DNA of 64,000 bases, taken from contig DXBP01000049.1 in NCBI GenBank assembly GCA_019116445.1, forward strand, positions 1-64,000, in the 5' to 3' direction. A model generated the notes under the pieces. It worked only from the letters and a program-made list of their open reading frames with translations. It was not told the DNA's origin and did not search any database. Source of the stretch: Candidatus Gemmiger excrementigallinarum (GTDB lineage Bacteria > Bacillota > Clostridia > Oscillospirales > Ruminococcaceae). A program made the translations under genes and the position numbers. Shown in pieces: positions 1-64,000 of the stretch. Numbering within the stretch: the first letter of the stretch is position 1; the number at the start of each line of letters is the position of its first letter.

Positions 1-267
1 GGCTGCCATGTGGCCAACGCCAACGGCTGCTGCGAGGTGCCGTCCCCCACGGGGCTGCACGTCATTGATACCACCGGCGCCGGGGACATCTTCGGCGGCA
101 GCGCCATGAGCCAGTTCCTGCGCCTGGGCAAGGCCCCGGAGGCGCTGACGGTGGAGGAACTGCGCAGCATTACCCGGTTTGCCTGCTGTGCGGCCAGCCT
201 TTCCACCCAGACCCACGGCGGCATCACCAGCGTGGTGCCGGAAGAACAGGTCCGGGCCATCCTGTAA
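1..267 (+). CDS. PfkB-family carbohydrate kinase, C-terminal part (5' end outside window)
   Basis: The reading frame is open from the first base, so the gene starts before the window; 88 codons and the stop remain. The motif DTTGAGD (codons at 67-87) is the PfkB signature 2: the GAGD aspartate is the catalytic base that activates the sugar hydroxyl for ATP-dependent phosphorylation, and the glycines form the anion hole. The remaining residues (ITRFACCAASLSTQTHGG) match the C-terminal helices of the ribokinase fold. The substrate cannot be told from this fragment; fructokinase, 2-keto-3-deoxygluconate kinase and nucleoside or ribose kinases all share the motif. A strong hairpin terminator lies 30 bases after the stop. 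Confidence 0.85.
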   Translation, partial: GCHVANANGCCEVPSPTGLHVIDTTGAGDIFGGSAMSQFLRLGKAPEALTVEELRSITRFACCAASLSTQTHGGITSVVPEEQVRAIL

Positions 268-296
268 GGCCCCGGGCCACCCTGCCAAACGCAAAA

Positions 297-335
297 ACGC
301 CCGCCGCGGGAACTTCCCGCGGCGGGCGTCTTTTT
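297..335. terminator. Intrinsic terminator after the PfkB gene
   Basis: A perfect 14-bp GC-rich stem (297-310 with 316-329) has a 5-base loop and is followed by a T run at 331-335. On the minus strand the hairpin is also followed by five T (A at 293-297), so it can act in both directions. Confidence 0.85.
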
Positions 336-444
336 GCTGTGTTTTAGCCCCGCAGTACCGGCGGCAGCGCCGCCAGCAGGGCAGGCTCATCCGGATTCTT
401 GGGCTGCACTTTAGCCATCTTGTCTTTCGGTGGGGGATGGGGGC

Positions 445-473
445 TTGCGTTTTGACCGCCGGATGGCTACAAT
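445..473 (+). promoter_or_regulatory. Candidate sigma-A promoter for the LytTR/GHKL pair
   Basis: TTGCGT at 445-450 and TACAAT at 468-473 are separated by 17 bases, about 55 bases before the regulator start at 531. Only the -10 is close to consensus. Confidence 0.5.
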
Positions 474-530
474 GGCAATGATACCTTGTACAAAGGGGCG
501 GTCCGCCGCCCGGGAAAGGAGCCTTCCGCC

Positions 531-1229
531 ATGCAATGCAATCTGGCCATCTGTGACGATGCCCCCGCCGACCGGGACTACCTGCAAACGCTGGTGCGGC
601 AATGGGCCGCCGACCGGGACCACCGGGTGACGGTGGCGCTCTACCCCTCGGCGGAGAGTTTTCTCTTCCGCTATGCCGAGGACAAGGACCTGCAGGTGCT
701 GCTGCTGGACATCGAGATGGGCCCCATGGACGGGGTAAGCCTGGCCCGCACCCTGCGCAAGGACAACGACGGCGTGCAGATCATCTTCATCACCGGCTAT
801 TCCGACTATATCGCCGACGGGTATGAGGTGGAGGCCCTGCACTACCTGATGAAGCCGGTGCAGCGGGAAAAACTCTTCGGCGTGCTGGACCGTGCGGTGG
901 AAAAACTGCACAGCAACCAGCGTGCGCTGCTGCTGGAACTGCCCGGGGAGGTGGTGCGGGTGCCGGTATACCAGATCCGCTGGGCGGAGGTGCAGGGCAA
1001 CTATGTGACCATCCACGCCAAGACCGACTGCACGGTAAAAATGACGCTGGGCCAGCTGGAAGGGGAACTGGACGGCAATTTCTTCCGGCTGGGGCGTTCG
1101 GCGCTGGTGAACCTGGGCTGTGTGGCCCGGGTGACCAAAACGGCGGTGACGCTGAACGACGGCACCCAGGTGCCGCTGCCCCGGGGCGCCTACGAGCGCA
1201 TCAACCGGGCCATCATCCAAAGGGGGTAA
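531..1229 (+). CDS. LytTR-family response regulator
   Basis: A 232-residue two-domain regulator. Residues 1-125 are a receiver domain: acidic pair D9/D10, phosphoacceptor D60 in LLLDIEMG, T88, and K108 in LMKP. Residues about 135-232 are a LytTR DNA-binding domain of the AgrA/VirR kind. The ATG at 531 is chosen over upstream in-frame starts because it lies 9 bases after AAAGGAG and directly begins the receiver fold. The partner kinase starts 4 bases after the stop, and two ABC exporter genes follow, so this pair probably controls the exporter, as LytTR systems often do for peptide or antibiotic transporters (inference). No agrB- or agrD-like gene is present. Confidence 0.9.
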   Translation: MQCNLAICDDAPADRDYLQTLVRQWAADRDHRVTVALYPSAESFLFRYAEDKDLQVLLLDIEMGPMDGVSLARTLRKDNDGVQIIFITGYSDYIADGYEVEALHYLMKPVQREKLFGVLDRAVEKLHSNQRALLLELPGEVVRVPVYQIRWAEVQGNYVTIHAKTDCTVKMTLGQLEGELDGNFFRLGRSALVNLGCVARVTKTAVTLNDGTQVPLPRGAYERINRAIIQRG

Positions 1230-1233
1230 GGGG

Positions 1234-1896
1234 ATGAAATTCTTTTCCCGGAAAATGGACCGGGCGCTGGAAGCCTACCAGCGGGAACTGGTGGATACCC
1301 ACTACCGGGAAGTGGAAGCCATGTACCGGCAGATCCGCGGCTGGCGGCACGACTACCGCAACCACATCCAGGTGATGAAAGCCCTGGCCGCCAAGGGGGA
1401 CCTGGCGGGGATTCAGGACTATCTGGATGAGCTGGACACCGACCTGAACACGGTGGATACCGTCATCAAGACCGGCAACGCCATGGCCGACGCCATTCTC
1501 AACAGCAAGATTTCCCTGGCCAAATCCCGGCATATCCCGGTGCAGGCGGACGCCCATATCCCGGTGAAACTGCGGATGTCGGAACTGGACCTCTGCGTCA
1601 TTCTGGGCAATCTCTTTGATAACGCCATCGAGGCAAGCCTTTCCCTGCCGGAAGAACAGCGGCTCATCCGGGTGTATATGGATATGAAGGGCACCCAGCT
1701 GTACATCAGCTTTACCAACTTTACGGCCACCGGCAAACAGAAAAAGATCGGCCGCCGGTTCGCCACCACCAAAGGGGCGGGGCACGGCTTCGGGCTGGTG
1801 CGCATCGACAACATCATCGAAAAGCTGGACGGGTATCTCAGCCGCAACAGTGAGGACGGCGCCTTCACCACCGAGATCCTGATCCCCCAGCTGTGA
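1234..1896 (+). CDS. Small cytosolic GHKL-type sensor histidine kinase
   Basis: 220 residues with no transmembrane segment. Residues 15-55 form the dimerisation helix with WRHDYRNH, where H39 is the likely phosphorylated histidine. The GHKL ATPase follows, with the N box GNLFDNAIEA (N126, N130) and the glycine-rich GAGHGFGL near residue 180. AgrC/NatK-type kinases normally carry five to seven N-terminal membrane helices; here the whole sensor region is absent and the protein begins almost at the coiled DHp helix. The start at ATG 1234 follows AAGGGGG, and no in-frame upstream extension encodes a membrane region. The signal must therefore be cytosolic or come through a partner protein such as the ABC transporter (inference). 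Confidence 0.87.
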   Translation: MKFFSRKMDRALEAYQRELVDTHYREVEAMYRQIRGWRHDYRNHIQVMKALAAKGDLAGIQDYLDELDTDLNTVDTVIKTGNAMADAILNSKISLAKSRHIPVQADAHIPVKLRMSELDLCVILGNLFDNAIEASLSLPEEQRLIRVYMDMKGTQLYISFTNFTATGKQKKIGRRFATTKGAGHGFGLVRIDNIIEKLDGYLSRNSEDGAFTTEILIPQL

Positions 1897-1924
1897 ACGG
1901 TTCGTCCCCCCAAAACTGCAATTC

Positions 1925-1953
1925 GTCCCCGGAATGTGCCCGGGGGCTTTTTT
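1925..1953 (+). terminator. Hairpin terminator/attenuator between kinase and ABC exporter
   Basis: Stem 1925-1932 with 1940-1947 (8 bp, one G-U), 7-base loop, then six T at 1948-1953. It lies 28 bases after the kinase stop and just before the ribosome site of the exporter, so it may reduce or regulate read-through. Confidence 0.65.
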
Positions 1954-1984
1954 GGTGGTAGGGTATAGGCAAGAGGTGAAATTC

Positions 1985-3808
1985 ATGAAAGAAAAACCCA
2001 AATACAACACCCTGCAGAACGTGGGCTTCATGCTGGGCATGGCCCGGCGGGTGGACAAAAGCGTTCCTTTTTTGTGCGCGGGCATCGCGGTTGCCACGGC
2101 GGGGAGCACCATTGCCCAGCTGCTGCTGGCCCCGGCGGTGCTGGCCCGGGTGGAATCCCACGCCCCGCTGCCAAGCCTGGTGGGGGGGATTCTGGCCTTC
2201 ACCGGGGTGCTGTTTGTACTCTACGGCGCCAAGGCATACCTGGACGAAAACGCCATATACGGACGTATCAGCGTCCGGCTGGAGATTATCAACCGCATTT
2301 CCGACAAAATGGCCGGGACCTCCTTTCCCAATATCCTGGACACCGGCTTTGACAAATCCGTCGAAAAATCCGTCAGCGCCTGTTCGTCCAACCAGGACGC
2401 TGTCGAGGCCATCTGGCAGACCCTCACCGATCTGCTCACCAACCTGCTGGGCTTTGGGGCCTATCTGGTGCTGCTGTCGGGGCTGCATCCCTTTTTGCTG
2501 GCGGTGGTGGCCGTCACCACGGTGGCGGGGTATCTGGTCAGCCTGCGCACCAACCGCTGGATCTATCACCACCGGGAGGAAGAGGAGGAGTACAGCAACC
2601 GGATGGGCTACCTGCGCCGCAGCTGTACCGACCGGGCCAACGCCAAGGACATCCGCCTGTTTGGGCTGCAGCCCTGGCTGAACGAGGTGTGGGAGCGGGT
2701 CATCCGGTTGTTCGGCGACTATGTGCGCCGGCGGGAACTGCATTACCTCTGGATCGACGGCGCCGACCTGGTGCTCACCTTTGCCCGGGACGGCATCGCC
2801 TACGCCTACCTCATCCGGCTGGCCCTCACCGAAGGGCTGCCCGCCTCCCAGTTCCTTCTGTATTTCACGGCGGTCAGCGGTTTCACCCAGTGGGTGCGCG
2901 GCATCCTGGACAAAGGGGCTACGCTGCACCGTCAGTCGCTGGAAATTTCCCGCATCCGGGAAACGCTGGACTGGCCGGAGCCCTTCCGGTTCACGGGCGG
3001 CAAGCCGCTGCCCCGGGATCCCAACCTGCCCTGCGAGATTCGCTTTGACCATGTGAGTTACCGCTATCCCGAAGCAGATAAAGACACCCTCCACGACATC
3101 GACCTGACCATCCATGCCGGGGAAAAGCTGGCCATCGTGGGGCTCAACGGCGCGGGCAAGACTACGCTGGTGCGGCTGGCCTGTGGTTTCCTGGACCCCA
3201 CCGAGGGCCGGGTGCTTTTAAATGGCCAGGACATCCGGGACTTCAACCGGCGGGACTATTATGCGCTGTTCTCGGCGGTGTTTCAGGACTTTTCGCTGCT
3301 GGAAGCCAGCGTGGCGGAAAACGTGGCCCAGCAGGTGGACGGCATCGACACCGACCGTGTGTGGGACTGCCTTGCCAAAGCGGGCCTGACCGAAACGGTG
3401 CAGGCGCTGCCCCAGGGGCTGGAAACCAAGCTGGGCCGTCAGGTGTTCGAGGACGGGGTGGAACTTTCCGGCGGGCAGACCCAGCGGCTGATGCTGGCCC
3501 GGGCCCTGTATAAAAACGGGCCCATTCTCGCCCTGGACGAACCCACCGCCGCCCTGGACCCCCTGGCCGAGGATGATATCTACCAGAAATACAACCGGAT
3601 GACGGCGGGCCGCACGGCGCTGTTCATCAGCCACCGGCTGGCGTCCACCCGGTTCTGTGACCGCATCGTCTTTGTGGCCGGGGGCCGCATTGCCGAGCAG
3701 GGCACCCACGAAAGCCTGCTGGCGGCGGGCGGCGGCTACGCCGACCTGTTTGAAGTCCAGAGCAAATACTACCGGGAAGGAGGGGAGCACTATGGCGAAG
3801 TCTTCTGA
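1985..3808 (+). CDS. ABC exporter half-transporter (permease-ATPase fusion), first subunit
   Basis: 607 residues: an N-terminal type IV ABC exporter membrane domain of about six helices (residues 20-325), then a nucleotide-binding domain. Walker A GLNGAGKTT starts at G386, the signature LSGGQTQR at L494, and Walker B ILALDEPTAALDP keeps the catalytic glutamate; the H-loop is ISHRLAS. ATG 1985 is used because AGAGGTGA lies just upstream and the residues encoded before it do not resemble the family. The stop overlaps the next gene by 17 bases, so the two half-transporters are probably translated together as a heterodimer. There is no peptidase C39 domain. The substrate is unknown; lipid, peptide or drug export are all possible. 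Confidence 0.9.
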   Translation: MKEKPKYNTLQNVGFMLGMARRVDKSVPFLCAGIAVATAGSTIAQLLLAPAVLARVESHAPLPSLVGGILAFTGVLFVLYGAKAYLDENAIYGRISVRLEIINRISDKMAGTSFPNILDTGFDKSVEKSVSACSSNQDAVEAIWQTLTDLLTNLLGFGAYLVLLSGLHPFLLAVVAVTTVAGYLVSLRTNRWIYHHREEEEEYSNRMGYLRRSCTDRANAKDIRLFGLQPWLNEVWERVIRLFGDYVRRRELHYLWIDGADLVLTFARDGIAYAYLIRLALTEGLPASQFLLYFTAVSGFTQWVRGILDKGATLHRQSLEISRIRETLDWPEPFRFTGGKPLPRDPNLPCEIRFDHVSYRYPEADKDTLHDIDLTIHAGEKLAIVGLNGAGKTTLVRLACGFLDPTEGRVLLNGQDIRDFNRRDYYALFSAVFQDFSLLEASVAENVAQQVDGIDTDRVWDCLAKAGLTETVQALPQGLETKLGRQVFEDGVELSGGQTQRLMLARALYKNGPILALDEPTAALDPLAEDDIYQKYNRMTAGRTALFISHRLASTRFCDRIVFVAGGRIAEQGTHESLLAAGGGYADLFEVQSKYYREGGEHYGEVF

Positions 3809-5663
3809 AAACAGCAGCACCTACCGCCGTGCCTGGGTACTCAACCTGCGGGCGTGGAAACTCTGGGCCGAAAAAAGCCCCGCCTATTTTGTGTCCACCT
3901 TGCTCAGCGCGGCGGGGCTGGCCCTGGCGCCTTATGTGACCATCTGGCTCTCCGCCCGCATCATTGCCGAACTGGCCGGCGGGCGGGACCCCCGGCAGCT
4001 GGCCTTCTGGGCGGTGCTCACGGTGAGCGCTACGGCGGGGCTGGCGTTGCTCAACGGGCTGCTCAAGCGGTGGGCTGCCTATGAGCAAACCCGGCTCTAC
4101 CCCCGCATAAAACAACACCTTTCCGGCAAAATGCTGGGCATGGACTATGCCCAGATGGACCGGCAGGAAGTCTACGACCTCTACAGCCAGATCGTGCAAA
4201 ACGACACCTGGGCCGGTTTCGGGCTGGCCCAGACGCTGGGATTCTTTCCGGATTTCTGCAAAGCGGCGGCCCAGATCCTGGGCGGCATCGGCTTTACGCT
4301 CACCCTCTTCCTCACCGATGTGCCGGCGGGCAGCCCGCTGGCGGTGCTCAACGGCCCCCTGGCGCTGGTGGGGGTGCTGGCGGCCATGGTGGGGGCGGTG
4401 CTGGCCTCCACCGCCTGCGTCAATGAATCCGGCCTGCGCATGAGCCGTCAGGCGGCGAATATGCGCCTGGCCAACCGGTATTTCAACTTCTACGGCGTTA
4501 TGGCACTGGACCACAAGCGGGCCGCCGACCTGCGGATGTACAATCAGCAGGAGGAAGTCTGCCACCACTATATGCAGAACAATGCCTTCAGCCGGGGCGG
4601 CGCCCTGGCCCGGCGGGCCATGGGGGACGTGGGCCTGCTGCGGGCGTTGGCCCAGGCCCTCTCGGCGGTGCTCACCGGCGTGGTGTATCTTTTTGTCTGC
4701 CTTAAATCCTGGGCCGGGGCCTTTGATGTGGGCGCCGTCACCCAGTATGTGGGCGCTGCCACCCAGCTCTTCGGCGGCATCTCCCAGCTGCTGCAAACCA
4801 TGGGGGATATCCGCGCCAACGGCGTTTTTCTGGAACGGGTGTATGAATATCTCGACCTGCCCAACCCCATGTACCAGGGCAGCCTGACTACCGAAAAGCG
4901 GGCCGACCGCAACTATCAGGTGGAATTCCGGGATGTTTCCTTCCGCTACCCCGGCAGCGACCGCTGGGCGCTGCGCCATGTGAACATAAAGTTCCGCATC
5001 GGCAGCCGGCTGGCGGTGGTCGGCCCCAACGGCAGCGGCAAGACTACCTTCATCAAGCTGCTCTGCCGCCTGTACGACCCCACCGAGGGCGAAATTCTTC
5101 TGAACGGCATCGACATCCGCAAATACCGCTACGAGGAATACCTGGCCCTCTTCTCGGTGGTGTTCCAGGACTTTAAGCTGCTGGCCCTGCCTTTGGGCGA
5201 GAATGTGGCCGGTGCCGCCGACTATGACCGCGCCCGGGCCGAGCGCTGCCTGCGGGATGCGGGCTTCGGCGAGCGGCTGGACGCCATGCCCAAAGGCCTG
5301 GACACCTATCTTTACAAGGACCTGGACAAGGAAGGCGTGGAGATCTCCGGCGGCGAAGCCCAGAAAATCGCCATCGCTCGGGCGCTGTACAAGGACGCGC
5401 CCTTCCTGGTGCTGGATGAACCCACCGCCGCCCTGGACCCCATCGCCGAGGCGGAGGTCTACGCCAGCTTTGACGCCATCGCCGGGGACAAGACCGCCCT
5501 CTACATCAGCCACCGGCTGTCCAGCTGCAAGTTCTGCGACGCCATCGCGGTGTTTGACGGCGGGGCCATCGTCCAGACCGGCAGCCACGAGGCGCTGGTG
5601 GCCGACGAAGAGGGCCTGTACCACCAGTTGTGGCAGGCCCAGGCACAGTATTATAACGAATGA
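3792..5663 (+). CDS. ABC exporter half-transporter (permease-ATPase fusion), second subunit
   Basis: 623 residues with the same layout as its upstream neighbour: about six membrane helices (residues 30-340), then an ATPase domain with Walker A GPNGSGKTT at G411, the signature ISGGEAQK at I518, Walker B FLVLDEPTAALDP and H-loop ISHRLSS. Both subunits keep the Walker B glutamate, so neither ATPase site looks degenerate. The ATG at 3792 follows GGAGGGGAGC inside the end of the previous gene. A strong terminator follows at 5736. With the LytTR/GHKL pair upstream, this looks like a regulated exporter cassette; no precursor peptide or lantibiotic-modification gene is visible beside it. Confidence 0.9.
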   Translation: MAKSSENSSTYRRAWVLNLRAWKLWAEKSPAYFVSTLLSAAGLALAPYVTIWLSARIIAELAGGRDPRQLAFWAVLTVSATAGLALLNGLLKRWAAYEQTRLYPRIKQHLSGKMLGMDYAQMDRQEVYDLYSQIVQNDTWAGFGLAQTLGFFPDFCKAAAQILGGIGFTLTLFLTDVPAGSPLAVLNGPLALVGVLAAMVGAVLASTACVNESGLRMSRQAANMRLANRYFNFYGVMALDHKRAADLRMYNQQEEVCHHYMQNNAFSRGGALARRAMGDVGLLRALAQALSAVLTGVVYLFVCLKSWAGAFDVGAVTQYVGAATQLFGGISQLLQTMGDIRANGVFLERVYEYLDLPNPMYQGSLTTEKRADRNYQVEFRDVSFRYPGSDRWALRHVNIKFRIGSRLAVVGPNGSGKTTFIKLLCRLYDPTEGEILLNGIDIRKYRYEEYLALFSVVFQDFKLLALPLGENVAGAADYDRARAERCLRDAGFGERLDAMPKGLDTYLYKDLDKEGVEISGGEAQKIAIARALYKDAPFLVLDEPTAALDPIAEAEVYASFDAIAGDKTALYISHRLSSCKFCDAIAVFDGGAIVQTGSHEALVADEEGLYHQLWQAQAQYYNE

Positions 5664-5735
5664 TCAAAGAGGGGAACCGTGCCGCACGGCGGTGCCCGGC
5701 GGCGAACAGATTTCCGCTTTTTGCCCGCCTATAAC

Positions 5736-5768
5736 GGACACAGCTTTCGGCTGTGTCTGTTTTTTTTT
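5736..5768 (+). terminator. Intrinsic terminator after the ABC exporter
   Basis: An 8-bp stem GACACAGC/GCTGTGTC (5737-5744 with 5750-5757) and 5-base loop are followed by a run of nine T at 5760-5768. Confidence 0.85.
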
Positions 5769-5788
5769 ACGTTTTTTACCGAAAACCG

Positions 5789-5817
5789 ATGACATTGCCC
5801 CCGAACTGTGCTATACT
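5789..5817 (+). promoter_or_regulatory. Near-consensus sigma-A promoter for pepF
   Basis: ATGACA at 5789-5794 (5 of 6 consensus) and TATACT at 5812-5817 (5 of 6) are separated by 17 bases, 90 bases before the pepF start. Confidence 0.75.
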
Positions 5818-5907
5818 AGAGTCGTTACTGTGCGCCATGCGCACACAAACGCCCAAAAAAACGGGCTGCGGCCCCGGTCGCAGCTATACAATAAAGGAGT
5901 GGAATCC

Positions 5908-7710
5908 ATGGCAGAGAACCTTCGGGAACGCAGCCAGCTGGAACCGGCCTATACCTGGCAGATCACCGATCTGTACCCCACCGACGACGCCTGGCGGGCG
6001 GACTATGAGCGCCTGCAGGGCGTTCTGAAGCAGCTGGCCGGCTACAAAGGCCGCCTGGGCGAAAGCGCCGCCACGCTGCTGGCGTTTTTGCAGCTGCAGG
6101 ATCAGGTACTGGCGGACGGCGACCAGCTGCTGTCCTACGCCTACCGCAAAACCGACGAGGATACCCGCCAGCCGGTGTATCAGGAGATGAGCGCCCAGGC
6201 CGATAACTTCGAGGTGGAATGGGAGCAGGCCCGCGCCTTCCAGACGCCGGAACTGCTGGCCATCCCCGAGGAGCGCCTTGCTTCCTTTTATAAAGAGGAG
6301 CCCCGGCTGGAGCATTACCGCCTGATGCTGGACCGCATCCGCAGCAAAAAGGAACACACCCTTTCTCCCGAAGGGGAGCAGCTGCTGGCGGCTGCCGGCA
6401 GCATGGGCCAGGCCCCGGGCAACATCTTTGCCCTGATGAACAACGCCGACCTGACCTTTGAGGATGCGGTGGACAGCCAGGGCAACGCCCATGCGCTGAG
6501 CCACGGCAGCTACATCGCCCTGATGGAGTCCGACGACCGCGCCCTGCGGGCCTCGGCTTTCCGCAACCTGTACGCGGGCTACGGCAAGCTGAAAAACACC
6601 TGTGCCGCGGTGCTGGGCGCCCAGATGAAGCAGCTGCAGTTCTTTGCCGAAGCCCGGCATTACCCCACGGCGCTCCACGCGGCCCTGGCCGATACCGAGG
6701 TGCCGGTGGAAATTTACCACAACCTCATTGATACGGTGCACAAGAACCTGCCCGCCATGCACCGCTATGTGAAGCTGCGCAAGCAGCTGATGGGTGTGGA
6801 CGAGCTGCACTACTACGACCTGTACACGCCGATGGTGGCGGATGCCCAGATGACCGTGCCCTTTGCGCAGGGCAAGCAGCTGGCGATGGAAGCGCTGGCG
6901 CCCCTGGGCGAGGAGTACCTCTCCATCCTGAAAGAGGGCTTCGACAACCGCTGGATCGACGTCTACGAGAACGCGGGCAAGCGCTCGGGCGCCTACTCCG
7001 CCGGTGTGTACAACGCCCATCCCTTTGTGCTGCTCAACTACACCGACACCCTGGGCGATGCCTTCACCCTGGTGCATGAGATGGGCCACGCCCTGCACTC
7101 CTACCTCTCCAACCGGACCCAGAGTCCCACCTACGCGGGGTACAAGATCTTCGTGGCCGAGGTGGCTTCCACCTGCAACGAGGCGCTGCTCATCCGGTAT
7201 CTGCTGGGCAAGACCCAGGAGCCCAAGCAGCGGGCCTACCTCATCAACCACTTCCTGGAGCAGTTCCGCACCACCCTGTACCGGCAGACCATGTTTGCCG
7301 AGTTCGAGCTGTGGTGCAGCGAGCAGACCCGCCAGGGCAAACCCCTTACCGCCGATTCCCTGTGCGAAAAGTACGCCGAACTCAACCGCCAGTACTACGG
7401 CGAGGACATCGTCCCCGACCCCGAGATCGCACTGGAATGGGCGCGCATCCCGCACTTCTTCTATAACTTCTACGTTTATCAGTATGCCACCGGCTTTGCC
7501 AGTGCAGTGGCGCTGTCCCAGCGCATCCTGCGGGAAGGCCAGCCCGCCGTGGACGATTATCTGCGCTTCCTCAGCGGCGGCTGCTCCGCCGACCCCGTTA
7601 CCCTGCTGCAGGGAGCGGGGGTGGATCTGTCCACCCCGGCACCCGTTGCCGATGCCCTGGGCTATTTCGACAGCCTGCTGGACGAGATGGAATCCCTGCT
7701 GGCACACTGA
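5908..7710 (+). CDS. pepF: Oligoendopeptidase F (M3B metallopeptidase)
   Basis: 600 residues, the usual PepF length. It hydrolyses short oligopeptides in the cytosol. The zinc site is HEMGH (H390, E391, H394) with the third ligand E418 in VAEVASTCNE; the downstream region with RIPHFFYNFYVYQYATG is the conserved M3B substrate-binding segment. There is no signal peptide. The ATG at 5908 follows AAAGGAG by 8 bases and its own promoter. The oligopeptide ABC importer begins 213 bases downstream in the same direction, which fits uptake of peptides followed by their cleavage, although pepF has separate transcription signals. Confidence 0.95.
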   Translation: MAENLRERSQLEPAYTWQITDLYPTDDAWRADYERLQGVLKQLAGYKGRLGESAATLLAFLQLQDQVLADGDQLLSYAYRKTDEDTRQPVYQEMSAQADNFEVEWEQARAFQTPELLAIPEERLASFYKEEPRLEHYRLMLDRIRSKKEHTLSPEGEQLLAAAGSMGQAPGNIFALMNNADLTFEDAVDSQGNAHALSHGSYIALMESDDRALRASAFRNLYAGYGKLKNTCAAVLGAQMKQLQFFAEARHYPTALHAALADTEVPVEIYHNLIDTVHKNLPAMHRYVKLRKQLMGVDELHYYDLYTPMVADAQMTVPFAQGKQLAMEALAPLGEEYLSILKEGFDNRWIDVYENAGKRSGAYSAGVYNAHPFVLLNYTDTLGDAFTLVHEMGHALHSYLSNRTQSPTYAGYKIFVAEVASTCNEALLIRYLLGKTQEPKQRAYLINHFLEQFRTTLYRQTMFAEFELWCSEQTRQGKPLTADSLCEKYAELNRQYYGEDIVPDPEIALEWARIPHFFYNFYVYQYATGFASAVALSQRILREGQPAVDDYLRFLSGGCSADPVTLLQGAGVDLSTPAPVADALGYFDSLLDEMESLLAH

Positions 7711-7791
7711 GCCGACCCGTTGGCAGACACCGGCTTTTTCTGCGATTTTTTGTAATTTTTCACTTTTCCGACACTTTTGCAACACTTTTTG

Positions 7792-7820
7792 TTGCTTTTT
7801 GTCTGCGTATTTGCTAAAAT
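7792..7820 (+). promoter_or_regulatory. Candidate promoter for the oligopeptide importer
   Basis: TTGCTT at 7792-7797 and TAAAAT at 7815-7820 with a 17-base spacer lie in an AT-rich leader about 100 bases before the binding-protein gene. Confidence 0.55.
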
Positions 7821-7923
7821 ATAAGTGTTTTTGTCGTAGCGGGCAGGCGGGTGAAGTCTGCCGGATCGGCCCGTCTGCGGCATAATTAAATTTACTGTAT
7901 CGGGACAGGAAAGGAATGCACAC

Positions 7924-9825
7924 ATGAAAAACAAGAGACTTTTGTCCTTGCTGGTCGCGGGTGCGATGACTGTTTCTCTGGCTGCCTGCGGCGGTCAGGG
8001 CGCTGTCACCAACAACCCCACCGAGAGCACGGACACCAGCACGGCGGAAACCAGCGCCGAACCCACCAGCGAGCGTCCGACTGAGCCTTCCGGCCAGTTG
8101 GTCATCGGCTCCATCACCCAGGTCGTCAACGAGTTCTACGACACGTCGTTCAACAACAACGCCACGAACTACATGATGTATGACCTGATCCATGGCTGCG
8201 ACACCGTCACCTACACCATGGAAGGCGAGTTCGCGTTCGACGACACCGTTCTGGCTTCCCACGAGGAGACCGAAAACGAGGACGGCAGCAAGACCTACAC
8301 CATGAAGATCAAGGACGGTCTGGTCTGGAGCGACGGCTCTCCCATCACCGCCAAGGACTACGTCTTTGCCCTGCTGTGCGAGTGCAGCGATGAGATGACC
8401 GGTGTGGACGGCTACCCCGGAAACACCTACACCACCATCGTCGGCTACGACGAGTGGCATGACGGCACCGCCGATACCTTCGCGGGCGTCAACCTCATCG
8501 ACGATATGACCTTCTCCATCACCGTCAAGGCGGAAGAGCTGCCCTACCACTGGGATATCTCCTACGCTGCTGTCCGTCCCCGCCCGATGGCTGTCATCGC
8601 CCCGGGCTGCGATGTGGTCGGCGGCGACAATGGCGCCAGCATCACCGGTGACTTCACCACCGAGCTGCTCCAGGAAACCATCAACAACATCGATACCGGT
8701 TACCGTTACAACCCGCAGGTCACCTGCGGTCCCTACCTGTTCGCGGGCTTCGATGAGGCCGGCCAGCAGGCGACCCTGAAGGTCAACCCCAGCTACCACG
8801 GCGACTACCGCGGTGTGAAGCCGGTCATCGAGACCCTGGTCGTGCGCACCGTTTCCAGCGACACCATGATGAACGAGCTGGAAGCCGGCACCGTTGACCT
8901 GCTGTACGAGTGCTCCGGCGCCGACACCATCAACGCCGGTCTGGACCTGGTGGAAGAGGGCGTTGCTGCCGACACCACCTACTACCGCAACGGTTACGGC
9001 AAGGTCCAGTTCGACTGCAGCCAGTTCCCCACCGACAGCCAGAACGTGCGCCAGGCCATCGCCTACTGCCTGGATCGTAACGAGTTCGCCCGCCAGTACT
9101 CCGGCGGTTACGCCGCTGTGGTGGACGCTGCCTACGGCCTGGCCCAGCCCGAGTACACCGAGAACTCCGACTGGCTGTCTCAGAACATGAACCACTACGA
9201 GATGAACCTTGACACCGCCAAGCAGCTGCTGGAAGAGGACGGCTGGACTCTGAACGCCGACGGTACTCCGTACTCCGGCACCGGCACCCGCTACAAGGAT
9301 GTCAACGGCGAACTGAAGCCCCTGGTCATCACCTGGGCCAACACCTCCGGCAACCCCGTTTCCGACCTGCTGTCCACCATGCTGCCCACCAACATGGCTG
9401 AAGTCGGTATGGAACTGCAGCCCACCACCATGGACTTCGCCACCCTGCAGGCTGCCATCAGCCATGAGGGCGACACCATCTACAACATGTACAACCTGGC
9501 TACCGGCTTTGCCACCGCCAACTCCCCGTGGTACAACTACTCCGAGGACCCGCAGTGGATGACCGCCGGCTACAACTCCAACTGGATCGCCGACAGCGAG
9601 CTGTCTGACGCCGCCGGTGCCATGAAGAGCATCCCCTATGCCGACACCGACGCCTGGATGGAAGCCTGGCGCAACTACATCCAGATCTGGAACGAGAAGC
9701 TGCCGGATATCCCCCTGTACTCCGATGAGTACTATGACTTCTACTCCACCAAGCTGCAGGGCTGGTACAACTCTTCCATCTGGGGCTGGCAGCGTGCCGT
9801 TCTGGATGCCTGGGTTGCTGAGTAA
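7924..9825 (+). CDS. Oligopeptide ABC transporter substrate-binding lipoprotein (family 5)
   Basis: 633 residues. A lipoprotein signal (MKNKRLLSLLVAGAM, lipobox SLAAC) gives lipidated C22, followed by a Thr/Ser/Glu-rich linker to about residue 58 and then an SBP_bac_5 (OppA/DppA-like) fold with the typical KDGLVWSDG and RQAIAYCLDR segments. It captures peptides outside the membrane and delivers them to the two permeases downstream. The ATG at 7924 follows AGGAA in a good context. A strong hairpin after the stop probably limits transcription into the permeases so that the binding protein is made in excess. Peptide specificity cannot be read from sequence; nickel or other family 5 ligands are less likely because the ATPases are Opp/Dpp type. 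Confidence 0.92.
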   Translation: MKNKRLLSLLVAGAMTVSLAACGGQGAVTNNPTESTDTSTAETSAEPTSERPTEPSGQLVIGSITQVVNEFYDTSFNNNATNYMMYDLIHGCDTVTYTMEGEFAFDDTVLASHEETENEDGSKTYTMKIKDGLVWSDGSPITAKDYVFALLCECSDEMTGVDGYPGNTYTTIVGYDEWHDGTADTFAGVNLIDDMTFSITVKAEELPYHWDISYAAVRPRPMAVIAPGCDVVGGDNGASITGDFTTELLQETINNIDTGYRYNPQVTCGPYLFAGFDEAGQQATLKVNPSYHGDYRGVKPVIETLVVRTVSSDTMMNELEAGTVDLLYECSGADTINAGLDLVEEGVAADTTYYRNGYGKVQFDCSQFPTDSQNVRQAIAYCLDRNEFARQYSGGYAAVVDAAYGLAQPEYTENSDWLSQNMNHYEMNLDTAKQLLEEDGWTLNADGTPYSGTGTRYKDVNGELKPLVITWANTSGNPVSDLLSTMLPTNMAEVGMELQPTTMDFATLQAAISHEGDTIYNMYNLATGFATANSPWYNYSEDPQWMTAGYNSNWIADSELSDAAGAMKSIPYADTDAWMEAWRNYIQIWNEKLPDIPLYSDEYYDFYSTKLQGWYNSSIWGWQRAVLDAWVAE

Positions 9826-9865
9826 TCTCTGAAACACCTGCAACACACGTAAAACACAGTCAGTA

Positions 9866-9905
9866 ACCGGCGGCTCCCCTTTTGCCGGGGGGCCGCCGGT
9901 TTTTT
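9866..9905 (+). terminator. Intergenic hairpin between binding protein and permease
   Basis: A 14-bp stem (9866-9879 with 9887-9900, one G-T pair) with a 7-base loop is followed by five T. It sits inside an evident operon, so partial termination or mRNA 3'-end protection is likely. Confidence 0.8.
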
Positions 9906-9925
9906 AGGAAATGGGGGGAAACCGA

Positions 9926-10918
9926 ATGGGCAAAGGCCGCTACCTGGTCAAACGACTTGTCTATATCGTTTTCGTATTCTTTATCATCTCAATCTTGATG
10001 TTTTTCATCTACAAATCCATGCCCGGCGATCCTGTCACCATGATGCTGGGCGAGTCCCGCAACAGTATGAAACCCGAAGCCTACCAGGCTTTGTACGACC
10101 GTACCCGCCAGGAACTGGGTCTGGACAAACCGCTGGTGATCCAGTACCTGATCTGGATCGGCAACATGCTCACCGGTGACTTTGGCTACTCCACCCAGTA
10201 CAAGCGCCAGGTCATCGACGTCATCGGCACCCCGATGCTCAACACCCTGAAACTCAATGCCCTGTCCATGATCGTGACCTTCGTCGTCGCCATCCCGCTG
10301 GGCATTGCCACCGCCGTGCGCAAAAACTCCGTCTTTGACAAGTTCGTGCAGGTCATCACCATTGTGGGCTACAGTCTGCCCAGCTTCATCATAGCCCTGT
10401 TGTTTATCTTCGCCTTTGCGGTCAAGATCCCGATCTTCCCCATCAGCGGCGTGCAGACGGCAGGCTTTGAGGGCAACGGGTTCGAGATGGCCATGGATAC
10501 CCTGTGGCACATGGCCCTGCCGGTCATCGTCATGTCCATTTCGGGTATCGGTTCCATCACCCGGTATGTGCGCGCCGAAATGATCGACGTGCTGCGCATG
10601 GACTACATCAAGACCGCCCGGGCCAAGGGCCTGAAGGAAAAGACGGTCATCTACGTCCATGCCTTCCGCAACGCTTTGATTCCCATTGTCACCATCGCTA
10701 CGGCCTGGGTCGTTACCCTGTTCGGCGGTTCCGTCGTTATCGAGAACGTCTTCCTCTGGCCCGGCCTTGGCCAGATGCTGATCAACGGCCTGCTGCAGCG
10801 TGACTTCTCCATCGTATTGACGATGCAGATGTTCTACGTGGTGCTGTCGCTGACCGGCAACGTCATTATGGACATCGCCTACACCATCGTTGACCCGCGG
10901 GTCCGGCTTGAAAACTAA
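9926..10918 (+). CDS. Oligopeptide ABC transporter permease, OppB/DppB type
   Basis: 330 residues. The first helix (residues 9-30) is followed by the large OppB-type periplasmic loop and five further helices; the cytoplasmic EAA loop is EMIDVLRMDYIKTARAKGL, which docks on the ATPases. The conserved GDFGYST and SIPLG-like AIPLGIAT segments are present. ATG 9926 is preferred to ATG 9911: the AGGA before 9911 touches the start codon, whereas the GGGGGGA stretch is well spaced for 9926. It forms the translocation pore with the next, unusual permease. Confidence 0.9.
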   Translation: MGKGRYLVKRLVYIVFVFFIISILMFFIYKSMPGDPVTMMLGESRNSMKPEAYQALYDRTRQELGLDKPLVIQYLIWIGNMLTGDFGYSTQYKRQVIDVIGTPMLNTLKLNALSMIVTFVVAIPLGIATAVRKNSVFDKFVQVITIVGYSLPSFIIALLFIFAFAVKIPIFPISGVQTAGFEGNGFEMAMDTLWHMALPVIVMSISGIGSITRYVRAEMIDVLRMDYIKTARAKGLKEKTVIYVHAFRNALIPIVTIATAWVVTLFGGSVVIENVFLWPGLGQMLINGLLQRDFSIVLTMQMFYVVLSLTGNVIMDIAYTIVDPRVRLEN

Positions 10919-10932
10919 GGAGGTTCCTGACT

Positions 10933-12753
10933 ATGGCAAAGAAAAAGAAAGACGCCGGCAGGAAATCCACCGCAGCAGCGGCCGCCGAGCGTATGGTTAT
11001 GGGCGGTATGCCCCAGGAGGAACAGGACGACGAACTGATGCAAAGCCCCTTCCGGATGGTGGTTACCAGCTTCATCCGGGACAAGATCGCCATGATCGGC
11101 TTGTGCGCCTTCACGTTCATCTTCCTGTGCTGCATGATCCTGCCCTTCTTCTTCCCGATCGAAATGAACTATCAGGATGTCACCCAGGCCAACGTGGCCC
11201 CGGGCTTCGGCATGCTGAACATCCCCTCCGCCCTGAAGAACAACGCCCTGGATATTGCCGCGGGCAGCACCTTCTCGGTGGGGATTGACCGGGACGGCAA
11301 CGTCTACGAGTGGGGCACTTTCCCCACCGATAAGCTCAAAAAGATCCCTTCCAGCTCCGAAATGGGCAAACTGACCATGATCTCGGCGGGTCTGGACCAC
11401 GTGGTCGCCGTCAACGAGAACAACCAGGTCTTTACCTGGGGCAACGACCGTATGGGTCTGGCCAGCATCCCCATCGAGCTGAAGACCAACACCTCGCCCA
11501 TCAAGCAGATCTCGGCGGGCTACCAGATCTCTCTGGCCCTGACCGAGAGCGGCAAGCTCTACAACTGGGGCAGCACCTACCTGCTGAGCATCGTCGTGCC
11601 CGAGGGCGTGCAGGGCAACATTGCCCAGTTTGACGACAACCCCAACATCGTCATGGCGCTGACCAAGGACGGTGAGGTGGTCCCCCTGACCAACTCCACC
11701 AACTCCTACACCGCCGTGCCGGAAGAGATCCAGGGCCGCACCGTGGACCTGGCCCTCTCTGACGAGAGCGCCGCGGCTGTGACCGATGACGGCCATGTGT
11801 ACACCTGGGGCAACAACGTCTATGGTTCCATGAACGTGCCCGAGGAGATCCAGGGCCGCGTGACCGAGATCGAGGGCGGCCGCTATCACTTCACGGCCAT
11901 CCTGGACGACGGCACCGTCTGCACCTGGGGCAACGATAACTTCGGCCAGACCGACGCGCCCTCCTTTGACGGCGCCGTTACCGACGTGGCGGCGGGCTAC
12001 TACGCCAGCTACGCCATCGACGAGAACGGCCAGGCCAAGGGCTGGGGCCTGGACGGCTACCTGATGGGTACCGACCAGCTGGGCCGTGACGTCTTCCGCC
12101 GTCTGCTGGTGGGCGGCCGCATGACCATGACCGTCGGCTTCATCGCCGTCATCATCTCCACCTTCATCGGTGTTCTGGTGGGCGGTGTTTCCGGCTACAA
12201 GGGCGGCAAGATCGACAACCTCCTCATGCGTCTGACCGAGATCGTTTCTTCCATTCCCTTCCTGCCCTTCTGTATCATTCTGTCCAGCATCCTGGGCAAC
12301 AGCATCGACGAAACCCAGCGTATCGTGCTCATCATGTTCATTCTGGGCCTGCTTTCCTGGCCCGGTATTGCCCGCCTGGTGCGCGGCAGCGTGCTGGCCG
12401 AGCGTGAGCAGGAGTTCGTCACCGCCGCCAAGGCGTTGGGCGTCAAGGAGTTCGGCATCATCCTGCGCCACATCCTGCCCAACATCATCACCGTCATCAT
12501 CGTCAACGCCACGCTGGACTTCGCCACCTGCATGCTGACCGAATCCAGCCTGTCCTTCATCGGCTTCGGCGTTACCGAGCCCAACGCCACCTGGGGCAAT
12601 ATGCTCAACGGTGCGCAGAACGGCCAGGTTATCGAGAACTACTGGTGGCGCTGGCTGTTCCCGTCCATTGCGTTCGGCATCTGCACCATCAGCATCAACT
12701 GTGTGGGCGACGGCCTGCGCGATGCCATTGACCCCAAATCGAAGGAGAGGTGA
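10933..12753 (+). CDS. Oligopeptide ABC permease (OppC/DppC type) with inserted seven-repeat RCC1-like propeller
   Basis: 606 residues, about twice the usual DppC length. Residues 1-50 are a charged cytoplasmic tail, 52-74 the first helix. The family normally continues after a short loop with HPLGTDQLGRD; here that motif is at 377-386 (LMGTDQLGRD), and about 300 residues lie between. Residues 106-376 hold seven repeats of 39-43 residues with the RCC1 pattern (AAG..H..AL...G.VY.WG), starting near 106, 148, 191, 231, 271, 311 and 350, a full beta-propeller set. Repeat 4 is degenerate. The remaining permease is intact, with EAA loop EFVTAAKALGVKEFGIILRH. By topology the propeller is extracytoplasmic, where the binding protein docks; it could aid docking, gate access or bind peptide, wall or mucus ligands (inference). 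The frame is uninterrupted and base use matches its neighbours. Confidence 0.93.
   Translation: MAKKKKDAGRKSTAAAAAERMVMGGMPQEEQDDELMQSPFRMVVTSFIRDKIAMIGLCAFTFIFLCCMILPFFFPIEMNYQDVTQANVAPGFGMLNIPSALKNNALDIAAGSTFSVGIDRDGNVYEWGTFPTDKLKKIPSSSEMGKLTMISAGLDHVVAVNENNQVFTWGNDRMGLASIPIELKTNTSPIKQISAGYQISLALTESGKLYNWGSTYLLSIVVPEGVQGNIAQFDDNPNIVMALTKDGEVVPLTNSTNSYTAVPEEIQGRTVDLALSDESAAAVTDDGHVYTWGNNVYGSMNVPEEIQGRVTEIEGGRYHFTAILDDGTVCTWGNDNFGQTDAPSFDGAVTDVAAGYYASYAIDENGQAKGWGLDGYLMGTDQLGRDVFRRLLVGGRMTMTVGFIAVIISTFIGVLVGGVSGYKGGKIDNLLMRLTEIVSSIPFLPFCIILSSILGNSIDETQRIVLIMFILGLLSWPGIARLVRGSVLAEREQEFVTAAKALGVKEFGIILRHILPNIITVIIVNATLDFATCMLTESSLSFIGFGVTEPNATWGNMLNGAQNGQVIENYWWRWLFPSIAFGICTISINCVGDGLRDAIDPKSKER
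11248..12060 (+). repeat. Seven tandem RCC1-like repeats within the permease gene
   Basis: Protein repeats of 42, 43, 40, 40, 40, 39 and about 27 residues, each with a (A/G)G.....A(L/V/I)...G.(V/L)Y.WG core. The last repeat is closed by the permease GTDQLGRD segment. DNA identity between repeats is moderate; VPEEIQGR recurs at the ends of repeats 4 and 5, which suggests a relatively recent duplication of that unit. Confidence 0.88.
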
Positions 12754-12759
12754 TCGACG

Positions 12760-13755
12760 ATGAGTTTGCTGGAAGTTAAGAACCTGCATACCTACTTTAA
12801 AACCAAAAAGGGTATCGTCAAGGCGGTAAACGACGTCACCTACTCTCTGGACGAGGGCAAGACGCTGGGCATCGTCGGCGAATCCGGCTCTGGCAAGAGC
12901 GTTTCTGCCATGAGCATCATCAAGCTGCTGGACGGCAACGGCTGGATCGAAAGCGGCAGCGTGACCTTCAACGGCCGCGACATCCTCAGCTGCACCGAGA
13001 AAGAGATGTACCACATCCGTGGTAACGAGATCTCGGTCATTTTCCAGGAGCCCATGACCAGCCTGAACCCGGTGTTCACCGTGGAGCGCCAGATCGGTGA
13101 GGTGCTGCGCATCCACCAGAATATGACCAAGAAGGAAGCCTACGCCAAGGCGGCGGCGCTGTTGTCGGATGTCAAGATCCCCAACCCCGAGCGGGTGGCC
13201 AAGCAGTATCCGTTCCAGCTTTCGGGCGGTATGCGCCAGCGCGTCATGATCGCCATGGCCCTGGCCTGCAAGCCCAAGCTGCTCATTGCGGACGAACCCA
13301 CCACCGCCCTGGACGTGACCATCCAGGCCCAGATCCTCAAACTGATGAACGACCTGAAGCGCCAGACCGGCACTTCCATCCTCTTCATCACCCATGACCT
13401 GGGCGTCATCCACGAGATGGCCGACGAGGTCGCCGTCATGTACTGCGGCCAGATCGTCGAGAAGGCCGACGCCAAGGAGATCTTCCACAAGTCGGTCTAC
13501 TCCCACCCCTACACCGAGGGCCTGATGATCTCCATTCCCCGGCTGAACACCCCCAAGGGCAAGCGCCTGGATGCCATTCCCGGTGCGGTGCCCAACCCCC
13601 TGTACCTGCCCAAGGGCTGCAAGTTTGCGCCCCGCTGCAAGTACTGCACCCAGAAATGCCTGGAGGAGGAGCCACCCCTGACCGAGGTAGGCCCCAACCA
13701 TCTGGTACGTTGCTTCTATGCGGAAAAGGCGGTGAGACAGCAGAATGCAAAATGA
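12760..13755 (+). CDS. Oligopeptide ABC transporter ATPase, OppD/DppD type
   Basis: 331 residues. Walker A GESGSGKS (40-47), signature LSGGMRQR, Walker B LLIADEPTTALD, and H-loop FITHDLGV. The C-terminal oligopeptide-transporter domain contains the cysteine cluster CKFAPRCKYCTQKC, which in Opp/Dpp ATPases is associated with an iron-sulfur site. The gene starts 6 bases after the permease stop and overlaps the next ATPase by 11 bases, so the operon is translationally coupled. Confidence 0.94.
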   Translation: MSLLEVKNLHTYFKTKKGIVKAVNDVTYSLDEGKTLGIVGESGSGKSVSAMSIIKLLDGNGWIESGSVTFNGRDILSCTEKEMYHIRGNEISVIFQEPMTSLNPVFTVERQIGEVLRIHQNMTKKEAYAKAAALLSDVKIPNPERVAKQYPFQLSGGMRQRVMIAMALACKPKLLIADEPTTALDVTIQAQILKLMNDLKRQTGTSILFITHDLGVIHEMADEVAVMYCGQIVEKADAKEIFHKSVYSHPYTEGLMISIPRLNTPKGKRLDAIPGAVPNPLYLPKGCKFAPRCKYCTQKCLEEEPPLTEVGPNHLVRCFYAEKAVRQQNAK

Positions 13756-14788
13756 GAACAAGGACCGCAAGGTACTGTTGGAGATCCGCGATGTGAAGCA
13801 GTACTTCCCGGTAAAAAAGACGAAATTCCGTGAAAAACAGCGCTATGTCCGCGCCAACGACGGCATCACGCTGGACATCTACGAGGGCGAAACCCTGGGT
13901 CTTGTGGGCGAGTCCGGCTGCGGCAAGTCCACCCTGGGCCGTACCATCCTGCAGCTGTATCCCCAGACCCACGGCGACATCCTCTACCACAAGGGCGAGG
14001 AAGTCATCGACCTGAAAAAGCAAAAGCCCGAACAGATGCGGGTGCTGCGCAAGGACCTGCAGCTGATCTTCCAGGACCCGTACTCCTCCCTGAACCCCCG
14101 CATGACGGTGGGCCAGATCATCGGCGAGGGCCTGACCTCCCACGGCATCTACAAGAAGAACGACCCCGCCATGAAGGAATATATCTTCCGCATCATGGAA
14201 GAGTGCGGCCTGGCTTCCTATATGTTCAACCGGTATCCGCACCAGTTCTCCGGCGGTCAGCGCCAGCGCATCGGCATCGCCCGCAGCCTGGCCTTGAACC
14301 CCAAGTTCGTGGTCTGTGACGAGGCGGTCTCCGCCCTGGACGTTTCCATCCAGTCCCAGATCCTGAACCTGCTGTCGGACCTGAAGAAGAAGGCGGGCCT
14401 GACCTACCTCTTCATCACCCACGACCTGAGCGTGGTCAAGTACATCAGCGACCGCATCGCCGTTATGTACCTGGGCAACCTGGTGGAGCTGGCCAACGCC
14501 GAGGAGCTGTTCAGCGATACGCTGCACCCCTACACCGAAGCGCTGCTCTCCGCCATCCCCACCACCGATGAGGACAACGGCGGCCGCAAGCGCATCTTGC
14601 TGGAAGGCGACATCCCCAGCCCGGTGAATCCGCCGGAGGGATGCAAGTTCCACACCCGCTGCCGTTTCTGCCAGGAAAAGTGCAAGCACGAAGTCCCCGA
14701 ATGGCGCGAGATCACGCCCGGTCACTTTGTGGCCTGCCACTTCCCCCTGCATGAGAACAACACCGTCACCGGTGAGGTCATCGAGTAA
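13745..14788 (+). CDS. Oligopeptide ABC transporter ATPase, OppF/DppF type
   Basis: 347 residues. Walker [10 protein letters not shown] (55-63), signature FSGGQRQR, Walker [13 protein letters not shown] (glutamate present, proline replaced by alanine as is common in OppF), H-loop FITHDLSV. The C-terminal domain ends with the cysteine cluster [14 protein letters not shown]. It pairs with the upstream ATPase as the second motor of the importer. The ATG at 13745 lies within the end of that gene. Confidence 0.94.
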
Positions 14789-14833
14789 AGGCGCCGCCGT
14801 CCCGCGGGCCTGCTCCCAAGAAAGGAAACCACC

Positions 14834-15043
14834 ATGTTCTTTCAGAAAAAGCTCAAGCGCGTACTGAGCAACCATAAGGAAGCCGAGGAGCGCTTCGCCA
14901 GGGAGCGGGAGGAACTGCCCCTGGAAAAGAACGACCGCCTGGCCATGATCCTGGCCGCCCTGGCGGTGTTCATCCCGGCAATTCTGGTCATGATGGGCAT
15001 TTTCTTTCTGGTGATCTATCTGGTCTTCCTGCGGTTCCTGTAA
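14834..15043 (+). CDS. 69-residue single-pass membrane protein of unknown function
   Basis: The gene follows the OppF-type ATPase by 45 bases, with AAAGGAAACC before its ATG and the operon terminator after it. Residues 1-36 are strongly charged and probably a helix or short coiled coil (EAEERFAREREELPLEK); residues 37-66 are a long hydrophobic stretch able to cross the membrane once or as a hairpin. I do not recognise a family. Position suggests an accessory or assembly factor of the importer (inference). Confidence 0.65.
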   Translation: MFFQKKLKRVLSNHKEAEERFAREREELPLEKNDRLAMILAALAVFIPAILVMMGIFFLVIYLVFLRFL

Positions 15044-15076
15044 GCGTACCGCAGCCCTTTCCCATCCCGATACAAT

Positions 15077-15118
15077 AAAGCCCCGGTTCCTGTGCCTGTG
15101 CACAGGAACCGGGGCTTT
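15077..15118. terminator. Bidirectional terminator between importer operon and GH13 gene
   Basis: A 19-bp stem (15077-15095 with 15100-15118) has a 4-base loop. T-rich tails occur on both sides, serving the converging genes. Confidence 0.88.
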
Positions 15119-15133
15119 TCTTTTACCGGGGAA

Positions 15134-16822
15134 TTATTCCATCCACAGCACCAGCAGCTGGTAGCCTTCCAGCGTCACGGCGCCGTCGGCGATGGCGGCG
15201 GTGTCGCAGTTGTTCAGCAGCACCTGCTTCACGGCGCCGGGCAGCGGCACGGTCTGGGCTTCGGGCTGGAAGTTGCCCATCACCAGCACGGTATTCTTCT
15301 CGCCCTTGCGCAGGTAGGCCATCAGGTTCTTCTGCTCCACACGGTAGGGTACCGTTTCGCCGTAGATGATGGCGTCCTCCAGCTCGGATTTTTTCCGCAG
15401 CTGGATCAGCGTGCGGTAGAACTGGTACACCGAGTCGGGGTCATTGCGCTGGGCTTCCAGGTTGATCTCCTTGTAGTTGGGGTTCACGTGGAGCCAGGGC
15501 TTGCCGGTGGTAAAGCCGGCATTCTCGGTGGTATCCCACTGGAACGGCGTGCGTGCGTTGTCGCGGCTGAACATATTCACCGCGTCCATGGCCTGCTGTT
15601 CGGTCAGGCCGGCGTTCAGTGCCACCTGGTACTCGTCCCGGGCCGAGATGTCGTCCACCTCGTCGATGGAGTTCACCGCCAGGTTCTCCATGCCCAGTTC
15701 CTGGCCCTGATAGATGAAGGGCAGGCCGCGCAGCAGGAAGTTCAGGCCGCCCAGCATCTTTTTGCCGCGCACGGTGCACTCACCCTTGGGAATGTACCGG
15801 CTCACGCCGCGGGGTTCGTCGTGGTTCTCGATGATGTTGGAGAGGAACCCGTCGAAGCCCGCCACCTTTTTCTGGCTCTCGAAGCAGCAGGCTTTGTACT
15901 GTTCGGGGGTGATGGGCTTCTGGTCGTACCAGCCCTTGTCGCTGGCGTTGCAGACGGTTTCGTTGAAGTCGAACATGGAGGAGAAGTAGCCGTTGTCCCC
16001 GATGAATTCGGGCAGGTCCTCGTCGTTGACATAGAATACCTCACCGGCGGTGAAGGCATGGTGGGGGGTAAAGCAGCGGTCGGCCATCTCGCCCAGGAAC
16101 TGGCCGATGCCCTTGGCATGGTAGTTCATCGTGCTGATGGAGCACATACCGTCGCTGCGGTCGGCGGGGTAGTCGCGGTAGGGCAGTACCTTCTTGATGT
16201 TGATGATGGCGTCGATGCGGAAGCCCGCCAGGCCCTTGTCCAGCCACCAGTTGACCATCTTGTAGATCTCCTCCCGCAGTTCGGGATTCTCCCAGTTCAG
16301 GTCAGGCTGCTTTTTGTGGAAGGTATGCAGATAGATCTTGTCGGGGTGACCGGGCAGCGGCTCCCACACCGAACCGCCGAAGGCGGAACGCCAGTTGCAG
16401 GGCAGGTGTTCGCCGTCCCAGTCCTCGATGTAGAAGAAGCGGCCGTACCGGCCATCGGGGTCCTGGCAGGCCTTCTGGAACCATTCGTGCTCATCGGAGC
16501 AATGGTTCACCACCAGGTCCATCACGATGCCGATGCCGCGCTCCTTCGCCTTGGCGATGAGCTCGTCCATATCCTCCATCGTGCCGAAACGGGGGTCAAT
16601 GGCGCGGTAGTCCGAAATGTCGTAGCCGTTGTCCACCTGGGGGGAGGCAAACACCGGGGACAGCCAGATCACGTCGATGCCCAGCTCGGCCAGATAGTCC
16701 AGCCGCCGGATGATGCCCTGCAGGTCGCCGGTGCCGCTGCCGGTGGTATCCTGAAAGCTCTTGGGGTATACCTGGTAGGCCACCGCCCGGCGCCACCAGT
16801 TAGGTTGGGTTTTGTTCAGCAT
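15134..16822 (-). CDS. GH13 alpha-glucosidase (oligo-1,6-glucosidase / dextran glucosidase type)
   Basis: 562 residues, the normal length for GH13 subfamily 31-like cytosolic exo-enzymes. It removes glucose from the non-reducing end of alpha-linked oligosaccharides. Catalytic residues: nucleophile D204 in GFRIDAI, acid/base E261 in AGEVFY, and D335 in IENHDEPR. The N-terminus WWRRAVAYQVYPKSFQD is typical. There is no signal peptide. Exact linkage preference (isomaltose, sucrose, trehalose-6-phosphate) cannot be decided by eye. The ATG follows AAGGAAGGAA, with a good promoter upstream on the minus strand. No transporter or LacI regulator sits next to it. Confidence 0.9.
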   Translation of the reverse strand: MLNKTQPNWWRRAVAYQVYPKSFQDTTGSGTGDLQGIIRRLDYLAELGIDVIWLSPVFASPQVDNGYDISDYRAIDPRFGTMEDMDELIAKAKERGIGIVMDLVVNHCSDEHEWFQKACQDPDGRYGRFFYIEDWDGEHLPCNWRSAFGGSVWEPLPGHPDKIYLHTFHKKQPDLNWENPELREEIYKMVNWWLDKGLAGFRIDAIINIKKVLPYRDYPADRSDGMCSISTMNYHAKGIGQFLGEMADRCFTPHHAFTAGEVFYVNDEDLPEFIGDNGYFSSMFDFNETVCNASDKGWYDQKPITPEQYKACCFESQKKVAGFDGFLSNIIENHDEPRGVSRYIPKGECTVRGKKMLGGLNFLLRGLPFIYQGQELGMENLAVNSIDEVDDISARDEYQVALNAGLTEQQAMDAVNMFSRDNARTPFQWDTTENAGFTTGKPWLHVNPNYKEINLEAQRNDPDSVYQFYRTLIQLRKKSELEDAIIYGETVPYRVEQKNLMAYLRKGEKNTVLVMGNFQPEAQTVPLPGAVKQVLLNNCDTAAIADGAVTLEGYQLLVLWME

Positions 16823-16878
16823 GGGGGATTCCTTCCTTTCTTATAAAAAATAGGGTTGCGGTGGAGGTTTCTGTTTTG

Positions 16879-16907
16879 ATTATACGCGCCGCGCGGGCCG
16901 GAAACAA
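16879..16907 (-). promoter_or_regulatory. Promoter for the GH13 gene
   Basis: On the minus strand, TTGTTT (16907-16902) and a perfect TATAAT (16884-16879) are separated by 17 bases, about 57 bases before the gene start. Confidence 0.7.
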
Positions 16908-17204
16908 GAGGAGATTTTCCGGAAAAAATGCAGGAAAATGTCGTCGTTTTCCGCGTTCCATACCCCGGCGGGGCGGCTGTCAATCTTGGTTTTGTGGGAA
17001 AAATCGCCACAGGTTTTCGTCGCATGGCCCAAAAAGCGGGGGCTGTTTTTGAGCAAAACTTCCAAGAAAGTGCAAGAAAAACCACCAGGAGAACCGGAAA
17101 AAAGATAAAACCCACATTTTCCAACATTTTTGCGTGAATTTTGCCGAAAAGAAACAGGTCGTTTCGGTGTTTCGATGATTTTTCGTGGAGTTTGTTGTTT
17201 TTTG

Positions 17205-17233
17205 TTGACGGGAAACGGGGGAGATGTTATCAT
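17205..17233 (+). promoter_or_regulatory. Promoter for mtnK
   Basis: TTGACG (17205-17210) and TATCAT (17228-17233) with a 17-base spacer; each matches 5 of 6 consensus bases. About 80 bases before the mtnK start. Confidence 0.75.
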
Positions 17234-17312
17234 AAAACCACAAAATCCAACGTTTTGGATGACCGTTCCCACATTTTATCACCGCAACGGGCGGCGTACA
17301 GGAGGCAGAACC

Positions 17313-18530
17313 ATGAGCAGATTCGACCAGTACTTTTTGATGGAAGAAGCAGACATTTTGGAATATGTGCGGGAAAAATACGATTTCTTCCCGGCGGATG
17401 CGCAGCTGACCTGCAAAGAGATCGGCGACGGCAACCTGAACTATGTGTTCCGGGTGCAGGACCCGGCCACCGGCAAGTCGGTGATTCTCAAGCATTCGGG
17501 CATTGAAACCCGCGCCCATTCCGGCCGCAAGGTGGATATTGACCGCAACCGCATCGAGGCCGAGATCCTGCAGCGCCAGAATGAGCTGGCTCCGGGGTTT
17601 GTGCCCAAGATCTACGGCTATGACCCGATCATGTGCTGCTGCGCCATGGAGGATCTGAAGGACTACACGATTCTGCGCACGGCGCTGCTGGATTACCGCA
17701 CCTTCCCGAAGTTTGCCGACCAGATCACCACCTATATGGTCAACATTCTGCTGCCCACCACCGATGTGGCGCTGGATCACAAGCAGAAGAAGGCGCTGGT
17801 CAAGAGCTACATCAACCCCGACCTGTGCAGCATCACCGAGCAGCTGGTCTATGACGATGCTGTGGGCAATTTTGCAGGCAAGAACTATGTGGTGGCGCCG
17901 CTGGCCGATTTTGTGGAGCAGGAAGTATACGCCGACAAGGCCCTGCGGCTGGAAGCGGCCAAGCTGAAGTTTGACTTTATGGAACATGCCCAGGCACTGA
18001 TCCACGGCGACCTGCATTCGGGCTCCATCTTTGTTACCGAGGACAGCACCAAGGCCTTTGACCCTGAGTTCGCCTTCTACGGTCCCATGGGCTACGATGT
18101 AGGCAACGTCATTGCGCACACGCTGTTTGCGCTGGTGCACGCCGAGGGAACCCTGCCGGAAGGGGATGCCCGCCGCACGGCGTTCCGCACCTGGGCGCTG
18201 GACACTACCTACCAGATCGTGGACCTGTTCCGGGAAAAATTCCTGCGCAAGTATGCCGAGGTCGTTACCGACAAGTTGGCCGCCACCGAGGGCTTTGCCG
18301 AGTATTATCTGGATGGTGTGATGGCTGATACCGCCGCCACCGCCGGTATGGAACTGATCCGCCGCATCGTGGGCGTGGCGAAAGTCAAGGACATCACGAC
18401 CATTGAGGATGAAACCCGCCGTGCCGAGATGGAAAAGGCGCTGGTCCATATTGCCAAGACGCTGATCCTGGAGCGCGGAACCATCCGCACCGGCCACGAC
18501 TGGAAGAACGTCGTAGAGGCGTATCTGTAA
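17313..18530 (+). CDS. mtnK: S-methyl-5-thioribose kinase
   Basis: 405 residues, typical for MtnK. It phosphorylates 5-methylthioribose at O1 with ATP, the first step after MTA cleavage; related kinases may also accept 5-deoxyribose. The aminoglycoside-phosphotransferase-like fold shows the catalytic loop LIHGDLHSGS (D233 base) and the metal aspartate in FDPEFAFYGPMGYD. The N-terminal segment IGDGNLNYVF is the nucleotide-binding loop of this family. ATG 17313 follows GGAGG by 7 bases and is the first start after the promoter that gives the family N-terminus. A mutarotase, carriers, aldolase, dehydrogenase and MtnA-like isomerase follow in the same locus, giving a complete route to DHAP. Confidence 0.92.
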   Translation: MSRFDQYFLMEEADILEYVREKYDFFPADAQLTCKEIGDGNLNYVFRVQDPATGKSVILKHSGIETRAHSGRKVDIDRNRIEAEILQRQNELAPGFVPKIYGYDPIMCCCAMEDLKDYTILRTALLDYRTFPKFADQITTYMVNILLPTTDVALDHKQKKALVKSYINPDLCSITEQLVYDDAVGNFAGKNYVVAPLADFVEQEVYADKALRLEAAKLKFDFMEHAQALIHGDLHSGSIFVTEDSTKAFDPEFAFYGPMGYDVGNVIAHTLFALVHAEGTLPEGDARRTAFRTWALDTTYQIVDLFREKFLRKYAEVVTDKLAATEGFAEYYLDGVMADTAATAGMELIRRIVGVAKVKDITTIEDETRRAEMEKALVHIAKTLILERGTIRTGHDWKNVVEAYL

Positions 18531-18545
18531 AAAGGGGGCGAGCGT

Positions 18546-19589
18546 ATGGCGATCGAAAGCCGGCCTTTCGGCCGCACGCAGGACGGCACGGCCGTGACCT
18601 GCTGGACCATCACCAACCGCAGCGGCGGCTATGTATCGGTGCTGGATTATGGCTGCATCCTGCAGGCCATCGCCCCCGCACTGCCCGGCCGTCAGCCGCT
18701 GGACGTGGTTATGGGGTTTTCCGATCCGGCGGGGTATGAAGCCGCGGGCGGATTTATCGGCGCCACGGTGGGGCGGTGTGCCAACCGCATCATCGGCGGG
18801 AGCTTCCGGCTCAACGGGCGCAGCTATCCGCTGTTCTGCAACGAAGGCAAAAACCACTTGCACGGCGGCCGCATCGGCTTTAGCAAGCGGATGTGGACCG
18901 TGACCCCCGGCTTGAACGAAAACAGCCTGCGGCTGACGCTGTTCAGTCCCGACGGGGAAGAAGGGTATCCCGGCAATCTTTGGGTGCACGTGACCCTGAC
19001 CTTCACCGACAGCAATGAGCTCTGTTTTGATACCGATGCCGTCAGCGATGCGGATACGGTATTCAACCTGACCAACCACAGCTACTTTGACCTCAACGGC
19101 GGTTTTACCGAGGCAAGCGCCTGTGCGCAGACGCTGTGGGCGGATGCACCGTTCTACACCCCGGTGAATACCGACGGCCTGGTGGACGGCACCCTGCGTC
19201 CCACCGCCGGAACCGTGTTTGATTTTTCCCGGGAAACGGCGCTGGCATCCCGCCTGGCGCAGGAGAATGTGCAGCTGGCCAGTGTGGGCGGATTTGACCA
19301 CAACCTGGTCTTTGCCCCCGGCGATGGCCCTAAGGCGGTACTGAAGGGCCTTGCAACGGGGCTGCGCATGGAGTTCTTTACCCAAAGTCCCGGTATGCAG
19401 CTGTACAGCGGCAACTACCTGCGGGTGTCCACCGGCAAGGGCAGTACCCCCTACGGGCGGCGTTCCGGTATCTGCCTGGAGCCGCAGTTCTTCCCCAACA
19501 GCATCAATCAGCCCCAGTTCCCGGCACCGGTGCTGCGGGCCAACATTCCCTATCACAACCGCACCCTCTATCGGTTTTGCGCAGGCTGA
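18546..19589 (+). CDS. Aldose 1-epimerase (GalM-type mutarotase)
   Basis: 347 residues. It interconverts alpha and beta anomers of a free sugar. Catalytic residues are visible: H104 in NHLHGG, H178 in NHSYFDLNG, and the base E312 in LEPQFFP. The gene starts 15 bases after mtnK and is followed by a carrier gene, so its natural substrate is more likely the anomers of 5-methylthioribose or 5-deoxyribose that feed the kinase than galactose (inference from context only). There is no Leloir pathway gene nearby. ATG 18546 follows AAAGGGGGCGAG. Confidence 0.9.
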   Translation: MAIESRPFGRTQDGTAVTCWTITNRSGGYVSVLDYGCILQAIAPALPGRQPLDVVMGFSDPAGYEAAGGFIGATVGRCANRIIGGSFRLNGRSYPLFCNEGKNHLHGGRIGFSKRMWTVTPGLNENSLRLTLFSPDGEEGYPGNLWVHVTLTFTDSNELCFDTDAVSDADTVFNLTNHSYFDLNGGFTEASACAQTLWADAPFYTPVNTDGLVDGTLRPTAGTVFDFSRETALASRLAQENVQLASVGGFDHNLVFAPGDGPKAVLKGLATGLRMEFFTQSPGMQLYSGNYLRVSTGKGSTPYGRRSGICLEPQFFPNSINQPQFPAPVLRANIPYHNRTLYRFCAG

Positions 19590-19637
19590 CAACCCCTGCG
19601 GACAAAATACAGTATCCATCTCAAAGGAGGAATCATC

Positions 19638-21053
19638 GTGAAGGAAAAAACCGAAAAAAAGTGGTATCAACGCATGCCAAGCACCTATGTCATTCTGTTT
19701 TGCATTGTGCTGATCGCCGCCGTGCTGACCTGGATCCTGCCCGCCGGTGAATTTGACCGTGTGGCTATGGAAGGCGTCAGCCGTCCCGCCGTTGTGCCGG
19801 GGTCCTACCATCTGGTCGAAAAGAATAGCGCCGGTCTGTTTGATATTTTCAAGGCCATTCCCCAGGGCTTCTCGGCTTCGGCCAACATCATCGCCATCAT
19901 CATGCTGTCCACCGGTGCGTTCACCGTCATCAACAAGACGGGCGCGCTGGAAAGCGGCGTCGGCGCCCTGCTGCGCCGCGTCAACCGCAGCAAGATCCCC
20001 GGCACTGCCGTGATCTGGATCGTTTCGTTCCTGTTCTCGGCCCTCGGCCTCATCGCCGGTCCCGAAATCCAGATCCCCTTCACCGTCATCGGTGTGTCCA
20101 TCGCCCTGGGCCTGGGCTATGACCTCATCGTAGGCCTGGCCATGGTCATGGGCGCCGGCTACCTGGGCTGGGGCATGGGTCCCATCAACGCATCCATTAT
20201 CGGCACCGCCCACTCCATCGCGGGGCTGCCCACCTTCTCGGGTGTTGGCTTCCGCATGGGTCTGTGGTTCGTTACCACCTGCATTGTGGCGGCCTTCATC
20301 TCGGCGTATGCGGCACGCATCAAGAAGGACCCCGAAAAGAGCCTGGTCAAGGGCATCAGCACCGAGGGCCTGGGCCTGTCCCACGACCTGGATACCTATA
20401 AGGTCGGCGGCCGTCAGTGGGCGGTTCTGCTGGTCCTCGTAGCCATCTTCGCCGCCATCGTTTACGGCGCTGTGGAACTGGGCTGGTATCTTGACGAAAT
20501 GAGCGCCATCTTCCTCATCGGCGGTCTGGTGGCCGGCCTGGTGTACGGCCTCAAACTGCAGGAAGTCATCGACGGCTTTGTGGAGGGCGCCCGCAACACC
20601 GCACAGCTTGGTCTGATCATCGCCATTGCCCGTGCCATCCAGATCGTTCTGGAAAACGGCAAGATCATGGATACCATTGTCCAGGCTCTCAGCGCGCCGC
20701 TGTCCAACTTTGCCCCCGGCATTGCTGCCTGCGGTGTGGCTGTCATCACCGCCATCATCCACTTCTTCATCCCCTCCGGCAGTGCCCTGGCGGTTACCGT
20801 TATGCCGCTGTACTCGCCCCTGGCGGATGTCCTGGGCATCACCCAGCAGTCCATGGTGCTGGCCATGCAGATCGGCGGCACCCTGTTCAACGTCATGATG
20901 CCCACCGTCGGCGCCTGCCTGGCCATGTGCGGTCTGGCCCGTGTCCCGTTTGAAAAGTGGGTCCGCTTCGTCTGGAAGCTCGTCCTCATCGTGTTCGTTG
21001 TTTCGCTGGCAGCCATCCTGCTGGCTGTACAGATCGGCTACGGCCCCTTCTGA
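19638..21053 (+). CDS. DcuC/YfcC-family membrane carrier, paralogue 1
   Basis: 471 residues with about 12 hydrophobic helices and family landmarks WILPAGEFDR near the N-terminus, GPEIQIPFTVIGVS in the middle and FIPSGSALAVTVMP near the second half. This superfamily (Pfam DcuC, YfcC) carries C4-dicarboxylates, amino acids or related anions by ion coupling; members are often annotated by similarity only. Translation starts at GTG 19638, 7 bases after AAAGGAGG. It follows mtnK and galM and closely resembles the second carrier at 22017, so import of methylthioribose, deoxyribose or a nucleoside precursor, or efflux of a pathway end product, is the contextual hypothesis. Confidence 0.85.
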   Translation: MKEKTEKKWYQRMPSTYVILFCIVLIAAVLTWILPAGEFDRVAMEGVSRPAVVPGSYHLVEKNSAGLFDIFKAIPQGFSASANIIAIIMLSTGAFTVINKTGALESGVGALLRRVNRSKIPGTAVIWIVSFLFSALGLIAGPEIQIPFTVIGVSIALGLGYDLIVGLAMVMGAGYLGWGMGPINASIIGTAHSIAGLPTFSGVGFRMGLWFVTTCIVAAFISAYAARIKKDPEKSLVKGISTEGLGLSHDLDTYKVGGRQWAVLLVLVAIFAAIVYGAVELGWYLDEMSAIFLIGGLVAGLVYGLKLQEVIDGFVEGARNTAQLGLIIAIARAIQIVLENGKIMDTIVQALSAPLSNFAPGIAACGVAVITAIIHFFIPSGSALAVTVMPLYSPLADVLGITQQSMVLAMQIGGTLFNVMMPTVGACLAMCGLARVPFEKWVRFVWKLVLIVFVVSLAAILLAVQIGYGPF

Positions 21054-21063
21054 TCCCTACCAA

Positions 21064-21098
21064 CAAAAAGGCCGCTTCCGCAGGGCGGAAGCGGCCTT
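21064..21098. terminator. Terminator between carrier 1 and the DeoR gene
   Basis: A 14-bp stem (21068-21081 with 21085-21098) has a 3-base loop. On the minus strand it is followed by TTTTT, so it terminates the regulator gene strongly; in the plus direction the T tail is poor. Confidence 0.75.
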
Positions 21099-21120
21099 GT
21101 GAGGGTTTTCTGTGCCGGTG

Positions 21121-21903
21121 TTATTCTTCTTCGGTATACGGATTCTCCGGGTTCCACAACCGGATGCCCCGCTCCCGTGCAAAACGCTGCCACTGGGCAG
21201 ACAGCGGCTGGTCGGTGACGATGTCGTGGATATGATCAAACCCGCAGATCTGTGTGAAGGAAGTCTTGCCGAACTTGGAATGGTCGGCAATGACAAATAC
21301 GCGGTTGGCCCGCTGGACCACGGCCTGCTTCACCTCGGCAATGCTTTCCCGCGCTTCGGTGATGCCGTCGGCCATGCTCAGCGACCGGCAGGACAAAAAG
21401 GCTTTGTCCACATGGAACAGGCTCAAAAAGCTGATGGCGCTGCGCCCGGTAAAGCAGTCGCGGCCCTTCAGCAGAGAGCCGCCCACCGCGATCAGATTGA
21501 TCTTCTCCCGGGGGGCCAGCAGATTGAGGATGCTCAGGGAGTTGGTCAGCACCGTCAGTTCCACGTCAGGCATCTCCTTGCAGACGTAGTAGGCGGTGGT
21601 GGAGGAGTCAAAAAACAGGCAGTCCCGCGGCTGAATGAACGGCTTGCAGACGGCAGCGATCTTCTCCTTATTTTCCACAAAAACATTCTGCAGCACATGG
21701 GTGGCAGGGTCCCCCAGTACCTTGTTGGCCAGAATGGCGCCGCCGTGCTTGCGCACAAGTACGCCTTCTTCCTCCAGTGCGGTCAGGTCGCGGCGGATGG
21801 TTTCCTCGCTGACCTGGAACCGTTCCGCCAGGGCGGACACCGACACGACCTTGTCGTTGAACAGAATGCTCTTGATCTTCTCTTTCCGCAACGCACCCAG
21901 CAC
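21121..21903 (-). CDS. DeoR-family transcriptional regulator
   Basis: 260 residues. The N-terminal DeoR winged helix (FNDKVVSVSALAERFQVSEE, then TIRRDL) is followed by the DeoRC sensor domain with FFDSSTTAYYVCKEM and the nucleotide/sugar-phosphate-binding core. DeoR proteins usually repress catabolic genes and respond to a phosphorylated sugar of the pathway, here possibly methylthioribose-1-phosphate or the ribulose phosphate (inference). The start codon is GTG at 21903, 7 bases after AGGAGG. It lies divergently from carrier 2 and between the two halves of the locus, an ideal place for local control. Confidence 0.92.
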   Translation of the reverse strand: MLGALRKEKIKSILFNDKVVSVSALAERFQVSEETIRRDLTALEEEGVLVRKHGGAILANKVLGDPATHVLQNVFVENKEKIAAVCKPFIQPRDCLFFDSSTTAYYVCKEMPDVELTVLTNSLSILNLLAPREKINLIAVGGSLLKGRDCFTGRSAISFLSLFHVDKAFLSCRSLSMADGITEARESIAEVKQAVVQRANRVFVIADHSKFGKTSFTQICGFDHIHDIVTDQPLSAQWQRFARERGIRLWNPENPYTEEE

Positions 21904-21935
21904 AGCAAATCCTCCTCATTTTTCCATTTTTTACT

Positions 21936-21964
21936 ATTTTACCTGTTTGATTCTCCATCGTCAA
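21936..21964 (-). promoter_or_regulatory. Promoter for the DeoR-family gene
   Basis: On the minus strand TTGACG (21964-21959) and TAAAAT (21941-21936), spacer 17 bases, about 33 bases before the GTG start. It occupies the shared regulatory region with carrier 2, for which I could not find a clear plus-strand promoter. Confidence 0.7.
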
Positions 21965-22016
21965 TAATTCCGGCCCCAGACCGGGACCGATAGAGCCAGA
22001 AAGGAGCCGATCCTGT

Positions 22017-23435
22017 ATGTCTTTACAGAAAACCGGCAAGAAACCCTGGTATGAACGCATCCCCAACACCTTCGTGATCCTGTTTGCCCTCATCGTTTTT
22101 GCGGCCATCCTCACCTGGGTGGTGCCGGCCGGTGAGTTTGAGCGGGTGATCGGAGCTGATGGCCGTTCGCTGATCCAGCCCGGTACCTACCATGCGGTCG
22201 ACCAGGCACCTGCCAGCCTGTTTGATATCTTTCTTTCCATTTCCAAGGGCCTGCAGGGCTCTGCCAACATCATTTTCATGATCCTGCTCTCCTCCGGCGC
22301 ATTCAAGGTCATCAATTCCACCGGCGCACTGGAGAACAGCATCGGCGTCATGCTGCGGGTCATCAACCGTTCCCGCATCCCCGCCACCGCCGTCATCATA
22401 CTGATCACCTTCCTGTTCTCGGCCCTGGGCCTGGTGGTCGGCCCCGAGATCCAGATCCCCTTTACCATCATCGGCGTGTCCATCGCGCTGGGCCTGGGCT
22501 ATGACCTCATCGTCGGCCTGGCCATGATCGTGGTGGGCGGCGGCATCGGTTTCGCCACCGGTCCCATCTGCGCCTCCACCATCGGCACCTGCGACGCCAT
22601 CTGCGGTCTGCCCCTATTCTCCGGCATGGGCCTGCGCACCGCCAACTGGTTCTGCTGCACGCTGGTTTCCAGCCTTGTCATCGCCGCCTATGCACGGCGT
22701 GTCAAGAAGGACCCCTCCCGCAGCTACACCAAAGACATCAGCACCGAGGGACTGGGCTTTTCCAGGAGCCTGGACGAATACCACATCGGCAGCCGGGACA
22801 AGCTCGTGCTGCTGGTCCTGCTGGGACTGTTCCTCTGCCTGGTCATCGGCCCCACCGTGCTGGGCTGGTACCTGGATGAGATGATGACGGTCTTTGTCAT
22901 TGCCGCCATCCTCACCGGTTTTATCGCGCACTATTCCGCCGACAAAGCCATCGGCATCTTCTGCCAGGGCGCCGGGGAGATGTTCAGTGCCGCCATGATG
23001 GTGGGCATGGGCCGCGCCATCCAGGTCATTCTGGAAAACGGCCACGTGCTGGATACCATCGTCAACGCCCTCAGCGCGCCGCTGACCAACTTCGGACCCT
23101 ATCTGGCCGCCATTCTGATGACGCTGGTCCACGGCGTGATCGACTTCGTCATTCCTTCGGGCAGCGGCCAGGCCGCCGCCACCATGCCGCTGATGTTCCC
23201 GGTGGGGCAGATGGTCGGCCTCACCGACCAGACCAGCATCCTGGCGTTCCAGGTCGGTGCAGGCATCTCCGACCTTGTCTATCCGACACTGGGATCTCTT
23301 ATGGCCATGTGCGGTATCGCCCGCGTTCCTTTCGGTCAGTGGGTCAAGTTTGCCATCCGGGTGGTGTTGGTCCTCTATCCGGTGTGCTGGGCCTTCCTGC
23401 TGCTGGCGGTCCGCATCAACTGGGGCCCGTTCTGA
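22017..23435 (+). CDS. DcuC/YfcC-family membrane carrier, paralogue 2
   Basis: 472 residues, clearly homologous over its whole length to the carrier at 19638 (shared FLFSALGL, GPEIQIPFT, IGVSIALGLGYDLIVGLAM). About 12 membrane helices. ATG 22017 follows AAAGGAG. It begins the second transcription block of the locus (carrier, aldolase, dehydrogenase, isomerase), all spaced by 14-34 bases. Two copies around one regulator could serve different substrates, for example methylthioribose and 5-deoxyribose, or import and export. The exact substrate is unknown. Confidence 0.85.
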   Translation: MSLQKTGKKPWYERIPNTFVILFALIVFAAILTWVVPAGEFERVIGADGRSLIQPGTYHAVDQAPASLFDIFLSISKGLQGSANIIFMILLSSGAFKVINSTGALENSIGVMLRVINRSRIPATAVIILITFLFSALGLVVGPEIQIPFTIIGVSIALGLGYDLIVGLAMIVVGGGIGFATGPICASTIGTCDAICGLPLFSGMGLRTANWFCCTLVSSLVIAAYARRVKKDPSRSYTKDISTEGLGFSRSLDEYHIGSRDKLVLLVLLGLFLCLVIGPTVLGWYLDEMMTVFVIAAILTGFIAHYSADKAIGIFCQGAGEMFSAAMMVGMGRAIQVILENGHVLDTIVNALSAPLTNFGPYLAAILMTLVHGVIDFVIPSGSGQAAATMPLMFPVGQMVGLTDQTSILAFQVGAGISDLVYPTLGSLMAMCGIARVPFGQWVKFAIRVVLVLYPVCWAFLLLAVRINWGPF

Positions 23436-23468
23436 AAACTGCCAAACTGAAAAGACAGGAGATTTGTT

Positions 23469-24119
23469 ATGGAGATCGTACAAGAGTACAAAGTCATGGT
23501 CCAGCAGACCGCCCAGCGTTCCTACCGGGAAGGGCTGGTGGCCGGTACCAGCGGCAACGTCAGTTATTTTGATGCCGAGAATCGTCTGGTGTACATAACC
23601 CCCAGCAATCTGGATTACAACATCATGAAACCCGAGGACATTATGGTCATCGATCTGGACGGCAACGTGGCGGACGGACCCCACAAGCCCTCCTCCGAGT
23701 GGCGCCTGCATGCCGAGATCTACAAGGCCAAACCGCAGGTGAAGTCGGTCATCCACACCCATTCGCCCTATGCCACGGGTTTTGCCATCGTGCACCAGGG
23801 CATTCCGCTGATCCTTGTGGAGATGCTGCCGTTCCTGGGCGGTGACGTGCCGGTTGCCAAGTTCGGCCTGCCGGGTACCGACGCCGTGGGCCTGCATGCA
23901 GCCGAAGCGCTGCACAACCGCAACGCGGCGCTGCTGGAAAACCACGGGGTGGTGGCCACCGGCAACAGCTGCGAACAGGCCTACCTGCGGGCCGTCTATG
24001 TGGAAGATGCCGCCAAGGCTTACCACTTTGCCCGCCTGATGGGCGAGCCTGTCTGCCTGAGCGCGGAGGATGAACTCTATCTGCGCAAAAAGTACAATCT
24101 GCCGCTGGAAAATCACTGA
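23469..24119 (+). CDS. Class II (zinc) aldolase, fuculose-phosphate aldolase family; likely 5-methylthio-/5-deoxy-ribulose-1-phosphate aldolase
   Basis: 216 residues, the length of L-fuculose-1-phosphate aldolases. Motifs in order: GTSGNVS (phosphate binding), SSEWRLH with the catalytic glutamate, the zinc ligands HTHS, and ENHGVVATG with the third histidine. The family cleaves ketose-1-phosphates to DHAP and an aldehyde. Next to mtnK and an MtnA-like isomerase, the expected substrate is 5-methylthioribulose-1-phosphate (giving 2-methylthioacetaldehyde) or 5-deoxyribulose-1-phosphate (giving acetaldehyde), as known for Ald2 and DrdA. No fucose isomerase or fuculokinase is present, so a role in fucose use is less likely. 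Confidence 0.88.
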   Translation: MEIVQEYKVMVQQTAQRSYREGLVAGTSGNVSYFDAENRLVYITPSNLDYNIMKPEDIMVIDLDGNVADGPHKPSSEWRLHAEIYKAKPQVKSVIHTHSPYATGFAIVHQGIPLILVEMLPFLGGDVPVAKFGLPGTDAVGLHAAEALHNRNAALLENHGVVATGNSCEQAYLRAVYVEDAAKAYHFARLMGEPVCLSAEDELYLRKKYNLPLENH

Positions 24120-24133
24120 AGGAGGAAAACGCC

Positions 24134-25279
24134 ATGTTTTTGAAATTCGCTGCGGCGCCCATCACCCTGTTCGGGTTGGGCTGCCGCCGTCAGCTGCCTG
24201 ATCTGCTGCGCCGGGAAGGGGTAAAAAAAGCCCTCATCGTCACCGATGCCTCGCTGGAAAAGCTGGGCATCCGGGCGATGGTCACCGATGTGCTGGAAGG
24301 CTTCTCCTTCGCGGTGTTCAGCGGCGTATGCCCCAACCCCACGCTGGAAAACGTGCAGGACGGTCTGGCGCTCTATCAGCAGGAGGGCTGTGATTTCATC
24401 ATCGCCGTGGGCGGCGGTTCCGCCAACGACTGTGCCAAGGCCATCCGGGTGATGGCGGCCAACGGCGGCGAACTCAAGGACTATCAGGGCCCCAACAAGA
24501 GCAAGGTGCGCGGCGCATTCCTGGTGGCGGTGAACACCACGGCCGGAACGGCCAGCGAGGTATCCCGTGCCTACCTGATCAGCGATGAAGCCGCCCGCCG
24601 CAAGCTGATCTTCAAGGATGATTTTGCCATGCCGGATATTGCGGTGGATGACACCGAACTCATGCTGGGCCTGCCTGCAGCCACCACGGCGCAGACCGGT
24701 ATGGATGCCCTGACCCATGCCATCGAAAGTTACTGTGCCACCAGCCGCACACCGCTGACCGATTTGCTGGCCGAGGATGCCATGCGCCAGATCTGGAAAT
24801 GGCTGCCCGCCGCGGTGGAAAACGGCCGCGATGAGCAGGCCCGCGACGGTATGGCACTGGGTCAGTACCTGGCGGGACTCAGCTTTGGCAATGCCGGCCT
24901 GGGCCTGGTGCACGCCATGGCGCATCAGCTCAGCGCGGTGTACCACATGGGCCACGGCCTGAGCAACGCCGTGCTGCTGCCCACAGTGCTGGAGTATTAC
25001 CGCAAGACGGTGCCGGGGGTCATCGGACGCATTGCGCAGGTGCTGGCGCCCGAACAGTGCATGGGCAAAACGCCGGAAGAGTGTGATGTCCTTACGGTTA
25101 CGCTGATCCTGCAGCTCAGCCAGCGCATCGGTACCGATATGCCGCTGTCCCGTCTGGGCGTCACCCGCGACAGTTTTGCCGAGATGGCAGACAAGGCGCT
25201 GCAGGACGGCTGCCTGGCTACCGCGCCCTCCATCCCCGACCATGAGACGATCTGCTCGCTGTACGAGCAGGCGCTGTAA
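24134..25279 (+). CDS. Iron-containing alcohol dehydrogenase
   Basis: 381 residues, family III (Fe-ADH). The nucleotide-binding motif is GGGSANDCAK and the metal site includes MDALTHAIESYCA and HAMAHQLSAVYHMGHGLSNA. It reduces an aldehyde with NAD(P)H. It starts 14 bases after the aldolase, so it probably removes the aldehyde that enzyme releases: methylthioacetaldehyde to 2-(methylthio)ethanol, or acetaldehyde to ethanol (inference). This also recycles NADH in an anaerobe. ATG 24134 follows GGAGGAAAAC. Confidence 0.9.
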   Translation: MFLKFAAAPITLFGLGCRRQLPDLLRREGVKKALIVTDASLEKLGIRAMVTDVLEGFSFAVFSGVCPNPTLENVQDGLALYQQEGCDFIIAVGGGSANDCAKAIRVMAANGGELKDYQGPNKSKVRGAFLVAVNTTAGTASEVSRAYLISDEAARRKLIFKDDFAMPDIAVDDTELMLGLPAATTAQTGMDALTHAIESYCATSRTPLTDLLAEDAMRQIWKWLPAAVENGRDEQARDGMALGQYLAGLSFGNAGLGLVHAMAHQLSAVYHMGHGLSNAVLLPTVLEYYRKTVPGVIGRIAQVLAPEQCMGKTPEECDVLTVTLILQLSQRIGTDMPLSRLGVTRDSFAEMADKALQDGCLATAPSIPDHETICSLYEQAL

Positions 25280-25299
25280 ACGAAAGAGAGGTTTTTCCC

Positions 25300-26334
25300 A
25301 TGATCCGTGCCGACCACGATCTGGCTTTTATGCTGCAATACGAGAACGTCGCCTGGTATGAGCAGGGGGCTGTGCGTATTCTGGACCGCCGCATCTATCC
25401 GCTCAGAACCGAATTTGTGACCTGCCATCATCATACTGAGGTGGCCCAGGCCATTGCCGATATGGTTACCCAGAGTGCCGGTCCCTACCTGGCTGCCGGC
25501 ATGGGCATGGCCCTGGCAGGCTGGGAATGCCGCGATATGCCCCAGGCGGAAGCATCCGCCTACCTGGAAAAGGCTGCCTATACGCTGAGCCATGCCCGTC
25601 CCACCACGGTGGTGCGAATGGAGGCCATCACCTCGGCCTGCCTGGAGGTAGGCCGCAAAGCGCTGGAGGAAGGCCGCCCTGTGGATGAGGCCATCTTTGC
25701 CCACACTCTGGAAGAAATCAACAACAAATACCTGCGCATCGACAAGACCGCCGCGTATCTGGCACAGCAGTTCCCGGCCCACGGCACCGTGCTCACCCAG
25801 TGCTTTGGCGAAACCATTGTCGGCCTGATGCTGCGCCAGGCCCGTGCCATGAACAAGGATATCAAGGTCATGTGTGCCGAAACCCGTCCCTATTTCCAGG
25901 GGGCGCGGCTGACCGCCAGCGTTGCCTATGACCAGGGCTTCGATGTCACGGTCATCACCGACAATATGCCCGCCTATGCCATGTCCAACGATATGATCGA
26001 CCTGTTCACTTCGGCGGCGGATGCCATCTCCTGCGACGGCCACGTGGTCAACAAGGTGGGCACCCTGCAGCTGGCTATCCTGTGCAACTATTACGGTTTG
26101 CCCTACTTTACCACCGGGGCACCGGATAAGGGCCATCCCACCATCGACAGCGTCAAGATCGAAATGCGGGACCCGTCCCTGGTGTTGGAGGCCATGGGCG
26201 TGCGCACCGCCAAGGAGGGCGTCAAAGCCATCTATCCGGCCTTCGATATTACACCGCCCCACCTCATCAGCGGCATCGTCACCAACAAGGGCATCTACTC
26301 GCCCTATGACCTCAACCGCTATTTTACCGACTGA
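25300..26334 (+). CDS. MtnA-like methylthioribose-1-phosphate isomerase (eIF2B alpha/beta/delta family)
   Basis: 344 residues. It isomerises methylthioribose-1-phosphate to methylthioribulose-1-phosphate. Family landmarks are present: ARPTTVV, the catalytic cysteine C168 (VLTQCFGE), ETRPYFQGARLTA, VITDNMPAY, the catalytic aspartate D241 and VNKVGT. The usual GADRI around the aspartate reads AADAI, and other blocks also deviate, so it belongs to a divergent MtnA branch and could be a 5-deoxyribose-1-phosphate isomerase (DrdI-like) with similar chemistry. It is the last gene of the block, followed by a terminator. With mtnK and the aldolase it completes the path from free sugar to DHAP. Confidence 0.88.
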   Translation: MIRADHDLAFMLQYENVAWYEQGAVRILDRRIYPLRTEFVTCHHHTEVAQAIADMVTQSAGPYLAAGMGMALAGWECRDMPQAEASAYLEKAAYTLSHARPTTVVRMEAITSACLEVGRKALEEGRPVDEAIFAHTLEEINNKYLRIDKTAAYLAQQFPAHGTVLTQCFGETIVGLMLRQARAMNKDIKVMCAETRPYFQGARLTASVAYDQGFDVTVITDNMPAYAMSNDMIDLFTSAADAISCDGHVVNKVGTLQLAILCNYYGLPYFTTGAPDKGHPTIDSVKIEMRDPSLVLEAMGVRTAKEGVKAIYPAFDITPPHLISGIVTNKGIYSPYDLNRYFTD

Positions 26335-26375
26335 GCGATTGCCAGACTTCCTCTCTGCGTTCCTCCTGTGGAAAG

Positions 26376-26409
26376 CCGCCGGACGCCCTTATGCCGTCCG
26401 GCGGTTTTT
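26376..26409 (+). terminator. Terminator of the methylthioribose locus
   Basis: A 10-bp stem (26376-26385 with 26395-26404) and 9-base loop are followed by TTTTT, 41 bases after the isomerase stop. Confidence 0.8.
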
Positions 26410-26417
26410 CCGCGCCC

Positions 26418-26446
26418 TTGTGCGCCGCGGCGCGGACTGGTATAAT
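26418..26446 (+). promoter_or_regulatory. Promoter for the small XRE regulator
   Basis: TTGTGC (26418-26423), 17-base spacer, perfect TATAAT (26441-26446), 34 bases before the start. Confidence 0.65.
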
Positions 26447-26480
26447 AAGGGGCAGAAATTCACAGGAAGGGGCTTACACA

Positions 26481-26807
26481 ATGGATTGGTCGTCGATCGG
26501 GCGCAACATCCGGCAGTACCGGCTGGAATGTGACCTGCGGCAGGAAGACCTGGCCGAGGCCGCGGGGCTCAGCGCCAACTACATCGGCATGGTGGAGCGG
26601 GGGGAGAAGACCCCCTCCCTGGAAACGCTGGTGGCGATCCTCAACGTGCTGCACGTTTCGGCGGATATGGTGCTCACCGATGTGGTGGAAAGCGGCTACA
26701 CGGTGAAGCAGTCCATGCTGGCGGAAAAGGTGGGCCGGCTGCCCGCCGCCGAGCGGGAGCGCATCTACGCCGTGGTGGATGTGCTGGTGCAGCACGCCGG
26801 GCAATAA
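26481..26807 (+). CDS. XRE-family helix-turn-helix regulator
   Basis: 108 residues. Residues 4-62 are a Cro/CI HTH: GRNIRQYRLECDLRQEDLAE, then AAGLSANYIGMVERGEKTPS is the turn and recognition helix. The C-terminal 45 residues are probably helical and dimerising. ATG 26481 is 10 bases from AGGAAGG; upstream in-frame starts lie before the promoter. It is a single-gene unit between two loci, with terminators on both sides, so its target cannot be assigned; the converging molybdenum/selenium island is one possibility. Confidence 0.85.
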   Translation: MDWSSIGRNIRQYRLECDLRQEDLAEAAGLSANYIGMVERGEKTPSLETLVAILNVLHVSADMVLTDVVESGYTVKQSMLAEKVGRLPAAERERIYAVVDVLVQHAGQ

Positions 26808-26844
26808 AGTCTGCCGCACCAAAAAACGGCAAGAAAAAACGGAA

Positions 26845-26880
26845 CGGGCACCGCCTTTTTTGGCGGTGCCCGATTTCTTT
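26845..26880. terminator. Bidirectional terminator between XRE gene and xdhC
   Basis: An 11-bp stem (26845-26855 with 26862-26872) with a T6 loop; T-rich tail in plus direction and TTCCGTTTTTTC on the minus strand. Confidence 0.75.
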
Positions 26881-27826
26881 ATTCTTTGCTGTGGAACCAC
26901 TGCACCAGCTGGGCGCATACCGAAACGGCGATCTCGGCGGGGGTCACCGCCCCGATGGCAAGGCCGATGGGGGTGGTGATGCGGGCGGGGGCGTCGGTGT
27001 ACCCGGCGGCCAGGTCCGCAAACAGGGTCTCCCGCTTGCGGCGGCTGCCCATCAGCCCGATGTACCCGGCGGGGGTGTCCAGCGCCCACCGCACGGCGGC
27101 GGCGTCCCCCTGGTGGCCCCGGGTCATGATGCAGACGGCATCCGCCGCCGTGGGGGCCAGCGCCCCGGCAAAGGCGGCGTCCAGGGCCGCAAAATCACAC
27201 AGGAGCACCTGTTCCGCATCGGCAAAGCGCTCCGCCGCCGCAAACTCCGCCCGGTCGTCGGCCACAAAATGGCGGACCGCCAGCTGCCCCAGCAGGCGGG
27301 AAACCTCCCGGGCCACATGGCCGCCGCCGATAACAAAGACGCGCCGGGTATCCAGAACGGGCAGCTCCATCCGGGCAGGGGCGTCTGTAACCAGGGCCGG
27401 GCCGGTGCGGGCCATTTCCCGGGGCATCAGCCAGGGCGCGCCGCCGTCGGCAGGCAGGCAGAATACCACATCCTGCCGGGCTTCCAAAGCCTGCACCGCG
27501 GCCCGCAGGGGGGCTGCATCGGTCAACGGCGTAAACAGAAGATCGGTGCTGCCGCCGCAGATCATCCCCACCGCCCCGGCTTCCCGGGCGTTCAGGGAAA
27601 TATGCCGCAGCCCCGGCACCGCCTGCCCTTGGGTCACCCATTGGATGCAGGTGTATTCCAGCGCGCCGCCGCCGATGGTCCCGGCCAGCAGCCCGGTTTC
27701 GTCCACCGCCATCCAGGCGCCGGGGCGCTGGGGGGTAGACCCGGTGACCGCCGCCACCGTGACCAGCCACACCGGGTGCCCCGCGGTCAGGGCTGTTTGG
27801 GCGGCCTGTAAAATGGCTGCATCCAT
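26879..27826 (-). CDS. xdhC: XdhC/CoxI-family molybdenum-hydroxylase maturation protein
   Basis: 315 residues. The N-terminal XdhC_CoxI domain has VTGSTPQRPGAWM and TIGGGALEY; the C-terminal Rossmann-like domain has FVIGGGHVAREVSRLLGQL and YIGLMGSRRKRE. XdhC proteins bind molybdopterin cofactor, protect its sulfurated form and insert it into xanthine-dehydrogenase-type enzymes. It is the last gene of the minus-strand run that begins at the MoeA-like gene, 15 bases after modC. In selenium-dependent hydroxylase gene sets a protein of this family accompanies yqeB, yqeC and selD, as here. No hydroxylase subunit is in the window. Confidence 0.9.
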   Translation of the reverse strand: MDAAILQAAQTALTAGHPVWLVTVAAVTGSTPQRPGAWMAVDETGLLAGTIGGGALEYTCIQWVTQGQAVPGLRHISLNAREAGAVGMICGGSTDLLFTPLTDAAPLRAAVQALEARQDVVFCLPADGGAPWLMPREMARTGPALVTDAPARMELPVLDTRRVFVIGGGHVAREVSRLLGQLAVRHFVADDRAEFAAAERFADAEQVLLCDFAALDAAFAGALAPTAADAVCIMTRGHQGDAAAVRWALDTPAGYIGLMGSRRKRETLFADLAAGYTDAPARITTPIGLAIGAVTPAEIAVSVCAQLVQWFHSKE

Positions 27827-27841
27827 GGGTGATCCCTCCTT

Positions 27842-28885
27842 TTATTGGGTCAATAACAGTACATTTTCCGGGGCAATGCCCAGTTCAGCGGGCATTTGGG
27901 CCGGTTTTTTGTCCTTGGGCATCCGCCACCACAAAGGGGCGCTGCCGGGGTCCTGCCCCGCATAGCGGAACAAAAGGCACCATTCAAAGGGTTCCTCCAT
28001 GGCGCCGGCGTCCCGCACCGCAAAGCGGTTCACCGCCGTGCGGGGGTTGAAGTAGTGGGCCCGCAGCCCCACGGCCCGCAGATCGCCCGGCACCGGTCGG
28101 GCCGTTTGCAACCGCACCCCCCAGGCGGGCACCTCCACGGTGTAATCGTCCACCCGGCGGGCTTCGGCCAGGTTCTTGCAGCCGGTCAACCGCGCCGCCG
28201 CCATGCTCCCGGGGTCCGCAAAGACTTCCTTGGTGGGGCCGGTGCGCAGCGTGTGCCCTTCGTCCATGATGCACAGGGTGCTGCACAGGCGGTAGGCTTC
28301 GTCCCGGCTGTGGGTCACCAGTACCGCCTGCCGCCCCACGGTGCGCAGCAGGTCCCGCAGCTGGGGCTGCAGCTGGTCCCGCAAATGGGCGTCCAGGGCC
28401 GAGAAGGGTTCATCCAGCAGCAAAAGCTGGGGGTCGGCGGCCAGCATCCGGGCCAGGGCCACCCGCTGGGCCTGCCCGCCCGAAAGCTGGGCCGGGCGCA
28501 AGGATTCCAGCCCCTGCAATTGCAGTTGGGTCAGCATCTGCCGCACAATGGCGTCCTGTTCGGCCCGGGAACCCCGGCCGCGGGCGCCGCAGCGGATGTT
28601 TTCGTATACCGTCATGGTGGGGAACAGGGCGTATTGCTGGAACAGATACCCCACCCGCCGCTGCTGGGGCGGCAGGTCGATGCCCGCTTCGGAATCAAAG
28701 AGCACCCGTCCATCCAGCAGGATGCGCCCCCGGTCGGGGCGCTGGATGCCCGCAATGCACTTCAGGGTCAGGCTTTTGCCGCAGCCGGAAGCCCCCAGCA
28801 GCCCGGTGATGGGCGCGTCGGTATCCAGCCGGGCCCGCAGCCGGAAGCCGCCCAGGTCTTTTTCAATGTCCATAAACAGGCTCAT
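27842..28885 (-). CDS. modC: Molybdate ABC transporter ATPase
   Basis: 347 residues. Walker A GASGCGKS (31-38), signature LSGGQAQR, Walker B LLLLDEPFSALD, then the H-loop LVTHSRDEA. The C-terminal 110 residues are a regulatory extension in the place of the ModC TOBE domain, though diverged. It powers molybdate import together with modB and modA. The start at 28885 overlaps the modB stop (ATGA) and follows AAAGGAGGT; a second in-frame ATG lies four codons on. Confidence 0.9.
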   Translation of the reverse strand: MSLFMDIEKDLGGFRLRARLDTDAPITGLLGASGCGKSLTLKCIAGIQRPDRGRILLDGRVLFDSEAGIDLPPQQRRVGYLFQQYALFPTMTVYENIRCGARGRGSRAEQDAIVRQMLTQLQLQGLESLRPAQLSGGQAQRVALARMLAADPQLLLLDEPFSALDAHLRDQLQPQLRDLLRTVGRQAVLVTHSRDEAYRLCSTLCIMDEGHTLRTGPTKEVFADPGSMAAARLTGCKNLAEARRVDDYTVEVPAWGVRLQTARPVPGDLRAVGLRAHYFNPRTAVNRFAVRDAGAMEEPFEWCLLFRYAGQDPGSAPLWWRMPKDKKPAQMPAELGIAPENVLLLTQ

Positions 28886-29550
28886 GGGGTGGGACCTCCT
28901 TTCGCCGGGCGTTCCAGCCAGTTCACGGTCAGCAGCACAGCGGCGGAAATGCCCAGGTTCACCCCCACCCAGAACAGGGCCCCGGCATCGTCCCCGGTGC
29001 GCCACAGCTGGTACACGGTGGTGGAGATGGTGGCCGTGCGCCCCGGCGTATACCCGATGAGCATACTGGTGGCGCCGTACTCGCCCAGTGCCCGGGCAAA
29101 GGCCAGCACCACCCCGGCCAGGATGCCCTGGCGGCAGGCGGGCATCCGGATGCGCCAGAAGATAAAGGTGTTGGAAAGCCCCAGGGTCTGCCCGGCCTGG
29201 GCCAAAGTGGCATCGAAACTTTCAAAGGCACCCCGGGCGGTGCGGTACATCAGGGGAAAGGCCACCACGGCGGCAGCCAGCACGCCCCCGTACCAGGTCA
29301 TCACAAAGCGGATGTCAAAGTTTGCCAGCAGCTGGCCCAGAGGCCGCTTGTTGCCGAACACCAGCAGCAACAGGTAGCCCACCACCGTGGGGGGCAGCAC
29401 CATGGGCAGCGTCAGCACCGTGTCCAGGGCGCCTTTTACCAGCCGGGGCAGCCGGGCGGCATAGTAAGCGGCGGCAAGACCCGCAAAAAACACCACCACG
29501 CTGCTAAGGGCCGCAATGCGCAAGGAATTGTATAACGGGAACCAATCCAT
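28882..29550 (-). CDS. modB: Molybdate ABC transporter permease
   Basis: 222 residues with about five helices and the EAA loop FDATLAQAGQTLGLSNTFIF; the segment ALGEYGATSMLIGYTPG is diagnostic for ModB/CysT-type permeases. It forms the channel for molybdate (or tungstate). The start at 29550 is used because longer in-frame starts would run into the end of modA. The ribosome site is weak, suggesting coupling to modA, which ends 25 bases earlier. Confidence 0.9.
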   Translation of the reverse strand: MDWFPLYNSLRIAALSSVVVFFAGLAAAYYAARLPRLVKGALDTVLTLPMVLPPTVVGYLLLLVFGNKRPLGQLLANFDIRFVMTWYGGVLAAAVVAFPLMYRTARGAFESFDATLAQAGQTLGLSNTFIFWRIRMPACRQGILAGVVLAFARALGEYGATSMLIGYTPGRTATISTTVYQLWRTGDDAGALFWVGVNLGISAAVLLTVNWLERPAKGGPTP

Positions 29551-29575
29551 GGGCACGCTCGCTTTCCGGGCCGCG

Positions 29576-30442
29576 TCAGGCAGCCGGGGCAAAGCCCACC
29601 GCTTCAAAAACGGCCATGGCTTCATCGGTGGAAAGGTAGTCCAGGAAGGCCTGGGCTTCCTGCGGGTGGGCAGAGGTGTTCACCACGGCGGCGGGGTAGA
29701 TGACCTGGCCGCACATTTCGGCGGTGGCGGTGTCCACGGGGGTCAGCCCGGCGCTGAAAGCGTCGGTGCCGTACACGATGCCGCAGTCCACGCTGCCCTC
29801 GGTCACCTGGGTGGTGACCTCCTTCACGTTGGTGCCGTAGGTCAGTACCCCGGCTTCGGCCAGGGCGGCTTCGTCCAGGCCATAGTAGGCAAGGATCTTT
29901 TGGGTATACTGGCCCACCGGCACGTCGCTGTTGCCCATGGCCAGCAGAATGTCCCCGGCGGAAAGTTTTGCCGCCAGATCGTCAAAACTGGTAAGACCCG
30001 CAGGGTTGCCTTCGGGCACACACAGGGTCACCTTGTTTTCCAGCAGGTTCAGCCGGGTGCCCTGGGCCACAAAGTCCAGCCCTTCGGTGTTCACGGCGGG
30101 ATCTGCCGCCGCGTCCAGCTGGTCCATCTGCTTTTGCCCTGCCGAGATAAAGACATCGCAGGCGGCGCCCTCCTGAATCTGGGTTTTCAGCGTGCCGGAG
30201 GAATCAAAGTTGAAGGTCAGCGTAACATTGGGGGCGATTTCTTTGTAGTCTTCGGCGATCTCGGTGAGGGTTTCTGTCATGGACGCCGCCGCAAAGACCA
30301 CCAGTTCCACCGGTTCGTCCGCTGTTTCGGTTGAAGCGGGGGCGGCGGTGGCTTCCGGCGCTGCCGGGGACGCCGGGGTGCCGCAGGCAGCCAGACTGCC
30401 CAACAGCAGCCCCGCCAGCAGCAGAGAGAGAAACTTTTTCAT
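29576..30442 (-). CDS. modA: Molybdate-binding lipoprotein
   Basis: 288 residues. Lipoprotein signal with lipobox SLAAC (lipid on C20), an Ala/Pro/Thr-rich linker to about residue 44, then the ModA fold with VFAAASMTETLTEI (oxyanion-binding serines), FDSSGTLKTQIQEGA and ADVFISA-like CDVFISAGQ. It binds molybdate outside the membrane for ModBC. AGGAG lies 9 bases before its ATG. Tungstate cannot be excluded as a ligand. Confidence 0.92.
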   Translation of the reverse strand: MKKFLSLLLAGLLLGSLAACGTPASPAAPEATAAPASTETADEPVELVVFAAASMTETLTEIAEDYKEIAPNVTLTFNFDSSGTLKTQIQEGAACDVFISAGQKQMDQLDAAADPAVNTEGLDFVAQGTRLNLLENKVTLCVPEGNPAGLTSFDDLAAKLSAGDILLAMGNSDVPVGQYTQKILAYYGLDEAALAEAGVLTYGTNVKEVTTQVTEGSVDCGIVYGTDAFSAGLTPVDTATAEMCGQVIYPAAVVNTSAHPQEAQAFLDYLSTDEAMAVFEAVGFAPAA

Positions 30443-30518
30443 ACTACGATCTCCTTTTTTGCTCTTCGCAAAATCTATTCAAAACGTGGATTTACACGCT
30501 TTGTCACGGGAAATCTTT

Positions 30519-31466
30519 TCAGTGGTTGTCCGGGCGTGCGCAGTCTGTCACAGCGCCCCGCAAAAGGGTAAAGGCGTGGGGCATCTGGTCCAGGAACACG
30601 TCCATGCTCTCGTGGCAGGCTTTGGGGCTGCCCGGCAGATTGATGATGAGGGTCTTGCCCCGGATCACCGAAACGCCCCGCCCCAGCATGGCCCGGGGGG
30701 TGATGCGCAGACTGGCCGCGCGGATGGCCTCGGCAATGCCGGGGGCCTGGCGCTGGGCCACGGCCAGGGTGGCCTCGGGGGTGATGTCCCGGGGGGAGAA
30801 CCCGGTGCCCCCGGTGGTCAAGATCAGATCAGGCTGCCGCTGGTCGCACAGGCGGCACAGCTCTTTTTCCAGGGCCGGACGGTCATCGGGCAGCAGCAGC
30901 GTTTCGATGATCTCATACCCATTTTGCTGCAACCGTTCCACAAGGACGGGGCCGCTTTTGTCTTCCCGCTCGCCCGCGGCGCACCGGTCGGACAGGGTGA
31001 TCACCGCCGCCTGGAAGGGCAGCGGCGCCGGGCGGTCCTCCACCCTCATCACATCGCCCACGGCTACCTCGCCATCGGCCAGCACCTTGGCAAACACCCC
31101 TTCGTGGGGCATGATGCATTCCCCCATGCGGTGATAGATGGCACAATGGGTGTGGCATTCCTTGCCGATCTGGGTGATCTCCAACAGGGCGGTGCCGCAC
31201 CGCAGCCGGGTGCCCACCGGCATGGCCCGGAAATCCAGCCCTTCCACCACCAGATTTTCCCCAAAAGCGCCGGGCTGCACGTTGGCGCCCTTGGCATTGA
31301 AGGCGGCAATTTTATCGGCACTGAGCAGGCTTACCTGCCGGTGCCAGTGCCCGGCGTGGGCGTCCCCCACCAGGCCCCAGTCCGTCCGCAGTTGGGCGCG
31401 GTCCTGGTTCGTTTTCTCGGTGCCCCGGGCCTTGCTCAGGCAAACGGCCCGCACGGTTCCTTGCAT
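30519..31466 (-). CDS. MOSC-MogA/MoaB fusion protein of molybdenum cofactor biosynthesis
   Basis: 315 residues with two enzymes joined. Residues 1-145 are a MOSC domain (FGENLVVEGLDF, and cysteines C104, C108, C117), a fold linked to sulfur or cofactor transfer in molybdenum enzymes. Residues 155-315 are a MogA/MoaB-type domain with ITLSDRCAAGEREDKSGP and TTGGTGFSPRDITPEA, which adenylylates molybdopterin before metal insertion. The start at 31466 follows GGAGG; the gene begins 2 bases after the moaA stop. The fusion suggests the two steps are handled together. Confidence 0.9.
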   Translation of the reverse strand: MQGTVRAVCLSKARGTEKTNQDRAQLRTDWGLVGDAHAGHWHRQVSLLSADKIAAFNAKGANVQPGAFGENLVVEGLDFRAMPVGTRLRCGTALLEITQIGKECHTHCAIYHRMGECIMPHEGVFAKVLADGEVAVGDVMRVEDRPAPLPFQAAVITLSDRCAAGEREDKSGPVLVERLQQNGYEIIETLLLPDDRPALEKELCRLCDQRQPDLILTTGGTGFSPRDITPEATLAVAQRQAPGIAEAIRAASLRITPRAMLGRGVSVIRGKTLIINLPGSPKACHESMDVFLDQMPHAFTLLRGAVTDCARPDNH

Positions 31467-31468
31467 AG

Positions 31469-32431
31469 TTATCCTCCAATTCGGTTCATGGTCTGGCGGC
31501 TGCCATGGCCGACCCCAAAACAGTGGCCCTCGGGCTTGGCGGCAATGGCCTGTTCCACGGCCTTTTTCAATTCGTCGGGGCCCGCGCCGCCGCGCAAAAG
31601 CGCCCGCAGGTCGGTGCCGTCGTCGTAGCACAGGCAGGGACGCAGCACGCCGGTGCAGGTCAGCCGCAGCCGGTTGCAGCTGGCGCAAAAACGGTGGCTC
31701 ACCGCGTCGATAAACCCGATGCGCCCCGTAAGTCCCGCAGATTTATAATAGTGGGCGGGGCCGTTGCCCCGGGGTTCGTGGCAGGGGGCCAGGTCCGGCC
31801 ATTCCCGCCGCAGCGCCGCCAGCACCTTGTCCCCGGCAAGGCCGGGGTCTGCTTCCCCTTTGCCAATGGGCATCTGCTCAATGAACCGCACGTCCACGCC
31901 GGGGTCAGCGGCCAGGCGGGCCAGGGGCAGCCACTGGTCGGTGGTTTCGGGCAGCAATACCGCGTTGATTTTTACCGGCAGCCGCCGGGCGGCGGCGCGC
32001 ACGGTATCCACCACCGCCCCCGGCGCAAAGGCGCGGCGGGTCAGGGTGTGGTATTGGGTTTCGTCCAGGGTGTCCAGGCTCACGTTCACGGCGTCCAGCC
32101 CGGCGGCTACCAGGGCGTCCAGCTGGTCCCCCAGTAACAGACCGTTGGTGGTCAGGGTCACCTGGCGGGTGCCGGGCAGGGCTTTCAGCGCCGCCACCAG
32201 CACCGGCACCCCCCGCCGCACCAGCGGTTCGCCGCCGGTGAGTTTGAAGGTGTCAATACCGCAGGCCAGCGCCGCCCGGGCGATGGCCACAATCTCCTCG
32301 TACCGCAGCAGGTCGGCGTGGGCACACAGGTCCACCCCCTGTTCCGGCATACAGTAGCGGCAGCGCAGGTTGCACCGGTCGGTAAGGGAGATGCGCAGAT
32401 ACCGCACCTGCCGCCCGTACTGGTCGGTCAT
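31469..32431 (-). CDS. moaA: GTP 3',8-cyclase (radical SAM)
   Basis: 320 residues. N-terminal radical-SAM cluster CNLRCRYC (C20, C24, C27), then [10 protein letters not shown] and NVSLDTLD. The C-terminal cluster [19 protein letters not shown] holds the second iron-sulfur centre, and the protein ends with the conserved double glycine (NRIGG). It converts GTP to 3',8-cyclo-7,8-dihydro-GTP, the first step of molybdopterin synthesis, with MoaC. The start overlaps the moaC stop by 4 bases. No moaD or moaE gene is seen in this window. Confidence 0.95.
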
Positions 32432-32910
32432 AAGGTGGCCTCCGCCTGGTAGTGGCCGCTTTTGCCGCCGGATTTTTCCAGCAGGCGGATGCCATCCATG
32501 CGCATGGAACGGTCCAGGGCCTTGGCCATATCGTAGATGGTCAGCAGCGCCGTGGAAACCCCGGTCAGGGCTTCCATCTCCACCCCTGTGGGGCCTACAC
32601 ACTGCACGGTACACTCTGCCCGGATGGCGTGGCGGTCTTCCAGCAGTTCAAAGGTCACGGCGCTTTTGGTCAGGTTCAGCCGGTGGCACAAGGGTATTAA
32701 ATCCGCCGTGTGCTTGGTGGCCATGATGCCCGCCACCTGGGCCACCCCCAGCACGTCGCCTTTTTTGGCGCGCCCGGCGGCGATGGCGGCAAAGCAGTCG
32801 GGGCTCATGGTAATGAACCCTTCCGCCACGGCGGTGCGCCGGGTATCGGGCTTTTCGCCCACGTCCACCATCCGGGCATTGCCCGCCGCGTCAATATGCG
32901 TCAGTTCCAT
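32428..32910 (-). CDS. moaC: Cyclic pyranopterin monophosphate synthase
   Basis: 160 residues, standard length. It rearranges 3',8-cyclo-dihydro-GTP to cPMP. The conserved blocks [49 protein letters not shown] and DMAKALDR are all present, including the catalytic lysine and aspartate of these motifs. AAGGAG lies 6 bases before ATG 32910. Confidence 0.96.
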
Positions 32911-32971
32911 AACTTCTCCTTTTTTAAACCGTCAGGCGGTAACCTGCGGGACGGTTCCCCCTTTTGAGGAC

Positions 32972-34000
32972 TCAGACGAGCCCCTTGCCGAACCCACAAT
33001 TGGGGAAATGACATTCCGGGCAGTTCAGGCAGAGCCCGCCTACCCCCAGCCCGGCCAGCCAGTCGGCCGTTACCGGCACATCGGCCAGAAGGCGGGGCAG
33101 CACCAGGTCAAAAATCGTCCGCTTGGCGTACATCACGCAGCCGGGCAGGCCGCACACCGGGCGGCCGTCGGGCAGGTAGCCCAGCATGAACATAGCCCCC
33201 GGCAATACCGGCGCACCGTAGCCCACAATGGCCGCGCCGCTTTGGCGGATGGCCAGCGGCGTGCGGTCGTCGGGGTCCACGCTCATGCCGCCGGTGCACA
33301 AAATCAGTTCCACCCCGGCGTCCGCCATCTGCCGGATGGCCGCTGTGATGGCTGCGCTGTCATCCCCGGGGGTGGCGTGGGCCGCCATGGTGCAGCCGTA
33401 CTCCGCCAGTTTGGCTTCCAATACCGGGGTGAAGGCGTCCTGGATCAGCCCTTTCTGCACTTCGCTGCCGGTGGTCACCACGCCGAAACGCCGCGCCCGG
33501 AAAGGCCGCAGCTGCAACAGCGGTTCCGCCCCGGCAACTTTGCGAGCTTCTTCCATGGCGGTTTTCTTGATCACCAGCGGGATGATGCGGGTGCCGCAGA
33601 GTTTGTCGCCTTTTTTCACCCCGAAGCCCGAGGACCGGGTGGCGATCATCATGCGGCCCAGGGCGTTCACCGCCCGGATGCGCCCGGCATCTGCCAGAAA
33701 CAGCCCGTCGCAGTCGGCGGTCAGCTCGATTTTGCCTTCTTTGGGCTCCGAGGCAATCATGTGTTCGTTTTGGCACAGGTCCCGCAGGATTTCCGCGGCC
33801 TCGTTTTCATGGAGCATATTCTCGTCATGCTCCCACACATACAGGTGCTCCTTGCCGCAGCGCAGCAATACGGGGATATCCTCGGGCCGGATGATGTGCC
33901 CCTTGCGGAACACCGGCCCTTTGGAAACGCCGGGGATGATCTGGGTAATATCGTGGCAGAGCACCTGGCCCACCGCGTCCTGGGTAGCGATCAGTTTCAT
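32972..34000 (-). CDS. MoeA-like molybdopterin-binding protein with cysteine-rich C-terminus
   Basis: 342 residues. The central part (residues 160-310) is a MoaB/Mog-fold molybdopterin-binding domain with VVTTGSEV, LILCTGGMSVDPDDRTP and AVLPGAMFMLGY-like VLPGAMFM. The N-terminal half (DAVGQVLCHDITQIIPGVSK, KKGDKLCG) resembles MoeA domains I/II in shortened form. The last 20 residues contain four cysteines (C324, C327, C330, C335), a likely metal or iron-sulfur site not found in ordinary MoeA. This form occurs with selenium-dependent hydroxylase accessory genes. The ATG at 34000 follows AGGAGG and starts the minus-strand operon that ends with xdhC. Confidence 0.85.
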   Translation of the reverse strand: MKLIATQDAVGQVLCHDITQIIPGVSKGPVFRKGHIIRPEDIPVLLRCGKEHLYVWEHDENMLHENEAAEILRDLCQNEHMIASEPKEGKIELTADCDGLFLADAGRIRAVNALGRMMIATRSSGFGVKKGDKLCGTRIIPLVIKKTAMEEARKVAGAEPLLQLRPFRARRFGVVTTGSEVQKGLIQDAFTPVLEAKLAEYGCTMAAHATPGDDSAAITAAIRQMADAGVELILCTGGMSVDPDDRTPLAIRQSGAAIVGYGAPVLPGAMFMLGYLPDGRPVCGLPGCVMYAKRTIFDLVLPRLLADVPVTADWLAGLGVGGLCLNCPECHFPNCGFGKGLV

Positions 34001-34021
34001 AGGGGTACCTCCTGGGCGGCG

Positions 34022-34050
34022 TTGCACAAACGGGCCGCCGGTGTTACAAT
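34022..34050 (+). promoter_or_regulatory. Promoter for yqeB
   Basis: TTGCAC (34022-34027), 17-base spacer, TACAAT (34045-34050), 25 bases before yqeB. It lies in the 75-base divergent gap with the MoeA-like gene. Confidence 0.75.
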
Positions 34051-34075
34051 GATGTACAAAAAGGGGGATGGAACC

Positions 34076-34924
34076 ATGCAAAACAAGGCAGAACGGCCCT
34101 GGGTCCTTATCCGGGGCGCCGGGGACCTGGCCACCGGCACCATTCTGCGGCTGTACCGCTGCGGGTTCAAGGTATTGGCCCTGGAATGTGCCGACCCTTC
34201 GGCCATACGGCGCAAAGCCGCTTTCTGTGAGGCCGTGTGGCAGGGCAGCACCACCGTGGAAGGGGTGACCTGCCGCCGCATCGAAAAGGCCGCGGAAGCC
34301 GCTGCCGTTTCCGCAGCGGGGGAAATCCCCCTGCTGGTGGACGAAACCAGTGCCGCCGCAGAACTGATGCACCCGGCGGCGGTGGTGGATGCCATTTTGG
34401 CCAAGCGGAACCTGGGCACCCACCGGGGCATGGCGCCCATCACGGTGGGGCTGGGCCCCGGCTTTACGGCGGGGCAGGATGTGGACGCCGTGGTGGAAAC
34501 CATGCGCGGCCACCAGCTGGGCCGGGTCATCCGCCAGGGTGCGGCCATCCCCAATACCGGGGTGCCGGGCAACATCGGCGGCTATACCAAAGAGCGGGTC
34601 ATCCATGCCCCGGCATCGGGACCCATGGAGTTTGTGCCCGATGATACCGGCGCCCTCATCGACATTGGCGCCGTGGTGCGCAAAGGCCAGTGCATCGGGC
34701 GCGTGGGCGGTGTGGAAGTACCTGCCACGCTGGACGGCGTGCTGCGGGGGCTGATCCGGGAGGGCTACCCTGTCACCAAGGGGCTGAAAATCGCCGACAT
34801 TGACCCGCGCCCCGAACAGGTGCATAACTGCGATACGGTTTCCGACAAAGCCCGGGCCATCGCCGGGGGCGTGGTGGAAGCGCTGCTCTCCCTGGCGGAA
34901 GAGCGGGGCCTTGCACTGCTGTAG
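34076..34924 (+). CDS. yqeB: Selenium-dependent molybdenum hydroxylase accessory protein YqeB (EF2563 family)
   Basis: 282 residues. VLIRGAGDLATGTILRLYRCGF at the N-terminus is a Rossmann-like nucleotide motif; the middle has GLGPGFTAGQDVDAVVETMR and the end a beta-rich domain with GVLRGLIREGYPVTKGLKI and ADIDPR. The family occurs with selD and yqeC in genomes that have selenium-dependent molybdenum hydroxylases; the exact reaction is not established. It is the only accessory gene here on the plus strand between the MoeA-like gene and yqeC. ATG 34076 follows AAGGGGG; an in-frame ATG eight codons earlier is too close to the expected transcription start. Confidence 0.9.
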   Translation: MQNKAERPWVLIRGAGDLATGTILRLYRCGFKVLALECADPSAIRRKAAFCEAVWQGSTTVEGVTCRRIEKAAEAAAVSAAGEIPLLVDETSAAAELMHPAAVVDAILAKRNLGTHRGMAPITVGLGPGFTAGQDVDAVVETMRGHQLGRVIRQGAAIPNTGVPGNIGGYTKERVIHAPASGPMEFVPDDTGALIDIGAVVRKGQCIGRVGGVEVPATLDGVLRGLIREGYPVTKGLKIADIDPRPEQVHNCDTVSDKARAIAGGVVEALLSLAEERGLALL

Positions 34925-34949
34925 ATTGTACCATATTCCCCGGGGAAAG

Positions 34950-35636
34950 TCATTCCCCCAGCACCCAGGGGGCCAGGAAAGCGTCGTCTTTTTGCAGCGC
35001 TCCCACCCGGCAGGCAAACCCCTGGCGGGACAAGGCTGTGGCGGCCTGCCGCCCGGCGTTCATATCATCATCCGCCTGGTTGAACAGCAGGCGGATGTTT
35101 TCTTTGGGCACGCCGCAGCGGGCGGCGGCTTCCTCGGCGCAAAAGCACAGTTCCGCCACCCCCACCGGCGCGGCAGGGTGCGCGGCCCAGGCGGGGTGCA
35201 GGGCGTACCGGTGCACCGCTTCCCCCACAGGCCGGCCCAGGGCCGAAAGCCCCAGCACGATGAGCACATGGGTGGTTTCGGCGGGCAGCACCGGTTCGTC
35301 GGGGCGGTGGAGTTTCAAGGGCAGGCGGTGGGCACCGTCCGCTTCACACACGATGTAGTCCGCCGCCTTACAGGCCGCGACCCAGGCGGCGGGGGAGAGG
35401 GCGGTCAGTTTTTCCCCGGCGGGGGTCCCGGCGCAGACGATTCCCGGTTCTCCCAAAGCCGCCGCCAGGGCGGCAGGGGCGGGGGAGCGCAGCAGCAGGC
35501 GGCAGTCCCCTGGTGGGGCGGGATAGATATGGGTGGTGGTGGTCCACAGAACGGAAAAGCCCGAAAGGCGGTGCGCCAGGCTGCGCACCGCCGTGGTTTT
35601 TCCGCCTGCGCCCATCACCGCGATACAGGCTTTCAT
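34950..35636 (-). CDS. yqeC: Selenium-dependent molybdenum hydroxylase accessory protein YqeC
   Basis: 228 residues. A P-loop GAGGKTT lies at 9-15, followed by the ADYIVCEADGAHRLPLK block typical of YqeC. The family is a predicted ATPase or GTPase acting in activation of selenium-containing molybdenum hydroxylases; its precise role is unproved. The start at 35636 lies one base after the stop of the DUF3343 gene, so it belongs to the yedE-yedF-DUF3343-yqeC minus-strand operon. It converges with yqeB. Confidence 0.88.
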   Translation of the reverse strand: MKACIAVMGAGGKTTAVRSLAHRLSGFSVLWTTTTHIYPAPPGDCRLLLRSPAPAALAAALGEPGIVCAGTPAGEKLTALSPAAWVAACKAADYIVCEADGAHRLPLKLHRPDEPVLPAETTHVLIVLGLSALGRPVGEAVHRYALHPAWAAHPAAPVGVAELCFCAEEAAARCGVPKENIRLLFNQADDDMNAGRQAATALSRQGFACRVGALQKDDAFLAPWVLGE

Positions 35637-35637
35637 C

Positions 35638-35883
35638 TTACGGCCCCTCCGTGGCAAACAGGCAGGTGTAGCCGTCGGGCCCGCAGGCATAGACCGCCTC
35701 GCAGTCCCGGTCCAGCAGGTCCCGGCAGTCGCCGTCGGCGGTATACCGCACACAGGTGCCGCAGCTGGAACTCAGTTCCCGGGGCACCGGCATCATCCGG
35801 GCCGCCACACCCTGCCCCTGCAGCGCCTGAAAGCTCAGCAGCGCGCTCAGGTGGGTGTGGAAGGTGGCAACGTAGTCCCTCAT
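35638..35883 (-). CDS. DUF3343 protein, putative selenium/sulfur carrier
   Basis: 81 residues. The N-terminus (YVATFHTHLSALLSFQALQG) is a ferredoxin-like beta-alpha start typical of DUF3343; the centre has SSSCGTCVRY with C41 and C44. Such proteins accompany YedF/YedE and are thought to carry selenium or sulfur (inference from repeated co-occurrence). Its ATG overlaps the stop of the upstream TusA-like gene. The second half includes four further cysteines, more than usual for so short a protein. Confidence 0.8.
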   Translation of the reverse strand: MRDYVATFHTHLSALLSFQALQGQGVAARMMPVPRELSSSCGTCVRYTADGDCRDLLDRDCEAVYACGPDGYTCLFATEGP

Positions 35884-36089
35884 GGTTTGGTCAGTACCAG
35901 GCGGTACTCGTCCTCGTCGGCGGGGTGTACTTCCACCTGGTAGCCGCTGTTGGTGGCAAAACGGGTCACGTTTTCCACCGAACAGGGGTTATCCAGCAGC
36001 ACTTCCAGGGTGGCGGGGGCGTTGCTTTGTACTGCTTTCTGCACCATCACCACCGGCATGGGGCAGGACAATCCTCTTGCATCGATCAT
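35880..36089 (-). CDS. TusA/SirA-family protein, YedF-like selenium metabolism protein
   Basis: 69 residues. The single TusA fold is marked by IDARGLSCPMPVVMVQKAV, in which C9 is the persulfide or selenopersulfide-carrying cysteine of the CPxP motif. It lies between yedE and a DUF3343 protein, which points to selenium rather than general sulfur relay. The longer YedF proteins have a second domain; here the DUF3343 part is a separate downstream gene. ATG 36089 overlaps the yedE stop by 4 bases. Confidence 0.85.
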   Translation of the reverse strand: MIDARGLSCPMPVVMVQKAVQSNAPATLEVLLDNPCSVENVTRFATNSGYQVEVHPADEDEYRLVLTKP

Positions 36090-37177
36090 ACGGCTTTCTC
36101 CTTTTTGTACAGGTTGGCGTAAGAAATCACGGCCAGCAGCAAAAGACACACGGCCACGCCCACGCGGCCGGGCATCCCCACGCCGCCGGCGGTAAACACA
36201 CCGTCGGTCATGGCGTCGGCGTTGCCCGCCATGCCAAAGTTGTGGGCCAGAGCCGCGCCCACGATCATGCCCAGCACCGTCACGGCGCTGTCGCCATTGC
36301 CCTCACCGGCCAAAATCAACTGGCGCAGGGGGCAGCCGCCCAGCAGGATGGACCCCCAGCCCGCGGCGGTCATGCCCAAAAAGCTCCAGAGATAATCATG
36401 GTGGGCCACCGGCTGCACGGCCAGTTCGGGGTGGAATTTGCCCAGGACCAGGTTGCCCACCAGCACCACCGCAAAGATGGCCACAAAACCGCTGAGCAGG
36501 TTGAAGTCCTTGAACATCACCGCATCCCGGATGCCGCCCGCCATGCACAGGCGGCTTTTCTGGGCCAGGGCGCCCACCACCAGCCCGGCGAGGAGGGCCG
36601 CCACCCAAGGGGCGTGGCTGGCGCCGGGACCCTCGGTGGAGAACAGCAGCACCGAAGGCACCGCCAGCAGCAACACCAGCAGGGCGATCATGAACCCGGG
36701 CAGCACAAAGCCTTCGGCGGGCTTGACCTTGTAGGCCCGGCCCAGGGAGAAACCTTTTTTCAGGCAGGCGATGCCCACCAGGATACCGCAGACGAACCCG
36801 GCCATTCCGGCCAGGGCGGTGCCGTCACCGCCGCCCAGACGCAGCACCATCCGCAGCGGGCAGCCCAGAAAAGCCAGCGCCCCCACCATGACGATGCCGC
36901 CCAGGATAAACCGCAGCGCCGGGGCGGAACCCGCCCGGGCCTTGAACTCTTTGCCCGCCAGGGCCATGACCATGGCGCCCAGCACCAGGCCGATGATCTC
37001 GGGCCGGATGTACTGCACTTTCGCCGCATGGTGCAGGCCCAGGGAGCCGGAAATATCCCGCAAAAAGCAGGCGATGCAGAACCCCATGTTGCCGGGGTTG
37101 CCCAAAGCAACCAGCACCAGGGCCGCCAGACCCACCGCAATGCCGGTGACGGGCACCAGAATGTTGACTTTTTTCAA
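36086..37177 (-). CDS. yedE: YedE-family membrane protein, putative selenium transporter
   Basis: 363 residues with about ten hydrophobic helices in two repeats of a YeeE/YedE (DUF395) type, each with a conserved cysteine: FLGCPLRMVLRLGGGDG and LLGGCPLRQLILAGEGNGD. Such cysteines pass thiosulfate in YeeE; YedE in selenium loci is predicted to import a selenium compound. Translation starts at TTG 37177, 8 bases after AAGGAGG; an ATG seven bases upstream is in another frame and leads to no recognisable protein. It heads the yedE-yqeC operon. Confidence 0.88.
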   Translation of the reverse strand: MKKVNILVPVTGIAVGLAALVLVALGNPGNMGFCIACFLRDISGSLGLHHAAKVQYIRPEIIGLVLGAMVMALAGKEFKARAGSAPALRFILGGIVMVGALAFLGCPLRMVLRLGGGDGTALAGMAGFVCGILVGIACLKKGFSLGRAYKVKPAEGFVLPGFMIALLVLLLAVPSVLLFSTEGPGASHAPWVAALLAGLVVGALAQKSRLCMAGGIRDAVMFKDFNLLSGFVAIFAVVLVGNLVLGKFHPELAVQPVAHHDYLWSFLGMTAAGWGSILLGGCPLRQLILAGEGNGDSAVTVLGMIVGAALAHNFGMAGNADAMTDGVFTAGGVGMPGRVGVAVCLLLLAVISYANLYKKEKAV

Positions 37178-37218
37178 AAACCATTCCTCCTTGTTCTGAC
37201 TGCTTTCCGGGTGCGCCG

Positions 37219-37248
37219 TTGCGCGCCCCGCCGTCCCTGTGCTACACT
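37219..37248 (+). promoter_or_regulatory. Candidate promoter for the cysteine desulfurase-like gene
   Basis: TTGCGC (37219-37224), 18-base spacer, TACACT (37243-37248) with an extended -10 TGC. The desulfurase starts 36 bases later. Confidence 0.55.
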
Positions 37249-37283
37249 GTAGCCAGAAGTTATGTATAGAAAGGGGCCTTGGT

Positions 37284-38435
37284 ATGCCCGCTGTTTACCT
37301 GGATCAAGCCGCTACGTCTTTTCCCAAACCGCCCTGTGTGGCGGCCGCTATGACCGAATACCTCACCCATGTGGGGGCCAACGTCAACCGGGGCGTCTAC
37401 GGGTCCGCCCAGCAGGCGGAACTGGTAACGCTGCGGCTGCGGCAGCGGCTGTGTGAACTCTTTGATTTCGCCGACCCCACCCACGCGGTGCTCACCCCCG
37501 GCAATACCTGGGGGCTGAACCTGGTGCTGGGCGGGGCGCTGCGCCCCGGGGACCACTGCATCGTGTCTGCCATGGAGCATAACGCCGTCATGCGGCCCTT
37601 GCAGCGGCTGGCAAAACAGGGCGTACTGTTTGACCGCATCCCCTGCAACGGGGATGGGTTCCTGGACCTCGCCGCCCTGGAAGGGCTGTTCCGCCCCAAC
37701 ACCAGACTGGTGGTGCTGGCCCATGCTTCCAACGTATCGGGCACCGTGCAGGATGCCGCGGCGGTGAGCAGGCTCTGCGCCGCCCATGGAGTGCCCTTTT
37801 GCCTGGACGCCGCCCAGACAGCCGGGCATCTGCCGCTGTCTTTCCGGGAGCTGGGGCTTTCGGCCCTCAGCGTGCCCGCCCACAAAGGGCTTATGGGGCC
37901 CCAGGGGCTGGGAGCGCTGCTGCTGGCCCCGGACTTCGCGGCGGCGCTGGACCCCTATGTGACGGGGGGCACCGGCAGCGCCTCGGACAGCGAGGAGCAG
38001 CCCGCCTATATGCCCGATAAATTCGAGCCCGGCACCCCCAACCTGCCCGGCATCTACGGGTGGGAGGCCGCTCTTGCATTTTTGCAGGATATCGGGGTGG
38101 AGCAGGTCCGCGCCCATGATATGGCTTTGAGCCGCCGGTTCCTGGCGGGTGTGGCGGATATCCCCGGTGTGCGCTTACTCGGCCCCACCGACCCCCAACG
38201 CCGGGTGGGGGTGTTCAGCCTGGATTTTGCGGGCCGGGATAACGCCGAAATGGCCTACCGGTTGGAAACGGAGTACGGCATCCTGACCCGGTGCGGGCTG
38301 CACTGCGCCCCCGCCGCCCACAAGACGCTGGGGACTTTCCCCCGGGGGACCGTGCGGTTTTCCACCGGATGGTTCACCACGGAATCCGATATGGACGCGG
38401 CGGTGGCCGCTATCCAATCCCTTACCGCAGGGTGA
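37284..38435 (+). CDS. Cysteine desulfurase / selenocysteine lyase family aminotransferase (class V)
   Basis: 383 residues. YLDQAATSFPKPP at the N-terminus, the PLP-binding H-K pair PAHKGLMGPQG with K201, and the active-site loop RCGLHCAP with C337 and C341. It removes sulfur from cysteine or selenium from selenocysteine. Members of this subgroup are typically found with selD, yedF and yqeB, so delivery of selenium for SelD or for the hydroxylase cofactor is likely (inference). ATG 37284 follows AAAGGGG. Its end overlaps the end of selD on the opposite strand by 14 bases. Confidence 0.88.
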   Translation: MPAVYLDQAATSFPKPPCVAAAMTEYLTHVGANVNRGVYGSAQQAELVTLRLRQRLCELFDFADPTHAVLTPGNTWGLNLVLGGALRPGDHCIVSAMEHNAVMRPLQRLAKQGVLFDRIPCNGDGFLDLAALEGLFRPNTRLVVLAHASNVSGTVQDAAAVSRLCAAHGVPFCLDAAQTAGHLPLSFRELGLSALSVPAHKGLMGPQGLGALLLAPDFAAALDPYVTGGTGSASDSEEQPAYMPDKFEPGTPNLPGIYGWEAALAFLQDIGVEQVRAHDMALSRRFLAGVADIPGVRLLGPTDPQRRVGVFSLDFAGRDNAEMAYRLETEYGILTRCGLHCAPAAHKTLGTFPRGTVRFSTGWFTTESDMDAAVAAIQSLTAG

Positions 38436-39468
38436 TGCGCTTTTCGCCCTCGATCTCGGGCAGCACCACGCCCACCCGCTGGGCGCTGGGCACCGCGGCC
38501 TGCAGGTCGCGGTAGAGGGCGTCAGCATCCTGGGGCGCCACAGCCATCAGCAGACCGCCCGCCGTCTGGGGGTCGTAGAGCACATCCTGCACGGCCAGGG
38601 GTACTGCGCCGGGGTCCACCGCCCCTTCGGCATAGCGCCGGTTGCGGTACATCCCCTCGGGCAAAAGGCCCATTTTGGCAAATTCCAGCGCTTCGGGCAG
38701 AATGTCCACCGCGCCGGTATCAATTTCCAGCCGCACGCCGCTGCCCTGGGCCATCTCGTAGGCGTGGCCCAAAAAGCCGAAGCCCGTCACATCGGTGCAG
38801 GCGTGGACTTCGTACCGCACCATGCAGTCCCGGGCGGCCTTGTTCAAAGTAGTCATCAGGGCGTAGGCAGTTTGTAAAACCTCCGGCGGGCAGAGGTCGG
38901 CCTTGGCCGCCGTGGTCAGCACCCCGATGCCCAAAGGCTTGGTGAAGAGCAGCACATCCCCGGGGCGGGCCCCGGCGTTGGTCAGCACCCGGTCAGGGTG
39001 CACAAAGCCGGTGACGGCCAGGCCGTATTTGGGTTCTTCGTCCAGGATGCTGTGGCCGCCGGTGATGATGGCCCCCGCTTCATACACCTTCTCGTAGCCG
39101 CCCCGCAGCAGGTCGTGGACGGCAGATTTGGGCATGGATTCGGGAATGCACAAAAGATTCAGCGCCAGTTTTGGCTCGCCGCCCATGGCGTATACGTCAC
39201 TGAGGGCGTTGGTGGCCGCGATCTGCCCGAAAAGGTAGGGGTCGTCGGCAATGGGCGGGAAAAAATCCACCGTCTGCACCAGGGCCAGTTCGTCGGATAC
39301 CTTATATACCGAGGCATCGTCGGATTTATCGAACCCCACCAGCAGGTTGGGGTCCCGGTGGGTGCGGATGCCCTCCAGCAGCTGGGCCAGCACCCCGGCG
39401 CCCACCTTGGCGCCGCAGCCCGCACAGTGGGCCAGTTTGGTCAGTTTTACATTCTGTTCCTGTTCCAT
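38422..39468 (-). CDS. selD: Selenide, water dikinase (selenophosphate synthase)
   Basis: 348 residues. It makes selenophosphate from selenide and ATP. The N-terminal active site AHCAGCGAKVG has C15, C18 and K21; all are ordinary codons, so the enzyme does not use selenocysteine itself. FDKSDDASVYKV and DFFPPIADDPYLFGQIAATN are the ATP/metal aspartate-rich blocks, then ITGGHSI and DVTGFGFLGH. No selA, selB or tRNA-Sec is in the window, so the product may serve the molybdenum hydroxylase labile-selenium cofactor. The start at 39468 follows GGGAG; longer in-frame starts add no family sequence. Confidence 0.95.
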   Translation of the reverse strand: MEQEQNVKLTKLAHCAGCGAKVGAGVLAQLLEGIRTHRDPNLLVGFDKSDDASVYKVSDELALVQTVDFFPPIADDPYLFGQIAATNALSDVYAMGGEPKLALNLLCIPESMPKSAVHDLLRGGYEKVYEAGAIITGGHSILDEEPKYGLAVTGFVHPDRVLTNAGARPGDVLLFTKPLGIGVLTTAAKADLCPPEVLQTAYALMTTLNKAARDCMVRYEVHACTDVTGFGFLGHAYEMAQGSGVRLEIDTGAVDILPEALEFAKMGLLPEGMYRNRRYAEGAVDPGAVPLAVQDVLYDPQTAGGLLMAVAPQDADALYRDLQAAVPSAQRVGVVLPEIEGEKRITLR

Positions 39469-39534
39469 TTCAATCTCCCGGGGCGTTATTCTAGCAAAAG
39501 AATAACACTCGCGGCCCCAAAGGTCAAGCCGGGT

Positions 39535-39563
39535 TTGCGGGGCGGGGCCGGGCATGGTATAAT
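39535..39563 (+). promoter_or_regulatory. Promoter for the second LytTR/GHKL pair
   Basis: TTGCGG (39535-39540), 17-base spacer, perfect TATAAT (39558-39563), 36 bases before the regulator. Confidence 0.65.
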
Positions 39564-39598
39564 ACAACCGATCTTACAAACGAAAGGCGGCGGCAGCG

Positions 39599-40309
39599 AT
39601 GATCCATATTGCCATCGTGGAGGACGATCCCGAAGTCCGGGAGCAGCTGGTGGGCTATGTGCGCCGGTATGAGCGGCAGTTCGGCAAAATGTTTGAACTG
39701 ACGGTTTTTGCCGATGGGGACGAGATCGTTTCGGACTACCGGGCGGTGTACGACATCATCCTGCTGGACATCCAGATGCGCCGCATGGACGGCATGGCGG
39801 CGGCGGAGGCCATCCGCAAGGTGGATAAGGACGTCATCCTCATTTTCATCACCAACATGGCCCAGTTTGCCATCCGGGGCTACGCGGTGGATGCGCTGGA
39901 CTACGTGCTCAAACCGGTACCCTATTTTGCCTTTTCCCAGGAATTGCAAAAGGCGGTGGAACGGCTGCACAAGCGGCAGAAAACCTTCCTGACGGTGCCG
40001 GTGGACGGCGGGCTGCGCCGCATCGACGTGGGCTCGCTCTATTATCTTGAGAGCGAGGGCCACTACGTGCATTTTTATGCCGAGGACGGCGACCTGGTGG
40101 CGCCGGGCAGCCTGAAAAGCTACGAGGAAAAACTGGCCGATAAACCTTTTGTGCGCTGCAACAGCGGGTATCTGGTAAATCTGGCCCAGGTGCGGGCGGT
40201 GCAGCAGAACACCGTGCAGGTAGGCCCCCACGCGCTGCAGATCAGCCGCCCCAAGAAAAAAGCCTTCCTGGAAGCTCTTACCGATTATATAGGGGGCAGT
40301 GTGAAATGA
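39599..40309 (+). CDS. LytTR-family response regulator, second copy
   Basis: 236 residues. The receiver domain has D9/D10, phosphoacceptor D57 (IILLDIQM) and K105 (YVLKPVP). The LytTR domain (about 135-236) contains DVGSLYYLESEGHYVHFY and FVRCNSGYLVNL. ATG 39599 follows AAAGGCGG. The stop overlaps the kinase start by 4 bases. The genes downstream are two GH3 enzymes, but a terminator and separate promoter lie between, so control of the GH3 genes by this pair is only a possibility. Confidence 0.9.
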   Translation: MIHIAIVEDDPEVREQLVGYVRRYERQFGKMFELTVFADGDEIVSDYRAVYDIILLDIQMRRMDGMAAAEAIRKVDKDVILIFITNMAQFAIRGYAVDALDYVLKPVPYFAFSQELQKAVERLHKRQKTFLTVPVDGGLRRIDVGSLYYLESEGHYVHFYAEDGDLVAPGSLKSYEEKLADKPFVRCNSGYLVNLAQVRAVQQNTVQVGPHALQISRPKKKAFLEALTDYIGGSVK

Positions 40310-41586
40310 CGGTACTGCCCGATATTCCGCGCCTGTACACGGCGCTGGCCGAATGGCTGGCCTGCCTGCTGTATGTGCTGGCGCTGCGCCGCCGGTTCGG
40401 CGTGCCCGTCACTGCGGCGGTCAGCGGGGCGGTGCTGATGGGGCTGGGGGCGTTTTTGCAGCTTACCGGCAGCGTGCCCCTGGCCTGGTGGATTCCCTGC
40501 ATGGCGGCGGCCGTAGGGGGGATGTATCTGTACCTCTTCGGCTGCTGTGCCATCACAGCCCGGGAGGCCGGCTACTGCTGCGCCCGGGCGTTCATTCTGG
40601 CGGAGTTTGCCGCCAGCCTGGAATGGCAGCTCCACTGTTATCTGTGGCCCCAGCGGGGCGGATTCCAGCCGCTGGCCCTTCTGCTGCTGGCCGTTACCTA
40701 CACGGCGGTGTACGGGTTCATCTACGGGTACGAGTTCCGCCGCCTGCACCGCAACCCAGAACTGGGCATCACCCGGCGGGCGCTGGTCAGCGCGGTGGTG
40801 CTGGCTCTGGCGGCTTTCGCGGTGAGCAACCTGGCTTTCACCCAGGAAGGCCAGGCCACCATGAACGTCTTTTATATCCGCACGCTGGTGGACCTGGCGG
40901 GGGTGCTGGTGCTTTCCATCCAGCAGGAGCAGCTCATGGAAGCCCGCCTTCACCGGGAACTGGAAGCCATGAACAACGTTCTCCACCATCAGTACGAGCA
41001 GTACCAGCAAAGCCGGGAGAGCATCCGCCTCATCAACCGGCACTGCCACGACCTCAAACTGCAGATCGCGGCCATCCGGGCGGAGCATGACCCCGGCAAG
41101 CAGGCCGCTGCCCTGGACGAGATGGAAAGCGGCATCCGGATGTACGAAGCCCAGAACAAGACCGGCAACCCGGTGCTGGATACCCTGCTCACAGCCAAGA
41201 GCCTCTACTGCCAGCAGCACGACATCAACTTCACCTGCGTGGCGGACGGGCATCTGCTGGACTTCATGCCCACGGGGGACATCTGCACCATCGTGGGCAC
41301 GGCGCTGGACAACGCCACCGAGAGCGTGCAGACTTTGTCCGACACCGAAAAGCGGCTGATCCGTGTTGCGATTTTTGCCCAGCACGGCTTTGTGATGCTG
41401 CGGTTTGAAAACTACTGCGAAACCCCGGTGCGCCTGGATGCCGACGGTATGCCGCCCCACGGCTACGGCGTGCGCACGGTGCGGGCCGCTGCCGAAAAGT
41501 ACGGCGGCACCGTGACGGTGCACTGCGAGGACAACTGGTTCATCCTGCGGGTGCTGCTGCCCCACGGCGACGGCAGCGACGCCTGA
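40306..41586 (+). CDS. GHKL-type membrane sensor histidine kinase
   Basis: 426 residues. Residues 1-190 contain about six membrane helices, the AgrC/NatK-type sensor. The histidine is H248 in NRHCHDLKLQI, followed by the GHKL ATPase with N box GTALDNATES (N336) and the G box GYGVRTVRAAAEKYGG. In contrast to the kinase at 1234 it has a full membrane sensor. The ligand is unknown; no peptide gene is adjacent. Confidence 0.9.
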   Translation: MTVLPDIPRLYTALAEWLACLLYVLALRRRFGVPVTAAVSGAVLMGLGAFLQLTGSVPLAWWIPCMAAAVGGMYLYLFGCCAITAREAGYCCARAFILAEFAASLEWQLHCYLWPQRGGFQPLALLLLAVTYTAVYGFIYGYEFRRLHRNPELGITRRALVSAVVLALAAFAVSNLAFTQEGQATMNVFYIRTLVDLAGVLVLSIQQEQLMEARLHRELEAMNNVLHHQYEQYQQSRESIRLINRHCHDLKLQIAAIRAEHDPGKQAAALDEMESGIRMYEAQNKTGNPVLDTLLTAKSLYCQQHDINFTCVADGHLLDFMPTGDICTIVGTALDNATESVQTLSDTEKRLIRVAIFAQHGFVMLRFENYCETPVRLDADGMPPHGYGVRTVRAAAEKYGGTVTVHCEDNWFILRVLLPHGDGSDA

Positions 41587-41598
41587 TTCTGACAGACT

Positions 41599-41632
41599 GC
41601 GGCGTTCCGGCCCTTTCCGGAGCGCCGCTTTT
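41599..41632 (+). terminator. Terminator after the GHKL kinase
   Basis: A 12-bp stem (41599-41610 with 41617-41628, one G-T pair) and 6-base loop are followed by four T. Confidence 0.7.
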
Positions 41633-41644
41633 GCGGTTTCGGGA

Positions 41645-41752
41645 TTGTGCACAACAAATGCCCGGTAGCTTTTGTGCGCTTTGCGCAAAGAAAAAACGGG
41701 GAAACCCATCAAAAATGCAGAATTTGCCGGGAAAAATGCAATTTGTGCAAAT
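41645..41752. promoter_or_regulatory. Three palindromic elements upstream of the reversed GH3 gene
   Basis: Perfect palindromes TTGTGCACAA (41645-41654) and TTTGCGCAAA (41680-41689), and the near-palindrome ATTTGTGCAAAT (41741-41752). All share a TTG-N-GCAA-like core; TTGCGCAA is the type of half-site seen in LacI-family operators. They lie 115-222 bases before the GH3 start and the last is 25 bases before the -10 element. Confidence 0.4.
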
Positions 41753-41774
41753 TTCGTGTAAAGTGATGGGCTTG

Positions 41775-41783
41775 TGCTACAAT
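41775..41783 (+). promoter_or_regulatory. Extended -10 promoter element for the reversed GH3 gene
   Basis: TGC-TACAAT (41775-41783) is a good extended -10; no convincing -35 is present, which fits activator dependence. The GH3 start is 83 bases downstream. Confidence 0.4.
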
Positions 41784-41866
41784 GGTGTCATGCCAGAGGG
41801 GACGCCCTCCCAAACGGCCGGTTTCCCCGGGGAATGCGGCCAAACCACAAGAAGGAGAAAAGAATC

Positions 41867-44800
41867 ATGGCGCAAGAGAAGAAAAACGGAAAACAGACCG
41901 TCAAAATCATCAAGACGGCTGTTTCCGGCGTTTTGTGTGTGGTGCTGGCCGGCGGAATCGTGGCGGCCAACGTCCTCATTCCCCCCAATGCCAGCAGTGT
42001 GCAGAGTGTCCTGGGCCTGAAGGATGCGGGCATCGACAACAGCGAGGCCAAGACCGAAGGCGTTGATATGGAGTACAGCAAACCCAAGTTTGATACGCTG
42101 GATGCCCTGATGGAGGACGAGATCGCCCTCAACAAACAGATCGCAGGCGAAGGCATCGTGCTGTTGAAAAACGACGCCAACAAGATGCCCTACAGCACCG
42201 ATACCACCTTCAGCTTTGTGAGCCATTCTTCGGTGGCTTACATCGGCGGTGCCAAAGGCGACCTCAAGACTGCCTTTGAAGCCAGCGGCTTCGGCGTGAA
42301 CGAAACCCTGTGGAACTTCTACAGCGAGGGCAACGGCAAGGATTATGTCCGCGGCGTCGGCTCGGTGAGTTACGGCGATGACGAGGACTTCTCCATCAAC
42401 GAATGCCCGCTCTCTGTGATGCAGAGCGAAGCCGGACTGCTGGATTCCATGAAGGGCACCGTGCCGGTCTTCGTGTTCAGCCGCATCGTGGGCGAGGGCC
42501 GCGATATGCCCCGCTCCATGTACAACCATACCGATGTGCCGGAGGATCAGAGCAAAACCTATCTGGAGCCCAACTCTGATGAGCTGGCCATCCTGCAGTA
42601 CCTCAACGATAATTTTGACGACGTGGTGCTGCTGCTCAACTCCGGTGCCGCGGTGGACCTGAGCTGGGTCAGCCAGTTCCCCAACATCCATACCGTCGTT
42701 TCCGCGCCGTCCATGGGTGACTACGGCCTGTATTCTCTGGCCGAGATCTTCGCCGGCAACATCAACCCCTCCGGCCGCACCGTGGATACCTACGAGGCCG
42801 ACCCGCTGAGCAGCCCCGCCGCCCAGAACTTCGGTGACTTCTCTTACTACACCGAGGATGGCGAGCAGACCAAGTACAACTACGTCAGCTATAAAGAGGG
42901 CATCTACGTCGGCTACCGCTACTACGAAACCCGCTACGAGGATACCGTCCTGGGCCAGGGCAACCCCGGCGACTACAGCTATGCCGACTCGGTGATCTAT
43001 CCCTTCGGCTACGGCCTGTCCTACACCACCTTTGAGTGGTCCAACTACAAAACTTCTTGGGACGGCACTACCTGCACCGTCACGGTGGACGTGAAAAACA
43101 CCGGTTCCCGCGCCGGCAAGGACGTGGTGGAAGTCTTTGCCCAGAGCCCCTACACCGACTACGACAAGGCCAACAACATCGAAAAGGCTTCCGTCGAGCT
43201 GGTGGGCTATGCCAAGACCTCGGAACTGGCGCCCGGCGCTTCCGAAACGGTCACCGTGACCTTTGACCAGGAACAGCTCAAGTCCTACGACTACACCACC
43301 GCCAAGACCTACATCCTGGATGCGGGCGATTACTACATCACCGCCGCCAAGAACGCCCATGACGCCGTCAACAACATTCTGGCCGTCAAGGGCAAGACGG
43401 TGGAGGACGGCATGACCGCCGAGGGCAACCCCGCCCTGGTCGCCACCTACACCCCGTCCAACGGCACTGTGGACACCACCACCTACGCCAACGATACCAC
43501 CACCGGTGTGGCTATCACCAATCTGTTTGATGATGCCAACGGCGGCCTGCAATACCTGTCCCGTCAGGACTGGGTCGGCACCTGGCCCACCACCGATGGG
43601 GAAGTCAGCGACCAGATCAGCACCTGGGGCAACCCGATCAACGGCACCGATGCCAACGGTCAGCCTGCCTCCTACACCTACTGTAAGACTCTCACGGCCG
43701 AAGAACTGGCCAAGTTGGATTCCTTCGATTCCCTCAACCCCACCGATCCCGCGACCCTGACCGATACCCCGGTCTACGGTGCTGAAAACGGCCTGGGCCT
43801 GATCGACCTGCGCGGCCTGTCCTACGATGATCCCAAGTGGAACCAGCTGCTGGACCAGCTGACCCCCGACGATTACCAGACCCTGATCACCCAGTCCGGT
43901 TACGGCACGGCCGCCATCAAGTCGGTGGACAAGCCCGCCGCCACCGACCGTGACGCCGCCACCGGCCTGATCAACTACGGCATTGATGAAAGCGGCAACT
44001 TCACCTTCAGCCAGAACATCAACCATGCCGGCGTTGTGGTGCTGGCCCAGACCTATAACGACGAACTGGCCCTGCACTTCGGCGAAAACATCGGCGATGA
44101 ATCCTACTACCTGGATGTGGACGGCTGGTACGCCCCGGCCATGAACACCCACCGCACCCCGTTCTCCGGCCGTAATGCCGAGTACTACTCCGAAGATCCC
44201 TTCCTGGCCGGCTCCATGGCAGCCCAGGAAGTCCGCGGCGTTGCTTCCCGCGGTATGTACGTCTTTGTGAAGCATTTCGCCATCAATGACCAGGAAAACC
44301 ACCGCGGTGACCGTGACGGACAGTACAGCCTGGCCACCTTCCTGAATGAGCAGGCAGCCCGTGAGATCTATCTCGAACCCTTTGAGATGGCCGTCAAGAG
44401 CGGTACGGTGGATATGAGCTACGCCCAGGATAACGGCGACGGCACCTATTCCAACGCCACCACCCAGATCCCGGCCTGCACCGGTGTGATGACTTCCTTC
44501 AACCGCATCGGCTATACCTGGGCCGGCGGCAACTACAACCTCATCACCGGCCTGCTGCGCAATGAATGGGGCTTCCACGGCTTCGTCATTACCGACAACG
44601 CCAACACCGGTGTCTTCATGGATGCCGGCCAGATGATCCAGGCCGGTGCCGACGGCAAGCTGACCAACCTGCCCACCGGTGCCCGCTACACCTTCGATAA
44701 GGATAATATTTCGGACTACCACTACGGACGCGAAGCGGCGCACAACATTCTGTACACCATCGCCAACTCCAAAGTGATGAACGGCGGTATGCCGGGCAGC

Positions 44801-44929
44801 GACTATGTGGCTGCTGTTGAACCCTACCAGACCGTGATCTACGCTGTGGATGCCGTCTGCGGCGTGCTGATCCTGATTCTGGTCGTACTGACGGTGCTGC
44901 GTTTCCGCAAGAAAAAGCAGACTGCGTAA
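41867..44929 (+). CDS. Membrane-anchored GH3 glycosidase with reversed domain order
   Basis: 1020 residues. An N-terminal membrane anchor (about 15-38) is followed first by the GH3 C-terminal-type domain (VLLKNDANKMPYS onward to about 390), then a fibronectin-III-like domain (about 395-500; VTVDVKNTGSRAGKDVVEVF), and only then the GH3 catalytic TIM barrel (about 640-960). Catalytic features: KHF at 802-804, the RN.E..S(E)D segment GRNAEYYSEDPFL, and nucleophile D910 in VITDNANTG, where most GH3 have SDW. A second hydrophobic helix near 993-1013 with a basic tail ends the protein. Such reversed GH3 enzymes are known in rumen clostridia. Two anchors suggest the enzyme is held on the outer face of the membrane. 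The substrate is uncertain. ATG 41867 follows AAGGAG. Confidence 0.88.
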   Translation: MAQEKKNGKQTVKIIKTAVSGVLCVVLAGGIVAANVLIPPNASSVQSVLGLKDAGIDNSEAKTEGVDMEYSKPKFDTLDALMEDEIALNKQIAGEGIVLLKNDANKMPYSTDTTFSFVSHSSVAYIGGAKGDLKTAFEASGFGVNETLWNFYSEGNGKDYVRGVGSVSYGDDEDFSINECPLSVMQSEAGLLDSMKGTVPVFVFSRIVGEGRDMPRSMYNHTDVPEDQSKTYLEPNSDELAILQYLNDNFDDVVLLLNSGAAVDLSWVSQFPNIHTVVSAPSMGDYGLYSLAEIFAGNINPSGRTVDTYEADPLSSPAAQNFGDFSYYTEDGEQTKYNYVSYKEGIYVGYRYYETRYEDTVLGQGNPGDYSYADSVIYPFGYGLSYTTFEWSNYKTSWDGTTCTVTVDVKNTGSRAGKDVVEVFAQSPYTDYDKANNIEKASVELVGYAKTSELAPGASETVTVTFDQEQLKSYDYTTAKTYILDAGDYYITAAKNAHDAVNNILAVKGKTVEDGMTAEGNPALVATYTPSNGTVDTTTYANDTTTGVAITNLFDDANGGLQYLSRQDWVGTWPTTDGEVSDQISTWGNPINGTDANGQPASYTYCKTLTAEELAKLDSFDSLNPTDPATLTDTPVYGAENGLGLIDLRGLSYDDPKWNQLLDQLTPDDYQTLITQSGYGTAAIKSVDKPAATDRDAATGLINYGIDESGNFTFSQNINHAGVVVLAQTYNDELALHFGENIGDESYYLDVDGWYAPAMNTHRTPFSGRNAEYYSEDPFLAGSMAAQEVRGVASRGMYVFVKHFAINDQENHRGDRDGQYSLATFLNEQAAREIYLEPFEMAVKSGTVDMSYAQDNGDGTYSNATTQIPACTGVMTSFNRIGYTWAGGNYNLITGLLRNEWGFHGFVITDNANTGVFMDAGQMIQAGADGKLTNLPTGARYTFDKDNISDYHYGREAAHNILYTIANSKVMNGGMPGSDYVAAVEPYQTVIYAVDAVCGVLILILVVLTVLRFRKKKQTA

Positions 44930-44951
44930 GCGATCCTGTTGACCGTAAAGT

Positions 44952-44976
44952 CTGCCCCCGCCCTTCGCGGGGGCAG
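44952..44976 (+). terminator. Hairpin between the two GH3 genes
   Basis: A 10-bp GC stem (44952-44961 with 44967-44976), 5-base loop, weak T tail (CCCTTTG). More likely a partial attenuator or mRNA stabiliser than a full stop. Confidence 0.5.
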
Positions 44977-44997
44977 GCCCTTTGTAAGGAGTACACT

Positions 44998-47427
44998 ATG
45001 AATTACGCAGAAACCATCCGCAGCCTGACCCTCGAACAGAAATGCGCCCTGCTCTCCGGCGGGGACACCTTCCAGACCCGGGCGCTGCCCTCCTGCGGCA
45101 TCCCGTCCATCTGGCTGTCCGACGGCCCCCACGGCGTGCGCAAGCAGGCGGGCGCCAGCGACCACCTGGGCATCAACCCCAGCGAACCGGCCACCTGTTT
45201 CCCCACGGCGTCCGCCGTGGCCTCCAGCTGGGACCCCGCCCTGGGGGAAAAGATCGGGGAAGCCCTCGGCCAGGAAGCCGCCGCCCAGGATGTGGCGGTG
45301 CTGCTGGGCCCGGGCCTCAACGTCAAGCGCAGCCCGCTGTGCGGCCGCAACTTTGAATATTTCTCCGAGGACCCCTACCTCGCCGGCAAGATGGCCGCGG
45401 CCTACATCCGCGGCATCCAGGCAAACGGCATCGCCGCCTGCCCCAAGCATTTTGCCGCCAACAACCAGGAGCTGCGCCGCATGGCCAGCGACTCGGTGGT
45501 GGACGAGCGCACCCTGCGGGAACTCTACCTCACCAACTTTGAGATCGCCGTCACCGAGGGCAAACCCCGGACCATCATGACGAGCTACAACCTCATCAAC
45601 GGCACCTACGCTAACGAGAACGCCCATCTTCTGCAGGAGATCCTGCGGGACACCTGGGGCTTCGACGGCGCGGTGGTCACCGACTGGGGCGGCTCCAACG
45701 ACCATGCCCTGGGCGTCAAGAACGGCTCCACGCTGGAAATGCCGGCGCCGGGCCTCGATTCCGCCCGGGAACTGTGCAAGGCCGTGGAGGACGGCAAAAT
45801 TTCTGAAACCGACATCAACGCCCGGCTGGAAGAACTGCTGACCCTCATCGGCCAGACCACCGGCGCGCTGGAGAAGGCCCCCAAGACCATCGACTGGGAC
45901 GCCCACCATGCCCTGGCCCGCAAGGCTGCGGCGGAAAGCATCGTCCTGCTCAAGAACGCGGGCGGGCTGCTGCCCCTGGACCCCGCCGCCAAGGTGGCGG
46001 TCATCGGCGACTTTGCCGAAACGCCCCGCTATCAGGGGGCCGGTTCCAGTGTGGTCAACGCCCCCCGGGTGGACAGCTTCCTCCAGGTGCTGGCGGGCAG
46101 CGGCCTGCAAAGCGTGGGCTATGCCCGGGGCTTCGACCGCCAGGGCAAGCCCGACGGCAGGCTCCAGGCCCAGGCCGTGGAACTGGCGGCCAAAGCCGAC
46201 GTGGTATTGCTCTTCCTGGGCCTGGATGAAGTCAAGGAGAGCGAGGGCCTGGACCGCAGCGACATGAAGCTGGCCCAGAACCAGATCGACCTGCTGCTGG
46301 CGGTGCACCGCACCAACCCGCGGCTGGTGGTGGTGCTCAGCAGCGGCAGCGCCGTGGAAACCGGCTGGCAGAGCCACTGCGAAGCCCTGCTCTGGGCAGG
46401 TCTGGGCGGTCAGGCCGGTGCCGGGGCGGTGCTGGATGTGCTTACCGGCAAGGTCAACCCCGCCGGTCACCTGGCCGAAACCTGGCCCCTGCACTGTGAG
46501 GACAACCCCTCTTACAAGAATTTCGGCGGGGCGGGCCGCACCGTGGAGTACCGGGAGGGGCTCTACGTGGGCTACCGCTACTACCAGACGGCCGGTGTGC
46601 CGGTGGCCTATCCTTTCGGGTACGGCCTGTCCTACACCCGGTTCGCCTACAGCGACCTGACGGCCACCCCCACCGGCGTGACGGTGACGGTGGAAAACAC
46701 CGGTGACCGCGCCGGGGACGAGGTGGTGCAGGTCTACATCGCCAAACCGGACGCCAGAATCTTCCGCCCCGAACAGGAACTCAAGGGCTTTGCCCGGGTG
46801 CACCTGGAAGCGGGGGAGCGCCGCACCGTCACCATCCCCCTGGACGACAAGGCTTTCCGCTACTGGAACGACCCCGCCAACCGCTGGGCCGTGGAGGGCG
46901 GCGACTATGAAGTGCGGGTGGGCGGTTCCAGCGCCGACATCCGCCTGAAAGCCACCGTGACGGTGGCGGGCAGCGGCGACGCCGACCCCTATGCAGGGCT
47001 GGCGCTGCCCCACTACCAGGGCGGCCAGGTGCAGGATGTGCCCGACGCCGAATTTGCCGCGCTGCTGGGCCATGCCATCCCGGTGAGCAAGGTGGCCATC
47101 GACCGCAACATGACCCTGGGGGAGATCGGCCATGCCCGCAGCCCCCTGGGCTGGCTGGTGCACGTCATCCACAAGCATCTGCTCACCAGGAGCCTGCAGA
47201 GCGGCACCCCCGACCTGAACCTGCTGTTCAACTACAATATGCCCCTGCGGGCCATCGCCAAAATGACCGGCGGCATCGTCAGCATGGGCATGGTGGATGG
47301 TCTGGTCATGGAGCTGAAAGGCTTCTGGATCATCGGCATCCTGCGGGTGCTGGTGGAATTCGTCAAGAACAACCACGCCAACAAGGCGATGGAAAAACGT
47401 CTTTCAGAAGGAGGCCGCGACCGGTGA
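44998..47427 (+). CDS. GH3 beta-glucosidase, conventional domain order
   Basis: 809 residues without a signal peptide. Catalytic barrel first (1-280): LSDGPHGVRKQ, KHF at 150-152, nucleophile D229 in VVTDWGG. Then the GH3 C domain (300-530; IVLLKNAGGLLPLDP, LFLGLDEVKESEGLDR), a fibronectin-III-like domain (about 555-650; VTVENTGDRAGDEVVQVYI) and a 150-residue C-terminal extension found in many Firmicutes cytosolic beta-glucosidases. It releases beta-linked glucose from oligosaccharides. ATG 44998 follows AAGGAG. Its stop overlaps the GtrA-like gene (GTGA). Pairing an outer anchored GH3 with a cytosolic GH3 suggests stepwise use of one type of glycan (inference). Confidence 0.93.
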   Translation: MNYAETIRSLTLEQKCALLSGGDTFQTRALPSCGIPSIWLSDGPHGVRKQAGASDHLGINPSEPATCFPTASAVASSWDPALGEKIGEALGQEAAAQDVAVLLGPGLNVKRSPLCGRNFEYFSEDPYLAGKMAAAYIRGIQANGIAACPKHFAANNQELRRMASDSVVDERTLRELYLTNFEIAVTEGKPRTIMTSYNLINGTYANENAHLLQEILRDTWGFDGAVVTDWGGSNDHALGVKNGSTLEMPAPGLDSARELCKAVEDGKISETDINARLEELLTLIGQTTGALEKAPKTIDWDAHHALARKAAAESIVLLKNAGGLLPLDPAAKVAVIGDFAETPRYQGAGSSVVNAPRVDSFLQVLAGSGLQSVGYARGFDRQGKPDGRLQAQAVELAAKADVVLLFLGLDEVKESEGLDRSDMKLAQNQIDLLLAVHRTNPRLVVVLSSGSAVETGWQSHCEALLWAGLGGQAGAGAVLDVLTGKVNPAGHLAETWPLHCEDNPSYKNFGGAGRTVEYREGLYVGYRYYQTAGVPVAYPFGYGLSYTRFAYSDLTATPTGVTVTVENTGDRAGDEVVQVYIAKPDARIFRPEQELKGFARVHLEAGERRTVTIPLDDKAFRYWNDPANRWAVEGGDYEVRVGGSSADIRLKATVTVAGSGDADPYAGLALPHYQGGQVQDVPDAEFAALLGHAIPVSKVAIDRNMTLGEIGHARSPLGWLVHVIHKHLLTRSLQSGTPDLNLLFNYNMPLRAIAKMTGGIVSMGMVDGLVMELKGFWIIGILRVLVEFVKNNHANKAMEKRLSEGGRDR

Positions 47428-47969
47428 ATCTGTGGAATTCCTTTGCTGAAAAACACCCGGCGGCCGCCCAATGGGTGCGGGAAGGCGGACTCTTCGTCAT
47501 CGTCAGCAACCTCATCACGGTATTCAAGTACCTGATGCTGCAGTTCCTGCCCGCGGCGTTCGCGGGGCTGGGGGACGCCAGCTTCGGCTGGCCCGGCATC
47601 CCGCTGACCCTCTTCGGCGAAACCTTTGAGTGGAACATCCTGGGCTACGACCAGGCTCACGGCGGCCTTGCCTACTTCTGCGCCTACATGGTGGCCATGG
47701 TCATCGGCGAGTGCATCAACTTCCCCATCCAGCGCAACTTCGTGTTCCGCTCCCACGGCAAGCCGGGCCCTCAGATCGCCTGGTACCTGGTGGCCTTCTG
47801 CCTCATCACCTGCATCGTCAACTCCATCAACTGCATCTGGGTGGCGGTGGCGGGCCTGCTGGTGCCCGACTTCATCTATAATATCGGCACCACGGTGCTC
47901 AACGGCGGCATCTCCATGGTGGTGTTCTTCTTTGTGAACAAGAAGATCTTCCCCGCCGAGCAAAAATAA
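47424..47969 (+). CDS. GtrA-like four-helix membrane protein
   Basis: 181 residues with four hydrophobic helices (about 22-45, 85-105, 120-140, 148-170) and a basic FPIQRNFVFRSHGK loop, as in GtrA/DPMS1-family proteins that handle polyprenyl-linked sugars. The start codon is GTG 47424, overlapping the beta-glucosidase stop, with AGAAGGAGG upstream. The reason for its coupling to a beta-glucosidase is not evident. Confidence 0.8.
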   Translation: MNLWNSFAEKHPAAAQWVREGGLFVIVSNLITVFKYLMLQFLPAAFAGLGDASFGWPGIPLTLFGETFEWNILGYDQAHGGLAYFCAYMVAMVIGECINFPIQRNFVFRSHGKPGPQIAWYLVAFCLITCIVNSINCIWVAVAGLLVPDFIYNIGTTVLNGGISMVVFFFVNKKIFPAEQK

Positions 47970-47991
47970 GCGATTTCCTTTCTTCCCATAG

Positions 47992-48025
47992 AAAAAGCGC
48001 TCCGGTACAAAACGGAGCGCTTTTT
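47992..48025. terminator. Bidirectional terminator
   Basis: A 13-bp stem (47992-48004 with 48013-48025) with an 8-base loop has A and T runs at its outer ends, between the GtrA-like gene and the converging sulfatase gene. Confidence 0.85.
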
Positions 48026-48035
48026 TGTCTGTTTA

Positions 48036-49481
48036 TCAGCAGCAGGGTTCGGTGGCGCAGGCCAGGCATTCTTTCGGCGTGCACCCGGCGATGAGCCGCT
48101 GGCCGTCGGAGTAGCCCTCCTCGCAGCCCGCCAGCGTGTGGATGAGGTGCCCGCGCAGTTCCGCGATGCGGGCGGCATACCGGGGGTCCTGCACGGCGTT
48201 GTGGGTTTCGCCGGGGTCCTGCACCAGGTCGAAATACTGTTCCTCGCCGGTCTGGCTGAACCAGATGTATTTGTCGGTCTTGGTCACGATGAACTGGTGG
48301 GATTTGGCGCCGTAGACGTGCTCGCCGTGGAGCCAGGCGCGGTCGTGGCCGTGGAGCACGCTCTGCCCGTCCAGGGTGGCGGGAATCGGCGCCCCGGCCA
48401 GTTCCAGCGTTGTGGGCATGATGTCCCGCAGTTCGGCCAGGGTATCGTCCACCACGCCCCGGCGGCCGGTGAAGGCTTCCGGCCCGCTGACGATCAGCGG
48501 CACACGGATGCTGCCCTGGTAGGGCACGGCCTTGCGGTCCAGGCAATGGTCGGAGAGCATCTCCCCGTGGTCCGAGGTGAACAGGATCACGGTGTTGTCC
48601 ATCAGGTTGTGCTCGTTCAGCGCCAGCAGGATGCGCCCGATCTGGTGGTCCACATGGGTGATGCAGGCATAGTAGCCGACCATCTGCTCCCGGATGAGGT
48701 CGGGGTCGCTGGGGCCGGTGATGTTGTTGAAGATGCGCCCGGTCTGCTCCAGCAGGGCGGCATCGTCCCAGTCGCCCCGCAGCGGGGGCCGCAGGTCCCG
48801 GTTGCGGTAGAGGTCAAAATAGGGCTGGGGGGCATCGTAGGGGGCGTGGGGCCGCACAAAGCTGGCCATCAGGAAAAATGGCTGCCGGGGGTCCCGCCGG
48901 CGCAGAAAGTCGATGCTGCGCTGGACCACCCAGTTGGTGGGATGGTACTTTTCGGCATAGGGCCAGGGGCGGGCGGTCCAGCCGTTGCAGTCCATGCCGG
49001 TGTCGGTCACGTCCGCCTGGGCGCCCAGTTCGCTGCGCAGCCAGTAGAAGTAGTCGTCCGCCGTCAGCTGATTTTCCCCGCTGGGGGTGTCGGGGGCGCG
49101 GTAGGCGTGCAGGTAGCCGTCGTGGAGTTCAATGTGGTGGAACCCCGCCGAGTGGCGCAGCGGGTGCACGTGCATCTTGCCGATGCACTCGGTGTGGTAG
49201 CCGGCCTTGGCCAGTTCCCCGGCCATGGTGCAGCCGTAGTTCCAGTCCACCCGGTCCAGATAGCCCACCCGGCCGGTGTGCCGCTGGGAAAGCCCGGTGT
49301 GCAGGGCGGCCCGGGCGGGCACGCAGGTGGGGCAGCTGGAGTAGGCGTTGGGGTAGTAGATGCCCCGGGCGGCCAGCGTGTCCAGATAGGGGGTCTTGAC
49401 GTCGGGGTGCCCGGCAAAGCCCAGGCAGTCCCCGCGCATCTCGTCGGTCATGAGCAAAACGATGTTGGGGCGTTGTGTCAT
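48036..49481 (-). CDS. Sulfatase (type I, formylglycine-dependent)
   Basis: 481 residues, cytosolic (no signal peptide). NIVLLMTDEMRGD gives the metal-binding aspartates; the sulfatase signature CVPARAAL places the cysteine to be converted to formylglycine at C53; further ligands are in GKMHVHPL and FTSDHGEM. It hydrolyses a sulfate ester, probably on a mono- or disaccharide taken up by the ABC importer of the same operon. The last residues are cysteine-rich (CTPKECLACATEPCC), unusual for the family. The start at 49481 is 10 bases after AGGAG. It is the last gene of the host-glycan operon. No maturase for the cysteine is in the window. Confidence 0.9.
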   Translation of the reverse strand: MTQRPNIVLLMTDEMRGDCLGFAGHPDVKTPYLDTLAARGIYYPNAYSSCPTCVPARAALHTGLSQRHTGRVGYLDRVDWNYGCTMAGELAKAGYHTECIGKMHVHPLRHSAGFHHIELHDGYLHAYRAPDTPSGENQLTADDYFYWLRSELGAQADVTDTGMDCNGWTARPWPYAEKYHPTNWVVQRSIDFLRRRDPRQPFFLMASFVRPHAPYDAPQPYFDLYRNRDLRPPLRGDWDDAALLEQTGRIFNNITGPSDPDLIREQMVGYYACITHVDHQIGRILLALNEHNLMDNTVILFTSDHGEMLSDHCLDRKAVPYQGSIRVPLIVSGPEAFTGRRGVVDDTLAELRDIMPTTLELAGAPIPATLDGQSVLHGHDRAWLHGEHVYGAKSHQFIVTKTDKYIWFSQTGEEQYFDLVQDPGETHNAVQDPRYAARIAELRGHLIHTLAGCEEGYSDGQRLIAGCTPKECLACATEPCC

Positions 49482-49575
49482 AGGTCGCATCTCCTGTTCA
49501 AAAGCATACAGGAACACCCCGGGGGAGGAACCCGGGGCGTTCTGAGGGAGAGAGAGAAGAAGAAAAAGGGAAAAA

Positions 49576-51741
49576 TCAGATCTCGTACCAGCGGATCTCG
49601 TTGGCGTCCAGATGCAGCTCGAAGCTGGAGCCGTCGCCGCGGTAGACCGTGGTATCCTGGGGTTCGTAGGTGTTGTTGACCACGCAGTATTTGCCGTTCT
49701 TCACGTAGGCGTGAACCTCTACATTATAATTGGTGGAGAACCACTTGTGCAAGTCGGCTTCATCGTGGGCGGCCCACAGGATGGCGCGGTAGAGCAGACG
49801 GCTGTTCTCGAAGGTATAGGGCAGGCCGCTGATGTACACGCTGCGGCCCTGGCCGAACTCGTTCACGGCCATCTGCACTTCCTTGTCGCGCTGGACCAGG
49901 ATGGTGGTGCCTTCCTTGGCGTAGATGCTCTTTTTGCCTTCGCCGAAGTTGACTTCTCCCTGGCAGTCGGCCAGGATGAAGTGGTCCCGGTGTTCGTCCC
50001 AGTTGTACTTGTCGTAGCCCAGGGTGAAGCCGGTTTCCTTTTCCACGCCCAGCACGCCGGACAGCTGCAGGTAGCGGCCCTGGTACTGGTGGCCGGAAGG
50101 CTCGCCCACGCCGATGAGGCCGCCGCCGCGCTCCACAAAGGCTTTCACGGCGCAGCTGACGGCGGGGTCTTCCCAGACGGCGCCGCCGGTGTGGGCGGTG
50201 TCGCCGTCACCGATGTTCAGCAGCACGTCGATGGAATCCAGCACATGGGGGTCGGCCTTGATGTCGTCAAAGCTGAGGAACTTCACGTCAAAGGGCGCAC
50301 CGGACAGCGCCTCGATGACGCCGGCGTAGCTGTAGTTCTGCTTCTGGTACAGGGCATGGTGCACCATGTGGCAGCCCCAGCTGCGGGCGCGGCCCCAGCT
50401 GTTCAGCACGGCCACCGTCTTGACGCAGTAGGGCGTGGTGCCCTTGATGTTCGTGTACAGCAGGCGGAATTCGTTGCAGACGCTCTCGATGTAGTCCATG
50501 AATTCGGGGAACTGCAGCGCCAGCTTCAGGTAGCCGCCGTAGCCGATGCGGTCGATGGGACTGCGCAGAATGGCCCGGCGGGCCGTGACCCAGTTCTCCT
50601 TGGCTTCCCGCACGGGGTCGCCGCCTTCATGGAAGGTATCGGGGAAGAAGTAGGGCAGGAAACGGCCCTCGGTGTACTTGACGCCCTGGATGTCGGAGAT
50701 CAGGCGCAGGGTGGAGCCGTTGCCCACGCTGCCCACCACGGCGTCCAGACCGATGGTCTTGAACTCGTCCATGTAAGGCTCGGTACCGATGAAGTGGTCG
50801 CCCAGGAACATCATGGCTTCCTTGCCGCATTCGTGGGTGATGTCTACCATTTCCTTGGCCAGCTTGGCCACTTCCCGGCGCTGGAACGCCATGAAGTCCT
50901 TGAACTCCTTGCTGGGCACCCGGTACTGGTTGTTGTAGTAGCCCTGGTCCACGATGAATTCGGGGCGGAACTTGTAGCCCACCTCTTTCTCGAACTGGTC
51001 CAGGATGTAGGGGGAAACACTGGCCGAGTAGCCGTACCAGTCCACGTACTTTTCCCGGCGCAGCTCGTCAAAGATCAGGGTGAACTGATGGAAGAAGGTG
51101 GTGTACCGGATGACGTTCACATAGGGGTGCTCGGCAATGAACTTGCGCAGCCGCTCCATGGTGTATTTGTGGGTCTTGGGCTGGCGCACGTCAAAGGTGA
51201 TCTGGTGCTCAAAGTTGGTCCAGCCGTTGGTCACGGCGTTGTACATGTGCACGGGGTCCCAGATGAGATAGGCCAGGAAGGCCACCGTGTAGTCGTGGAA
51301 GGGTTCGCTGTGGATGGTCACGGCGCCGTCGGCGTAGTGCCAGCGGTCGGTGGGCACCACTTCGCCGGTGGTGCGGTCCATGACTTCCCACCAGCGGGTG
51401 ATGTCGTCCCGGGTGTTGACCTTCAGCAGGTCGGTGGAGATGCCCTCCATCAGCGGGATGGTCAGGCTGTCGCCCCGGGCGGTGCGGAAGCCCGTCATGA
51501 TGTAGCACTGCTGTACTTCATCGGGGTTGGCTTTGGCCCAGGCGTTGTCCTTGCGGGTGGTGTAGTAGGTGGCATAGATCTTGGCGTCGGCGCTTTTCAG
51601 TTCCTCGGGAAAGGCGGTGCCGTCGCAGTCCCGCAGGGCATCGCCGCCCCAGCGCTTGAGAACTTCCAGGGTTTCGGGAATAACGTCCACATCGGTGGGC
51701 ACGGTCACGCGGCCGTGGGTAAGTGTATCCTTTGTTTCCAT
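49576..51741 (-). CDS. GH112 1,3-beta-galactosyl-N-acetylhexosamine phosphorylase
   Basis: 721 residues, the length of lacto-N-biose/galacto-N-biose phosphorylases. It splits Gal-beta-1,3-GlcNAc or Gal-beta-1,3-GalNAc with phosphate to galactose-1-phosphate and the N-acetylhexosamine, in the cytosol. The catalytic barrel (1-430) contains YVDWYGYSASVSPYILDQF, FRPEFIVDQGYYNNQ and MMFLGDHFIGTEPY; the second half includes an amidotransferase-like domain (GGGLIGVGEPSGHQYQGRY) and a terminal beta domain. GlcNAc versus GalNAc preference cannot be judged by eye. The other genes of the bifidobacterial pathway (nahK, lnpC, lnpD) are not here. It indicates growth on mucin core 1 or milk-type chains. Confidence 0.93.
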   Translation of the reverse strand: METKDTLTHGRVTVPTDVDVIPETLEVLKRWGGDALRDCDGTAFPEELKSADAKIYATYYTTRKDNAWAKANPDEVQQCYIMTGFRTARGDSLTIPLMEGISTDLLKVNTRDDITRWWEVMDRTTGEVVPTDRWHYADGAVTIHSEPFHDYTVAFLAYLIWDPVHMYNAVTNGWTNFEHQITFDVRQPKTHKYTMERLRKFIAEHPYVNVIRYTTFFHQFTLIFDELRREKYVDWYGYSASVSPYILDQFEKEVGYKFRPEFIVDQGYYNNQYRVPSKEFKDFMAFQRREVAKLAKEMVDITHECGKEAMMFLGDHFIGTEPYMDEFKTIGLDAVVGSVGNGSTLRLISDIQGVKYTEGRFLPYFFPDTFHEGGDPVREAKENWVTARRAILRSPIDRIGYGGYLKLALQFPEFMDYIESVCNEFRLLYTNIKGTTPYCVKTVAVLNSWGRARSWGCHMVHHALYQKQNYSYAGVIEALSGAPFDVKFLSFDDIKADPHVLDSIDVLLNIGDGDTAHTGGAVWEDPAVSCAVKAFVERGGGLIGVGEPSGHQYQGRYLQLSGVLGVEKETGFTLGYDKYNWDEHRDHFILADCQGEVNFGEGKKSIYAKEGTTILVQRDKEVQMAVNEFGQGRSVYISGLPYTFENSRLLYRAILWAAHDEADLHKWFSTNYNVEVHAYVKNGKYCVVNNTYEPQDTTVYRGDGSSFELHLDANEIRWYEI

Positions 51742-51801
51742 TCTCTGTTCCTCTATTATCTCTCTTATTTCTCTATCACAAAAGCAGGCCGGGCACGGGG
51801 G

Positions 51802-53424
51802 TCAGCCCTGGTCGGCGCCGATAGACGGCACCCCGGAAAGTTGGTGCCCAAAGAAATCCCGGGCGCCGGCACCCGGCACCGGTACGCCCGCTCCCCGGGC
51901 GGGGCTGTCGGCGGTCAGGCGGTAGCCGTCCAGCGTAGCCAGGGCGGGGCCGTCGGGCCCGCCGGTACCGCCGGTGCCGGGAGCCTGCAGGCAGGGACCC
52001 GCGGCGCGGTTGCCGCTGCCGTCGGGCAGATCGGCAAAACCGCAGAACAGGTTGTTTTCGTACCGGGTCACATCGTTGTACCAGTTCTGGGGCGTGGGGG
52101 TATCCCCGGCGGCGATGAGCAGATTGTTCTCGATCACCGTGGGTCCCACCGACTGGCTGTTGGTAGCCAGGAAGGGCACCCCCGGCTTCATATAGAAGGT
52201 ATTATTATAAATGTAGGCCAGCGGACTGTCGGCGGGCAGCACCATGGCGCGGTCATCGTTCTGGCTGATGTTGTAGCGGAACACCGTGTTCACGGCCTCC
52301 GCACCGCAGACCATCAGGCAGCCGCCCTCGTTGTCGTGGCTGTAGTTGTACTGGTAGATGGTACCGTCGCCCCAGTCGGCGTCAAAGGCCTGGCCGTCCT
52401 GGTTCTCGCCCCCGTGGTAGCGGGTGCGGAACACCTCGTTGAACTGGAACAGGGCGTTTTTGCATTTCCAGGGCCAGACCGCCGCTGCCACCCGGCCAAA
52501 ATCACTCTCGGCATAATCGGTCTTGTTGATCTGCCGGCCTGCGCCGTCCGATACGTTGTATTCGATCAGCGGCCGGTCGCAGTACATGGTGGTGATGGCG
52601 TCGCCCCCCGGGTCCTTGACGTAGTTGCCCCGCACCACCACGCGGGTGGCGCCGTACCGGGCAATGACTTCGTCGGAAATTTCCGGGGTCATGAAGTGGG
52701 CACAGTAGGCGGTGTAGGCCACAGCAATGCCCCAGCGGTTCACATCCTCCACATAGCAGTCCTCGATGAGCACATCGTCATACCGGGCAATGCCGGTGGC
52801 GGCTTCGTCCAGGGGCTTGAAGGCCGTGAAATAGATGCCGCCGTTGTTCATGTGCTTGTCGTAGACATTGCCGTGCACATGGCGGACGTCCAGCGCCCGC
52901 AGGCAGATGTGGCGCAGGGTGCCGGCGTTCTGGGCCACCACAGCCACACCGGTGCGGTTCATGGTGTCCAGGTCGTTGTAGGCGGCGTCCCGGGGGCGGC
53001 CCCGGTTGGTCATGGCCAGGTGGTTCAGTTCAATGCCGTCGCAGTCAAACAGCAGCACGGCGCTGGAAACATACCCCCGGCGCCGGTGCAGGGGATTGTC
53101 CAGTTCGGTGCCGTAGTCCTGGAACCAAAGGCCCTCGCCGTTGGCATCGATGCGGGGCAGGGGGCCTTCACCGTAGGCGTCGATGACGATGGGGGCTTCG
53201 GCGCTGCCGTGGACACCGTGCAGGTGCAGGCAGTCGTTGGCAAATGCGCTGCCCCGTTCCAGCAGCAGCCGGTCCCCCGGGCCCAGCGCCAGGGCCGAAA
53301 GAGCCTGCAGGCTGCGCAGCGGCCGCTCCGGACTGCGGCCGTCATAGGCATCGCTGCCGTGCAGGGTGCTGCAATAGTAGGTGGCGGGCATGTGCTGCCC
53401 CGTGGTGTTGCCGGATGAATTCAT
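51802..53424 (-). CDS. Right-handed parallel beta-helix protein, possible glycoside hydrolase
   Basis: 540 residues, no signal peptide. The opening YYCSTLHGSDAYDGRSPE, followed by PGDRLLLERG, is the usual cap of secreted or cytosolic parallel beta-helix carbohydrate enzymes; the body has many short strands ending in N or G (VVVRGNYVKDPGGDAITT, LIEYNVSDGAG, FRYNISQNDDRA, YIYNNTFY). Acidic residues that could act in catalysis are in HDNEGG and FDADWGDG. I cannot place it in a numbered family with confidence; families such as GH136, GH141 or GH120 have this fold. Between a GH20 and a GH112 gene, an intracellular glycosidase for a decorated host disaccharide is the best guess. Confidence 0.7.
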   Translation of the reverse strand: MNSSGNTTGQHMPATYYCSTLHGSDAYDGRSPERPLRSLQALSALALGPGDRLLLERGSAFANDCLHLHGVHGSAEAPIVIDAYGEGPLPRIDANGEGLWFQDYGTELDNPLHRRRGYVSSAVLLFDCDGIELNHLAMTNRGRPRDAAYNDLDTMNRTGVAVVAQNAGTLRHICLRALDVRHVHGNVYDKHMNNGGIYFTAFKPLDEAATGIARYDDVLIEDCYVEDVNRWGIAVAYTAYCAHFMTPEISDEVIARYGATRVVVRGNYVKDPGGDAITTMYCDRPLIEYNVSDGAGRQINKTDYAESDFGRVAAAVWPWKCKNALFQFNEVFRTRYHGGENQDGQAFDADWGDGTIYQYNYSHDNEGGCLMVCGAEAVNTVFRYNISQNDDRAMVLPADSPLAYIYNNTFYMKPGVPFLATNSQSVGPTVIENNLLIAAGDTPTPQNWYNDVTRYENNLFCGFADLPDGSGNRAAGPCLQAPGTGGTGGPDGPALATLDGYRLTADSPARGAGVPVPGAGARDFFGHQLSGVPSIGADQG

Positions 53425-53460
53425 AGCTTCACACGTTCCTTGTTCACTGCACCGGACCGT

Positions 53461-55350
53461 TCAGATGCTGAACTGGTGGCACAGGGTATTTGCGGTGACG
53501 ATCTCGCCGTAGGCTTCCCGGGCGGGGGTGCGGCCATCCTCGGCCAGCAGCCCGCTGTAGGGCAGGTACGGTTCGTCCAGTTCGGTCAGGGTATCCAGTT
53601 TGCCTGCCATATACAGCGCCAGACGCTGGCACAGGGCGCGGCAGCGGCCGCTCACGCCGCCCAGGCGCAGGTCCAGGACCTCCAGGCCCTGGCCTTTGCA
53701 CTCCCGGCTCCATACGGCCACGGTGGCGGTATGCAGGGTTTCCGCTTCCCGGGCCAGCTGCTCCAGCAGTTCGCAGGCGGCCCGCAGGCCGTGGCAGTCC
53801 CGCTTTTGCCAGGCTTTGTGCAGCCGGTCGGCCGCGCGGCAGCGCAGGGCCAGCACGGCGGCCAGCGCCTGGTACATCTTCAGGATCTGCTGCAGGTGTT
53901 CGTCGCCCACAGTGTTGGCCGTCTTCTCGTACTGGGCGGCCAGTTCCTGGTAGTGGGCGGCCAGCCGCGGCACATCCTGGGTGATGGCGGGCAGGAACAG
54001 CTCGCTGGCCATATCGCCGTAGAGCAGCAGCTTGTGGGGAATGAGCGCTTCCAGGTTGGCGTCCGGCCGGTCGGGGATGCGGTCCAGCTGCTCCATGCTT
54101 TCGTATACCGAAACGGGCGCACCGCCCAGCAGGCGGCAGTAAGGGTCGGTCTGGGCGGGAACGGCACTGCCGAACCGCAGCAGCCCGTACAGGGCCAGCC
54201 CGGGCAGCACGGTGGCCAGCGGCGTTTCGTCGCCGTCATCTCCCCACAGGGTGACCAGGATCTCCTGCACGCCCATGCGGCAGCAGGCCTCGGTGGCGGC
54301 AATGGCATCCTGGAAGCTCTTGCTCAGGCAGGGTGCCCAGCCGCCCCATTTCCATACGCCGCCTGCAAAGGTTACGTCCAGACAGCCCCGGCGGCGCAGC
54401 TGTTTTTCGTAGTCTTCCTGGGTGTCGTGGTAGTAGTCCCAGTAGACAAAGCGCAGGTTGGCCGGGTACTGGGCCTTTTCTTCCTCGGTGACGGGGGCGC
54501 TGTCGCCGTAGTATTCCATCAGCGGGGTGTGATCCCGGAACAGCATATCGTCCCAGATCATGGGCTGCAGGCCGTACTTGTCGCACAGGCCGCAGACGGT
54601 GTTCAGGTGTTCCAGCAGAATCTCCCGATGGTCGCGCCAGCCCTTGTACAGCCGGTAGCGGCCGGTGCCCAGGCCCACGGCCTCGTCCATGCCCAGATGG
54701 ATGCGGCGGCTGCGGAAGGTCTTGCTGAAGTGGGCGATCATCGCTTCCACCAGCGCCAGGGTACCGGGTTCGCCTACCATCAGGTTGTCCACGGTGTCCC
54801 GCATGGGCTGCATATACTGCCACCGGATGGCCGTGCGCAGATGGGCCAGGGTCTGGATGCAGGGGATCAGCTCAATGCCCAGGCTGCAGGCAAAATCGTC
54901 CAGCTCCTTCTGTTCGGCCACGCTGTACCGGCCCCGGCGATACCCGAAATAGGGGTAGCCCGGCAGCTCGTAGGTGTCCTCCATATAAAGGTAGCAGGCG
55001 GTGTACCCCAGGAAGGCCAGCTGGCACAAAAACCGCTTGAGCATGGGCAGGGTGTACACCGAATTGCGGGATACATCCAGCATGGCGGCCAGTTCGGCCA
55101 CCCGGGGAATGAGCTTTTCGGTGGTTTTGTCACGCTGGGTCATGGCACGGCCCAGCAGCATCAGCGCATCGTGGACCGAAGCACACGCCAGGGTCACGGT
55201 GTCGCCGGTGCGCTGCCAGCACAGGGGAGCATCGGACTCCTGCCAGTGCACCGTGACCTGCAGGCTGGTTTCCGAGGCATACAGGGGCATCTGGCGGCAG
55301 ACTTCCGCCAGTGCCGCTTTGAGTTTGGGATCGTGGGTGGTAAAAATCAT
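53461..55350 (-). CDS. GH20 beta-N-acetylhexosaminidase-like enzyme
   Basis: 629 residues, cytosolic. The N-terminal domain (1-90) precedes a TIM barrel with YTACYLYMEDTYELPGYPYF, and the catalytic pair D222-E223 in IHLGMDEAVG; the GH20 pair polarises the acetamido group and donates the proton. MIWDDMLFR and LVTLWGDDGDE are further barrel motifs. The last 200 residues are helical. It resembles small GH20 enzymes such as streptococcal GcnA, and should remove terminal GlcNAc, GalNAc or their 6-sulfated forms. It lies 33 bases after the second sugar permease gene. Confidence 0.85.
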   Translation of the reverse strand: MIFTTHDPKLKAALAEVCRQMPLYASETSLQVTVHWQESDAPLCWQRTGDTVTLACASVHDALMLLGRAMTQRDKTTEKLIPRVAELAAMLDVSRNSVYTLPMLKRFLCQLAFLGYTACYLYMEDTYELPGYPYFGYRRGRYSVAEQKELDDFACSLGIELIPCIQTLAHLRTAIRWQYMQPMRDTVDNLMVGEPGTLALVEAMIAHFSKTFRSRRIHLGMDEAVGLGTGRYRLYKGWRDHREILLEHLNTVCGLCDKYGLQPMIWDDMLFRDHTPLMEYYGDSAPVTEEEKAQYPANLRFVYWDYYHDTQEDYEKQLRRRGCLDVTFAGGVWKWGGWAPCLSKSFQDAIAATEACCRMGVQEILVTLWGDDGDETPLATVLPGLALYGLLRFGSAVPAQTDPYCRLLGGAPVSVYESMEQLDRIPDRPDANLEALIPHKLLLYGDMASELFLPAITQDVPRLAAHYQELAAQYEKTANTVGDEHLQQILKMYQALAAVLALRCRAADRLHKAWQKRDCHGLRAACELLEQLAREAETLHTATVAVWSRECKGQGLEVLDLRLGGVSGRCRALCQRLALYMAGKLDTLTELDEPYLPYSGLLAEDGRTPAREAYGEIVTANTLCHQFSI

Positions 55351-55383
55351 GGCAGTGATTCCTCAATGATAACGGCGGGGGCA

Positions 55384-56268
55384 TCAGCCCTTGACACCGC
55401 CGGCGGTGATGCCGCTGATGATGGTCTTGGACAGGCACAGGAAGAGGATCAGCGTGGGCAGGAAGACGATGACGACGGCTGCAAACAGGCCGCCCCAGTC
55501 GCCGGTGTACTGCATGGCGGTGAGGACGCTCTTCAGGCCGGGGCCGACGGACATATTGCGCTCGGAGGAGGCAAAGATCAGCGACAGGAAGTATTCGTTC
55601 CAGATGTTCATGAAGTTGAAGATGCCCACAGTGACCAGGCCGGGCTGGGCCAGGGGCAGCATGATCTTCCAGAAGGTCTTCATCGGGGGGCAGCCGTCGA
55701 TGGCGGCGGCTTCCTCATAAACGCGGGAAAGGCTGCTGAAGAAGGAGATCAGGAAGGTGGTGGTGTAGGGCACCTGCATACCGATGTAGATGAAGATCAG
55801 CACGATCTTGGAGCCGGTGAGGTTGGCGCGGGTGGCCATGGAGAACAGCGGCATGACGATCATGATATGGGGCAAGCTCATGGCGGTGATGAAGCCGCTG
55901 CGCACGACCTTGTTGCCGCGGAAGACGAAGCGGCCCAGCACGTAGGCGGCGGGGGCGCTGATGAGCAGCGAGCCGATCATGGTGCAGGTGGAGTAGAGCA
56001 GCGAGTTCAGGAAGAATACCGAGATGTTGTTGGCCGTCCAGGCTTTGACGTAGTTTTCGGGATGCAGGCCGGTGGCGAACTTGAGCACTTCGCCGCGCAT
56101 GATCTCCGGCGAGGTGGAAAGGCTGGCCGCCACGATCCACAGCAGCATGCCCAGGGTGAACAGGCACCACAGGCCCACGATCAGGTGGCCGGGCAGCAGC
56201 CGCAGCTGTTCTTTCACACGCAGGCCATTGTAGGAAGGCACGGCGCGGGTATCTTTCGTGTTTTTCAT
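55384..56268 (-). CDS. Carbohydrate ABC transporter permease (MalG/CUT1 type)
   Basis: 294 residues, six helices. The EAA loop EEAAAIDGCPPMKTFWKIML docks on the ATPase; WNEYFLSLIFASS is typical of the C-terminal helices. Together with the next gene it forms the channel of a CUT1 sugar importer. The operon has no ATPase gene, so a shared MsmK/MsiK-type ATPase encoded elsewhere is required, as is usual for gut Firmicutes CUT1 systems. Confidence 0.92.
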   Translation of the reverse strand: MKNTKDTRAVPSYNGLRVKEQLRLLPGHLIVGLWCLFTLGMLLWIVAASLSTSPEIMRGEVLKFATGLHPENYVKAWTANNISVFFLNSLLYSTCTMIGSLLISAPAAYVLGRFVFRGNKVVRSGFITAMSLPHIMIVMPLFSMATRANLTGSKIVLIFIYIGMQVPYTTTFLISFFSSLSRVYEEAAAIDGCPPMKTFWKIMLPLAQPGLVTVGIFNFMNIWNEYFLSLIFASSERNMSVGPGLKSVLTAMQYTGDWGGLFAAVVIVFLPTLILFLCLSKTIISGITAGGVKG

Positions 56269-56281
56269 GGTTGTGCCTCCT

Positions 56282-57184
56282 TTACAGTTCTACGTCGTCG
56301 TCTTTGACCAGGCGGTTGACGAAGAAAAAGACCACCAGGACCGTCAGGGCCATCAGCACGCCCACCGCGGCGCCCATGGCAGCGTTGCGCTGGGTATCGC
56401 CCTGGGTGCCGAAGGTGATGTTGTACATATATACAAAGGGTGTTATGGTGCTCAGTTCGCTCTGCAGCGGGGCGCTCCACATCTGGCTCCAGACGAAGAA
56501 GCCCACAACGCCGATGGTCCAGAAAGTCAGGCAGGTCTTGATGACGCTGCGCATCAGGGGCAGCGTCAGGGAGAAGAACTGTTTGACCTTGCTGGCGCCG
56601 TCGATGGTGGCGGCCTCGTAGATGTCGGGGGAGATGCGCTCGATGCCGCCCATGAAGATGAGCATATAGTAGCCTACCGAGCCGAAGCAGAAGGCCACCA
56701 GCAGGGACCAGAACTTGGTGCTGCCGCTCATGTAGTCGGTTTTGGCCAGGTCGGAGCCGAACAGCGAGAAGAAGGTGTGCAGGAAGCCGAAGCGCTTGTT
56801 GAAGATGGCGTTGATCCACATGGTGGCCATGGCAACGGCGTTGATGATGTTGGGGATGTAAACAACGGTCTTGTAGAAAGTCTTGCCGCCCACGCCGCTG
56901 GTGAGGATGGCGGCGAACAGCATCGAGATCAGCATGACGATGATGCCGCCCCACAGCCAGATCTTGAGCATGTTGAGCATGGAATCCAGGAAGATGGGGG
57001 TGTTGAGCAGGGTGATGTAGTTTTCAAGACCGGCGAAAGTCCAGCTGCTGACGGGATCGCTGACGCCCTCCGCGTGGAAGAAGCTCATGGCGATGGTGCG
57101 GCACACGGGGTACAGGAATACCACCAGGAACATAAACAGGGCCGGCGTCAGAAAACACACGATCATTTTTTTATTGTTGCGCAA
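56282..57184 (-). CDS. Carbohydrate ABC transporter permease (MalF/CUT1 type)
   Basis: 300 residues, six helices with the CUT1 landmarks FLYPVCRTIAMSFF near the N-terminus and the EAA loop YEAATIDGASKVKQFFSLTL. It pairs with the MalG-type permease 13 bases downstream. AAAGGAG precedes its ATG at 57184. An intergenic hairpin separates it from the binding-protein gene. Confidence 0.92.
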   Translation of the reverse strand: MRNNKKMIVCFLTPALFMFLVVFLYPVCRTIAMSFFHAEGVSDPVSSWTFAGLENYITLLNTPIFLDSMLNMLKIWLWGGIIVMLISMLFAAILTSGVGGKTFYKTVVYIPNIINAVAMATMWINAIFNKRFGFLHTFFSLFGSDLAKTDYMSGSTKFWSLLVAFCFGSVGYYMLIFMGGIERISPDIYEAATIDGASKVKQFFSLTLPLMRSVIKTCLTFWTIGVVGFFVWSQMWSAPLQSELSTITPFVYMYNITFGTQGDTQRNAAMGAAVGVLMALTVLVVFFFVNRLVKDDDVEL

Positions 57185-57207
57185 AGGGTATCGCTCCTTT
57201 CAAAGAA

Positions 57208-57240
57208 AAGGGAGCTCTTGTCAAACGAAAGAGCTCCCTT
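57208..57240 (-). terminator. Intergenic hairpin between sugar-binding protein and permease
   Basis: A perfect 12-bp stem AAGGGAGCTCTT (57208-57219 with 57229-57240), 9-base loop, followed on the minus strand by TTCTTT. Probably a partial terminator that keeps binding-protein mRNA in excess. Confidence 0.65.
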
Positions 57241-57307
57241 ACTCTCAGCCTGTTCGGACCGAACGTTTGACTTGCTCAGCGGGCAGGCGGTGCTATTCGG
57301 TTATGTT

Positions 57308-58606
57308 TTACATGCTGGCCAGCTGGGAAACAAATTCGTCGGGATTGATCTCCATCTTGCACAGCTGGTTGATGGCCTCCTGGATGTAATCCTTGTAGTC
57401 GGCGTTTTTCTGCAGACCCACAGCCCACAGGTAGGACTTGGTCATCTCTTTGAAGTAGGGCTCAGCGCCGGCCACGGCAGTGGGCCATTCGGTGTTGTCG
57501 GTATCGGCGGGGATGGAGGAGACGGACTGCGCCATCTTCAGGTCGTATTCGCCGGTAACAACGCTCATGATGAAGTCATAGGCTTCCTGCTTGTGCTCGC
57601 TCTTGTCCACGATGCCGAAGCCCTGGGCGCCGACCATGGCAGCCTCGGTGCCGTCAACGCCGCCTTCCACAGCGGGCCAGGGGAAGAAGCCCCAGTCGAT
57701 CTGGGCGCCGGTGTTCTGCACAACCTCGTTGGGAACCCAGGAAGCCTGCAGCAGCATGGCGGATTCTTCGTAGCCCAGCTCGTTCTCGCCGTCGGGGTAG
57801 TTGGCGGGGGCGTACTCGGACATATAACCGTTGGAGAACAGGCTGTAGATGTCCTCGGCGGCCTTCTTGACCTCGGGTACGTCAGCCCAGCTCTTGTTGT
57901 CGATGGTTTCCACCAGGGCATCCTGGCCGATGTAGCGGCCCAGCTGGAAGCCCATCAGCAGGGCCGTGCCGTCGCCCTGGTCACAGGTCATGGGGTTCAC
58001 GCCGCTCTCTTTCAGCTTGGCGCAGACATCCAGCAGTTCGTCGAAGGTCTCGGGCACTTTCTCAATGCCGGCGGCCTCGAACATGGCCTTGTTGTACCAC
58101 ACGCCGGAGGTGTACGGCTGATAGGGGATGACCTTCAGCACGCCGTCGGTGTAGCTCTTGGCGGTTTCCAGCAGGACGGGGAAGGTGTGGTCTTCCAGGC
58201 CGGAAGCTGCGTTCATCTCGGTCAGGTCAGCGCAGTACTTGCCGCACTGCTGAGAAATGAAGACGTAGTCCTGGTCGAAGAAGTCGATCTGCTCGCCGGC
58301 ATCCAGCGCGGCGCCGATCAGGTTCTTGACGTCACGGCCCTTCCACTCGATGTTGATCTTGATGCCGGTCTTGGCCTCGTAGGCGTCGGCGGCTTCCTGG
58401 ATGACCTTGGCCTGGCCTTCGGTGGAGTTCCACATGGACCAGTAAGTCAGCGTGGTGCCGCTGGCAGCCGCGGTATCGGTGGTGGCGGTGTCAGCAGCCG
58501 TGCTGTCCGTCGCAGCCGAAGAACTGGCCGTGCCGCCGCAGGCAGAAAGCAGCATCGCCGCGGCAGCCGCGCCGCAAAGAACTTTCAGGAATTTGCTTTG
58601 TTTCAT
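57308..58606 (-). CDS. Carbohydrate ABC transporter substrate-binding lipoprotein (CUT1 type)
   Basis: 432 residues. Signal with lipobox LLSACGG (lipid on C23), a Ser/Thr/Ala linker to about residue 50, then the family 1 solute-binding fold (LTYWSMWNSTEGQAKVIQEA, YQPYTSGVWYNKAMFEAAG). It is the first gene of the operon with two permeases, GH20, the beta-helix protein, GH112 and sulfatase; galacto-N-biose, lacto-N-biose or sulfated hexosamine disaccharides are the probable ligands (inference from the enzymes). ATG 58606 follows GGGAGGAAACC. A divergent AraC gene begins 233 bases away. Confidence 0.9.
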   Translation of the reverse strand: MKQSKFLKVLCGAAAAAMLLSACGGTASSSAATDSTAADTATTDTAAASGTTLTYWSMWNSTEGQAKVIQEAADAYEAKTGIKINIEWKGRDVKNLIGAALDAGEQIDFFDQDYVFISQQCGKYCADLTEMNAASGLEDHTFPVLLETAKSYTDGVLKVIPYQPYTSGVWYNKAMFEAAGIEKVPETFDELLDVCAKLKESGVNPMTCDQGDGTALLMGFQLGRYIGQDALVETIDNKSWADVPEVKKAAEDIYSLFSNGYMSEYAPANYPDGENELGYEESAMLLQASWVPNEVVQNTGAQIDWGFFPWPAVEGGVDGTEAAMVGAQGFGIVDKSEHKQEAYDFIMSVVTGEYDLKMAQSVSSIPADTDNTEWPTAVAGAEPYFKEMTKSYLWAVGLQKNADYKDYIQEAINQLCKMEINPDEFVSQLASM

Positions 58607-58717
58607 GGTTTCCTCCCTTTTCGTTACAAAAAACATCAAAAGCGGGGTGCTTCCGATGCAAAACCAGAGCGCTGACGAGGAGGGCCCCCGGCGGGGGTTC
58701 TCGCCTGCTGTGCCCAT

Positions 58718-58746
58718 AGTGTAACGCCTTGCAAAGCAAAAGGAAA
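58718..58746 (-). promoter_or_regulatory. Weak candidate promoter for the host-glycan operon
   Basis: On the minus strand TTTCCT (58746-58741), 17-base spacer, TACACT (58723-58718). The poor -35 would fit activation by the divergent AraC regulator. About 110 bases of leader, including a GC hairpin near 58685-58698, would precede the first gene. Confidence 0.3.
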
Positions 58747-58838
58747 TATGTTATATTGACCTTGTAGTTATAAAAATTGCACGGCACTTCATGGTAAATT
58801 GCCCGGGAAAAGGGTAAAAGCAGGAGAAAAAATGACCT

Positions 58839-59669
58839 ATGTACGAACTTTATGAATTGAAGGATACCGTAGCCGAAAACGGCCTGCAACTTTTGTATGT
58901 TACCTGCTTCCGGTACGAGAAACAGTGGTACGGCACCCGGCACACCCACAATTTTCTGGAAATTTTCTTCTGCGTGGGGGGTGACTGCGAGTTCCACGTG
59001 CGGGATACCATGTTCCTGATGCACCCGCGGCAGTTCGTGGTCATCAACCCCGGCGTGGAGCACGTGGAAAAGGCCATCCCCTCGGACCCGGTGGAGTGGA
59101 TCGTGCTGGGGGTCAAGGGGGTGCACAGCGACCTTGTGAACGATTCCGACGGGTACTACCACGGGGACTTCTCCTCCGACGACAAGGCGATGGTGCACCT
59201 GCTGGTCAGCCTGGTCAATGAACTGCAGGATAAGCGCGATGGCTACAGTGAAGCCTGCCTGTGCATCGTGCAGCTGCTGCTGATCCATGTGGCGCGGTCC
59301 TCCAGCGCCAACATCGAGCCGGAAACCACCCCCATGGACCGGCTGCACAGCAGCATTGCCTGGGTCAAGCAGTACATTGACGACAACTACACCACCCCCC
59401 TCAACCTGGAAATGCTCTCCGAGAAGGTGGGCCTGAACCGGTTCGGGCTGATCCGGGAGTTCAAAAAGCTCTACGGCGTCAGCCCCATCGAGTATATGCT
59501 CAGCTGCCGCTACCGGGAAGCCAGGTTCCTGCTGGAAACCACCGACCGCAGCATCATCAATATCAGCCGGGATCTGGGATTCAGCAGCGGCAACTATTTT
59601 TCCCAGAGTTTCCAGAAGCGCTTCGGTGTAACGGCTTCGGCCTACAGGGCCTCCCACGGCGGCAAATAA
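58839..59669 (+). CDS. AraC-family transcriptional regulator
   Basis: 276 residues. The N-terminal cupin-like sensor (1-160) has TRHTHNFLEIFFCVGG and VVINPGVEHV; the C-terminal double helix-turn-helix (175-276) has NLEMLSEKVGLNRFGLIREF and the AraC signature ISRDLGFSSGNYFSQSFQKR, then FGVTASAYR. Divergent from the sugar importer and between two sulfatase loci, it is the likely activator of the glycan genes. The ribosome site AGGAG (58822-58826) is 12 bases from this ATG but only 5 from an out-of-frame ATG at 58832 that opens an eight-codon frame overlapping the true start. Confidence 0.92.
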   Translation: MYELYELKDTVAENGLQLLYVTCFRYEKQWYGTRHTHNFLEIFFCVGGDCEFHVRDTMFLMHPRQFVVINPGVEHVEKAIPSDPVEWIVLGVKGVHSDLVNDSDGYYHGDFSSDDKAMVHLLVSLVNELQDKRDGYSEACLCIVQLLLIHVARSSSANIEPETTPMDRLHSSIAWVKQYIDDNYTTPLNLEMLSEKVGLNRFGLIREFKKLYGVSPIEYMLSCRYREARFLLETTDRSIINISRDLGFSSGNYFSQSFQKRFGVTASAYRASHGGK

Positions 59670-59701
59670 AAAACGGACCGGAAATTTCCGGTCCGTTTTT
59701 T
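59668..59701. terminator. Perfectly palindromic bidirectional terminator
   Basis: The sequence is symmetrical about 59684/59685 with a GC core ACGGACCGG and A/T runs at both outer ends; it serves the AraC gene and the converging sulfatase gene. Confidence 0.88.
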
Positions 59702-61182
59702 TATTTCTCTTTCACATAGGCGGGGCGGGGACCATAGCGGTCGGCCAGGGAGGCGTAGCAGCCGGGCCGGTCGTGCTGGCCGGTGCCGGCCACTCCTTCG
59801 CACCGGGCGTCAAAAGCCGGGTCGGCGTACCGGCGGAACCAGGCATCCATCTCCCGGCTCAGGGCCAGTACCAGCGGTTCATAGGCTGCCTGGCCGTAGA
59901 GATTGTGCTCCTCGCCGGGGTCCTGTACCAGATCGTACAGCTCGTTGGGGCCGTAGGGGGTGCGCAGCACCAGCTTGCAGTCCCGGCGGCGGATCATCCG
60001 CACCGGGCCGTACTCGTCGTACACCACCACCGGTGCAGGGTTCTGCCGGTCCGGGTCGGTGAGCCAGGGGGCAAAACTGTGCCCCGGCAGCGGCTGGATG
60101 CTCCGGCAGGGCACCCCGCACAATTCGCACAGGGTGGGGAACAGGTCGTAGTGGCTGAACATCTCCTCACAGACGGTGCCTTCCGCCACCCGGCCCGGCG
60201 CCATCATCAGGAAGGGCACCTTCACCGAGGAATCGTACATGTTCTGGGGGAAGGTGCCGTTGCCTTTGCCCCAGATGCCGTGCTGGCCCAGGTTCATGCC
60301 GTTGTCCGAGGTAAAGACCACGATGGTGTTGTCCAGCACGCCGCTCTCCTCCAGCTGGTCCAGGATGCGGCCCACCCAGTGGTCCATGGCGCTGATGGCT
60401 GCATAGTAGCCCCGCAGCAGCTCTTTGCGCCGGGCGCCGGTGCCGTACTGGCAGGTGTGCACCTGGTTGGGGTGCAGGGGCAGGTCGGGGGTAGCGGTGA
60501 AAGCACAGTCCTTGTAGAGGTCAAGATACTCCCGCGGGTGCTGGTCGGCATCCCAGGGATCGTGGGGAGCCGTGAAGTGCACGCTCAGGTAGAAAGGCGC
60601 GTCCTGGGCGGCATAGCGCTGCAGCCATTCCACCGCCCGGCTTCCCAGCAGGTCGGTCACATAGCCGTCCGCTTCGTATACTTCCCCCTTTTCCACCATC
60701 TCGGGGTGGAAATAATCGCAGCCGCCCCGGGCAATGGTGTACCAGTCGGTAAAGCCGTGCTGGGGGTGCAGGCTGTCGCCCAGGTGCCATTTGCCGCACA
60801 GCCCGCAGTGGTAGCCCGCCTGGGCCAGCAGGTCGGTGTAGGCGGTGAGGGATTCCAGGTACCGGATGGGCCGGCTCTCGTGGGCAAAGGCCGGCCGCCC
60901 CTGGGCAAAGGGATGGTCAGCCGCCAGGTTGCCGCCGTCCAGCCAGTCCAGCACGCCGTGGCGGCTGGGCATGGTGCCGGTCAGGATGGAAGCCCGCGCC
61001 GGGGAGCACACCGGGGAAGCGCAGAAGAAATTGTCGAACCGCATCCCCCGGCGGGCCATCCGGTCCAGATTGGGGGTTTGGATGTCGGTGTTGCCGGCAC
61101 AGTGCAGCGCCCAGGCGCCCATGTCGTCCGCCAGCAGAAAAACCAGGTTGGGGCGTGGGGCCGCCCCGTTTTGCATAGCCAT
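59701..61182 (-). CDS. Sulfatase (type I), second copy
   Basis: 493 residues, no signal peptide. NLVFLLADDMG supplies metal ligands D19 and D20, the signature CSPARASILTG places the formylglycine cysteine at C59, and GKWHLGD and FTSDNGMNLGQHG give the remaining active-site residues. It differs clearly from the sulfatase at 48036, so another sulfate position or sugar is probable. The start at 61182 is 10 bases from AAAGGAG; a second ATG two codons on is too far from that site. It stands alone between the AraC gene and a divergent MFS carrier. The C-terminal LADRYGPRPAYVKEK is unremarkable. Confidence 0.9.
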   Translation of the reverse strand: MAMQNGAAPRPNLVFLLADDMGAWALHCAGNTDIQTPNLDRMARRGMRFDNFFCASPVCSPARASILTGTMPSRHGVLDWLDGGNLAADHPFAQGRPAFAHESRPIRYLESLTAYTDLLAQAGYHCGLCGKWHLGDSLHPQHGFTDWYTIARGGCDYFHPEMVEKGEVYEADGYVTDLLGSRAVEWLQRYAAQDAPFYLSVHFTAPHDPWDADQHPREYLDLYKDCAFTATPDLPLHPNQVHTCQYGTGARRKELLRGYYAAISAMDHWVGRILDQLEESGVLDNTIVVFTSDNGMNLGQHGIWGKGNGTFPQNMYDSSVKVPFLMMAPGRVAEGTVCEEMFSHYDLFPTLCELCGVPCRSIQPLPGHSFAPWLTDPDRQNPAPVVVYDEYGPVRMIRRRDCKLVLRTPYGPNELYDLVQDPGEEHNLYGQAAYEPLVLALSREMDAWFRRYADPAFDARCEGVAGTGQHDRPGCYASLADRYGPRPAYVKEK

Positions 61183-61235
61183 CAAAACGTCGCTCCTTTC
61201 GGTTTTGGGCACATGGTAAAGCAGGCGGCGGGCAC

Positions 61236-61264
61236 TTGTCAAGGGGGTCGCGCGCGCGTATAAA
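61236..61264 (+). promoter_or_regulatory. Upstream promoter candidate for the MFS carrier gene
   Basis: TTGTCA (61236-61241), 17-base spacer containing a GCGCGCGCG run, TATAAA (61259-61264). Each hexamer matches 5 of 6 consensus bases; the leader to the carrier would be about 180 bases. Confidence 0.6.
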
Positions 61265-61312
61265 GGCGGCGCAGCAACGAAAAAAATATTCTGCAAAACC
61301 CCGAAAAAGGGC

Positions 61313-61341
61313 TTGCAAATCGTCGCCGATTTGCTTACCAT
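61313..61341 (+). promoter_or_regulatory. Promoter candidate with embedded inverted-repeat operator
   Basis: TTGCAA (61313-61318), 17-base spacer, TACCAT (61336-61341). A perfect inverted repeat GCAAATCG-TCGC-CGATTTGC (61315-61334) fills the spacer and overlaps the -35, the position of a repressor operator. Confidence 0.5.
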
Positions 61342-61447
61342 AGGAACCGCTACGCCCCGTTGTGCACGGCTGATGACGGCGGGGCACTGTGCCACAAAAA
61401 TCCATTATGGGCTCTCGGCAGAGGGCCGAAGGCTAGGGTGTCGTGTT

Positions 61448-62668
61448 ATGAGCAAGAGACTGCGTCTGTTCCTCAGTGAGTACATTCTGTCCATGGGGGC
61501 GTACTGGGTATGTACGGGCTTCATCATCGCCAAACTGACCGACTACTTCCAGCTGCCGCTGGGGGTGTCCAACCTGTTGACGAGCCTTTCTTCCACCTTC
61601 CTGATCCTGCAGCCTGTGGGCGGTATGCTCTACGCCCGTATGCGCCGCAAACGCCGGTATCTGCTGTCGCTGAATGTGATTTGGCGGCTCAGCATCGTGC
61701 TGGTGTTCTTTGCGGTACTGCTGCCCCGGACCAGCGGCGCGGTGCTGTTCTGCCTGTTGCTGCTGGCCATGCAGGCCGCCCAGCAGATCTGTTCCCCCGC
61801 CTACGAGGCCTGGCACGTGCAGGCGGCGGAATCCGAGCACTGCGCCACCTTCTACACCACCCGGGAAGTGCTCTTCATGCTGCTGTACACCATCGTCATG
61901 GCCGCCGTGCAGATTTTGATCTCGGTGTCGGAACACGCCGGCACGCTGCGCAACGGCTTTATTGCGGCCGGCATCATCGAAGGGGTGCTGCTGGTGACCA
62001 GCCTGGTGCTGCTGCCCCGGCTGACCCCGCCCGATGAAAACGCCGGCAGCCAGCCCGCCAGCCTGCGGGCCATGCTGGGGGTACTGGGCGACCGCAACCA
62101 CACCCAGGTCATCTGCGGCAACGCCCTCTGGAGCTTTGCCAACGTCTTTGTGGGCGGCTTGTTCAGCATCTACGCCGTGCGTGTGCTCAAGGTGGACTTC
62201 ATCCAGCTGATGATCTGGGGTACCGTGGGCAATCTGCTGCGCATGGTTTTTGCGCCGGTGTTTGCCCGTATCGCCGCCCGCATCGGCTGGAAAAACTGCC
62301 TGGCCGACATCTTCTTTGTCTACGCCGCACTGGCGGTGCTGCTCTACTTCTCCACGCCGGAAAACGCCTTCTGGATCGTACCGGTTTACCTGTCCTTCAG
62401 TTCGCTGCCGGTATCCGGCATCTCCATCGGCACGCTGGAACTGCGCATCGCCACCAGCCCTGCCGAACTGCGCAGCGTCTATTTTTCGGCCTATTCCCTC
62501 ATCAGTGGTCTGGCCTCCCTCATCGGCACCAGCCTGTGTTCCGCACTGCTGGGTATGCTGGAAACCGGTGCCCTGCCGCTGAAGATCCAGGACCTTTTCC
62601 TCATTGGCCTGGTGCTTATCGCACTGCCCTACCTGACCTTCCGCCGCCTGCCGGTGGACCTGCACTGA
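61448..62668 (+). CDS. Major facilitator superfamily carrier
   Basis: 406 residues with about 12 membrane helices; the loop between helices 2 and 3 is YARMRRKRRYLL, a typical MFS basic motif, and the centre has a hydrophilic loop (RLTPPDENAGSQPASLRAML). The start ATG 61448 has only a weak ribosome site (AGGGTG); the longer in-frame start would begin before the downstream promoter. It directly precedes a GH2 glycosidase gene by 24 bases, which suggests sugar or glycoside import, but the family alone does not tell substrate or direction. Confidence 0.85.
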   Translation: MSKRLRLFLSEYILSMGAYWVCTGFIIAKLTDYFQLPLGVSNLLTSLSSTFLILQPVGGMLYARMRRKRRYLLSLNVIWRLSIVLVFFAVLLPRTSGAVLFCLLLLAMQAAQQICSPAYEAWHVQAAESEHCATFYTTREVLFMLLYTIVMAAVQILISVSEHAGTLRNGFIAAGIIEGVLLVTSLVLLPRLTPPDENAGSQPASLRAMLGVLGDRNHTQVICGNALWSFANVFVGGLFSIYAVRVLKVDFIQLMIWGTVGNLLRMVFAPVFARIAARIGWKNCLADIFFVYAALAVLLYFSTPENAFWIVPVYLSFSSLPVSGISIGTLELRIATSPAELRSVYFSAYSLISGLASLIGTSLCSALLGMLETGALPLKIQDLFLIGLVLIALPYLTFRRLPVDLH

Positions 62669-62692
62669 CCGCTTCGCAAAGGAGGCTTGCCT

Positions 62693-64000
62693 ATGCAACG
62701 CATTGTGACCCCGCTGCTGGAACACTGGTATTTCCGCCCCGGCTTTGTGCCCCGGGATGCTGCGGACCCCGCCACCGAAGGCTTTGTGCCGGTTTGCCTG
62801 CCCCACACCGTGCGGGAAATGCCCTGCAGCTATTTCTCGGTACAGGATTTCCAGGGGCTCAGCTGTTACAAACGGCGGCTGAACCTGAAAGAAGAATGGA
62901 AAAACCACCGCATTTTCGTGGATTTTGACGGCGTTATGACCGCGGCCCGGGTCTTTTGCAACGGGCGGGAAGCGGGTACCCACAAGGGGGGATTCACGCC
63001 GTTCTCGGTGGAGATCACCGACTTTTTGCGATGGGACGGCGGGGATTTCCTGGCCGTGGAGGTGGACAGCACCGAGCGCCCCGACACCCCGCCCTTCGGC
63101 TATGTGGTGGACTATGTCTGCTTTGGCGGCATCTACCGGGAGGTAACGCTGCGGGCCGTCCCGCCGGCCCATATCCGGAATGTGAAGACCGAGGCCCGGG
63201 ATGTGATGGCCCCCCGCAAAGCCCTGGCCCTGCGGGCGGACCTGCAGGGCGTACCGGCGGGGGCGGTGCTGGCGGCGTCGCTGTGGGACGGCGATACCCG
63301 GCTGGCTGCCTGTGAAACGGCGCTGGCCCCCGGCGCGCAGACCGCCGAACTGCTGCTGCAGGACCTGGACGTGCGCCGCTGGGAACTGGATGACCCGGCG
63401 CTGTACACGCTGCGGGTGACGCTGCACAGCGGTGCCGACACCGACGAAGTGCGCCTGCGCACGGGATTCCGCATCGCCCGGTTTACGCCCCGGGGATTTT
63501 TCCTGAACGAAAAATCCATAAAGCTGCGGGGGCTCAACCGCCACCAGCAGTACCCCTACCAGGGCTACGCCATGCCCTGGCGTGCTCAGTACCAGGATGC
63601 CGACCTGCTGAAACGGGAACTGCACCTGAATATCGTGCGCACCAGCCACTATCCCCAAAGCCCGCACTTCCTGGACCGCTGTGACGAAATCGGTCTTTTG
63701 GTGTTCGAGGAACTGCCCGGCTGGCAGCACATCGGGGACGCCGCCTGGCAGGAGCAGAGCTGCCGCGATCTGGAAGCCATGATCCGGCGGGACTGGAACC
63801 ACCCCTCCATTGTGCTGTGGGGGGTGCGCATCAACGAATCCCTGGACGACCATGATTTTTATGCCCGCACCAACGCGCTGGCCCGGGCGCTGGACCCCAC
63901 CCGCCAGACCGGCGGGGTGCGGTACCTGGAACACAGCGAACTGCTGGAGGATGTGTACACCATCAACGACTTCAGCCACGATGGCACCAATGCGGGTCTG
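62693..64000 (+). CDS. GH2 beta-galactosidase/beta-glucuronidase-family enzyme (3' end outside window)
   Basis: 436 codons are visible and the frame is still open at the window edge. The gene starts at ATG 62693, 7 bases after AAAGGAGG. The N-terminal sugar-binding jelly roll (CYKRRLNLKEEWKNHRIFVD, FGGIYREVTL) is followed by the immunoglobulin-like domain and the start of the catalytic barrel: KLRGLNRHQQYP, IVRTSHYPQSPHFLDRCDEI and the acid/base E382 in RINES. The nucleophile region lies beyond the window. HQQ in place of HEx after the RG.N.H motif and the exact class (galactosidase, glucuronidase or other) need the full sequence. It fits removal of a beta-linked end sugar from host glycans imported by the MFS carrier or made outside. 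Confidence 0.9.
   Translation, partial: MQRIVTPLLEHWYFRPGFVPRDAADPATEGFVPVCLPHTVREMPCSYFSVQDFQGLSCYKRRLNLKEEWKNHRIFVDFDGVMTAARVFCNGREAGTHKGGFTPFSVEITDFLRWDGGDFLAVEVDSTERPDTPPFGYVVDYVCFGGIYREVTLRAVPPAHIRNVKTEARDVMAPRKALALRADLQGVPAGAVLAASLWDGDTRLAACETALAPGAQTAELLLQDLDVRRWELDDPALYTLRVTLHSGADTDEVRLRTGFRIARFTPRGFFLNEKSIKLRGLNRHQQYPYQGYAMPWRAQYQDADLLKRELHLNIVRTSHYPQSPHFLDRCDEIGLLVFEELPGWQHIGDAAWQEQSCRDLEAMIRRDWNHPSIVLWGVRINESLDDHDFYARTNALARALDPTRQTGGVRYLEHSELLEDVYTINDFSHDGTNAGL

Follow-up and report, generated by a model that had tools for sequence, protein, structure and literature searches.

How an entire repeat domain of the RCC1 type comes to lie inside a membrane subunit of an oligopeptide importer, and what it might do there, is the question raised by one gene in the window, the 64,000-nucleotide stretch of DNA analyzed here. 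The gene (positions 10933-12753, + strand) is a single frame of 606 codons with zero internal stops, as had been reported in a preliminary description. An RCC1/BLIP-II-type repeat domain lies between the first transmembrane segment (TM1) and the GTDQLGRD motif of its OppC/DppC-type permease. Both parts belong to known families, and domain databases will presumably list the fusion automatically. Among the top matches in the open-access literature we found no description of the two in one chain.

The repeat domain and its place in the permease

The protein combines the hallmarks of the OppC/DppC family: the Pfam domain OppC_N at residues 38-90 (E 7.6e-10, 39 bits, cut-off 23.9), BPD_transp_1 at residues 413-603 (E 5.6e-34, 118 bits, cut-off 26.4) and the GTDxLGRD motif. 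TM1 (residues 52-70, positions 11086-11142), located by Pfam and hydropathy, falls inside OppC_N; the motif (residues 379-386, positions 12067-12090), located by frame and alignment, precedes TM2; and the membrane domain with BPD_transp_1 occupies residues 396-606 (positions 12118-12750), all on the + strand. The solved structures nearest to the membrane part are those of OppC and DppC, and the score against the Opp4C equivalog NF045476 (323.3 bits) is below its curated cut-off of 350.

The inserted domain (residues ~91-376, positions 11203-12060, + strand) accounts for a match of the permease protein to RCC1_2 with E 3.6e-39 (132 bits, cut-off 22; six stretches above cut-off). A profile search of the PDB places BLIP-II nearest to the domain (E 2e-36), followed by UVR8, HERC2 and RCC1. 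No solute-binding protein (SBP) family was detected by Pfam inside the permease chain at E<=0.01. The window's own genome, which is 83% complete, contains six RCC1_2 matches, all of them within the permease gene.

The preliminary description had counted seven RCC1 repeats. The number stands: there are seven units of ~40 residues, and their identity, summed over 21 unit pairs and 23 core columns, is 139/483; shuffling the domain 2000 times gave 30 on average and never more than 55. One correction concerns unit 4, which is degenerate, with PLT in place of the xWG of other units and the WG lost, which is why Pfam counts six rather than seven. We place the start of the domain near residue 91 because the N-terminal GFGMLNIP that begins there resembles the outer 'VP' segment of the other units; as a seventh VP segment it would complete blade 7. 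Its P98 is invariant in 52 non-redundant relatives. Ring closure by an N-terminal segment that joins the last blade is usual for RCC1-type propellers.

The loop between TM1 and TM2 that bears the propeller is supported as extracytoplasmic by homology to OppC/DppC and by hydropathy, in agreement with the placement first proposed. TM-like 19-mers occur at residues 47-70 and next only from residue 391, with none above a hydropathy of 0.78 within residues 90-375, and loop residues 76-395 are acidic (18 K+R vs 40 D+E). Comparison with relatives that lack a propeller places the insertion after the 'NxxP' that ends the usual loop and before the GTD motif, with both flanks retained. From the last WG to GTDQLGRD there are six residues (373-378), and linker residues are highly conserved (P90 0.97, G375 1.00, Y376 0.83).

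The likely orientation of the propeller can be considered by comparison with BLIP-II. All 15 BLIP-II contact residues taken from PMC10817188 fit the BLIP-II chain at an offset of 38, and they fall either after the strand-1 glycine (loop 1) or right after the WG (loop 2). From strand order, loops 1 and 2 would share one face. Loop 2 of blade 7 is where the permease chain would enter and exit the propeller. With both domain ends thus on the face that BLIP-II uses for its partner, this face should point to the transporter and the docked SBP. Conservation of the face loops is 0.60 (24 positions) in blades 6, 7, 1 and 2 vs 0.47 (21 positions) in blades 3, 4 and 5 (permutation p 0.0009), for a near/far grouping that was picked after the conservation values were known and that leaves out loop 2 of blade 7. 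Taken over all seven blades, the trend has rho -0.75 (p 0.05) and is weak; loop 1 by itself gives p 0.24, and loop 2 with blade 7 excluded p 0.49. The opposite turns, if anything, tend the other way (0.53 vs 0.57; rho 0.68, p 0.09).

Distribution and operon context

A peptide-pattern scan of genome contigs, whose reach included phyla outside Bacillota, yielded 39 confirmed loci: 32 full-length fusions, two fusions cut by contig ends and five propeller-less permeases, three of the latter from phyla other than Bacillota. Every full-length fusion (32/32) is a single frame of 605-647 codons from stop to stop with no internal stop. The holders include Gemmiger, Anaeromassilibacillus, Caccousia, Pseudoflavonifractor, Fournierella and metagenome-assembled genomes (MAGs) of Lachnospiraceae, as well as an Erysipelotrichaceae MAG whose fusion shows 39% identity.

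The preliminary description had proposed that RCC1 and BPD_transp_1 be sought together in one chain and their spread mapped. With a propeller profile, the fusion was found in 24 of 247 genomes sampled from the window's family (36 have some match) and in 14 of 398 genomes of a phylum sample that includes the window's own genome (47 have some match). The fused frame was confirmed in 24/24 family genomes and in all 13 other phylum-sample genomes, one of which has it cut N-terminally by a contig end. Within the window's genus, where four genomes were sampled, two lack it. Of the 45 other genomes that match RCC1, 20 were checked for hidden fusions (8/12 family, 12/33 phylum), and none has a permease domain in-frame. 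Several phylum loci, among them L070, L071 and L072, carry related RCC1 repeats in frames of ~1200-1700 residues, a possible source of the domain. A plasmid-borne fusion was rejected: 2558 plasmid records have a match, with no single place that covers 80% of the protein.

We built a maximum-likelihood tree from the membrane domain with the propeller excluded (82 rows, quick search). All 38 propeller permeases placed on it group in a single clade (SH-aLRT 100), and the 44 others all fall outside. This single clade points to one insertion that has been retained since. Scores against the window's membrane domain in two samples leave a gap, with propeller permeases at at least 264 bits and all others at no more than 240.5.

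These data also bear on an artefact of assembly or binning, which might be suspected since many relatives are metagenome-assembled. However, the fusion is present in genomes labelled as strains rather than as MAGs (Gemmiger formicilis An723, Gemmiger sp. An120 and Anaeromassilibacillus sp. An200), the 38 permeases form one clade, and frames are intact in 32/32 loci examined. Intact full-length fusions at 32/39 related loci exclude the assembly chimera about which the preliminary description had cautioned, and we regard an artefact of either kind as exceedingly improbable.

The fused permease is the third gene of an oligopeptide importer operon on the + strand, the other members of which were identified with family profiles. 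A solute-binding lipoprotein (SBP_bac_5, Opp4A-like, 633 aa, lipobox LAAC) is encoded at 7924-9825, an OppB-type permease at 9911-10918, and the ATPases OppD and OppF at 12760-13755 and 13745-14788, respectively. An oligopeptidase F-like peptidase (M3) lies upstream (5203-7710, +). Further downstream, a 584-aa plus-strand frame (15092-16846) has an odd composition and no Pfam match and looks like the shadow of a minus-strand gene (15134-16822).

We surveyed the operon in 66 loci, window included, which represent 64 distinct permeases. The SBP gene adjoins the fused permease in 62 of these, and a lipobox-like motif is present in 59 of the 62 SBPs. Of the four loci that lack it, three (L117, L118, L139) are cut contigs. 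The fourth, L125 of genome G082, is a true exception; a 44% identical SBP (L203:3467-5398) is encoded on a different contig of G082, apart from the propeller-permease operon, and the 7.6 kb covered on that contig contain no Opp genes. OppB, OppD and OppF are absent only at contig ends; L034 and L123 do have an overlapping OppB, though one neighbor filter removed it. With the SBP adjoining so consistently, an orphan permease with the propeller as sole receptor is ruled out as the general case, and the built-in receptor suggested at first is weakened. A homologue of oligopeptidase F is found in 21/47 loci (on the opposite strand in L012) and in none of the 13 loci L115-L127.

The SBP itself largely follows the fusion. 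When the window's SBP was searched in the 247 family genomes at E<=1e-30, 25 matched, of which 22 have the fusion, so that 22/24 fusion genomes of the family have a match. The two fusion genomes with no SBP match, G095 and G123, have the operon on contigs of 7116 and 3681 bases, respectively. The three matching genomes without the fusion (G030, G141 and G211) belong to one genus, and their E values (4e-49 to 7e-43) are similar to those of the fusion genomes with the weakest matches. In two of the three (G030 and G141; L204 and L205) the SBP relatives have no Opp transporter genes inside the fetched 14 kb.

As a separate observation, most propeller operons outside the window's closer relatives (L115-L145 and L037) have an OppF of ~490-560 codons (for example L115:871-2451 and L128:8736-10295). 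Between their Walker A region and Q-loop, these long forms carry a charged insert of ~130-190 residues, which the window's OppF lacks.

According to PMC12136057, DppB of E. coli DppABCDF bears a scoop in its TM1-TM2 loop that fills the cleft of the SBP and thereby seals the cavity, and DppB differs strikingly from DppC in TM1 and in two periplasmic regions, TM1-TM2 and TM3-TM4. The window's OppB aligns throughout the scoop segment of E. coli DppB. Since OppB retains this segment, the idea that the propeller substitutes for the scoop was ruled out.

Constraint and rate covariation

We estimated dN/dS in 18 hand-picked pairs, in which pairs with saturated dS yield no ratio. The propeller, the SBP and the membrane domain (TMD) have median dN values of 0.143, 0.149 and 0.029 and median dN/dS values of 0.14, 0.20 and 0.05, respectively. 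The propeller is thus under purifying selection, yet evolves at the pace of the SBP.

To assess rate covariation we compared residual branch lengths over the 85 branches of a tree of 44 operons, whose topology was derived from six parts jointly and then kept fixed. The propeller and the SBP covary with r 0.50 (p 1e-6), the second of 15 pairs. The first is OppD-OppF (r 0.62), the third TMD-OppB (0.44) and the fourth SBP-OppB (0.40). As these three are known contacts (the ATPase pair, the permease pair and scoop-SBP), their ranks argue that the test has some power. Values are lower for propeller-OppB (0.32), TMD-SBP (0.32) and the propeller with its own TMD (0.26), and they are near zero for the propeller with the ATPases (OppD -0.04, OppF 0.06).

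The signal persists in a rate-matched control in which the other subunits were limited to their fastest 40% of columns: propeller-SBP is 0.54, the propeller reaches 0.33 with the fast TMD columns and 0.32 with those of OppB, and the fast TMD-OppB pair drops to 0.27. A partial correlation of pairwise distances likewise gives 0.54 for propeller and SBP (5-95% of subsamples 0.36-0.66), with values for the propeller of -0.02 with the TMD, 0.03 with OppB, 0.03 with OppD, -0.08 with OppF and 0.23 with the N-terminus with TM1. The correlation is 0.32 without the 10 most influential branches and 0.30 (p 0.055) on internal branches only. Splitting the propeller and the SBP in order to locate a contact gave a mixed outcome, and the far half of the propeller covaries more strongly with the SBP (0.48) than the near half does (0.30). 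Shared extracytoplasmic exposure may cause part of the propeller-SBP covariation, a component that rate matching leaves in place. Of the roles proposed in the preliminary description, these data favor a docking platform.

Possible roles and known systems

We favor a reading in which the OppC subunit of an oligopeptide ABC importer (SBP-OppB-OppC-OppD-OppF) once gained a seven-bladed propeller that serves as a second, rigid clamp for the SBP, and we put its chances at about even. The fusion, its spread, the operon, the constraint and the rate covariation with the SBP are direct observations, from which we infer contact, orientation and an effect on transport. The RCC1/BLIP-II-type propeller would have entered the TM1-TM2 outer loop of OppC in a single event. 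As OppC is the pseudo-symmetric half of the permease pair, a propeller in this loop would stand beside the docked SBP, and as the DppB scoop lies in the TM1-TM2 loop and its segment is kept in OppB, the propeller would sit across the docked SBP from it. There it could hold or orient the SBP while the retained scoop segment of OppB would seal the cavity.

The same loop has been enlarged elsewhere, so that the short OppC loop assumed in the preliminary description holds only with a limit. A second OppC clade (L100-L102, L104-L107 and L170) carries an unrelated insert between TM1 and TM2 (for example L148:3464-5038, L152:5032-6831 and L153:5059-7155). There, 289-467 residues precede the GTD motif, vs 105-110 in three insert-free relatives, or ~180-360 extra residues. 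Kinship of this insert with the propeller was rejected: three scanned members have no Pfam match better than E 0.17, and a four-row profile matches no solved structure better than E 0.59. The SBPs of this clade have 689-796 aa in 7/8 loci (two cut by stretch ends) vs 588, 628 and 657 in three insert-free relatives, which, on a small number of cases, suggests that large loops are accompanied by changed SBPs. Length matching of this kind was rejected for the propeller clade, in which SBP length shows no rise with permease length (rho -0.29, p 0.06). A broader proposal, which we offer tentatively and consider rather less probable than a clamp in the propeller clade, is that the TM1-TM2 outer loop of OppC in gut Clostridia is a grafting site where unrelated domains have independently been installed as second SBP clamps, pseudo-symmetric to the DppB scoop. 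If true, this would be a modular way of tuning SBP capture in type I importers.

Other roles can be imagined for the propeller. It might be a receptor in its own right that feeds the importer by capturing a secreted peptidase, or else an extracellular protein or long peptide that comes from the host, the diet or the cell wall, with the covariation reflecting a ligand shared with the SBP. The extracytoplasmic location supported by homology and hydropathy and the nearby oligopeptidase F homologues are consistent with this, and BLIP-II, the nearest solved relative by sequence, is a secreted binder according to PMC9218822. However, the lipoprotein SBP is retained alongside, and domain ends on a BLIP-II-type partner face would turn that face to the transporter, and we consider such a receptor unlikely. 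Slightly less likely again is a gate or regulator of the OppB-OppC pair that holds TM1-TM2 or lids the entrance and leaves the SBP untouched. The highly conserved linker residues P90, G375 and Y376 are in its favor, and with just six residues from the last WG to GTDQLGRD the coupling to TM2 may be tight; against it, the propeller covaries less with its own TMD and with OppB than with the SBP.

The least probable of these roles, in our estimate, is that of a spacer or shield with no specific partner, which protects the transporter or keeps the lipoprotein SBP at a distance from the cell wall. Leaving out one frame cut by a contig end, permease frames at the 66 loci range from 604 to 689 codons, and the unrelated insert in the second clade indicates that bulk in this loop may suffice. 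Nevertheless, the window and 26 relatives align in just 623 columns for the 606 residues of the window, and the low dN/dS of the propeller and its covariation with the SBP also argue against mere bulk.

If the propeller is indeed a second clamp for the SBP, the importer bears its own protein-binding wheel where the delivery protein lands, and a ready-made binding fold, once grafted on, can strengthen or re-specify how the SBP docks in Opp/Dpp importers. The BLIP-II-like domain would then be a natural handle for measuring contacts between SBP and translocator in Gram-positive gut bacteria, in which the lipoprotein SBP is tethered.

The window permease shares OppC_N, GTDxLGRD, BPD_transp_1 and its operon mates with Opp4C and DppC/OppC permeases, which include relatives with solved structures (OppC 8z21, DppC 8z1v, Mycobacterium tuberculosis Rv1282c 8j5q and DppC 8wd9), and differs by ~285 extra residues, the RCC1-type domain, in the TM1-TM2 loop. 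By sequence, the domain belongs to the repeat family of the RCC1, UVR8 and HERC propellers. These are eukaryotic and soluble, and their repeats are longer. The short RCC1 repeats of BLIP-II (1jtd, 3qhy, 9t9p), the best solved match, are in the same register as those of the window domain; however, BLIP-II is a free secreted inhibitor, whereas the window domain lies inside a permease chain. The DppB scoop is a short helix-loop-helix of ~30 residues in DppB, whereas the propeller occupies the TM1-TM2 outer loop of the OppC half.

Among importers of other families, a comparable element is MalF-P2, to which a propeller clamp would be the peptide-importer counterpart, working similarly at another place and with another fold. 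MalF-P2 sits between TM3 and TM4, and its fold differs from that of a propeller. PMC3150292 describes MalF-P2 as an extracytoplasmic insert of ~180 residues (91-271) in one permease subunit that touches MalE. The window insert is likewise in one permease subunit, with its outer placement resting on homology and hydropathy, but it lies between TM1 and TM2 of a different importer family, and it may work like P2 without being a homologue. A further parallel is provided by importers that carry an extracytoplasmic module in the permease chain. In OpuA and GlnPQ this module is the SBP itself, fused at one end of the permease chain. The window permease shares such a module with them; however, it is a non-SBP domain inserted within the chain, and a separate SBP is kept.
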